Part shown: piece by piece, positions 1 through 30,160 of the stretch
Position numbering within the stretch: the stretch's first letter is position 1
Layout of the letters: each line of letters starts with the position of its first letter
DNA from: a virus
Strand: one strand, 5' to 3'
DNA length: 30,160 nucleotides
IMG/VR virus record: IMGVR_UViG_3300032323_000678
Coordinates: 1 to 30,160 of that record
Notes under the pieces: generated by a model
What the model saw: the letters and a program-made list of their open reading frames with translations, nothing else
What the model was told of the DNA's origin: nothing
The model's database searches: none
Made by a program: the position numbers and the translations under genes

Positions 1-630
1 ATGCTTATCCAACATAGCAGCAGCATGTTGTAGATAATCAGTTAGATCGTAATCTCTAATATGACGGGCAATATCGCCACCACGCATTGGTGCTATGCCA
101 TCTTCTTCACTACCAACACTGGCATTATCAACTAAGTCAAGATACTTTCCAATTACTGCACGAGCTTTCTTAAATTCAGGTGATCTGTCAGAGCCAAATG
201 TTGCATTTAGTACATCTCTCAAGTTGTCGGTACTGCGGCCAGGTCTAGCAATTTCTTGTTCAATCGCATCCAATAGATCTGCTGGTCCTTCTTGACCTAC
301 AGCTTCGTCCATCTTGTCGTGCTTGGCACGAATCATGGCCATCTTTTCTTTGCTAGCACCATCGCGACCGGCTTTCTGTAAAGCCTTCATTCCAGTTTCG
401 CCGTATTTCTTTTTACCTAGGTAAGCTTGTAGACCACTTTCGCTAACATCAAACCCTGCAAATTTTTCAGTGAGTTGTCTTTCGACTTTACCAACGCCTT
501 CTAAGACACTGCCACGAGCCGCAACGCTTTCGTAAATAGCTTTCTTATCTTCAGCTTTAGTAGGCTGTTCTTTGGGCTGTAGTGCTTCTAATTTGCCCAA
601 GATATTATAAATGTCGTTATGCTTGCTCAT
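1..630 (-). CDS. Hypothetical T4-like phage protein, C-terminus cut by window edge
   Basis: An open frame runs leftwards from the ATG at 628-630 to the window edge with no stop, giving 210 codons and a missing C-terminus. The protein begins MSKHNDIYNILGKLEAL and is charged and helical in character. It has a Lys/Gly-rich middle (residues about 68-110, including AYLGKKKYGETG and MKALQKAGRDG) and an acidic later part. There is no signal peptide or membrane segment. A GAGGAC ribosome site lies just before the ATG, and only 2 nt separate it from the stop of the upstream gene, so it is co-transcribed with that gene and gp16. I recall similar proteins next to packaging and head genes in environmental T4-like phages, but I know no function. 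A head-associated or scaffold role is possible from position only. Confidence 0.8.
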   Translation of the reverse strand, partial: MSKHNDIYNILGKLEALQPKEQPTKAEDKKAIYESVAARGSVLEGVGKVERQLTEKFAGFDVSESGLQAYLGKKKYGETGMKALQKAGRDGASKEKMAMIRAKHDKMDEAVGQEGPADLLDAIEQEIARPGRSTDNLRDVLNATFGSDRSPEFKKARAVIGKYLDLVDNASVGSEEDGIAPMRGGDIARHIRDYDLTDYLQHAAAMLDKH

Positions 631-632
631 GT

Positions 633-1199
633 TTACTGTCCTCTTTTACTTGTATTTGGTTTTAACACACTCTTGGTATTTTGTGGTGCGTCGTTGGTTG
701 TTTTTCCTGTGGCGTCACTTTTGGCAGCAAATTCATACTTTCTTGATTCTAGTTCTTTGATCAGGCTTGCTGCTCTTGGCTGACCAGCAATGTCGGCTGC
801 TGCTTCAGTTTTTAGATCTGGCTCTGACAGCACAGGACCTTGATTGTCAATTCGTTCCTGAACCATGTCTTCTTGCTCGTGTTGATCTTTTGTATAAACG
901 CAAACACCAGCTGGATCAATCATGGCACGGCTAGTTACTAGCTGTCTAACTTGATCGGGTGTGGTTGGGTACTGTAGTGTAACTTCGATCAAGTAACACT
1001 CACATGGTCCCAGCTTGGGAAATTCTCTGTGTTCTTGTATTGGTAGTCTTTTTGGACTGCTGATGGTATCAACTTGATAAGCGTCTAATGCGTTTTTAAT
1101 ACGCTCAAAGATTTCGCCTTTTGGGTCTACACCGGCAATCTTAACTTTAAACTCGTAAAGTTTATTAAGTTCTGCAATGTAAGATTGGAAAGCTTTCAT
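633..1199 (-). CDS. Hypothetical phage protein, conserved in environmental T4-like phages
   Basis: This is a 188-residue protein starting MKAFQSYIAELNKLYEF. Residues about 15-105 look like a compact alpha/beta domain (YEFKVKIAGVDP, FPKLGPCECYLIEVTLQYPT, QVRQLV). The last 70 residues are polar and low complexity (TGKTTNDAPQNTKS), probably disordered. The start is supported by a GAGGAA ribosome site and by a late-promoter box at 1219-1226. It lies 26 nt downstream of gp16 and 2 nt upstream of the next gene. I recall the FPKLGPCE core from uncharacterised proteins of T4-like cyanophages and marine phages, but I cannot assign a role. A head-assembly factor is a guess from the neighbours. Confidence 0.85.
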   Translation of the reverse strand: MKAFQSYIAELNKLYEFKVKIAGVDPKGEIFERIKNALDAYQVDTISSPKRLPIQEHREFPKLGPCECYLIEVTLQYPTTPDQVRQLVTSRAMIDPAGVCVYTKDQHEQEDMVQERIDNQGPVLSEPDLKTEAAADIAGQPRAASLIKELESRKYEFAAKSDATGKTTNDAPQNTKSVLKPNTSKRGQ

Positions 1200-1218
1200 T
1201 TAAATTCCTCGTATACCT

Positions 1219-1226
1219 TATTTATT
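1219..1226 (-). promoter_or_regulatory. T4-type late promoter box
   Basis: The minus strand reads AATAAATA, close to the T4 late box TATAAATA. It starts at the last base of the gp16 stop codon and lies 19 nt upstream of the ATG at 1199, with a GAGGAA ribosome site in between. The predicted transcript would have a short, normal leader. Confidence 0.6.
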
Positions 1227-1732
1227 CATTTTGTGCTGTTTTGCTCTGCTGGCTTGTTCAGTATCTGTTGTAGTAGTGCATTTCTGTCTAATACCACGCC
1301 TTGACCTTCTATAGCGTCATCACTAGTGACCTTTTTATCAGCTTGTTCACGTTGAAAATCTAGACGTTCCTTGCTTACCTGCAACTGAATCATGCGAAGC
1401 TTTTTATCCATTTTTGCTGTTTTAGCAGTAATGGCATGTCCTAATAGCGTGCCTGCTGTTTGTAGTATAGTACCAGAAAATCTGGCATCAACATTCATAC
1501 CCAAGTCCATCAAGTCTTGAAACTTGTCTGTGGCCAATTTGGCCAGTTCATCTAGCTCGTTATCGCCTGTTTCTAAATCACGAACCAATGGTAGGGCAGC
1601 ATCAATTTTATCAATAGCAGTGTTCACTGCTGTAATTACTTCCTTGTTTTCCTCAATGATCGCTTGCGATTCTGCAGCCGTGGGCTCAACAGTTTCGGGC
1701 AAGTTAAACAGAGATTCTAGTTTTTTAGTCAT
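1226..1732 (-). CDS. gp16: Small terminase subunit (gp16-like)
   Basis: This 168-residue protein is close in length to T4 gp16 (164). Small terminase recognises phage DNA and regulates the large ATPase/nuclease gp17 during packaging into the prohead. The sequence has a conserved acidic N-terminus (LFNLPETVEP), a long predicted helical centre (residues about 25-75, ELDELAKLATDKFQDLMDLG), then RFSGTILQTAGTLLGHAITAKTAKMDKKLRMIQLQ and a charged coiled-coil-like tail. The helical LMDLGM-V-RF and AGTLLGHA-AKTAK pattern is the one I associate with gp16 of T4-like cyanophages. It lies 8 nt after gp4. The late box at 1738-1745 sits exactly 5 nt before the ATG and no clear ribosome site is present, so the mRNA may be leaderless. 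The large subunit gp17 is not in this window. Confidence 0.78.
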   Translation of the reverse strand: MTKKLESLFNLPETVEPTAAESQAIIEENKEVITAVNTAIDKIDAALPLVRDLETGDNELDELAKLATDKFQDLMDLGMNVDARFSGTILQTAGTLLGHAITAKTAKMDKKLRMIQLQVSKERLDFQREQADKKVTSDDAIEGQGVVLDRNALLQQILNKPAEQNSTK

Positions 1733-1737
1733 AACGA

Positions 1738-1745
1738 TATTTACC
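1738..1745 (-). promoter_or_regulatory. T4-type late promoter box abutting the gp16 start
   Basis: The minus strand reads GGTAAATA, carrying the TAAATA core. It overlaps the stop codon of gp4 and is followed by five bases (TCGTT) and then the ATG at 1732. If initiation is spaced as in T4 (box at about -13 to -6), the first transcribed base is the A of the ATG. Confidence 0.5.
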
Positions 1746-2175
1746 GTCCGGAACCTTGATGGAAAATCTCATTTTCAGTAACGATTCTGAACTTTAAGTT
1801 GTTGGCTTTGCACCAAGCCTGGGCTGCTTGCCATTTGTACATATTAAGAATTGCTTGTGCTTGTTCTTTTTGATTTCGTGCTGATTCCAATGTAGCTTGT
1901 GTGCTAGGTTTGATTTCTATCACTTCGGCGTGTTTGCGAGAATCCTTGTCGATGTATATAACAAAGAAGTCGGGCACGTAAATTGTTTGCTTGTTGGTAA
2001 ATGGGTTAACATACGGAACATGTATGCTTTCACTGGCCCATTGTAAGATGGCAGGATTGCTATCGCAAAACCGCATAAAGGTATGTTCCCATCCTGATCT
2101 ATAGTGCGGTTGTTTTTTGCCTATGTATTTTTCAGGATTAAGAACTTGATATGTGCCGTTTGCCCACTTGCCCAT
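1741..2175 (-). CDS. gp4: Head completion protein, gp4-like (PD-(D/E)XK nuclease fold)
   Basis: This 144-residue protein is near the length of T4 gp4 (about 150), which closes the filled head before tail joining and may trim DNA ends. A TnsA-like nuclease signature is visible: E30 in SGWEHTFMRF, D69 in the VPDFFV strand, then E87 and K89 in VIEIKP. Together these give the E...PD...ExK arrangement. The N-terminal NPEKYIGKKQPHYRSGWE and the WASESIHVPYVNPF strand also match the gp4 family. The start codon overlaps the stop of the upstream gene by one base (TAATG), which points to translational coupling. All catalytic residues look intact. Confidence 0.88.
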   Translation of the reverse strand: MGKWANGTYQVLNPEKYIGKKQPHYRSGWEHTFMRFCDSNPAILQWASESIHVPYVNPFTNKQTIYVPDFFVIYIDKDSRKHAEVIEIKPSTQATLESARNQKEQAQAILNMYKWQAAQAWCKANNLKFRIVTENEIFHQGSGR

Positions 2176-2549
2176 TATGGTATAATTGTTCTATTGACAT
2201 ACTTGTTTGTCAACGGAGCATTTCTAACTCCTAATGCACTACTACCAACACGATTAAGATTAAGATACATGGCAATGAAAACATTCAGTTCGCCTGGGGG
2301 CATTCTTCTAAATTCATCTAGTGTTGCCATTGGGTCAACTTCTTGACTCAGGCTAGTATAGATTACCGCTGCGGCCAATGCTGCTGCTGCTTCTTTATTT
2401 TCGGCTATTTGTTCGAAGTATGCAACTACAGCATCATTTGCGTTTGGACTAATGTTATAATTTTTATTAAAAAAGTTATTGAAAAAATCAGGAGTCGTAC
2501 TATCTTGATTTATGTTGTACGACGGACCTGACAGATTGGAAGTGGTCAT
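2175..2549 (-). CDS. Small virion-associated hypothetical protein
   Basis: This 124-residue protein has a polar, Asn-rich N-terminus (residues 1-40) and a helical second half (NKEAAAALAAAVIYTSL). It ends in a conserved-looking segment, MPPGELNVFIAMYLNLNRVG followed by SSALGVRNAP. I recall this C-terminal block from small uncharacterised proteins beside gp4 in environmental T4-like phages. It lies 6 nt downstream of the gp54-like gene and shares one base with gp4 (TAATG), so it belongs to the same structural operon. The ribosome site is weak (AAGATAAAATAAA before the ATG). The function is unknown. Confidence 0.82.
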   Translation of the reverse strand: MTTSNLSGPSYNINQDSTTPDFFNNFFNKNYNISPNANDAVVAYFEQIAENKEAAAALAAAVIYTSLSQEVDPMATLDEFRRMPPGELNVFIAMYLNLNRVGSSALGVRNAPLTNKYVNRTIIP

Positions 2550-2555
2550 TTTATT

Positions 2556-4088
2556 TTATCTTACTCTGGGATTTTGTTTAAAAGCAGCTACGGCATTGGT
2601 TGTGCCTTGATTGGTAGCTGTCACCGACGGATAGTTGATTGGTTGTACTGAGTATGGAACAGTTTGTGTTGTACGCACCGAACCGGGAGCAGTATTTAAA
2701 TCAGCAACATTGTCTAAGGGTAATCCGTTATAGGAAATTCTTGGCACATAGCCGTAGCCTGAACTATTATTGCTAACAGACTGCCCGTTGCTGACTACTC
2801 CTGTCGACCCCGGATTGTTATCGTATCTAGGTGGCTCAGTTCTACCAAAAGCAATTGATTCGGGCTTGATTGAACTTTGGTTGCTGTTACCTCGGTTGCT
2901 TTGAACACCCTGATTCTTTTTCCCAATATTAAATTTGTTCTTGGCCCAATCCACTCCTTGAGTCACTGCACCGCCCACATTCTTGCCGAGGTTACCTATA
3001 TTGGGAATATTCAAACCTGCGAATGGATTTTTTCCTGTCATTATTCCTTGTATAAGAGCTTCTCTTGTTTCTGCCCTTGCCAACAACGATAAGTCTGCAC
3101 CTTTTAAGTTGTGAAACGAAGTATAACCTTTTTGTATAGCGCCCCTGAAGTTACCACCTCTGATATCGCCAATGATTTGGTCTGATGTACTTACTATACC
3201 ACCGTTGCCAAAAACACTTCTTGCACCAAACGCTCTTGGTCTTTGCAAGCCACCTGGACCTGTAGTTCCTGGGTTAGAATTAATTAGCGCACCTGTAGCA
3301 GATTGTCCGTTGTACTTTGCCGATCGGGGAGTCAATGGACTTGGTCTTGTATCGTAGTGAAGGTCGGCGAATCCAGGTATCGTGCTTGTTTTGATGTAAC
3401 CATTGAAATATAGCACGCTTTCGTAGGACACTGTCATTTCATGTTGCATAGTTTCTGTTGTTGCCGATGCATCGTGTTGCCCATGAGCAAAGCTGGTGAT
3501 AGTAGGGTTTACCAACATGTATTCTGTGAATACCCCTTGGCTCATGCTATAGATTCTAATATTACGTAACAGTTGTTTCTTTTGATTAAAGTTACGCAGT
3601 GTATAACCCCAGGTTTTTTGTTTTAATTGTGGATTAAAAACATATTTGTAGTCTTCGTGATATAGTGCGGGATCTGCATCATCTATGCCGCCATAGTCAC
3701 TGTCTCTATAATAGTACGTATAATAGTCACGCCAAAAGTCAATAACTACACCAAAGTTATCATCATGAAACGTAAGTGTAACTGGATCGTATTTAATTTT
3801 AGTTTGAATTATGTTTGGTCTATTGTATGAATTCAGAACTTTATTATCTATTGAGTATTTTGGAAGATTAACTGCCTTTACCATCATACCAGTTTCTAAT
3901 AAATTTTTATTGTCAGTAATTCTTGTCAAGGTTGCGTCAGTTTCAAATCTTACAAAGTAAAGAAATGAATATTTTGGTGCTAGTCTAAAATTCTCCCCAA
4001 CAAACAATTTGTTTGCGTGAGAATAATCAAACATGTCGCCTGCACCACTTTTGGGTATAGGGCTTGAGTATAAGTTACTTTCGTTCAT
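2556..4088 (-). CDS. Tail-tube-fold virion protein, probably gp54-like tube initiator
   Basis: This is a 510-residue protein. Residues about 30-240 look like the T4 tube fold: a central NLPKYSIDNKVLNSYNRPNI segment, then KIKYDPVTLTFHDDN and a Tyr-rich WRDYYTYYYRDSDYGG. This pattern is shared by tail-tube and baseplate tube-initiator proteins. The C-terminal half (about 250-510) is rich in Ser, Asn, Gly and Pro and probably extended, giving a length well above T4 gp54 (320). It follows the tube gene gp19, from which it is separated by a terminator at 4110-4131, and it has its own late box. Its neighbours fit a baseplate or tube role. A second tube-like protein is the main alternative. The start at 4088 has no ribosome site and the promoter box ends 5 nt before it. 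Confidence 0.62.
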   Translation of the reverse strand: MNESNLYSSPIPKSGAGDMFDYSHANKLFVGENFRLAPKYSFLYFVRFETDATLTRITDNKNLLETGMMVKAVNLPKYSIDNKVLNSYNRPNIIQTKIKYDPVTLTFHDDNFGVVIDFWRDYYTYYYRDSDYGGIDDADPALYHEDYKYVFNPQLKQKTWGYTLRNFNQKKQLLRNIRIYSMSQGVFTEYMLVNPTITSFAHGQHDASATTETMQHEMTVSYESVLYFNGYIKTSTIPGFADLHYDTRPSPLTPRSAKYNGQSATGALINSNPGTTGPGGLQRPRAFGARSVFGNGGIVSTSDQIIGDIRGGNFRGAIQKGYTSFHNLKGADLSLLARAETREALIQGIMTGKNPFAGLNIPNIGNLGKNVGGAVTQGVDWAKNKFNIGKKNQGVQSNRGNSNQSSIKPESIAFGRTEPPRYDNNPGSTGVVSNGQSVSNNSSGYGYVPRISYNGLPLDNVADLNTAPGSVRTTQTVPYSVQPINYPSVTATNQGTTNAVAAFKQNPRVR

Positions 4089-4093
4089 AAAAA

Positions 4094-4101
4094 TATTTAT
4101 G
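4094..4101 (-). promoter_or_regulatory. T4-type late promoter box abutting the 4088 start
   Basis: The minus strand reads CATAAATA (7 of 8 to TATAAATA), followed by TTTTT and the ATG at 4088. It sits directly after the terminator hairpin, so the gene has an insulated, private late promoter. The T4-type start point would fall on the ATG. Confidence 0.65.
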
Positions 4102-4109
4102 CCGTAAAA

Positions 4110-4131
4110 AAACCCGGATTAATCCGGGTTT
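4110..4131 (-). terminator. Intrinsic terminator after tail-tube gene
   Basis: A perfect inverted repeat (AAACCCGGATT and its complement, 22 bases with no spacer) is followed on the minus strand by a run of seven T. It lies 20 nt past the stop of gp19 and just before the late box of the next gene. Confidence 0.85.
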
Positions 4132-4151
4132 GGTTTGGTTTTTAAAGTTAA

Positions 4152-4778
4152 TTAAATTCCCAGTCTGCCTAGTCCTGATCCAACACCGGCTGCAAGTGCG
4201 CTGCCTAGGCCTGGGCCAGTTGGTGTTTGAATTGCGTTATCAAACTTAACGTTCATGGCAATAGTTGCTGGATCGTTAGTTCCATAGTTCAAATCACCGT
4301 AATCAACCGAACTGATAAAGCAACCATACAGTGCCCATTCTTCAAGTACGTTAGGAGTAGCTACTCCATTACCACCGTCAAGCACTTGAAATCTTAGAAC
4401 AAATTTGTAATTGGCACCACTCACTGCACTGGCTTGCTCCAGGAAGTCGAACTGTTTCTGGATTTGTTCTGCAACCAGTCTAGCAACGTTACCGCCGGCA
4501 TCGTCGCGGAAGTTGATTGTGGTTTCTTGCCATTCTGGCTTACCTTGTAAATATACCTTGCTGTTGTAAACATCAATCGTGATTGGATTGAAGTTCACGC
4601 TAGGACGTTTTACATCCATAACCTGTTTGGTAAGTTCTACTCTATCTGCACTAATACCAAAGTTTTCAAAACTAGCACGGAATCTATACTTTAGCTTTGG
4701 CATTAACATACCTTGGCTAGTAGCACTTTGGCTAGTAGCTAAAGGGACTGTAAATTTTGTTAATGATGCTACTGACAT
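4152..4778 (-). CDS. gp19: Tail tube protein (gp19-like)
   Basis: This 208-residue protein (T4 gp19 is 163) forms the inner tube of the contractile tail through which DNA is ejected. Recognisable tube features are LMPKLKYRFRASFENFG near the N-terminus, VMDVKRPSVNFNPITIDVYNSKVY, KPEWQETTINFRDD at about residues 75-95, and a closing strand ending in ATIAMNVKFDNA. The C-terminal 25 residues are Gly/Ala-rich (GLGSALAAGVGSGLG) and extra relative to T4. The start has an AGGAG ribosome site 8 nt upstream and a late box at 4798-4805. It lies directly downstream of the sheath gene, the usual 18-19 order. Confidence 0.92.
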   Translation of the reverse strand: MSVASLTKFTVPLATSQSATSQGMLMPKLKYRFRASFENFGISADRVELTKQVMDVKRPSVNFNPITIDVYNSKVYLQGKPEWQETTINFRDDAGGNVARLVAEQIQKQFDFLEQASAVSGANYKFVLRFQVLDGGNGVATPNVLEEWALYGCFISSVDYGDLNYGTNDPATIAMNVKFDNAIQTPTGPGLGSALAAGVGSGLGRLGI

Positions 4779-4797
4779 TTTATTCTCCTGTTACTAT

Positions 4798-4805
4798 TAT
4801 TTATC
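4798..4805 (-). promoter_or_regulatory. T4-type late promoter box for tail tube
   Basis: The minus strand reads GATAAATA, 19 nt before the ATG at 4778. An AGGAG ribosome site lies in the short leader. This gives the tube gene its own strong late transcript in addition to any read-through from the sheath gene. Confidence 0.65.
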
Positions 4806-4818
4806 TTCCATTTTGTGT

Positions 4819-4842
4819 AACTGAGGACCCCGGTCCTCAGTT
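4819..4842. terminator. Strong hairpin between sheath and tube genes
   Basis: A 10-bp perfect stem (AACTGAGGAC and its complement) closes a 4-base C/G loop, 14 nt past the sheath stop. The minus-strand tail (GTTACACAAAATGG) is not T-rich, so it is a weak candidate for an intrinsic terminator. A role as an RNA 3'-end stabiliser or attenuator between two highly expressed genes is as likely. Confidence 0.55.
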
Positions 4843-4856
4843 ATACTCCTACATTA

Positions 4857-7800
4857 TTAACCCAACGCTGCTATATCGCCAGGGTTCTTCAAACGAATTG
4901 GAATGTAAATAAATTCAACATCCTTCATTGGCTCGATTGCAATGTCTACATACAATTCATTACGTGCAATACGATCTGGTGTATTGTTACTACTATCACA
5001 AACAACTAGATAATCGTAAATACCACGTTTTGCAACTAGATCGTTTATGGCACCTTCGATAATTTGTTTGATCTGGTCACGTGTGATCTTGTCATTTGGT
5101 TCAAACAAGAAGCCGTTACCAACACCAGCCAATATTGTACGAATGTAATTTACTAAACGTGCCACGTTGATACGATCCAACGAACTAGGCACTGGATTAC
5201 GTGTTTTTTGTCCAAAACACACTAAACCTACACCAGGAAGCACTGTCATAGGATTAATATTGATTGGGTACATTGCATCACGTAGCGACTGATTAATACC
5301 AGTTTGGATGAACGTAGTAGTTGTGCCGCTGGTGCTTAGGAATCCAACATTGGTTGCATTGTCAATCAATCCGCGACGTGTACCAGCTGGTGGGAACCAT
5401 GGGAAGCTTACATTATCGCTGCGAATGAATGTACGCAATGCCATATGGCTGGAAGGCTGTACAATTTCGTTACCTTGAACGTCTGTGGTAGCACAAGCAG
5501 GATAGAATACAGCTAGATACGGATCAGCAATGGTCAACCCGTCTCCGTATACACCAGAGATGCCCTCGCTCCAATTGGTCAACTGAACTACATTGGCCGG
5601 CAAGTTCATTGGTGTATCCCCAATAACAAACGCTGTGTTACGACGATCGTTGTTTAAGGCAACCATTTCGTCAATAAGTTCAGGATATCCAGGAGCACAA
5701 ATCAAACTATAATCAAAACGTTCTTCTCTGATTTCTGTGCTTGCAACCAATGCACCTTGCATAGCAGTTACTACCATGCGACGTTGCGCTTGACGACCCA
5801 TGTACGGGCTGCCGTCGTTCTTGTTACCGCTGGCAGTTACCCAGGTAGCAGGAACATCAGGTAGCACATCATCTGGATAGTTGGTTGCAGTAAACAAGTT
5901 GCTTACATATCTCTTTACATTGTATCCACTACGACGTGTATTGAACAATAAAGTTCCACGTGGATACAATTGATAGCTAGGAGCATCAAGATCAATATAG
6001 TTGCTTTCTTGTAGGTCTGCGATACCAGGCAAATCGCCAGTAACTGGGTCTGTGGTGCCGTCGCTATCCCAACGTGCATCTGCAAACACAATACCATTCT
6101 GACTGATTGCGTCAGTGTTATCGATTGCCACAAAGGATGTGCCGTTGTAACGATAAATGACTGGGAAGTTTTCTAGATCGCCTGTGTCAATCCATAAATC
6201 ACCAGCTACCAATGAAGTTCCGTCAGTCTGTAATGTAGGCTCACTAGCCGACAAAATTGGACCATCTGGGTTGGTATTTTGCAAGTTATAGCCTCTAGCG
6301 TCGCTAGAAACATTTCTATAACCTCTCCAGCCAGTAGTTTCGCAAACCATGATATCTACTTCTAGTGGAGTACCGTAGTACCATAGTGTACCGTCGGCTG
6401 GTGCTTCATATGGCTCAGTGGTACTGTAAGTGTAATCTAGTTCAGCGAAATTACTTAATGCCAATTCAGTGCCACCAGGAACTGTGGTACGTACACCAGT
6501 GGTGCCTGTAGTAAATCCTGCTGTTGCCAGGGCTGTACCGCTGGCATTAGACAGGTAGATTGTGCCGCCTGCACGGTGTGTGATTGTGATTGCTCCGCTG
6601 CTTTCAATTCTGGCTGTAACGTTAGGAATGTTTTGTGCTAGAATAGCTGCAACAAATGCTGCACTTGTTGTTCCGCCAACAGCAAATGTATAAGATGTTG
6701 TTGAAGGACTTCCAACTTCGGTAACACGCATTGTAATAGTATGACCGGCGTTAAATGATGGTGTACTTGTAGGCGTTGTACCAGTAATACTCATTGCGCC
6801 AGCGGTAGTACGAACAAAAAACTTCATGGTTAACGTATCGTCTGCTTTGACATCGTACTGAACATATAAAGTTCCAACTCCTATACCGTTACCACCTGCG
6901 GTAGGATCAAACCCATAAATTGCTGCCTGTTCAGTTTGATAGAACGGGGCCGCTAGAGTTGTCCAGGTATCGCTACTGGCTGTGTAAATCTTCATGTTAA
7001 GACTTGCACCGTTACCTGTTGCACTGGTTTTTAGGAAAATACTTCCGCTTGGACGTGGTAATGTATCTGTGGCTCTCCAACTTGGAATCTGTGTAAATGA
7101 ACCGTAAGTTAATTCTGGTGCAGCATACTCGCCGCCGCTGCCAATAGCAGCGTCAACAATACCAACTTCTCCTAGTACATTCTGACTTCCTGTGTTATTT
7201 GCAATACTTAATTTTCCGTCAGTAACTGATCCATTGCTCTGCGACGCACTGGTTACAAACAGTTGCAACTTGTTATCAGCACTTGCTGCTGCTGTAACAC
7301 CGGTAATAGCCGCTGTGTTAATTGCAGAAACAATGCTGGCCAAGTTTGTGCCACCAATGGTAACCACTGTATTGTTAATCTTTAATTCATTGGTACCTAC
7401 GTCTAATGCAGGACTAGCTACCGACCCAACTACAGCTGGCCAGCTATTCTGCCAGGCTGTACTACCAACTTTGACCCAAGCATTGCTTGAATTTTTATAG
7501 TATGTAAAGTTAGCAGCTCCATTGGTAGTATCATCCACAGCAACAACAGCATAAGATCCAACATCACCAATACTGGTTTTTGGCTCATATGGAGGGCCAA
7601 CTATCAAATCATCTAGGCTAGTTAATACTAAAGGAGTTTTTAAAGTAAAGGTTTCGTCTGCGGCGTCCCACTCGTTAATACCAAATGTGCTGTTAGCTAG
7701 ATCAAACCAATAAACGCCGTTAGCAACTGTGCCAACAGGTCTAACCGATGTTGATTCTAGCTGTCCTAAATCTACGTCTGCACGGATTGCATAAATTCTA

Positions 7801-8108
7801 TTACCCAGGCCCATGGCGCTGTATGCTGCCATTAAGCCATATTCGTTTAATTCGTTACCGTGTAGCGGTGTACCAGCTGCGCTTTGTTTAAAGACTGGAT
7901 AACCCATTGCTGCAACAAGTTCACGCTGACTTGTAAATGCTTGCAATTTGCCTGCGTTTTCGGCTGTAGTGCCTGTGGCCACTGTGCCGTTGAAAATTTT
8001 ATCTTGTTCTGTGGCAAAAACTACTAGTGGTACGGTACCAACTGCCCCTGGAACATATTGGCTTTCGTCTGTGACTGTAATTTCTAAACCTGGAGATACT
8101 AGTGCCAT
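4857..8108 (-). CDS. gp18: Tail sheath protein (gp18-like) with large insertions
   Basis: This is the contractile sheath subunit. The ATG at 8108 (MALVSPGLEITVTDES) is chosen because it has an AAGGAAA ribosome site and gives the canonical sheath N-terminus; a TTG six codons upstream is less likely. The length is 1083 residues against 659 in T4. The sheath core is visible at residues 1-130 (VPLVVFAT, YGLMAAYSAMGLGNRIYAIRAD) and from about 590 to the end (VDIMVCETTGWRGY, LWIDTGDLENFPVIYRYN, GSPYMGRQAQRRMVV, ICAPGYPELIDEMV, VSFPWFPPAGTRRG, MKDVEFIYIPIRLKNPGD). The intervening 130-590 holds extra beta-rich, Thr/Ser/Gly-rich domains, with two similar modules at about 231-315 and 440-535. These probably decorate the outside of the sheath. 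A late box lies at 8140-8147. Confidence 0.95.
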   Translation of the reverse strand: MALVSPGLEITVTDESQYVPGAVGTVPLVVFATEQDKIFNGTVATGTTAENAGKLQAFTSQRELVAAMGYPVFKQSAAGTPLHGNELNEYGLMAAYSAMGLGNRIYAIRADVDLGQLESTSVRPVGTVANGVYWFDLANSTFGINEWDAADETFTLKTPLVLTSLDDLIVGPPYEPKTSIGDVGSYAVVAVDDTTNGAANFTYYKNSSNAWVKVGSTAWQNSWPAVVGSVASPALDVGTNELKINNTVVTIGGTNLASIVSAINTAAITGVTAAASADNKLQLFVTSASQSNGSVTDGKLSIANNTGSQNVLGEVGIVDAAIGSGGEYAAPELTYGSFTQIPSWRATDTLPRPSGSIFLKTSATGNGASLNMKIYTASSDTWTTLAAPFYQTEQAAIYGFDPTAGGNGIGVGTLYVQYDVKADDTLTMKFFVRTTAGAMSITGTTPTSTPSFNAGHTITMRVTEVGSPSTTSYTFAVGGTTSAAFVAAILAQNIPNVTARIESSGAITITHRAGGTIYLSNASGTALATAGFTTGTTGVRTTVPGGTELALSNFAELDYTYSTTEPYEAPADGTLWYYGTPLEVDIMVCETTGWRGYRNVSSDARGYNLQNTNPDGPILSASEPTLQTDGTSLVAGDLWIDTGDLENFPVIYRYNGTSFVAIDNTDAISQNGIVFADARWDSDGTTDPVTGDLPGIADLQESNYIDLDAPSYQLYPRGTLLFNTRRSGYNVKRYVSNLFTATNYPDDVLPDVPATWVTASGNKNDGSPYMGRQAQRRMVVTAMQGALVASTEIREERFDYSLICAPGYPELIDEMVALNNDRRNTAFVIGDTPMNLPANVVQLTNWSEGISGVYGDGLTIADPYLAVFYPACATTDVQGNEIVQPSSHMALRTFIRSDNVSFPWFPPAGTRRGLIDNATNVGFLSTSGTTTTFIQTGINQSLRDAMYPININPMTVLPGVGLVCFGQKTRNPVPSSLDRINVARLVNYIRTILAGVGNGFLFEPNDKITRDQIKQIIEGAINDLVAKRGIYDYLVVCDSSNNTPDRIARNELYVDIAIEPMKDVEFIYIPIRLKNPGDIAALG

Positions 8109-8139
8109 GGTATTTTTCCTTTTCAATACATGTTTAAGA

Positions 8140-8147
8140 TATTTATT
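8140..8147 (-). promoter_or_regulatory. T4-type late promoter box for tail sheath
   Basis: The minus strand reads AATAAATA, 31 nt before the sheath ATG, with AAGGAAA as ribosome site in the leader. It is divergent from the plus-strand late box at 8198-8205. Confidence 0.6.
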
Positions 8148-8177
8148 TGAAAGTGGATAAAATAGGTAGTTAACCGC

Positions 8178-8191
8178 ACCTTTCGAAAGGT
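8178..8191. other. 14-bp perfect palindrome in divergent intergenic region
   Basis: ACCTTTCGAAAGGT is a perfect two-fold palindrome between the divergent sheath and HNH-like promoters. It has no loop, so it suits a dimeric DNA-binding protein better than an RNA hairpin. Its right half also contains GAAAGG, which could serve as a ribosome site for the alternative ATG at 8196. Confidence 0.4.
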
Positions 8192-8197
8192 TTGCAT

Positions 8198-8205
8198 GAT
8201 AAATA
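8198..8205 (+). promoter_or_regulatory. T4-type late promoter box abutting the HNH-like start
   Basis: The plus strand reads GATAAATA, followed by TCTAC and the ATG at 8211. This is the same 5-nt spacing seen at three other genes. The box overlaps the alternative ATG at 8196, which would not be on the transcript if this promoter is used. Confidence 0.5.
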
Positions 8206-8210
8206 TCTAC

Positions 8211-8564
8211 ATGGATAGACCCTTATGTGCCTCTTGTCACGGTAACCCTGTTGCTATAAACTACAAATCTGGTGACAAAGTAAGATATCGTAAGATTTGC
8301 AATGCTTGCATAAACAAAGGCAAGAAGGGAAAACCTGCTGCTGCGGCTTGGCAAAGGGCTGGCTATACGAAAAAGCCAGCGTGTGAAAAGTGCAACTTCA
8401 AATCCAAACACACCGAGCAGTTATTTGTTTTTTATTTAGACGGAAACTTAAAAAACAACAATTGGTCTAACTTGAAAACTGTGTGTGCCAACTGCAGGAT
8501 AGAAATCAATAAAGCCAAAATAAAAACTACTTGGCGTGAAAGTCCGCTGTCAGCAGATTACTAA
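8211..8564 (+). CDS. Small zinc-finger HNH-endonuclease-like protein, probably lacking catalytic His
   Basis: This protein has 117 residues from the ATG at 8211, or 122 from the ATG at 8196. Four Cys pairs are visible: CASC, CNAC, CEKC and CANC, giving two zinc-binding sites. The second half follows the HNH layout: CEKC, then a strand and YLDGNLKNNNWSNLKTVCANC. In active HNH proteins the residue before -DGN is preceded by a catalytic His (H-x-D-G-N). Here the sequence is FYLDGN, with Tyr at that place, and the final CxxC is followed by Arg rather than His. I recall close relatives in T4-like cyanophages with an intact His. It is the only plus-strand gene in the first 12 kb and overlaps the end of the kinase gene by 38 nt. 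It may act as a structural or DNA-binding zinc protein. Confidence 0.8.
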   Translation: MDRPLCASCHGNPVAINYKSGDKVRYRKICNACINKGKKGKPAAAAWQRAGYTKKPACEKCNFKSKHTEQLFVFYLDGNLKNNNWSNLKTVCANCRIEINKAKIKTTWRESPLSADY

Positions 8565-9186
8565 GTTGTCCGTAAAGCTGTTCCAGTGTGTCGTTATTGT
8601 TTACTTCGTAGTTGAATACTGATCCTACCCAAGCCCATTCTGATTGGTGCACTCGCGGATACCTTTGGGGCATCAATTGTCCTGCATCTTCGAGTAACCA
8701 TTGGCGATCCCAAGGTGTTGTGTTTTCTGTTAACGCACAGTCGTACCATTCGGGCAACGAGCCACGCTTTACCCAAACAATAATACCACCTGCGTTTCTG
8801 ATAGCTTGAATTTCATTGGGAAAACGCACATCGCTTATCACAGTATGACCATTCCGATGTCTTAGTCTATTTTCTAGAGCTGCGATCCAAATATCGTCGT
8901 GGAAGCCGCGGCGACACACATCTGTGCCCCAATACTGTAGTACCCACCTAGGAGTAAGGTCCGGCATGTTCAGTCGTTTTGCCCACCATGGATCTACTTG
9001 TTCTCGCCAGGTCCTGGCTTCAGGAGTTAGGCCTTCCAGTAGCTCTCTATCCCACCCGAACACAGCGGCCACAGCATCTTTAAGAGCGCCGGCAAAACTG
9101 TCACGTTTAAAGCCGTGTTGTGCTACAAAATAATTGGCTGCGGTGTCTTTACCTGATCCAATAAATCCGCAAATTCCTATGATCAT
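8527..9186 (-). CDS. gp1: Deoxynucleoside monophosphate kinase (gp1-like)
   Basis: This 219-residue protein (T4 gp1 is 241) phosphorylates dNMPs to dNDPs with ATP, feeding phage DNA synthesis in the cytoplasm. The P-loop is at residues 7-15 (GFIGSGKDT, with Asp in place of the usual Ser/Thr after Lys, as in this family). It is followed by FKRDSFAGALKDAVAAVFGW, the substrate-side RWVLQYWGTDVCR, and the Walker-B-like VISDVRFPNEIQAI at about 115-128. These are all family hallmarks. The C-terminus overlaps the convergent HNH-like gene. A terminator hairpin sits immediately before its ATG and contains its likely GGGG ribosome site (9195-9198), so expression may depend on hairpin opening or on transcription through it. 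Confidence 0.9.
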   Translation of the reverse strand: MIIGICGFIGSGKDTAANYFVAQHGFKRDSFAGALKDAVAAVFGWDRELLEGLTPEARTWREQVDPWWAKRLNMPDLTPRWVLQYWGTDVCRRGFHDDIWIAALENRLRHRNGHTVISDVRFPNEIQAIRNAGGIIVWVKRGSLPEWYDCALTENTTPWDRQWLLEDAGQLMPQRYPRVHQSEWAWVGSVFNYEVNNNDTLEQLYGQLSNLLTADFHAK

Positions 9187-9210
9187 AAAAAATGCCCCTT
9201 TTGGAGCATT
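9187..9210 (-). terminator. Intrinsic terminator between 9607 gene and dNMP kinase
   Basis: On the minus strand AATGCTCC and GGGGCATT form an 8-bp stem (one G-U pair) with an AAAA loop, followed by T residues up to the ATG at 9186. The 3' arm contains the only good ribosome site for the kinase, 8 nt before its ATG. The element could both end upstream transcripts and mask translation of the next gene. Confidence 0.75.
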
Positions 9211-9232
9211 ATATTTTATTTGTTGCTAAAAG

Positions 9233-9607
9233 TCAAACACCATATTTGTTTTTTTTCTTAGCAGCAACAGGGCTTGATTTATTAGTTGATTTTAATTCTT
9301 GGCTACGCATATCCCCGTGGTTAATGTCTTCAACGTTGGCACCTACTGCTTTATACGCAAGATTAAGCATGTCTTGGTCTACTTTTGAATAAGGGGCTGC
9401 AACTTTCCATTTGCCTACCCAGGATTCTTCGTCCACGTCTGGCATGGTTTTACCGTCAGTGCTGGCAACTGCTAGTCCCAGGCGATACAGAGTGTAATCT
9501 CCGTTCCATTTTTTACCATCGGAGAATTTGTTCAATCCTCTAGTGGGCAGGCGCTGTCTATCTTTGAGATCGCCCATTGTTTCATTAATAATATCTCTAA
9601 TTTTCAT
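9233..9607 (-). CDS. Small hypothetical phage protein (MKIRDII-type)
   Basis: This 124-residue protein starts at the ATG at 9607, which shares one base with the gp13 stop (TAATG). It begins MKIRDIINETMG, a start that I recall from many small proteins of environmental T4-like phages. The centre, YTLYRLGLAVAS, followed by APYSKVDQDMLNLAYKAVG, looks helical, and the tail is Lys-rich (AAKKKNKYGV). It is coupled to gp13 and followed by a terminator at 9187-9210. No function can be given. A head-tail joining accessory is suggested only by its operon position. Confidence 0.78.
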   Translation of the reverse strand: MKIRDIINETMGDLKDRQRLPTRGLNKFSDGKKWNGDYTLYRLGLAVASTDGKTMPDVDEESWVGKWKVAAPYSKVDQDMLNLAYKAVGANVEDINHGDMRSQELKSTNKSSPVAAKKKNKYGV

Positions 9608-10794
9608 TACCCAATTACCCATGTAAGCGGCATACTGCCATCAACATAATCTTTCAACTGTTGCTCAAGTGCATCCATTTCTGCTTGAGCTTCGGACTTC
9701 AATGCTGCACCGTTTAGAGTAGTTCCACCCTGTGGGCCAGAAATTGTACTGAACTTCTCTCTGGCTTCGCCAATAATACGTTTGGCAAAACTATAGGCAT
9801 ACTCCTGCAACCACGGGAAAGCATATGTATCATTGAACAACATCACGTCAGGTTTCACGTTATACGTCCACATCAGTATTGTTTCACTTACTGTATCTAG
9901 ATCAGGACTGTAAACTTGTGATACTCGTAAGTCATTTGTGTTTCCGCCTGTGTTGCTAACTGAAGTGCTGGTTAGAACATTTTGTGCTGTAACAGTTATT
10001 GTGAGCTTGTCAGCACTGACTGTTGCTGCGGTATAAATTCCGTTGTACCCACCAACCGGGCAATTTCTTATAATAATGTTGCCACCAACAGTCATGTCTG
10101 TCCACGGATCCTCTACCACTATGGTAATTGTGGATCCCACTGCTGTCCCGTTGGCAGATAACGATGTTAGGCGTCTATAATTAAATCCAACTTCAGGAAA
10201 CTTACGTACAACTGTGAATTTTTTTGTTACAGGGTTGAATGTAAAGTTGAGATGCCCGCCAAACATACGCATGGCAAGTTCTTGATACTGTGTAAACAGT
10301 TCGTAGTTGACCAAGCCGCCCACGCGGCCTGCCACCAACATATAAGTGTTAAGATAGCCGCTTGCAAACGGTTCAAATTGACTGGCTGTTGTGCCTGTAA
10401 CGCTACCAATACCTCTTCGGTAAACTGCACGAATTTGTTGAATTTCTGCAGGCAGTATGTACTCTTGCGTCTGCGGCAACAACTCCATGAATGCATAGGA
10501 TTCTTCGGTGCTGTTTTGAGCACGTTGACGATACTTGACCAACGCCGACTTGATTGCCAGTTCGTAGTGCTCTTTGTCTAGCTCTACATCTACTATACCA
10601 TCGCCTAATCTTAAGCGAATGTAGTCAATTATTTCTGCCCGTTTTCTTTCTACTGAAGTAAGCGATTCGTCGTTGAACGCAATCTTACCAGTGCCGGTCC
10701 CGCCGTTGGCGTCAAAAAGACTGCGTGTAATTAACGCATTGTTTTGTTTAAGGTTTTCTTCGGCACTAATATTACCAGTAAAGGGTGTAGACAT
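9607..10794 (-). CDS. gp13: Neck protein (gp13-like)
   Basis: This 395-residue protein (T4 gp13 is 309) forms the head-to-tail neck with gp14 and seals the DNA-filled head. Supporting segments are IIDYIRLRLGDGIVDVELDKEHYELAIKSALVKYRQR (about residues 55-92), the EESYAFMELLPQTQEYILPAEIQQIRAVYRRG strand region, then MLFNDTYAFPWLQEYAYSFAKRIIGEAREKF near the C-terminus. Residues about 205-290 are a Thr/Val-rich beta insertion (TITIVVEDPWTDM, ITVTAQNVLTSTS) that looks extra relative to T4. It has its own late box overlapping the stop of the upstream gene. Its ending is coupled to the next small gene. Confidence 0.83.
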   Translation of the reverse strand: MSTPFTGNISAEENLKQNNALITRSLFDANGGTGTGKIAFNDESLTSVERKRAEIIDYIRLRLGDGIVDVELDKEHYELAIKSALVKYRQRAQNSTEESYAFMELLPQTQEYILPAEIQQIRAVYRRGIGSVTGTTASQFEPFASGYLNTYMLVAGRVGGLVNYELFTQYQELAMRMFGGHLNFTFNPVTKKFTVVRKFPEVGFNYRRLTSLSANGTAVGSTITIVVEDPWTDMTVGGNIIIRNCPVGGYNGIYTAATVSADKLTITVTAQNVLTSTSVSNTGGNTNDLRVSQVYSPDLDTVSETILMWTYNVKPDVMLFNDTYAFPWLQEYAYSFAKRIIGEAREKFSTISGPQGGTTLNGAALKSEAQAEMDALEQQLKDYVDGSMPLTWVIG

Positions 10795-10815
10795 TCATAT
10801 TCTCTCGGTTCAATG

Positions 10816-10823
10816 TATTTATT
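10816..10823 (-). promoter_or_regulatory. T4-type late promoter box for gp13
   Basis: The minus strand reads AATAAATA, including the TAA stop of the upstream gene, 21 nt before the ATG at 10794. A GAGAG ribosome site is in the leader. It lets gp13 be transcribed late while the upstream gene uses a sigma70 promoter. Confidence 0.6.
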
Positions 10824-12015
10824 GAACTTTTAAGAGAACAGTATCCGAATTCATGCGTCCGTTGCCCAGGGTCTCTGTGGCTTTGATATCTTCAAGAAAC
10901 TTGCGTAGCTGCACCTTGCTAGCCTTGGCAAATTCTTTGAGCTTTTCTTCGGGTTTACGCAGGGTCTTGCCTACACTCTTTGTTTCATCAAACCCAGTTA
11001 AACTGGTACCTTTGACGCCTAACGGACCGTGCAAGCTGTCGGCTATGTACTTGTACAGTTTACGAGTTTTGGTATTATAGGCCCACAGCTCTTGTGCGCC
11101 AACAATATCCACAGGGTTGATACTGACCAGTTTCAGCGTCTTTTCTTCTTTCATGTATTTGAGCTTGCTAACCAGTTTTTCTTTATTAGGCGCACGTTTT
11201 ACACGAGCTTTTTTGGTAGCTTTCTTGACGCTGCGATACTGATCCAATGCATCCAGAATGCTTTGTATAAAAGCATGGTGTCGCTTGAAGTCAGCTGCTT
11301 TGTAGTGTCGATAAGCTTCTACCACTTGCTCGTCAGCTTTGGCCAATGCTTCGCCTAGCTCAGTTTTACGTGCCATAAACAAATCTTCAAACTTTTTGAT
11401 TTGACTTTGAGGCACTGCATTAGACACTAGATAATCGTAAGCTTTCGGGTCAACTGTGTCCCCTGCTACTACTTCGTCGTACAAGCCCTCAAAATGTGCC
11501 AGGTGCTCGCTTGTTTTTTCGTTGAGCCTGTCCTGAATAGTTGGCGCACGAACTGCTACGGTTGGTTGTGCGGGCTGTGCAGGCTTGCCTCCTGTGGTTG
11601 TTTCTTCAGGTTCTGCATCTGCAATATTAATTGCATGATCAATACGCTCTTTGAGATACGTCAACTCTTTTTCTCGCAAAGGCATACCCTGTCGACTGGA
11701 CATGAGAATACTGTAAGCAGTCATTGGAACTGCTCTGTCTGCACTGCGTATAAAGGCACTCACTTGAGTTTTGGTGTACTTGTTTTCTTGCATCCATTTG
11801 ACCATGTGCTTTTTAAGGTCTTTTTGAGCATAGAAGTAATTGTAATAGAAAAAACCTTTACGCAAAAAGTGATCAAATTCTTCTTGCGACATTTTAAGGG
11901 CACGTTCAGTATCCCATACGGGTTCGCCGCCTGTGTACTTTTCGTCAGTGAACAACGGGTCTCTAGTTTTTTTGGGTGCTCGCTTGGGTGCTTTGACGCT
12001 TTGTGCTGTAGCCAT
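10819..12015 (-). CDS. Unknown basic protein under a consensus sigma70 promoter
   Basis: This protein has 398 residues from the ATG at 12015, chosen because AAGGAG lies 6-9 nt upstream and a perfect promoter sits just before it. The N-terminus is Lys/Arg/Pro-rich (SVKAPKRAPKKTRDP). Helical regions follow (KMSQEEFDHFLRKGFFYYNYFY, KTQVSAFIRSADRAVPMT), then a long charged helix with KATKKARVKRAPNKEK at about 285-300. The C-terminal domain looks well folded (LKLVSINPVDIVGAQELWAYN, TRKLYKYIADSLHGPLGVKG, STLTGFDET-like turn, KVQLRKFLEDIKAT). I recall this C-terminal pattern from uncharacterised proteins of environmental T4-like phages. The basic segments suggest nucleic-acid binding and the promoter suggests early expression. 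No function is known to me. Confidence 0.85.
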   Translation of the reverse strand: MATAQSVKAPKRAPKKTRDPLFTDEKYTGGEPVWDTERALKMSQEEFDHFLRKGFFYYNYFYAQKDLKKHMVKWMQENKYTKTQVSAFIRSADRAVPMTAYSILMSSRQGMPLREKELTYLKERIDHAINIADAEPEETTTGGKPAQPAQPTVAVRAPTIQDRLNEKTSEHLAHFEGLYDEVVAGDTVDPKAYDYLVSNAVPQSQIKKFEDLFMARKTELGEALAKADEQVVEAYRHYKAADFKRHHAFIQSILDALDQYRSVKKATKKARVKRAPNKEKLVSKLKYMKEEKTLKLVSINPVDIVGAQELWAYNTKTRKLYKYIADSLHGPLGVKGTSLTGFDETKSVGKTLRKPEEKLKEFAKASKVQLRKFLEDIKATETLGNGRMNSDTVLLKVQ

Positions 12016-12046
12016 ATGGGTAGCTCCTTGTACTGTGCAAAATGCT

Positions 12047-12075
12047 ATTATACTATTCTTTGGGATTTTTGTCAA
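12047..12075 (-). promoter_or_regulatory. Perfect-consensus sigma70 promoter for the 12015 gene
   Basis: The minus strand has TTGACA (12070-12075), a 17-bp spacer and TATAAT (12047-12052). The spacer is the last codons (KNPKE) and the stop of the upstream small gene. The predicted start is near 12040, leaving a leader of about 25 nt with AAGGAG. Confidence 0.88.
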
Positions 12076-12334
12076 GCAGTGTTGCAAAAACGAGCCACCC
12101 TTGCAATTCTTGCAACTGTTGTTGCACTTTTGCTAACTGCTCATCGTAGTGGGCGGAATGCCCAAACTTGCGTTTGTCAATCTGTAGCTTACTTAACTCT
12201 GTAACACTATTGTTTAAATTACGATACATTCGTTCCATCTGACGCTTGTTGGGCAGGTTATTCATTGCCCAAAGTGTTCGTCTGATTTCTTGGTCAATTT
12301 TGGGCCAATCATCTAAGGATACGAAATCGCTCAT
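12053..12334 (-). CDS. Small hypothetical protein, probably early and leaderless
   Basis: This 93-residue, charged, helical protein begins MSDFVSLDDWPKIDQEIRRT. Its long C-terminal part has heptad-like Leu/Gln spacing (ELSKLQIDKRKFG, YDEQLAKVQQQLQELQG), suggesting a short coiled coil. There is no signal peptide or membrane segment. The promoter at 12342-12370 would start the RNA one base before the ATG, and no ribosome site is present. Its stop codon touches the -10 box of the next gene's promoter. The function is unknown. Small early proteins of this kind in phages often target host factors, but nothing in the sequence shows that here. Confidence 0.75.
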   Translation of the reverse strand: MSDFVSLDDWPKIDQEIRRTLWAMNNLPNKRQMERMYRNLNNSVTELSKLQIDKRKFGHSAHYDEQLAKVQQQLQELQGWLVFATLLDKNPKE

Positions 12335-12341
12335 TGTTTAA

Positions 12342-12370
12342 ATTATACACATTATCCTAATTTATGTCAA
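12342..12370 (-). promoter_or_regulatory. Perfect-consensus sigma70 promoter for the 12334 gene
   Basis: The minus strand has TTGACA (12365-12370), a 17-bp spacer and TATAAT (12342-12347). Only seven bases (TTAAACA) separate the -10 box from the ATG, placing the start site at about 12335 and giving a leaderless or one-base leader. Confidence 0.88.
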
Positions 12371-12381
12371 TTTTGGTAACC

Positions 12382-12389
12382 GCTAAATA
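12382..12389 (+). promoter_or_regulatory. T4-type late promoter box for gp14-gp15 block
   Basis: The plus strand reads GCTAAATA, with the TAAATA core, 20 nt before the GTG at 12410. AGGAAA (12399-12404) is the ribosome site. It is back to back with the sigma70 promoter of the 12334 gene, so early and late transcription diverge here. Confidence 0.5.
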
Positions 12390-12409
12390 TAAAATAACAG
12401 GAAAAAATT

Positions 12410-13594
12410 GTGCCTAGATTATCACTTTGGAAAGACGGAAAACATTCAAACGATTACAAGTTCTTGGATCGTAGAATCAGCGAAATGTTTACCGTTGGCG
12501 GTACCGGAATTTATGTACACAAATATCTAGGAACATTCTCTGCAAATGTAGCAGATCCTAGCCCCACGCAACCGTATTATGCCAATCAAAGCGAATTAAA
12601 CATCCAGGACTTGCTGTTTTTGGAAAATCGCGATCGCAAGTACGATCCAGATGTTTACAACATGCGTGGCATTTATACCGTACAGGACAACAGTTTTGAT
12701 CTTAGCCAATTTGGTTTGTTTATACAGACTGGCACACTGTTTATGGTATTTCATATCAACGACATGATGGCCACCCTGGGGCGTAAACTGATCAACGGCG
12801 ATGTACTTGAACTACAACATTTACTTGATTACAATTCACTAGATAATTCAGTACCAGTTGCATTAAAAAGATTCTTTGTGGTTAGCGATGCACAATTTTC
12901 ATCAGAAGGTTTTACTCCCACATGGTGGCCGCATTTATGGCGTGTCAAGTTAAATCCGTTAACTGACAGTCAGGAATACAAAGACATTCTTGACAATATC
13001 AAGAGCGATCCTTTAAATGCCAACAGTGCCCCAATTGGTGAATATCTATCCACATTAGAAAAATATCAGGCAATCAATGACGCAATTATACAACAGGCCG
13101 CACAGGATGTACCAAGCAGTGGATACAACACATCCATGATCTACACCAAGGCTGTGCTGCCCGACGGTAGACCTGCTGATCCACCAGGAACATCAGCCGG
13201 TGATAGTTCTAACATATCTGTTGATACCGGTACTCTTACCGCAGACATTATAGCATTGACATCAACTGCCAAAGTTGGTGGATATATGAGTGGTGACGGT
13301 ACTGCCCCGAACGGACTTGCTGTAGGCAACGGAATCAGCTTTCCTACTAGTCCAAGTTTGGGTCAGTACTTCTTGAGGTTAGATTATTTGCCTAATAGGC
13401 TGTTTAGATATGATGGCAATCGTTGGCTCAAGGTAGAAGATAAAGTAAGAACGTCGCTTACTCCAGGCAGTGATAATCAATCGCAAACTTCAAGTTATAT
13501 CAATAACACCAAGACCTGGACCGATGCTAGTGGAGTTGAACGCAACGAAAGAACTAGTTTGAGCAAGGCATTAAAACCACTGGCGGATAATTAA
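12410..13594 (+). CDS. gp14: Neck protein, gp14-like
   Basis: This 394-residue protein starts at a GTG with AGGAAA 7 nt upstream. Resemblance to gp14 rests on the order of segments: FDLSQFGLFIQTGTLFMVFHIND, then GRKLINGDVLELQHL (as in the gp14 'GDLIYFP' turn), KRFFVVSDAQF and WWPHLWRVKLNPL. Its place directly before gp15 on the same strand also fits. T4 gp14 is 256 residues. The C-terminal extension (about 290-394) includes ISFPTSPSLGQYFLRLDYLP and LFRYDGNRWLKVED. This is the same FPTSP-x-x-GQ ... W-K module found at the N-termini of fibre proteins farther right. Two bases separate it from gp15. A different neck or tail-connector role remains possible. Confidence 0.6.
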   Translation: MPRLSLWKDGKHSNDYKFLDRRISEMFTVGGTGIYVHKYLGTFSANVADPSPTQPYYANQSELNIQDLLFLENRDRKYDPDVYNMRGIYTVQDNSFDLSQFGLFIQTGTLFMVFHINDMMATLGRKLINGDVLELQHLLDYNSLDNSVPVALKRFFVVSDAQFSSEGFTPTWWPHLWRVKLNPLTDSQEYKDILDNIKSDPLNANSAPIGEYLSTLEKYQAINDAIIQQAAQDVPSSGYNTSMIYTKAVLPDGRPADPPGTSAGDSSNISVDTGTLTADIIALTSTAKVGGYMSGDGTAPNGLAVGNGISFPTSPSLGQYFLRLDYLPNRLFRYDGNRWLKVEDKVRTSLTPGSDNQSQTSSYINNTKTWTDASGVERNERTSLSKALKPLADN

Positions 13595-13596
13595 AC

Positions 13597-14967
13597 ATGT
13601 ATAGAGATTTCTTTTATGACGGTCAAGTAAGACGATTCATTACGCAATTTATGCGTATGATATCAAACATTCAAGTTGAGTTTGGGGTCAACCGTGACAA
13701 CGTGCGTGCCTTGCAACGTGTACCTGTGTACTACGGGGATAGTAGCAGACAGGTCGCTAGTATACTCAAAAACAATTCTGAAAGTATGTTGAGTGCGGTT
13801 CCGGCCATGGCAGTGTACGTTGGTTCGCTACAGTATGATCGTGAACGTGTACAAGATCCTTTTTTGGTCAGCAAGGTAAGAATCAGAGAAAGACTGTATG
13901 ATCCCATAACAGGAGAGTATACCAATCAGCAAGGAGATCTAGTAACTGTAGATCGTCCCATGCCGGTGCCATACAAACTCACTCTCAAAGTAGATATTTG
14001 GACTAGCAGCACTGAACAAAAATTGCAGCTATTGGAACAGCTGATGGTGTTATTCAACCCAGGCTTGGAAATTCAAAGTTCAGACAACTATGTAGATTGG
14101 GCAAGTCTGAGCGTGGTATTCTTAACTGATGTGACATGGAGTTCAAGATCGGTTCCTGTTGGTACAGAAGAACCAATTGATGTTGCAACAATGACTTTTG
14201 AAATTCCAATTTGGATCAGTGTACCAGTCGCAGTAAAACAATTTGGAGTTATTAAGAAAATTATTGCCAGCGTGTTTGACGCCGACGGTAATTTGAGTCC
14301 TGCAATTTTTGACACAGATGAAAAACTAATTGCCAGAAAAACTGTTACACCATTGGATTACCGAGTTCTTTATGTGGGCAGCGAACTGCTGCTGTTGAAG
14401 CCCGAGGATGTGGACAATCGTAGAGGTGGCAAATTTGGATCTGACGATTCGTGGCCTGCCTTGATCGATGTATATGGTCATATGACCAATGGTGTTAGTC
14501 AAATAAAATTAGTCACGCCAGCTGGCAATGAAATAGTAGGAACTGTTGCATTTAACCCAACTGACAATACTCGACTGTTGTATTCACCGTTTATTGACAC
14601 ACTACCGGCCAACACCTTGGATCCGGTTGATGCAATCATTGATCCGTTAAACGTAGAAGTTGACAGTGAATTATTGACTCCCACAAACGGTACACGATAT
14701 TTGATTCTCAATGATATTGGATCCTTCAGTAATTTACAACCAAGCGAAGTTTGGGTAGGGTCAAACAATCAAAACTTTGTGGCCAGAGCCAACGACATAA
14801 TAGAATATAATAATGGGTGGACTGTGAGTTTTGACAGCTTCTCTAACCCTGCAATCGAATACGTGACCAATCTTACTACACAAATTCAATACCGATGGTT
14901 TGGCGGCGAGTGGGCCAAGAGTGTCGAAGGTGTGTACGGCGAGGGCGAATGGACACTGATTCTATAA
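13597..14967 (+). CDS. gp15: Tail completion and sheath stabiliser protein (gp15-like)
   Basis: This 456-residue protein (T4 gp15 is 272) caps the finished tail and connects it to the neck. The family pattern is clear in the N-terminal 230 residues: FFYDGQVRRFITQFMRMISN, RVPVYYGDSSRQVA, SMLSAVPAMAVYVGSLQYDR, PYKLTLKVDIWTSSTEQKLQ, VLFNPGLEIQSSDNYVDW and WSSRSVPVGTEEPIDVATMT. The last 220 residues are an added beta-rich region (TPTNGTRYLILNDIGS, NDIIEYNNGWTVSFD, IQYRWFGGEWAKS). This probably contributes extra contacts at the neck. The 3' end overlaps the Nudix start by 19 nt. Confidence 0.88.
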   Translation: MYRDFFYDGQVRRFITQFMRMISNIQVEFGVNRDNVRALQRVPVYYGDSSRQVASILKNNSESMLSAVPAMAVYVGSLQYDRERVQDPFLVSKVRIRERLYDPITGEYTNQQGDLVTVDRPMPVPYKLTLKVDIWTSSTEQKLQLLEQLMVLFNPGLEIQSSDNYVDWASLSVVFLTDVTWSSRSVPVGTEEPIDVATMTFEIPIWISVPVAVKQFGVIKKIIASVFDADGNLSPAIFDTDEKLIARKTVTPLDYRVLYVGSELLLLKPEDVDNRRGGKFGSDDSWPALIDVYGHMTNGVSQIKLVTPAGNEIVGTVAFNPTDNTRLLYSPFIDTLPANTLDPVDAIIDPLNVEVDSELLTPTNGTRYLILNDIGSFSNLQPSEVWVGSNNQNFVARANDIIEYNNGWTVSFDSFSNPAIEYVTNLTTQIQYRWFGGEWAKSVEGVYGEGEWTLIL

Positions 14968-15410
14968 AATATATAGAAAGCTGCGGCGCTTTTATATACT
15001 GCACTACCACCCACAGATATTTGTACTTGCTGAGATCCGGTTCCAAACACGGAGGATCATGGGGGCTAGTAGGCGGCAAAATAGAATCAGGTGAAACTGT
15101 TAGTCAGGCTCTGGCCAGAGAAATTGTGGAAGAAATAGGCGACAACATAGTTGACCCCAAGTTTATACCTATTGAAAAATTTACCAGCGAAAACAAAAAC
15201 TTTATCTATCACACTTTTTTAATCGCAGTAGATCGAGAATTTGTTCCTGTTTTAAATGAGGAACATCGTGGGTATTGTTGGGTGCCGTTGAAGGATTATC
15301 CTAAGCCACTACACCCAGGTGTGTGGCGCACTTTTAATTTTCGAAGTGTGGTTAAGAAATTGGAAACTGTAGAACAGATCAAAGATCAGCTTCAAGAACA
15401 AATTGCCTAA
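14949..15410 (+). CDS. Nudix hydrolase
   Basis: This protein has 153 residues from the ATG at 14949, preceded by GAGG within the gp15 end. Starts further upstream would overlap gp15 more deeply. It cleaves nucleoside diphosphates linked to another group, using divalent metal. The Nudix box is complete at residues 43-64: G43, E49, then R57-E58, E61-E62 and G64 (GGKIESGE, then AREIVEEIG). The preceding GSKHGGSWGLVGG is the usual substrate-side loop. Known targets of phage Nudix enzymes include ADP-ribose, dinucleoside polyphosphates and damaged dNTPs; the sequence does not tell which. It is coupled to gp15, so it is expressed late. The end overlaps the convergent 16116 gene by 32 nt. Confidence 0.93.
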   Translation: MDTDSIKYIESCGAFIYCTTTHRYLYLLRSGSKHGGSWGLVGGKIESGETVSQALAREIVEEIGDNIVDPKFIPIEKFTSENKNFIYHTFLIAVDREFVPVLNEEHRGYCWVPLKDYPKPLHPGVWRTFNFRSVVKKLETVEQIKDQLQEQIA

Positions 15411-16116
15411 AATCAATTGTTTTAAAGTTGGTACGATATCTCCATGCCTCGGGTGTTCTAAACGTAGCTGTAGGTGCTACTCTAACAAATTCCACATCAG
15501 AATATGTTCTAAAAATCATATCCATTGATTGCACCCAATAATCTTCAGTTACAGTTTGCGTTCTAGGCGGATATCCTGCACGACCAGCATACACATTGTA
15601 GTTGTAGTTGGGAGTATCGTTGCCGTCGAATCCCAACAAAAATATTTTTTTATGCCCGTCAAAGCAGGCCAGGTAAGTTGCTAGTGCGCCGGCATTCCAG
15701 TTGGGGTTTTGTGGGATAAGATAAAACTTTCTTGGATATTCAGCAATTGCCCACCCCGACGCATACACTACATTTTCATTTACATAGTCAGTTCGCGAAA
15801 CTTCTTGCACTATTTCTGATCCGGTTACCACAAGAAAGTCCGGTGCGTAGTCTTGATACAATGCATTACATCCGTATGTTTGCAGTCTGTTTGTGCCGCG
15901 GATTCCAGCACGATGATTGGCAACTAATCGTAAATCAACACCCAGTCTTGAATCACCGTTGCCGATAATCAAAGCTCGGTTGCTGACTTGCAAATTTTTA
16001 ATTTGATTGGGAATGAATTCTGTGGTCTTTACCCAGTCACCATTCTTGTGCTCTAGGCTAGTTACAACATCCTCGCCCAAATAATCTTTACGATATAATT
16101 GCTTTATTGTTTGCAT
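15379..16116 (-). CDS. Rossmann-like hypothetical protein (possible DUF115/MptE-like or glycan-related)
   Basis: This 245-residue protein has one clear Rossmann-type strand-loop-helix, NRALIIGNGDSRLGVDLR at about residues 45-62. The following blocks are GIRGTNRLQTYGCNALYQDY, PDFLVVTGSEIV, FYLIPQNPNWNAGALATYLA and KKIFLLGFDGND. The GNG-S and YGCNALY-D-PDFLV pattern resembles DUF115/MptE-like proteins seen near motility and cell-surface glycan genes, and recurs as an uncharacterised protein in environmental T4-like phages. It sits between the neck genes and the fibre cassette, so virion or host-surface modification is conceivable but unproven. The late box ends 5 nt before the ATG and no ribosome site is visible. 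Confidence 0.83.
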   Translation of the reverse strand: MQTIKQLYRKDYLGEDVVTSLEHKNGDWVKTTEFIPNQIKNLQVSNRALIIGNGDSRLGVDLRLVANHRAGIRGTNRLQTYGCNALYQDYAPDFLVVTGSEIVQEVSRTDYVNENVVYASGWAIAEYPRKFYLIPQNPNWNAGALATYLACFDGHKKIFLLGFDGNDTPNYNYNVYAGRAGYPPRTQTVTEDYWVQSMDMIFRTYSDVEFVRVAPTATFRTPEAWRYRTNFKTIDFRQFVLEADL

Positions 16117-16121
16117 ATTGA

Positions 16122-16129
16122 TATTTATT
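16122..16129 (-). promoter_or_regulatory. T4-type late promoter box abutting the 16116 start
   Basis: The minus strand reads AATAAATA followed by TCAAT and the ATG at 16116. It is the fourth gene with this exact box-N5-ATG layout. Confidence 0.55.
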
Positions 16130-16146
16130 TAAATTTTATTTTTAAT

Positions 16147-16503
16147 TCATTGATCCCACACTGGATTAGGTTTAACCGGCCAAGTTGGGTCTGCGATAGG
16201 TTCGATAATATAGGCACGCAATTGGGACCTATAAGATTCAAAATCAGACTTATTAGCAAGATTGACGTCAGGCAACATAGCCCAATCTACTTCGGCAATG
16301 AGTTCTTTTGCTCTTTTTTCGCAGGCCGCAAGTATCCAAACGCTGGACAAGCGTGAAATTTCTGCATCAATTTCTTCCCGGGCCGGGCATGTTTGTACTT
16401 GATCGTTCCACTCAAGGCCGCTGTAAGCGTCTCCTCGCAAAACCCACTGTGCATTTGGTCTCAAAGACATTAAGGCATCAGGTATCTGTGGTGTTCTTGT
16501 CAT
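16147..16503 (-). CDS. Tail-fibre assembly chaperone-like protein
   Basis: This 118-residue protein resembles phage tail assembly chaperones of the Phage_tail_APC type. The family pattern is a helix with RAKELIAEVDWAMLPDV, then FESYRSQLRAYIIEPIADPTWPVKP near the C-terminus (residues about 62-115). The W-x-x-LPDV and YR-x-x-LR pair with a closing WPVKP is characteristic. Such proteins help fold, trimerise or attach fibres. It is the last gene of the fibre cassette, after a GGAGA ribosome site 12 nt past the previous stop. That position beside the adhesins is what the family predicts. Confidence 0.75.
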   Translation of the reverse strand: MTRTPQIPDALMSLRPNAQWVLRGDAYSGLEWNDQVQTCPAREEIDAEISRLSSVWILAACEKRAKELIAEVDWAMLPDVNLANKSDFESYRSQLRAYIIEPIADPTWPVKPNPVWDQ

Positions 16504-16515
16504 TTATTTCTCCAT

Positions 16516-17109
16516 TTAAGCTATTGCAATTATTGTAATAATTGGCATTCCAAATTGATTGCCGCTGGCACCGTCCCAGTAAGTGGTTCCGTGCAATGCC
16601 AGTGGGTTGCCAGAACCATATCTTCTGGCCTGCATCTTCAGTGTTTTTCCCGAAGTCCACGTAGCCTGCCGTCCTGTGTTCTCGTTTGCTACGCCACCAA
16701 TTGCAATCGTCCACTCAAAGCTATAACGTCCTTCCGGATAAGTGCCAGACCTATTGTGGCGAGCAAACACAACCTCTGCGCTATCTATAAAAAATCTAAA
16801 GTGCCCAATGCAATGAGATCCACTTGGCCAATAATGATTGCAGTGGAAGATGTATCTTACTTCTGTGGTTCCTACCGGGGGTGTGTATGTTATAGAGGAA
16901 CCTGTTACGTCTGCATACGTATCTGCCAACGCCTGTTGTGTTGTGACATTTTGAACTGTGTATGTGCCCGATGCGCCTGTAATTGAAGAGCCATCGCAAG
17001 GACTGCTCAAGTATTCAATAATCTGACCAGGCATCCGTGGGTAGCCATTGACCAGCACATTTGTGCCGTTTGGTAGTTGCATTGTGTCAAGTTTAAGTGT
17101 GGATGGCAT
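16516..17109 (-). CDS. Small adhesin/fibre-tip protein with jelly-roll-like domain
   Basis: The ATG at 17109 is chosen because it shares one base with the upstream stop (TAATG) and has GGAG 11 nt upstream; it gives 197 residues. It begins MPSTLKLDTMQLPNGTNV and has MPGQIIEYLSS, the PG-x-I motif found in its two upstream paralogs. A beta-rich body follows (VTGSSITYTPPVGTTEVRYI, GRYSFEWTIAIGG, KTLKMQARRYG), with a hydrophobic end, PIITIIAIA. Cys and His residues are unusually frequent in the middle (FHCNHYWPSGSHCIGHF). It is probably a receptor-binding or tip protein at the end of a fibre. Confidence 0.75.
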   Translation of the reverse strand: MPSTLKLDTMQLPNGTNVLVNGYPRMPGQIIEYLSSPCDGSSITGASGTYTVQNVTTQQALADTYADVTGSSITYTPPVGTTEVRYIFHCNHYWPSGSHCIGHFRFFIDSAEVVFARHNRSGTYPEGRYSFEWTIAIGGVANENTGRQATWTSGKTLKMQARRYGSGNPLALHGTTYWDGASGNQFGMPIITIIAIA

Positions 17110-17642
17110 TACGGTGCAATCTCCATTATTGTAATTGTTGATCCGCCGGTGTAACCTGCGTAATTTAAATATATAGTTCCGGAAGTCCAACGACCTATCA
17201 TTGCTGTGTATTGAATAACAGTTCCTGCGGCAACATTGGGGGTATCTATTATTTCTCTCTTTATGTTCCAACTATTGGTACCCGCGCCATTGCCAGATCC
17301 CATCCAAGTATCTCCAGCTGCGCCATCGACACCAATCAGTCTGGTAGTTACGCCGGATATTGTTCTTTGCAAACCCATATTGCAGCCGCCGGCACTGGTG
17401 TAATACCCTTGACCAACCACCATTATTAAAAAGCGACTGTTTGATAATTTTGGTGTGATGCTTAAATCCCCGTTGGTTGCTGCTACATATACTTGGTTGG
17501 TAGTCAAAATGGTTTCGTTGTTGTATGTTTTGTATACTGTCTGAACCACAAGCCCTGACTGTGATAATGTATTTCCTGCAGGAATAGATATTATTCCACT
17601 ACCAGTTCTAGCGGTAATACCAGAAACACGTAGGTTACTCAT
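17109..17642 (-). CDS. Small adhesin/fibre-tip protein with jelly-roll-like domain
   Basis: This protein has 177 residues from the ATG at 17642, which overlaps the upstream stop as ATGA. Its ribosome site GGAG lies inside the upstream gene's last codons. The layout is MSNLRVSGITARTGSG, then GLVVQTVYKTYNN, DLSITPKLSNSRFLIMVVG, and a beta body ending in STITIMEIAP. The VVQ, SITPK-S-S and IT-MEIA segments are shared with the 18220 gene, marking them as paralogs. It is likely an outer adhesin of the fibre. There is no catalytic motif and no signal peptide. Confidence 0.8.
   Translation of the reverse strand: MSNLRVSGITARTGSGIISIPAGNTLSQSGLVVQTVYKTYNNETILTTNQVYVAATNGDLSITPKLSNSRFLIMVVGQGYYTSAGGCNMGLQRTISGVTTRLIGVDGAAGDTWMGSGNGAGTNSWNIKREIIDTPNVAAGTVIQYTAMIGRWTSGTIYLNYAGYTGGSTITIMEIAP
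17116..17137. repeat. 22-bp direct repeat at fibre gene junctions (copy 1)
   Basis: This copy runs from gcaatctcc to gtaattg and differs in one base from the copy at 17646-17667. On the minus strand it encodes the ITIMEIA ending and contains GGAG, the ribosome site of the next gene. Both copies begin 5 bp upstream of a stop codon. Confidence 0.85.
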
Positions 17643-18220
17643 GCTGCAATCTCCATTAATGTAATTGAACTTGTTCCAGCTTCGTGGCCGCCGGCTGCAT
17701 ATCCGACTGTTCTGTTTGTATGCAATACGATAGCCGTGTCGGTTACTACACAAGCCTGATATGTTACGGCCGAAGTTGTTGCCGGAGAATCTAAGAAATT
17801 ATACATAGTCATTTCAGGCGTGCTATTGCTATCTACATCTCTATAACTCAATGCCGAAATATGCAACCCGGTGTTTCTATCAGTGGGCCAGGCCGGGTTA
17901 CGACCAATTAGTGTTCCGTTACGTTTAATATTCCACATCAAATTCCAGGTAGCTGCTTCATTGTTAAATTCGCCAAACCATCTGACTACTACGTATATTT
18001 GACTTGCTGTGCTTTTTGGAGTGATAGAACAGTTTAAATCTGGTATGTCAGTAAAGGTGGTATAACTATTAGGAACAGATACTGTTGTCTGCGACCATAT
18101 ATGATTTTGAACCACTTGAAGAATGTGCCCGGGCGCATATAGTATAGTTGGGCTAGGAACGTTGATTCGATTTCCTGCGGTAGACGGGGCCGACAGTGAT
18201 GACACAGTTAACCTACTCAT
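17639..18220 (-). CDS. Small adhesin/fibre-tip protein with jelly-roll-like domain
   Basis: This protein has 193 residues from the ATG at 18220 (ATGA overlap with the upstream stop). It starts MSRLTVSSLSAPSTAGNRI and has APGHILQVVQNHIWSQTT, TFTDIPDLNCSITPKSTASQ, a beta-rich body, and the ending GTSSITLMEIAA. The PGHILQVVQ and SITPKSTAS pattern is a family I recall from many phage fibre and appendage proteins with a jelly-roll head. The last codons double as the ribosome site of the next gene. It is probably a receptor-binding tip protein, and one of three tandem relatives. Confidence 0.82.
   Translation of the reverse strand: MSRLTVSSLSAPSTAGNRINVPSPTILYAPGHILQVVQNHIWSQTTVSVPNSYTTFTDIPDLNCSITPKSTASQIYVVVRWFGEFNNEAATWNLMWNIKRNGTLIGRNPAWPTDRNTGLHISALSYRDVDSNSTPEMTMYNFLDSPATTSAVTYQACVVTDTAIVLHTNRTVGYAAGGHEAGTSSITLMEIAA
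17646..17667. repeat. 22-bp direct repeat at fibre gene junctions (copy 2)
   Basis: This is the partner of 17116-17137 with 21 of 22 bases identical and the same distance to the adjoining stop and start codons. A degenerate third version (gcaattattgtaat) lies at 16526-16539 at the end of the third paralog. Confidence 0.85.
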
Positions 18221-18768
18221 ACAATTACCCACTCCCCGCCATCGGCGATAACGACCTCAACACCATCGGCGATAGTGATTGGACCAACACTCATTGCATT
18301 TTCTGTTGTGTCAATTGTCACATTCGCTGAAATAGTTCTGGTGTTATAATAAAATTGTCCAGTATTGTTTACTCTTGCTGCGGTAATACTACTAGTAGTA
18401 TTAATATTTCCAGCTGTACCAATTCCGCCTGCAACTACCAATGCACCTGTTGTGGTTGAAGTTGACGTTGTTGTTGCCGCTACTACAACATTACTAGTGG
18501 TACTTGAACCAAGGATTGCTCTACCCGGGGCTTGTAAACTGCCTCCTGCTGTAATATTGCCAGTAATTCCAACACCGCCAGTAACTATCAAAGCACCATT
18601 TGTGGTATTAGTACTGGCAGTGTTAGAAGTAATTACAAGATTACCGGTGGTCAAAGTACCGGCTGTAGTTACCGTTTTTATCCAAGCACCTTTTGTACTG
18701 TTATAGTTATAAACAATACCGTTTACTGTTGCTTGTTGTCCGTTAGTTGGCGATGTTGGAAATGACAT
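18217..18768 (-). CDS. Short fibre-shaft protein with FPTSPTNGQ N-terminal module
   Basis: This 183-residue protein is very rich in Thr, Ser, Gly, Ala and Val. Residues 1-32 are the attachment-type module MSFPTSPTNGQ...YNYNSTKGAWIK shared with two neighbours. Two copies of a beta module follow (TNGALIVTGGVGITGN at about 58-73 and TTGALVVAGGIGTAGN at about 105-120). The same module occurs in the large fibre at the right edge. The end is DGVEVVIADGGEWVIV, a capping motif common at phage fibre C-termini. The next gene overlaps as ATGA. It is probably a short trimeric shaft or adaptor holding the tip proteins encoded downstream. Confidence 0.82.
   Translation of the reverse strand: MSFPTSPTNGQQATVNGIVYNYNSTKGAWIKTVTTAGTLTTGNLVITSNTASTNTTNGALIVTGGVGITGNITAGGSLQAPGRAILGSSTTSNVVVAATTTSTSTTTGALVVAGGIGTAGNINTTSSITAARVNNTGQFYYNTRTISANVTIDTTENAMSVGPITIADGVEVVIADGGEWVIV
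18737..18768. repeat. 32-bp near-identical repeat at fibre gene start (copy 1)
   Basis: The first 32 bases of this gene, coding MSFPTSPTNGQ, match those at 21419-21450 with a single difference. This is much higher identity than the rest of the two genes show. Confidence 0.85.
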
Positions 18769-18771
18769 AGC

Positions 18772-19050
18772 TTATTGGTTGTTAGGTGCCTGTGCTATTG
18801 CGTCCGCTTGGCGTTGTGCTGCTGTTTTTACCCATCCGTTGTCAAATGCCAATTCAACTATGGCCTCGCGAGTGCCCGGAATTTGAATATTTGTTTCTAA
18901 ACATTTCTGAACAGTAATGGCTACGATTTCCTCTATAGCGATTCTGGCTCGTTCATGCGCTGCATTTTGTATCCATTCGTCAACAGATAACGATGCATAT
19001 TGCATGGCTAGTTCTTCTGCTTGTGTGTAATTAACTGTATAAGTTGTCAT
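18772..19050 (-). CDS. Small conserved phage protein of the fibre cassette
   Basis: This 92-residue, mostly helical protein begins MTTYTVNYTQAEELAMQYAS. The conserved-looking parts are LSVDEWIQNAAHERARIAIEEIV and ALVELAFDNGWVKTAAQRQ-type sequence at the end. I recall close relatives, with CLET-x-IQIPG and NGWVKTAAQR, from many phages next to tail-fibre genes, always uncharacterised. It lacks the beta-rich composition of its neighbours, so it is more likely an assembly or chaperone factor than an adhesin. It is packed tightly: 4 nt after one fibre gene and 3 nt before the next. Confidence 0.82.
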   Translation of the reverse strand: MTTYTVNYTQAEELAMQYASLSVDEWIQNAAHERARIAIEEIVAITVQKCLETNIQIPGTREAIVELAFDNGWVKTAAQRQADAIAQAPNNQ

Positions 19051-19054
19051 GATA

Positions 19055-20185
19055 TTATCCTAATAGAACTCCTGAAAAGTGTGAGTGTGATCCCCAGTAC
19101 TGGAGTCCACTTATATTTTGCCAATCACCTACTGTAACAAAGTCGTTGGCATTTAAACTTATAACCGCTGACTGAGAAAACCCTGCGCCGGCATCCATTT
19201 GTAAATCGTTGTAACCTCCCCCATTTACTTTTATCGCACAACGTCCGGTAGCTGAATTTACAAATACCGACCAAGTAAATAGATATCTTCCGGCCACAGG
19301 AGCAGTGAATCTGTAGTTTCCTGTGTTGTAATGGCCTCCTATGTTGTATATAGCATTACTCATTACAAGGTTGCCTTGATTGCCTAAGGTTTGATTACTG
19401 CCAGGGCCGTTGGCATAAAAGGCGGGCTGAAAAGGTTGGGTCACTACCCCGTTTCTATCAATACGCATGTGTTCTCTATGAAAATTTCCAGAGTTATGCG
19501 TTTCGAACGCTATTTCTTGATGTACCCCCGACACTGTATCAAACACTACGGCGGCACCACCTGTTGTTCCTAATATATATGCACCACCGCTATTCAAATA
19601 CTCGATCCTAACTTTTGATGAGGCTTGAAAGCGAATATTACCTGCGCTACCAACAGTTATTTTTTCTGATCCGGTTGTTGTGGCCACTTGTAAGTTTCCG
19701 CCGACGTCGACTCTAACACGTTCTCCGCCTCCAGTGTAAATGGTTACCGGGAGGTGTGAACCTGTTCCTGTTAACACGTTCTGAATTCTTAAATCGGTTA
19801 CAGTCTGTACAAGTTGACCAATTGATGAATTGTTTGGATCGCTACTAGTCGAAACAGAAAATGACGCTGTGGTAGCAGATCCGTTTGGTATTGCATATAT
19901 GTTGGTTGCACCATTCACTGTGCTCGTCTGAAACATCGCACGGTTAGCGATTGTTACGTTACTAAAATCGCCAACGATTCGATTTCTTGTGCCGGTGAAG
20001 GTTAGGTTACCAGCCGCACTTAAATTTCCTGTAGTAGTAATATCTCCTGGTATACTGATACTGTTAGTAACCAATGGTGCTGCCACATTGGCCTTGTTCC
20101 AAACACCTTTGGTGCTGTTGTAAACGTAAACCAGATTATTAACTGTGGCCAACTGACCGTTTGAGGGACTATTAGGAAACGGCAT
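19055..20185 (-). CDS. Tail fibre protein with C-terminal C1q-like domain
   Basis: This 376-residue protein starts with the shared module MPFPNSPSNGQ...VYNSTKGVWNK (residues 1-32). A Thr/Gly-rich beta shaft follows to about residue 250 (ITTTGNLSAAGNLTF, GERVRVDVGGNLQVATTTG). Residues about 255-376 (QPAFYANGPGSNQ, YNTGNYRFTAPVAGRYLFTWSVF, CAIKVNGGGYND, VISLNANDFVTVGDW) form a C1q/TNF-like jelly roll. Such trimeric heads bind surface ligands in other phage fibres. The start shares one base with the upstream stop (TAATG), and GGGGAG at the end of the upstream gene is its ribosome site. Confidence 0.86.
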   Translation of the reverse strand: MPFPNSPSNGQLATVNNLVYVYNSTKGVWNKANVAAPLVTNSISIPGDITTTGNLSAAGNLTFTGTRNRIVGDFSNVTIANRAMFQTSTVNGATNIYAIPNGSATTASFSVSTSSDPNNSSIGQLVQTVTDLRIQNVLTGTGSHLPVTIYTGGGERVRVDVGGNLQVATTTGSEKITVGSAGNIRFQASSKVRIEYLNSGGAYILGTTGGAAVVFDTVSGVHQEIAFETHNSGNFHREHMRIDRNGVVTQPFQPAFYANGPGSNQTLGNQGNLVMSNAIYNIGGHYNTGNYRFTAPVAGRYLFTWSVFVNSATGRCAIKVNGGGYNDLQMDAGAGFSQSAVISLNANDFVTVGDWQNISGLQYWGSHSHFSGVLLG

Positions 20186-21450
20186 TAGAATCTCCCCACA
20201 GCTATTTCAATCGTTTTAACTTCACTGGTCATAATATTTTCTAAACTTTTTCCTAGTATGCATCCTGGTGCATATCTTTCCGTAATACATCGTTGTGCTG
20301 TACCTGACAATTTACTGGTAACCAATAGATCGCCTTTACTAACTGGGCCTAACACTCGGCAAGGCACACGGCCGGTCAAGGCCACAACCAATCCTTCTAT
20401 GCTGTCATTCATTATATATGCAGGATTGGTTGATATTACCCCAGCCACTCTTGAATCGTGGTCTCGTGTGGTAACGGTTACTTCTTGGTCGCCACCAAAT
20501 ACTACTACAGTGCCGGCAGTATAATTATAATCAGACACATACTTTTCGGCCAAATCAGCGTACTGTGCAGAAGTTGCCCTAGCAAACACTGTGTTGAATC
20601 CAGCACCAGTTGCTCCAATATTGCCCGTACCTGCGCTACCTGCATTGACAATTGCTGTTGCTAAATTGGCCGAATTGACTGTAATTGATCGTTGTACTGT
20701 GATTGTGTTTGATACCAATGCGTCTGGTATGTTGGCCGAAGCAGATCCAATGTCGACCCACACATTGCTTGACCCATCGTTTATACGTAAAAATAATATG
20801 TCAGTATCTGTGTCGTACCACGAATCACCTAATAGCGGACTGGTAGGGGCAGTAGGACTAGCTGTAAAATTGGTCTGTGTGTCTGGGCTGCTTACGTCTA
20901 CCCATTGACTGCTGTCGCCGTCGGGAATGTATTCGTACAAGATGTCGGTATCAGTATCGTACCACTTGTCGCCGCGGCTGGCTCCTGCCGGTGCAGTGTT
21001 TGCTGTAGTAAATGTTATACCACTGATTGGATTGCCATTGCCGGACCAGTACAATCCCGTAGCAGTACGAAGTGCATTAGCAGTCACATTACCTGCGATG
21101 TTGGCTGCTGGTGGATTAAACTCTACATTGGCTCCCATGTTAACTGTAGCGCCGGCGCTGGTAAATGACCATTTACCCGATGAGTCTACACTCATAGCTT
21201 CAGGACCAAGATAAATTGTATTACCACTGAGCCAAATATCTTTCCAACGCTGTGTAGGTGATCCAAGATTATAAGTTACATTAGCTGTAGGTGTTAAATT
21301 GCTAGAAATGCCGCCAACAGATAAGTTACCTGATAGTGACATATCAGTTAATGCAATTTTTTTCCAACTATTGCTAGCCGAAGTATACTGGTAGGATACT
21401 CCGTTAAGCGCGGCTATTTGTCCGTTAGTTGGTGATGTTGGAAATGACAT
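20185..21450 (-). CDS. Tail fibre protein with GDKWYDTD modules and DLAE/GVISTNPAY C-terminal domain
   Basis: This 421-residue protein has the shared N-terminal module at residues 1-32 (MSFPTSPTNGQIAALNGVSY). Next comes a beta part with LGSPTQRWKDIWLSGNTIYLG, then two tandem modules, RGDKWYDTDTDILYEYIPDG...WVDVSS and LLGDSWYDTDTDILFLRINDG...WVDIGS, at about 160-235. The C-terminal domain (about 295-421) reads YADLAEKYVSD, GTVVVFGGDQEVTV, RVAGVISTNPAYIMND and LTGRVPCRVLGPVSKGDLL, and ends in AVGRF. This domain is common at the ends of phage fibres and recurs in the 23584 gene. The last codons (GTG GGG AGA) serve as ribosome site for the next gene. Confidence 0.87.
   Translation of the reverse strand: MSFPTSPTNGQIAALNGVSYQYTSASNSWKKIALTDMSLSGNLSVGGISSNLTPTANVTYNLGSPTQRWKDIWLSGNTIYLGPEAMSVDSSGKWSFTSAGATVNMGANVEFNPPAANIAGNVTANALRTATGLYWSGNGNPISGITFTTANTAPAGASRGDKWYDTDTDILYEYIPDGDSSQWVDVSSPDTQTNFTASPTAPTSPLLGDSWYDTDTDILFLRINDGSSNVWVDIGSASANIPDALVSNTITVQRSITVNSANLATAIVNAGSAGTGNIGATGAGFNTVFARATSAQYADLAEKYVSDYNYTAGTVVVFGGDQEVTVTTRDHDSRVAGVISTNPAYIMNDSIEGLVVALTGRVPCRVLGPVSKGDLLVTSKLSGTAQRCITERYAPGCILGKSLENIMTSEVKTIEIAVGRF
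20895..21078 (-). repeat. GDKWYDTD module, about 60 residues (copy 1)
   Basis: It encodes RTATGLYWSGNGNPISGITF, then GDKWYDTDTDILYEY and WVDVSS. It matches the stretch at about 22288-22480 in the adjoining fibre gene almost residue for residue at the key positions. Confidence 0.8.
21419..21450. repeat. 32-bp near-identical repeat at fibre gene start (copy 2)
   Basis: This is the partner of 18737-18768, differing at one base. A more diverged version opens the gene at 20185, and an internal version (TSPTNGQFLQYD...GKW) lies near the end of the 27270 gene at about 26290-26360. Confidence 0.85.
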
Positions 21451-21460
21451 TTGTTAGTCC

Positions 21461-22993
21461 TTATGCTCCTCGTACCATGGCGCCGTTAAACCAAGTAATA
21501 TTAGGAGAGTTAACTGCGGTAACAGTTACACTTGATCCCGAACCTTGTTGAACATATATTTCAAAAAAGTCTGTAGTACCATTGGCATACACCAATGAGC
21601 TAACCTGCATGGCCCAGAAGTTTGCGGCGATTTGTGTGCCTTGTTGATTTATACCACGCTTATGCTCTGCACCATTCTTCCAAATAACAATCATCATTTC
21701 GCCAGTGCCGCTTGCTCCATCTAGTCGAACTTCAGCATTCAGTTGATAGTAACCTTCTACTGTTGGTGTAAAGCGTGAGTTGGCGTAGCAATTATCTGTG
21801 TCAAATTCTTCTGTTTGAAATAGAACTTTTTGTTGGCTACCTGATGTTATAGTTTGGAGCGTGGCAGCGGCGTAGGCACTGAATGCTGGGCCGTTTACTG
21901 CTTTTTTACCGCCCACTGTGAGACTTCCAACGACATTCAAATTGCCATTGGGATACAGACTCAATCTAGTTGTACCAGGAACGAACCAACGGAACTCACC
22001 GGCATTGTTATCAATCTGCCAATTCTGCTGAGTATTGCCGTTGAAGAATCCCACTCGTGGTGTTACGCCAGGAGCAGTGCCTGTGTTGCCCACAAACACC
22101 CCACTTAATATTGAGTTTTCGTCGTACGGACCGCGGAACACTCCGGACCCAGTAGAAATAATGTTGCTTGCAATGATGCTATTATTAGTATTAGTGCCAA
22201 TCTTGGTATTTGCGTAAGTGTAAAATGCCCCGATGTTGGAATTTATACTATCAACAACAGTGGTATCTACATTACCTGACACGAACGATGACGAAACATC
22301 TATCCAGTATGCAGTGACACCATCAAACGAATATTCATATAATACGTCGTCGTCGGTGTCGTACCACTTATCGCCTTTATTAGGCCCGGCCGGTGGTGTA
22401 CTAGAGGCGGTATATGTGATGCCAGTAATTTGAGCTCCGTTACTGGACCAATATAATCCTGTTGCTGTTCTAACTGCATTGACTGTAATATTACCGCTTA
22501 CACTAACATTACCATTTTCTTTAAAATACAAGAAGTTGCTGGCGCCGGCCATTGACCCAATATCATTGTACTGAACGTTTCTATTTGCACCTTGTACTGA
22601 ACTGCCACCGCTAGATGCGTCAACAAAAGTCAAAGCTGTTGTACCTAGCACAATAGGATTGCCCGTAGTCAACCGCCATGTTTTGCCTACATAAGTGCCT
22701 TCTTCAATGGCAGTGGTCATACCGGCTGTGACTCTATCATTGGCGTTAGCGTCCGGACTCCTAGTCCAAGTTCCGTTGCTGCCTGTGCCCAGTGTTTGTA
22801 CTATATAGATACCGTTTTGACTGGCTGTGCTTTGTCCTGCTACAAGTATGCGATCGCCAACAGCTAATGATATACTATCGTAACTGCTAGGAGCACCGCC
22901 ACTGAGAGTTACATTGGTTGTAGTAACTACCCTACAACTTGCTTTGTAATCTGTGTCAACAATACTGCTATATCTGGGTCTTGTTAATGCCAT
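21461..22993 (-). CDS. Tail fibre protein with C1q-like C-terminal domain
   Basis: This protein has 510 residues from the ATG at 22993 (MALTRPRYSSIVDTDYKASC). A TTG ten codons upstream overlaps the promoter and is rejected. Residues about 20-130 (CRVVTTTNVTLSGGAPS, DRILVAGQSTASQNGIYIVQ, TWRLTTGNPIVLGTTALTF) form a domain often seen at phage fibre N-termini. The GDKWYDTD module follows at about 172-235. A shaft comes next (VGFFNGNTQQNWQIDNNAGEF), then a C1q-like head at about 368-510 (GPAFSAYAAATLQ, RFTPTVEGYYQLNAEVRL, IVIWKNGAEHKRG). It has its own late box after a terminator, so it opens the downstream fibre operon. Confidence 0.85.
   Translation of the reverse strand: MALTRPRYSSIVDTDYKASCRVVTTTNVTLSGGAPSSYDSISLAVGDRILVAGQSTASQNGIYIVQTLGTGSNGTWTRSPDANANDRVTAGMTTAIEEGTYVGKTWRLTTGNPIVLGTTALTFVDASSGGSSVQGANRNVQYNDIGSMAGASNFLYFKENGNVSVSGNITVNAVRTATGLYWSSNGAQITGITYTASSTPPAGPNKGDKWYDTDDDVLYEYSFDGVTAYWIDVSSSFVSGNVDTTVVDSINSNIGAFYTYANTKIGTNTNNSIIASNIISTGSGVFRGPYDENSILSGVFVGNTGTAPGVTPRVGFFNGNTQQNWQIDNNAGEFRWFVPGTTRLSLYPNGNLNVVGSLTVGGKKAVNGPAFSAYAAATLQTITSGSQQKVLFQTEEFDTDNCYANSRFTPTVEGYYQLNAEVRLDGASGTGEMMIVIWKNGAEHKRGINQQGTQIAANFWAMQVSSLVYANGTTDFFEIYVQQGSGSSVTVTAVNSPNITWFNGAMVRGA
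22288..22480 (-). repeat. GDKWYDTD module, about 60 residues (copy 2)
   Basis: It encodes RTATGLYWSSNGAQITGITY, then KGDKWYDTDDDVLYEY and WIDVSS. It is the counterpart of 20895-21078. Confidence 0.8.
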
Positions 22994-23012
22994 TGTTTTA
23001 CTCGTTATGCAA

Positions 23013-23020
23013 TATTTAGC
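23013..23020 (-). promoter_or_regulatory. T4-type late promoter box for the downstream fibre operon
   Basis: The minus strand reads GCTAAATA, 19 nt before the ATG at 22993 and directly after the terminator at 23026-23049. It probably drives the run of coupled fibre genes down to about 16147. Confidence 0.55.
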
Positions 23021-23025
23021 CAAAA

Positions 23026-23049
23026 TTAAAGGGCCTTGCGGCCCTTTAA
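23026..23049 (-). terminator. Intrinsic terminator after the 23584 fibre gene
   Basis: A perfect 10-bp stem (TTAAAGGGCC and complement) closes a GCAA tetraloop on the minus strand and is followed by TTTTGG. It lies 16 nt past the stop of the upstream gene and splits the fibre cassette into two transcription units. Confidence 0.88.
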
Positions 23050-23065
23050 ATTGGGGTACAGTATT

Positions 23066-23584
23066 TTACAATCTACCCACTACAACTTCAATGATGCCTT
23101 CGACCCCATCAAAATCCTGTAGTGCTTTGCCCACTACGCTACCTGTAATTGGCTGATTATCTGGCCTAGCATATCCCCCGCCAGCACTGACTAGCATATC
23201 GCCTTTTTTAATGTTTCCGCGTACTCGGCAAGGAACACGGCCGATTAGAGCCAAAGATACAACATTTGGGCCGGCCAAGCTGTCGTTCATGAGATAGGCT
23301 GGGTTAGTAGAAACTATACCGGCTACAGCTCTGGTACCATCTTCGGCTAGCGTAACTTCATGAGCGCCGCCGAATGCCAGCACTGTGCCTGGAGGATAGG
23401 GTGCGTCTGCTTGGTAATTTTCTGCCAAGTCAGCGTACAGGGCTTGGTTTGAAACACCGTAGATGGTAGCAAATCTAAAAGACAAGTTTCCAAGAAAAAC
23501 GTTGGCATTGGCCTGTGGCTGAATGTTACCGTTAAATCTAATAGGATTTGCTCCTCCTGTTGTTTCTATTCTTTGTAATGGCAT
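23066..23584 (-). CDS. Short fibre protein with DLAE/GVISTNPAY C-terminal domain
   Basis: This 172-residue protein has a short N-terminal beta segment (MPLQRIETTGGANPIRFNGN, LGNLSFRFATIYG). The domain from about residue 50 onward reads YADLAENYQAD, PPGTVLAFGGAHEVTL, AVAGIVSTNPAYLMND and LIGRVPCRVRGNIKKGDMLV, and ends VVVGRL. It is a paralog of the C-terminal third of the 21450 gene. An AAGGAAAA ribosome site precedes the ATG, 16 nt after the 26183 gene. Because it lacks a long shaft, it may cap or attach to another fibre, perhaps the 860-residue protein encoded just upstream. Confidence 0.85.
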   Translation of the reverse strand: MPLQRIETTGGANPIRFNGNIQPQANANVFLGNLSFRFATIYGVSNQALYADLAENYQADAPYPPGTVLAFGGAHEVTLAEDGTRAVAGIVSTNPAYLMNDSLAGPNVVSLALIGRVPCRVRGNIKKGDMLVSAGGGYARPDNQPITGSVVGKALQDFDGVEGIIEVVVGRL

Positions 23585-23600
23585 GATTTATTTTTCCTTT

Positions 23601-26183
23601 TTATGCCTGGTTTTCTTGCCAGCGTAAACTTGCTCGAGCAGTATACTGAACGTTAGCATTCAATGGACTTACTACAATACTCAAAGTGTCTGGACCGTTT
23701 GGATATGTTTCAAAACCGCCCAGTACCCCATTATTAAGCTCTTTAATTTTTGTAAGATCAAATGCTGTTACACCAAAGTTAACACCAGTAGTTGTGACTT
23801 GCCCGAAGAAATTGACAGATGTTTGTCTTGGTGGTGCTGGTTGTGTGTAAGACTGGAACACAACCTCGCCGCCGGTAACTGTCGTGGCATCATCGTCGTA
23901 CTGTGTCAAACTATTGCCTCCAACATTTTGCCAATTTGGCGCCGGGCTAGTCAACGTTCCGTTAAGGATAACACTGACAATCACTGAGTCAGTAGATGCC
24001 ACGTCACAACCAATTGGCCACAATTGCATACGGTTAGTTAAGTCACGTACCCCGTATCCGCCAGCAATACCGTTATCCGCAGTGGGTGCCAATCTAATAC
24101 TCAACAAGCAATACTGATTACCTGTATTAATGGTGTTTAGCGTACCTGCTCTGGCAAAGGTATAACCTCTATCTTCGTCAAATCTACCATCCATGATCAA
24201 GCTAGTACCCCAGTGGAACAGGGTTGGTGCATAAGTCGGAGCTGTGGTTCCGTTGACTACCTCATATCTAATTGGCAAGTTACCGGCTCTGAAGTAAGCT
24301 TCAATCTTGTTGTTGCCGTGTACAAATTTATGTATGTATACGATTTCGCCGTCTTGGTCTTTTACACCAAAACGAATTGTACCAGCGCCGTACCATGCAT
24401 AGTCAATGTACCACATTAGAATTTTGTTGATATCTAGTTGGAATCCAGAAATACCGTTTCCGTCGGCAGTGTCAATATTGAATCCCGATTGCGGAATTCT
24501 AGCATCTACTGTAACAGATACTCTAACACCGCTTAGTGTAGTAATTGAGGTATCTGCGCGGTAGGCAGGAACAACTTCAATACTGGTATCACTGTTAATC
24601 TGAACCACTTCGTAACTTAGCCCTTTGATAACAATCATGCCGTTAACAGCCAACTCCGAATTAAATAACGTACCGGATCCGGTAATTAGGCCGGATCCGT
24701 TAGTGACTGTGACTGTACCGGTCGCTTGACGAACCGAGCTACGACGCACTGCCCATAGTGTTCCGCCATCCCATTCAAAAAATGCTCCGTTTTGATCATC
24801 AAAAACACCTGCTCTGTTAGCAATACTACTAGTAGGTTGTGCTGGATTATTAAATGCAACGGCAAAGCTCACTTGCACGCCCTTACCAGACTGGTAACGG
24901 AAATATTTACGGCTTTGTCTAACAATACGAGCATTTGGCTGTGTGTCGTTGGTTGTCATAACAATACCGCCATCTTGCGGTTGGGCGAATGCAATGCCTT
25001 GTGGTCGAACAAATACGTTACCAGCGCTGATACTACCGGCACTTGGCGAAGAACTAATTGTGTATTCTATTGCTCTATTGTTTGATTTTGTCGCCACTAC
25101 TTGAGGGCCGTTTACTGCAGATGTAGCAAAATTAACCACAGAAATTGTATTGTTAACTTCTAATCCGTGAGCTGTTTGTGTAATAATTTGCACAGTGGTA
25201 TTACCAAATGTCTTTACCGCAGTAATTGGTATGTTGGCGCCTGTAAAGAATGCACCGGGGTAAATTGCTACACCGTTTTGGAAAATGCTGCCTGCTGTAA
25301 CTGTTCCTGTTCCAACATATCTAAAACTGGAAGCTCCGGTATTAGATACTAAGAATTGTCCGTTGGCTTGTTCGTCTGTGGTACCAACAACTTGAATTGG
25401 TTGCCCTTCGGTTAATCCGTGTGCCACTGCTGTTGTAACCGAAACTATTGCTGTTCCGTTACCTTGCATTGTGCTGATATTAGCGGTTAATGCAGCATCT
25501 GTGTTACGACCATAGCTGGCAAACATGTTATTAACAAAAGCAACTGTTTGCCATTTTGTTGGCTGCGGCCCATATTCAAAGTCGGTGTCAATCAGTGACT
25601 GCGGAGTCGACACACGGAGTTTACCAACCGGATCTACTAAGAAATCTCTAAACGATACCAATGGTGCTGGCTCGCTATCAGTAATAATAAGCAACTTGTC
25701 AGTTGAGCTAAAGGCTGTAGTATTAACAGGAATATTGCTCAATCTAGTTACATAACTAGCATCTTGAAATGTCAAAGAAACGTTAGTACCAGTGGCAGTT
25801 GCTGGCACGTCAAGATAAATGCTGCTTAATCCGTCAGTGTAATCAACTACGTTACCTTGTACTGGCATGCCTGTACCTGAAATTCTCCAACCTTGCTGTA
25901 CACCACCGTTGTTATATTCTAACGAATTAAACTGTCCAGTGGTCATTTGCAGTCTAGTGGACCCTGATGCGGTATTGGCTGCTGTGGTGTAACTACGCTG
26001 TACATAGCTAAACACCACGTTGTTAAATGTAGAATCATTGAATGCGTAAAGTGTTGTTTTACTTGGTACGTGAATGATCAACAGTATTTGTTCTGGCGTT
26101 GCTTTTTCTGGTAGTGTAACTACTGTGTTACCTGAAGTACCAGTTTGGAATTTGTATCCGCTAGTGTAAGTTTTCTTTGCCAT
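23601..26183 (-). CDS. Large virion structural protein, fibre- or baseplate-associated
   Basis: This 860-residue protein begins MAKKTYTSGYKFQTGTSGN. The part around residues 175-215 contains LRVSTPQSLIDTDFEYG and PTKWQ. I recall this block from large structural proteins of T4-like marine phages. It is followed by two related beta repeats with an AHGL core (VTTAVAHGLTEGQPIQVVG and ITQTAHGLEVNNTISVVN, about 240-385), like the Ig-like surface repeats of phage proteins. The second half (about 420-860) is a long beta domain (KYFRYQSGKGVQVSFAVAFN, DARIPQSGFNIDTADGNG, ILMWYIDYAWYGAGTIRFGV). AAGGA lies before the ATG, and a perfect late promoter lies upstream. It is probably a fibre body or baseplate periphery protein; the exact role is unknown. 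Confidence 0.8.
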   Translation of the reverse strand: MAKKTYTSGYKFQTGTSGNTVVTLPEKATPEQILLIIHVPSKTTLYAFNDSTFNNVVFSYVQRSYTTAANTASGSTRLQMTTGQFNSLEYNNGGVQQGWRISGTGMPVQGNVVDYTDGLSSIYLDVPATATGTNVSLTFQDASYVTRLSNIPVNTTAFSSTDKLLIITDSEPAPLVSFRDFLVDPVGKLRVSTPQSLIDTDFEYGPQPTKWQTVAFVNNMFASYGRNTDAALTANISTMQGNGTAIVSVTTAVAHGLTEGQPIQVVGTTDEQANGQFLVSNTGASSFRYVGTGTVTAGSIFQNGVAIYPGAFFTGANIPITAVKTFGNTTVQIITQTAHGLEVNNTISVVNFATSAVNGPQVVATKSNNRAIEYTISSSPSAGSISAGNVFVRPQGIAFAQPQDGGIVMTTNDTQPNARIVRQSRKYFRYQSGKGVQVSFAVAFNNPAQPTSSIANRAGVFDDQNGAFFEWDGGTLWAVRRSSVRQATGTVTVTNGSGLITGSGTLFNSELAVNGMIVIKGLSYEVVQINSDTSIEVVPAYRADTSITTLSGVRVSVTVDARIPQSGFNIDTADGNGISGFQLDINKILMWYIDYAWYGAGTIRFGVKDQDGEIVYIHKFVHGNNKIEAYFRAGNLPIRYEVVNGTTAPTYAPTLFHWGTSLIMDGRFDEDRGYTFARAGTLNTINTGNQYCLLSIRLAPTADNGIAGGYGVRDLTNRMQLWPIGCDVASTDSVIVSVILNGTLTSPAPNWQNVGGNSLTQYDDDATTVTGGEVVFQSYTQPAPPRQTSVNFFGQVTTTGVNFGVTAFDLTKIKELNNGVLGGFETYPNGPDTLSIVVSPLNANVQYTARASLRWQENQA

Positions 26184-26209
26184 ATATTCAAAAATCCTTT
26201 TCTATTTTG

Positions 26210-26217
26210 TATTTATA
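26210..26217 (-). promoter_or_regulatory. Perfect T4 late promoter (TATAAATA)
   Basis: The minus strand reads TATAAATAC, a full match to the T4 late consensus, 26 nt before the ATG at 26183 and just after the stop of the upstream fibre gene. A TAGAAAAGGA leader supplies the ribosome site. Confidence 0.85.
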
Positions 26218-26220
26218 AAA

Positions 26221-27270
26221 TTAAAGTCCGCCAAAAACTACTGCAAATTTGATCGCAGTGTTTGTCACTGATGCTTCAGATGACGATGTTGCAGGTGCCC
26301 ACTTGCCTTGAGCAGCATCGTACTGTAAGAATTGTCCATTGGTTGGAGATGTAGTAAAGTTGATATCTCCTAGTGTACCTAATAATTGTGCGCCGGATCC
26401 GGCTAATATTTTTACTTCGGCTCTGGTACCTGTAGGAATGGCTTCAGAGAATGTAATCTGGTTACCAGAAACAGTATAGGTATCTTTGGGTTGATATATA
26501 CCATTCCACCAAACAGATACCTGATCGGCGTCTGCAGGAGTGTACGGCAAATTAAATGGACCAACTGATCCGCCGCCGGTTAATGTTGCTGTGAGCATGC
26601 CGTTGCCAGACGATGTAGAAACTAGTTGTCCTTGTTGGTAAATATTTCCGCCCACGTACAAGTTACCACTTTGTACTACAACATTACTACTGGAAGTAAC
26701 CAATTTATCTGTAGCTACCACTAGATTAGCAGCAGCCGTGCCTGGATCACTGTCTACTGTGTTAACCCAATCAAACTTAGCTTCGGTAGTTGTTCGTACT
26801 TCAGCAAATCCTTTACCAACATCTGCTGCGACTCTTACATAAACATCCCAGCTGGTTCCTGTACCTGCCCCAGATACAGATTTAATTTTCATTTGTGTTA
26901 CAGATCTTTTAGACCCTAGGCTGTAAAAACGACTTTCTACGTTAGGTGCACCGCCTGATAAAAATCTAACTACAAGAAAATCTTTACTATCGCTGTCGCC
27001 AGCGTAACCAGCACCGGCTGTGATAATAATTTCAACTGCTTCGCCTGCTCCGGCGCCACTGTTTACCGTAAAGGTTCCTAGCTTGTACCAGGCCGCAGCA
27101 CCAAGATTGGTAGGTAACTGCATTACATATTTTGTTACTGCAATTTGTTGAATACTGGCCGAGTTGGTGCTGGTTAAATTACCTGTGGTAATGATATCGC
27201 TGTTGGCAGCAAATATTCTTACTCCGCCAACTTCAAGACCATTGTGTACTACAAAATTTTTATTTGCCAT
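26221..27270 (-). CDS. Tail fibre protein
   Basis: This 349-residue protein begins MANKNFVVHNGLEVGGVRIF, a start typical of fibre proteins in environmental T4-like phages. Residues about 50-165 form a beta domain (AAWYKLGTFTVNSGAGAGEAVEIII, DSKDFLVVRFLSGG, RSVTQMKIKSVSGAG), probably a receptor-binding or fold-stabilising head. A LYVGGNIYQQGQL shaft and the PYTPADADQVSVWWNGIYQPKDTY module follow. A TSPTNGQFLQYDAAQGKWAP module and IKFAVVFGGL close the protein. AGGGG lies 11 nt before the ATG. It follows the large fibre by 24 nt and precedes a strong late promoter. Confidence 0.84.
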   Translation of the reverse strand: MANKNFVVHNGLEVGGVRIFAANSDIITTGNLTSTNSASIQQIAVTKYVMQLPTNLGAAAWYKLGTFTVNSGAGAGEAVEIIITAGAGYAGDSDSKDFLVVRFLSGGAPNVESRFYSLGSKRSVTQMKIKSVSGAGTGTSWDVYVRVAADVGKGFAEVRTTTEAKFDWVNTVDSDPGTAAANLVVATDKLVTSSSNVVVQSGNLYVGGNIYQQGQLVSTSSGNGMLTATLTGGGSVGPFNLPYTPADADQVSVWWNGIYQPKDTYTVSGNQITFSEAIPTGTRAEVKILAGSGAQLLGTLGDINFTTSPTNGQFLQYDAAQGKWAPATSSSEASVTNTAIKFAVVFGGL

Positions 27271-27294
27271 GGTTCCATGTTCCCCTATGCTTTA

Positions 27295-30160
27295 TTAAAT
27301 CTTCATTAGTGTTGCAAACGACTTGACATTTACGTTGCCAATTGGGGTAGCGTTTAGATTAACGTCATTACCAGAGATATTGGCGCTAAATGTGGCCAAA
27401 TTGGCTGTGCCTGTAAATGTCACTGCGTATGTAGCAATTGTTGCTGTTGTATCATTGTGTACACAAATAACTTCGGCTGCTTGGTATTCCCCTGTTCCTT
27501 CATTACTAACTTGTACAAAGAACTTACCACTTCTGTGTATAGTCTTATCAAAACTTTGAATCTTGCCTGTAGTGCCGCCAGTAACTTGTGTGTTTGACGT
27601 ATTATCAATAGTCATCAAGCCGGCAATAATTGTTACACTTGTGTTGGCTTGGAATACGTTAGCAGTTAATGTTGTAAAGTTACCAGTATTACCAACGTTG
27701 CCACCAATTGGTGTGTTGTCAATAGGTCCGCCAGTTAGTGCTACTCCGGAAATGGTACCGCCTTGCAGACTGATGTTGCTGGCATACAACCAATTTACCC
27801 TTGCTGTTGGTGTACCAATGTTGGAGCTGGTTGTTGGCACTAAATTACCATCTGTTTGGATACTCCAACGATTCACTGTACCAGTTAGTGCAGTTCCTGT
27901 ATAGAATTGCACAGCATCATTATCTACAATAATTTGATTCAAACCATTGTCACTGGCTAATGTTGTAACTTGGCTAGTGGTTGTCAATGCACGAACGTCA
28001 ATCACGTCACCAATTGCCGGTGCTTCTGTAAATGTAACCACGTTACCACTAATACTGTAAGCAGTAGTAGGTATCTGTACCACACCGTTTATAGAAATAA
28101 TTGTACCGTTTGTTGACGCAGACGTTACTGGTAACGTAAAGTTTGCATTGATACCATCAACATTGCCGCTAGGATTGCCTGTTTGTAACGAGAATATCGC
28201 AGAATTAATTACTGTAAACGTTGAACCTGTTCCTTGCCATCCCGCACCATCATAAAACTCAAGGCTGGTCAAGGTAGTGTTAAATCTAATCATACCAGCT
28301 ACATCAGTGAACCCAACAAGACCCGGTCTTTGTGCCGACGAACCTACTGGAATAAGCAATGAATCAGTACTGTTGACTTGCAGTTTAGCGCCTTGTGTAA
28401 CGTTAGCTGCTACAATATTACCGCCAATAGAGACTTGATCATATGTGGAGTCTGCTACTGCGTAAATTAATGATCTTTCATTTACACCACGAACAATAGT
28501 ATCGTGCGTGCTTTGCGATCCGTTAATTACAGTGCCTTGACCAACATACAGGTTGCCGCCAATGGCCGCGCCACCAGTGCCAGGTACAACTAATGCACCA
28601 CCTGTGCTTGCTGTAGCTGCCGCGGCAGTGTAGTTTGTAGTCACCCGTGAATTAGCTAGCACATTACCGTTTAGCAACGATACTTGTTCTACACGTAAGC
28701 TTTCATTGATTCCTAAATCGCCACCAACATAACTATCACCAACAATTTGCATACCACCACTATTGACTCTTAATGTTTGAGAGTCGTTGGCAACGTTCGC
28801 TTCTGTTCCTCCGCTCAAGTTAATAGCAGATCCGCCGGTAATTACAACATTACCTGAACTGAAATTAGTTACTACAGCGTTGGTAGTTTCAGACGATGTA
28901 ATCAATGCATTAGCGGTACTAATGTTATTGGCCTGGACATTAACGTTATTAATTACTCCACCGGATACTAGTACGTTACCAGAACTAAAGTTAGTCACTT
29001 GCCCGGTGGTAACAGATAGTGTTGTAATATTAGATGTGTTGTTGACTCTTAGTGTATCAACGTTGGCAAAAGTAAAATAACCAGCAGCCGGTGTTACAAC
29101 ACCAATTGGTATATTGTTTATACCGTTAGTTCCTGTTCCACCTCTTAACCAAATTGTACCACTTGGTGTGGCAAACAAGCTTGTAGTTGCTCGCATATTA
29201 GTAGCAACAACGTTAGCAGCCAACGAGCCACCAATGCTCATGTTATCAATGGTTCCAATTACTAACGGATCAATGGCTACAGTAGCGCCACCTGTTTGTG
29301 GTTTTAAGAATACGTTAGCGGTAATGTTTAGCGTTGGTGCAATTACTTGCTTGTTAAAGTTCCAGCTGTCACCTGTAGATGCATAAAGAATAGTTGCATT
29401 AGCACCTTCTAAAGTTATACCACCTTGGTCAGCTGCTGCTGCGTTTACTGCACCTTTGGCTATAGTAATATTTTTATCTTCAACATCTAGTACATTTGTG
29501 TTTAATGTTGTTGTTGTACCTTGTACTGTCAAATTGCCAGTGACAAATAAATCTTCACCAACATTAACATTACCACCAATGCCCGCTCCACCAACTACAA
29601 TTAATGCGCCAGTGGTTGTACTAGTGCTTGATTGTGAACTAGCTGCAACTAAATTGCCGCTAACAGTTGCTACACCTGTTGTAGCAATATTTGCCACTCC
29701 GGTTATGTATCCACCACTAACAACTGCATTAGCTGTACTAAAATCTGTTACTACCAGTGTGCCAGCTTGTCCAGAAATTCCACTCACTGTACCACCAGTA
29801 ACTAATGCATTGGCGGTACTGAAGTTGGTTACGACAAAATTTGTAGCGTTTAAATCTGTAAATGATCCGGTGCTTGGTTTAGTATTACCAATTGGAGTCT
29901 CATTGATAGCTGCTGCATGAATGTTGCCCCGGACTGCTACTCCGCCCGATACAATCAATGCTCCTTCGTCTATGTTCCTACTAACAGTATTGGCAAGGAC
30001 TACCATCCCAACAGTGTTAATAATTGCTTTGATATTTCCTGTGTCAAATCCGCCAACTGCAAAGGCCATACCATTACTTGGACCGCCGGTGTGATTGATA
30101 ATAAACAAGTTACCAGTGTTGCCAACGCCATGATGTATCAGATAACCATCGTTGGCTTTC
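27295..30160 (-). CDS. Large repetitive tail fibre protein, N-terminus beyond window
   Basis: The frame is open from the stop at 27295 through the right edge with no stop or convincing start, so the gene is cut. About 955 codons are visible, and a TTG at 30108 is not a credible start. The shaft is built of reused units: (V)TNFS-(T/S)(A/G)N-(A/V)(L/V)(V/I)-GG at least four times, and GALIV-GG-x-x-x-GN three times. Late in the visible part are GMIRFNTTLTSLEFYDGAGW and INGVVQIPTTAYSISGN, a module usual in these fibres. The C-terminus (SFDKTIHRSGKFFVQVSNEG, YQAAEVICVHND, VNVKSFATLMKI) is a conserved ending I recall from T4-like marine phages. It is probably the main long fibre. Confidence 0.88.
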   Translation of the reverse strand, partial: KANDGYLIHHGVGNTGNLFIINHTGGPSNGMAFAVGGFDTGNIKAIINTVGMVVLANTVSRNIDEGALIVSGGVAVRGNIHAAAINETPIGNTKPSTGSFTDLNATNFVVTNFSTANALVTGGTVSGISGQAGTLVVTDFSTANAVVSGGYITGVANIATTGVATVSGNLVAASSQSSTSTTTGALIVVGGAGIGGNVNVGEDLFVTGNLTVQGTTTTLNTNVLDVEDKNITIAKGAVNAAAADQGGITLEGANATILYASTGDSWNFNKQVIAPTLNITANVFLKPQTGGATVAIDPLVIGTIDNMSIGGSLAANVVATNMRATTSLFATPSGTIWLRGGTGTNGINNIPIGVVTPAAGYFTFANVDTLRVNNTSNITTLSVTTGQVTNFSSGNVLVSGGVINNVNVQANNISTANALITSSETTNAVVTNFSSGNVVITGGSAINLSGGTEANVANDSQTLRVNSGGMQIVGDSYVGGDLGINESLRVEQVSLLNGNVLANSRVTTNYTAAAATASTGGALVVPGTGGAAIGGNLYVGQGTVINGSQSTHDTIVRGVNERSLIYAVADSTYDQVSIGGNIVAANVTQGAKLQVNSTDSLLIPVGSSAQRPGLVGFTDVAGMIRFNTTLTSLEFYDGAGWQGTGSTFTVINSAIFSLQTGNPSGNVDGINANFTLPVTSASTNGTIISINGVVQIPTTAYSISGNVVTFTEAPAIGDVIDVRALTTTSQVTTLASDNGLNQIIVDNDAVQFYTGTALTGTVNRWSIQTDGNLVPTTSSNIGTPTARVNWLYASNISLQGGTISGVALTGGPIDNTPIGGNVGNTGNFTTLTANVFQANTSVTIIAGLMTIDNTSNTQVTGGTTGKIQSFDKTIHRSGKFFVQVSNEGTGEYQAAEVICVHNDTTATIATYAVTFTGTANLATFSANISGNDVNLNATPIGNVNVKSFATLMKI
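28840..29840 (-). repeat. Internal repeat array in the large fibre gene
   Basis: Units of about 20 residues with the core TNFS(T/S)(A/G)N(A/V)(L/V)(V/I)(T/S)GG recur at about 28840-28880, 28965-29000, 29715-29760 and 29795-29840. A weaker copy (NNISTANALITSS) is near 28895-28935. At DNA level they share phrases such as aatgcattagcggtact. They are coding shaft repeats, not a CRISPR array. Confidence 0.75.

Follow-up and report, generated by a model that had tools for sequence, protein, structure and literature searches.

We analyzed a window of 30,160 nucleotides (positions 1 to 30,160 of the IMG/VR virus record IMGVR_UViG_3300032323_000678), in which the genes of a 93-amino-acid (aa) and a 398-aa protein are located between a gp13-like gene and a gp14/gp15 block, each of them behind a consensus sigma70 promoter. 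The locus and its surroundings contain the following features.

8527..9186, minus strand: gene of a dNMP kinase; it belongs to nucleotide metabolism and lies within the same late block
9208..9236, minus strand: third strong sigma70 site (11/12), upstream of the dNMP kinase gene
9607-10794, minus strand: head-tail adaptor Ad2-type (gp13-like) protein
10816..10823, minus strand: late box AATAAATA ahead of the gp13-like gene; it overlaps the 398-aa stop codon (coordinates obtained by counting along the upstream sequence)
10819..12015, minus strand: 398-aa basic protein P0002 (phrog_11903)
12024..12029, minus strand: Shine-Dalgarno sequence AAGGAG of the 398-aa gene, read from the sequence; predicted leader of about 25 nt
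12047..12075, minus strand: sigma70 consensus promoter P2, overlapping the 3' end of the 93-aa gene (its final codons and stop)
12053..12334, minus strand: 93-aa protein P0001, with a predicted leaderless mRNA
12342..12370, minus strand: sigma70 consensus promoter P1, predicted to start transcription (+1) at 12334-12335, on the 93-aa ATG
12383..12389, plus strand: CTAAATA, the T4-type late box belonging to the gp14-like gene; P1 and this box stand back to back
12410-14967, plus strand: virion structural protein (gp14-like) and T4-gp15

The first-pass annotation had reported two perfect sigma70 promoters upstream of 93- and 398-residue open reading frames (ORFs) between gp13 and the gp14/gp15 block, and both the promoters and, from the ORFs and profile matches, the gene arrangement were confirmed. 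P1 and P2 match TTGACA and TATAAT without mismatch, have spacers of 17 nt each (16 to 18 nt being allowed) and are the sole 12/12 sites within the window. A first-order Markov model of the window predicts a mean of 0.0095 such sites, with no more than one in 2,000 simulations. Promoter-like sites in general numbered 30 in the window and 32.6 in shuffled sequences.

Several structural genes of the window have late-type (N)ATAAATA or CTAAATA boxes upstream. The earlier description of the rest of the window as carrying late-type boxes overlooks the additional strong sigma70 site at 9208-9236 (minus strand). No late box was found in the 120 bp upstream of either the 93-aa or the 398-aa ORF. Promoters at this locus are placed in the tail of the preceding unit, with the gp13 late box over the 398-aa stop codon and P2 over the end of the 93-aa gene. 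The window scan listed no terminator-like site between the 398-aa gene and gp13, and the 398-aa transcript may therefore run into the late gene.

To assess the conservation of the promoters, we used the 398-aa protein to retrieve relatives; one scan yielded 478 confirmed viral loci, of which the best 80 (L001 to L080) were considered close relatives. P2 was retained with a score of at least 11/12 in 74 of the 75 close-relative loci that have 90 bp of upstream sequence, and P1 at the same score in 62 of the 68 that have 400 bp. The expectation that orthologues should keep both promoters was thus borne out. Additional scans with the homologues from phiM12 and PA5oct as queries resulted in a diverse set of 91 representatives with less than 75% identity, 88 of which, from several gene neighborhoods, had at least 150 bp upstream and were scored. 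A site of at least 11/12 preceded the 398-aa homologue in 44 of the 88 (0.55 expected from shuffles) and a 12/12 site in 20 (0.0 in shuffles), and these sites began mostly at -54 to -63 from the start codon. Strong sites were found before 99 of 944 other ORFs (~10%) of the same loci. The diverse homologues that have only sites weaker than 11/12 amounted to 44 of 88; the scores were 7/12 in phiM12 and 9/12 in Cr30, and the entire records of phiM12, Cr30, and DLP6 contain zero TTGAC-18-TATANT sites. Since many promoter-bearing homologues are in other gene neighborhoods, the promoter appears to travel with the 398-aa gene. Taken together, the conservation in orthologues and diverse homologues indicates that the promoter function of P1 and P2 is under selection.

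The position of P1 is unusually constrained. Among 47 distinct upstream regions of 93-aa orthologues, derived from 73 tblastn finds, the -10 box of a site of at least 10/12 ended 5 to 8 nt before the ATG in all 47. All 47 genes start with ATG, which had been preferred in the choice of start codon, and a Shine-Dalgarno-like motif was present in none. A set of family members found by profile, excluding five matches too near a contig end, showed the same spacing in 74 of 74, a figure that is partly circular because the seeds had been picked for having the promoter. The 398-aa gene, in contrast, has a GTG start in 6 of 77 cases, a predicted leader of ~25 nt, and the AAGGAG sequence. From the proximity of the -10 box to the ATG and the lack of a Shine-Dalgarno motif, P1 should give rise to a leaderless mRNA that starts at or next to the ATG.

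P1 also has a conserved neighbor on the opposite strand. The late box of the gp14-like gene was found 0 to 12 bp from the P1 -35 box in 72 of 73 relatives, as compared to a background of 1%, and the distance was exactly 12 bp in 42 of these relatives. The two promoters are too close for two polymerases, and transcription from P1 and late transcription of gp14 are thus likely to be mutually exclusive.

As had been suggested, both proteins were compared with viral protein clusters, and the 398-aa protein also with structures. The 398-aa protein matches the phrog_11903 profile (8.5e-75; residues 16-397 on positions 15-382 of 383), as do all 75 aligned members; PHROGs lists this family as of unknown function. 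Only four relatives were retrieved from bacterial or archaeal genomes, all of them on contigs of metagenome-assembled genomes (MAGs), so the family names no host. Its members are basic (pI 8.8-9.9), and the best conserved part is the K/R-rich C-terminal domain, in which K316, R318, K319, K335, K350, R353, K354, K367, and R387 are near-invariant. In the AlphaFold models, the N-terminal part and the middle are helical and the C-terminal domain has an alpha/beta structure (pLDDT 88.8 and pTM 0.47 for the whole protein; 82.9 and 0.72 for the C-terminal domain). Foldseek searches with these models (E ≤ 0.001) returned no convincing fold match in the PDB, whereas seven uncharacterised or unnamed viral proteins were matched in BFVD at the same threshold. 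The C-terminal model aligns mostly with Sm/LSm chains, weakly (best Z 4.2, 68 aligned residues, 3.5 Å), and matches to KTSC were also weak. The middle domain aligns with the UvsY recombination mediator (4zws_C, Z 5.6), amid unrelated helical proteins. A relationship of the C-terminal domain to WYL_2 (PF10902) was considered and rejected, as hhalign gave a probability of 0.1% against a four-sequence WYL_2 profile. Small WYL_2 genes were themselves observed directly upstream of the 398-aa homologues at four loci (L112, L126, L131, and L148), each behind a perfect sigma70 site.

The 398-aa homologue has rnh and phoH in its neighborhood in phiM12, DLP6, and OC, together with nrd genes, ligase, or gp33/59/32, depending on the phage. 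In the relative G001, other strong sigma70 sites were located upstream of genes with matches to SSB, UvsX, an NTP pyrophosphohydrolase, and an HNH nuclease, and one such site is ahead of a gene whose structural match is weak and which also has a late box. The basic conserved domain, the replication-region neighbors, and the early-type genes of G001 favor an early protein that binds nucleic acid and acts in the DNA or RNA metabolism of the phage. The role in DNA handling that had been proposed for the pair is thus plausible for the 398-aa protein, but host takeover, its proposed alternative, has no direct support. The HNH endonuclease gene mentioned above (L096:8781-9308; promoter at G001 88721-88749) is on the opposite strand beside a terminase gene, and its sigma70 site recurs in several relatives.

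The 93-aa protein represents a new small family, of which 44 diverse members were collected. They are small, probably helical as judged from sequence, and share a conserved basic patch. No database family fitted: matches in Pfam and PHROGs were weak and scattered, PADLOC returned nothing, and there was no match in cultured phages. The idea that it might be the late coactivator gp33 was discarded, as no resemblance to the translated gp33 of phage OC was seen by eye. The view of the two genes as a pair was upheld in part. Some close relatives retain the 398-aa gene with P2 while lacking the 93-aa gene and P1, and the small genes adjoining other 398-aa-type genes are different ones.

The spacing seen at P1 was also found before other genes, mostly of the DNA-metabolism type, in related large phages. 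Among 368 strong sites in the loci of the phiM12- and PA5oct-homologue scans, the first ATG-initiated ORF was at exactly 6 nt in 46, as compared to ~1.4 expected per position, and a second, broad peak was observed near 30 nt. Grouping of the downstream genes showed that 18 of 79 families have a member at 5 to 8 nt (P about 1e-7, the families not being fully independent). The N5-8-ATG pattern was present in 17 of 21 large records, six of which are cultured phages, whereas a reversed-pattern control gave 2 matches. In four large contigs, 35 of 48 TTGAC-18-TATANT-N5-8-ATG sites opened an ORF of at least 50 aa, as compared to 21.6% of control ATGs, and 13 of 48 did not. By eye, the products included DnaJ-like, exonuclease-like, endonuclease-like, and kinase-like proteins, several of which recur between contigs. 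PA5oct has five pattern sites. One matches an annotated start (158242); at three, the annotated gene that follows is in another reading frame, and the remaining one is not close to any annotated gene, so that PA5oct alone does not support a leaderless class.

Several further observations concern this pattern. The PA5oct gene with the annotated start exactly at the pattern ATG encodes a putative exonuclease (EST35_0240; MK797984, 158242-158907) and is flanked by structural genes that carry a mass-spectrometry mark. In L142, L223, L164, and L136, the 398-aa homologue is preceded by several consecutive small genes, each with its own consensus sigma70 promoter and an ATG 5 to 8 nt after the -10 box. 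Some TATAAT-N6-ATG sites (L273, L274, L306, L309, and others in G014, G011, and G015) are followed by tiny ORFs of 2 to 6 codons, possibly leader peptides, four of which have four codons (two MLRN, one MLSN, and one MLRR). A phage-encoded ribosomal protein bS21 was detected in 11 of 15 large contigs searched, G001 among them; a link to leaderless translation would be speculation.

The lambda cI mRNA is an example of a leaderless phage transcript. More generally, phage transcripts are called "often leaderless" in a passage of PMC5312081. The predicted 93-aa mRNA would resemble such messages, since its start codon, always ATG, coincides with or adjoins the predicted 5' end and a Shine-Dalgarno sequence is absent. 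What differs is that an entire class of consensus promoters of large uncultivated phages has the TATAAT-N5-8-ATG spacing before unrelated early-type genes. For T4-like phages, an extract of PMC1524935 describes sigma70 early promoters with a GTTTAC-like -35 box upstream of novel ORFs. P1 and P2 are similar to those promoters in that they would be read by the host polymerase, precede genes of unknown function, and are beside late genes with TATAAATA-type promoters. Unlike the promoters of that extract, they have the plain bacterial consensus, and P1 leaves no room for a leader. As to SH3-type barrels, most alignments of the C-terminal model are to Sm/LSm chains, with weak scores (Z ≤ 4.2), and the profile comparison with WYL_2, whose genes directly precede some homologues, fails. 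PHROGs gives no function for phrog_11903; the promoter conservation, the basic C-terminal domain, and the neighborhoods have been worked out here. Among the papers listed by our literature searches, none dealt with the 93-aa/398-aa gene pair or the TATAAT-N5-8-ATG promoter class. Early sigma70 genes among the late genes of a T4-like phage are of a known kind; the unusually strict, predicted leaderless arrangement sets this locus apart.

There is good support for the locus being an island of early type within a late block, because orthologues keep the promoters and late boxes are lacking before both genes; that it is expressed early, we infer from the sequences. The proposal of an unrecognised early pair accordingly stands as regards the island, and only partly as regards pairing and function. 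In the explanation that we consider probable and the best overall, the island would be surrounded by the late neck/tail genes of a T4-like phage, and unmodified host RNA polymerase with sigma70 would read P1 and P2 at the start of infection. Transcription from P1 would begin at or next to the 93-aa ATG and produce a leaderless mRNA translated without a Shine-Dalgarno sequence. P2, which overlaps the 3' end of the 93-aa gene, would drive an mRNA of its own, whose leader of ~25 nt carries a strong Shine-Dalgarno sequence for the 398-aa protein. This protein would most likely bind nucleic acid via its conserved K/R-rich C-terminal domain and function in the DNA or RNA metabolism of the phage. As long as P1 is occupied early on, late gp14 transcription would be excluded, and later the polymerase carrying the phage sigma factor would silence P1.

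Other explanations were weighed against this one. The promoters could be real but active throughout infection or as middle promoters, the 398-aa protein being a head/neck assembly or internal head protein in need of extra expression. A count by eye places the 398-aa gene next to gp13/gp14-like genes in about 34 of the 91 representatives; in PA5oct it lies immediately ahead of the neck protein gene, and in the window no terminator-like site was listed between it and gp13, all of which would suit such a protein. However, homologues elsewhere are in replication regions, there is no late box upstream, and the PA5oct homologue lacks the mark for detection by mass spectrometry that the next three genes carry; we therefore regard this explanation as unlikely. 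It is still less probable that the genes form a selfish or mobile, moron-like early cassette between late genes, with its own promoter for each gene and no role in DNA handling. The variable stretch between gp14 and the 398-aa gene, with extra promoter-bearing genes in L142, L223, L164, and L136, and the absence of the 93-aa gene from some relatives are consistent with a cassette, but the presence of the 398-aa gene in hundreds of viral contigs (the 478 confirmed loci) and in diverse neighborhoods suggests a core function. Chance or compositional matches devoid of promoter function can be considered highly improbable: promoter-like sites in general are no more common than in shuffles, but perfect ones exceed expectation by far, and conservation at a fixed distance in very diverged relatives already refutes chance.

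An early island with a nucleic-acid-binding 398-aa protein, a leaderless 93-aa mRNA, and exclusion between P1 and gp14 hence remains our preferred explanation. As a more tentative possibility, large T4-like and jumbo environmental phages might run a distinct early program of leaderless mRNAs, in which consensus sigma70 promoters start transcription at the very AUG of mutually unrelated genes for takeover and DNA metabolism, and translation is free of Shine-Dalgarno sequences and possibly tuned by bS21; the 93-aa gene would be its most strictly conserved example. On promoter conservation alone, two phage protein families that had not been characterised can be classed as probable early genes; one of these families is very common (478 confirmed loci in one scan). 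The data also point to leaderless translation as a regular early strategy of large phages.

Follow-up and report, generated by a model that had tools for sequence, protein, structure and literature searches.

The last codons of a family of fibre-tip genes, found in many aquatic phages, very probably carry two messages at once. They encode the C-terminal peptide of the tip protein and, where the next gene overlaps the stop codon, they contain a GGAG tuned to act as the Shine-Dalgarno (SD) site of that gene, most likely in coupled translation. The peptide is conserved, the overlaps share a geometry, and the synonymous codons that create GGAG are chosen according to whether an overlap is present. 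The likely role of the arrangement is translational coupling of a tip gene to the next tip gene or to a probable fibre-assembly chaperone.

Junctions in a tandem array of fibre-tip genes

The window (the whole stretch of DNA analysed, 30,160 nucleotides) is part of the genome of a phage with a contractile tail, as indicated by tail sheath genes, and its run of fibre genes lies on the minus strand (Table 1). Three consecutive genes, here called F1, F2 and F3, form a tandem array of stand-alone tips of 177-197 amino acids. The last codons of F1 are ATT ACA TTA ATG GAG ATT GCA GCA TGA, and those of F2 are ATT ACA ATA ATG GAG ATT GCA CCG TAA. An earlier note on this DNA had pointed to a GGAG located 8-11 nucleotides before an overlapping ATG in endings that encode MEIA, and this is what we see at both the F1/F2 and the F2/F3 junctions. 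It had also described near-identical endings in widely differing genes. Indeed, the two endings share 22 of 23 bases, compared with 45% nucleotide identity in an alignment of the whole genes. The best of 500 shuffles of F2 reached only 16, so the match between the endings is not due to chance. Within the window, the motif occurs only these two times.

Table 1. Features of the fibre gene run in the window. C-termini are given up to the stop codon.
Feature	Position	Strand	Length (aa)	Remarks
Upstream fibre gene	20185-21450	-		C-terminus EIAVGRF; next gene starts at TAATG
GGAG in upstream fibre gene	20192-20195			Part of GGGGAG in the last codons, ahead of the TAATG start
Preceding fibre gene	18217-18768	-		C-terminus GGEWVIV; ATGA overlap with F1
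GGAG in preceding fibre gene	18232-18235			11 nt before F1 ATG
F1, fibre-tip gene	17639-18220	-	193	TNF-like jelly-roll domain; C-terminus ITLMEIAA
F1 C-terminal motif ATTACATTAATGGAGATTGCA	17645-17665	-		Encodes ITLMEIA
GGAG (SD core) in F1 Met-Glu codons	17651-17654	-		8 nt before F2 ATG
ATGA	17639-17642	-		F1 stop overlapped by F2 start
F2, fibre-tip paralog	17109-17642	-	177	C-terminus ITIMEIAP
F2 C-terminal motif ATTACAATAATGGAGATTGCA	17115-17135	-		Encodes ITIMEIA
GGAG in F2 Met-Glu codons	17121-17124	-		11 nt before F3 ATG
TAATG	17107-17111	-		One base (last A of the stop) common to F2 stop and F3 start
F3, third tip, more distant	16516-17109	-	197	C-terminus ITIIAIA, without GGAG
GGAG after F3 stop	16510-16513	-		6 nt before the next gene's ATG; separate ribosome site
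Tail fibre assembly/chaperone-like gene	16147-16503	-	118	Matches phrog_4912 (tail fiber assembly) and phrog_9114

F3 provides a natural contrast, for it has no GGAG in its ending and the gene that follows has a GGAG of its own past the stop codon. That following gene, whose match to Phage_tail_APC is below the cut-off, is of the kind most often found downstream of the motif elsewhere. Because the fibre genes ending in GGEWVIV and EIAVGRF also carry a terminal GGAG together with an overlap, more than one kind of C-terminus seems to have acquired the intragenic solution.

The motif as the final strand of a TNF-like tip

F1 and F2 are paralogs (BLASTP identity of 31% over 85 amino acids; full-length profile comparison, E 2e-13), and F3 is weakly related to their family (hhalign probability 70). 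F1 has a significant profile match to the tail fiber protein family phrog_6942 (E 8e-18), in which it aligns to positions 534-707 of 708, that is, to the very end. F2 and F3 alone are below the threshold for phrog_6942; F2 is linked to it through the F1 family profile, and F3 is linked weakly. F1 thus resembles the C-terminal domain of phrog_6942 proteins, but the tips in the window are stand-alone proteins in a tandem array. A nucleotide search of cultured phages with the tip region gave no useful match, and F3 had no match among cultured phages.

The predicted structure of F1 is a confident monomer model (mean pLDDT 89.8) with the fold of a jelly-roll beta-sandwich and with TNF/C1q-type matches. 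These include the C-terminal domain of Pgp3 and the TNF-like lectins PLTL and BC2L-C (N-terminal domain), with Z of 11.5-12.6. In the model, the motif corresponds to the final beta-strand (residues 184-191). Its Glu is invariant in 91 aligned homologs and, among the matches listed, is found at position -4 from the end in 361 of 372 tips, with or without an overlap. The C-terminal peptide (hydrophobic-T-hydrophobic-M-E-I-A-x), in the model the last strand of a TNF-like receptor-binding tip, is kept for protein reasons.

Synonymous codon choice depends on gene overlap

Since the peptide, and above all the Glu, is kept even in tips that lack an overlapping downstream gene, MEIA could be conserved as a beta-strand alone, with GGAG a by-product of ordinary codon usage. 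The codons used for the peptide argue against this. GAA and GAG were counted in scans of the tip family; the figures apply to the matches listed, and p-values are approximate because the sequences are related. In separate scans for each codon, the next start was overlapped by 137 of 150 GAG tips versus 38 of 83 GAA tips. In scans that allowed either codon, GAG was present at 72 of 80 ATGA junctions (90%), as opposed to 6 of 32 tips terminated by TAG (19%; odds ratio 39, approximate p 5e-13). TAG-terminated tips serve as a non-overlap control, as neither ATGA nor TAATG overlaps are possible there. In the gene bodies of the same tips, GAG accounts for 20-28%.

The result extends to other endings. 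A profile built from the tip domain without the motif yielded 119 further tips with noncanonical endings among the matches listed. In the 117 of these that were counted, GAG was used in 74 of 87 overlapping tips versus 9 of 30 separate ones. The codon before the Glu behaves similarly. Where this codon has synonyms, it ends in G in 33 of 33 overlapping tips versus 4 of 14 separate tips, taken over all tips (approximate p 2e-7). For example, CAG and ACG are found at overlaps versus CAA and ACA in separate tips; Gln at this position is without exception CAG at overlaps and CAA elsewhere.

Lineage-specific codon bias is not the cause, because the contrast holds within single contigs. Of 40 contigs with overlapping as well as separate tips, 31 have more GAG at the overlap, 1 has less and 8 have equal shares (31:1, p 1.5e-8, approximate given related sequences). 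GGAG is located at exactly 8 nucleotides in 89 of 97 ATGA junctions of the tip family, versus 7 of 241 ATGA overlaps between other genes of these contigs, a set that includes spurious frames. Separate tips are followed by the next gene's own SD after the stop in 55 of 73 cases. Given the GAG frequencies, the G-ending synonyms and the contrast within phages, conservation of the protein alone is a very unlikely explanation. The proposal in the earlier note that the MEIA codons are the next gene's ribosome site is, by contrast, well supported by sequence comparison, in that synonymous choice tracks overlap even within single phages.

GGAG is favoured at overlaps, not required, because GAA is used at 51 of 278 overlapping junctions (about 18%) among the matches listed. 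Junctions into two families of small proteins (55-67 amino acids, starting with MKMAQEVTPELR... and MKPTASSVQAQ...) have GAA in 18 of 19 cases; these proteins (clusters such as L074, L322, L109 and L110) are probably membrane proteins. With fibre or chaperone neighbours, by contrast, GAG is used in 200 of 222. Either a weaker start signal is kept at the small-protein junctions, or the true start is slightly downstream.

A gene that follows a TAG-terminated tip usually has its own SD, often a TAGGAG built with the stop codon. In such tips (L067, L069, L116, L314, L319 and others), the stop codon is often part of the next SD (GGATAGGAG...ATG), and this is a second way to pack the signal.

Distribution of the motif and its downstream genes

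The earlier note had suggested looking for the shared stretch at fibre-gene junctions of related phages and at what follows it. The exact 20-mer pattern ATTACANTAATGGAGATTGC is present in 57 IMG/VR contigs, and in 57 of 57 an open frame ends with it and reads ITxMEIA at the C-terminus; a start codon sits on the stop or follows within a few bases. (Start codons in all junction counts are mechanical calls.) The stretch therefore marks gene ends, and very different genes come after it: among the matches listed, the downstream proteins at overlapping junctions form 26 clusters. The largest cluster (136 members) matches phrog_9114, as does the gene that follows F3, and the second (86 members) is another fibre gene. 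A scan of a genome collection produced only seven motif matches, five with the same fibre-chaperone arrangement; these five sit in metagenome bins or single-cell contigs and are probably phage. Because matches in this collection are so few and mostly of probable phage origin, the motif looks essentially viral.

An exact 20-mer at fibre gene ends in 57 contigs might also be a DNA element kept as sequence, such as a recombination or integration site or a signal of the mutagenic-homing type. The tips upstream of the 20-mer do in fact differ greatly, and the gene after it may be almost the same. However, among equivalent junctions, the codons for Ile (ATT/ATA/ATC), Thr (all four), Leu or Val at -6, and Ala vary freely, and phages with a common downstream gene are no more alike at the synonymous sites of codons -7 and -8 than expected by chance. 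At synonymous positions of equivalent junctions, we found no base conservation beyond the peptide and GGAG. We consider a DNA element extremely improbable, and conservation of the whole 22-bp stretch as DNA was rejected, since synonymous positions vary. The idea of the earlier note that this stretch is a unit of DNA is thus replaced by a narrower one, in which only the peptide and GGAG are held.

Cultured phages

Cultured phages mostly follow the rule. It applies at annotated overlaps in S-B05, HTVC010P, Kolga, S-SSM7, MEP402, DC33, Melnitz-3, Lederberg and S-WAM2. The three successive tips of P-SSP7 have, respectively, ATGGAG with ATGA, CAGGAG with TAATG, and TACGAA without an overlap. The deposited genomes include an exception, ctn9Y15, in which an ATGA overlap has GAA; this record derives from a metagenome. 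P-SSP7, the Pelagibacter phages HTVC010P and Lederberg, and the Methylophilales phage MEP402 resemble the window in having the same endings and GGAG geometry, with overlaps of deposited coding sequences. Their tandem tips are 28-33% identical to F1 at the protein level and are mostly annotated as hypothetical or putative tail fibre proteins.

The taxonomy line of PQ492659.1 (Limnohabitans phage DC33) gives Inoviridae, yet the genome is 39 kb long and has fibre-tip and endolysin-type genes. This label looks wrong.

A proposed model of translational coupling

Overlapping genes with an intragenic SD are a known setting for termination-reinitiation (PMC6728339; PMC10666635). In four of five overlapping pairs in Escherichia coli, removal of the intragenic SD reduced reinitiation by 60-90% or abolished it (PMC6728339). 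The tip junctions resemble these pairs in having an ATGA or TAATG overlap and an SD in the upstream 3' end at a workable distance, and by this analogy termination-reinitiation is the most likely mode of coupling. The known systems are described as an SD for each gene pair, whereas in the tip family one conserved C-terminal peptide supplies the SD, and synonymous codons are switched by the presence of an overlapping downstream gene.

We therefore propose the following model, in which the last beta-strand of the tip would be conserved for the protein. A G-ending codon followed by GAG would then place GGAG at a constant distance, 8 or 11 nucleotides, from the start, at ATGA or TAATG. Ribosomes, which presumably bind this GGAG, would sit over the next gene's start signal as they end the tip. 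On reinitiating after termination, the same ribosomes would translate the next tip or the assembly chaperone from the same message. The pairing between GGAG and the anti-SD is only 4 nucleotides, and many fibre-tip genes have separate SDs.

The benefit may be matched amounts of fibre and chaperone. In the myocyanophage Pam3, the TNF-like tail fibre gp24 and its chaperone gp25 form a 3:3 complex (PMC9608196), and a matched supply would suit such a chaperone-dependent fibre. Pam3 gp24 is, like the tips in the window, a TNF-like tip of an aquatic phage, and it needs a small chaperone; unlike them, it has a glycine-rich distal domain (PMC9608196). A term search of this paper returned no mention of gene overlap (PMC9608196).

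Free ribosomes may also initiate de novo at the same GGAG, because in predicted RNA folding nothing points to a concealed SD (p 0.32 for native flanks compared with swapped ones). An RNA structure selected to hide the SD was considered and rejected: the site was slightly less accessible than control sequence, but swapping the flanks gave the same value.

Literature searches for MEIA with tail fiber and for tail fiber with ATGA overlap returned no paper, and a search combining tail fiber, SD and coupling returned only an unrelated review. Intragenic SDs at ATGA overlaps are already known, and a family-wide peptide tuned in this way appears to be new.

A possible role in the exchange of tips

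The earlier note had pictured each tip gene as a self-contained unit, exchanged or duplicated with its translation signal attached. A signal is indeed attached, but it serves the next gene, and the tip's own signal lies in the end of the preceding gene. As an addition to dual coding, the motif might act as a modular seam, in which tips are swapped or chained by crossovers within the motif while the next gene continues to be translated. We offer this only tentatively. The same downstream gene occurs with unrelated tips in 30-32 clusters; because closely similar downstream genes pair with unrelated tips, we conclude that the tips are replaced next to a neighbour that stays, and that GGAG survives the replacement. 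The last residue goes with the downstream class, being mostly Q before another fibre and A or G before a chaperone-like gene (odds ratio 15, or 32 for canonical endings), and 68 of 253 contig strands have tandem runs of two to five tips.

Synonymous codons do not agree on whether crossovers fall within the motif. The Ile codon at -3 is identical in 0.83 of comparisons versus 0.42 expected (p 1e-5, approximate because sequences are related), but for the Ala codon at -2, which is closer to the downstream gene, identity is about as expected (0.53 versus 0.49). Some excess of identity at codons -9 and -10 argues against a crossover confined to the motif, and codons -7 and -8 also vary with downstream class, a sign of lineage effects. 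Among the compared contigs, no pair had the same tip and a different downstream gene. The signal of synonymous identity between phages with a common downstream gene was strong at first and became weaker after matching by overlap type and weighting of clusters. We regard the seam idea as plausible and the synonymous evidence, which is suggestive, as mixed.

A broader proposal, which we consider rather unlikely, is that in the tip superfamily of aquatic phages the C-terminal strand is a universal coupling plug, that is, a fixed-length ending that carries the next gene's start signal and at which exchange preferentially occurs. If so, tips and chaperones could be rearranged, copied and strung together in polycistronic arrays with no need for separate ribosome sites.

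Conclusions

The dual-coding interpretation would place one short stretch under two codes, as a strand of a receptor-binding protein and as the signal from which translation of the following gene starts. Since the tip family includes members with and without overlap, it supplies its own control, and selection on intragenic SD sites becomes directly measurable. In the annotation of aquatic phages, the start of the next fibre or chaperone gene can be placed where ITxMEIAx is followed by ATGA or TAATG. Dual coding also suggests why arrays of tips may grow and turn over without loss of expression.
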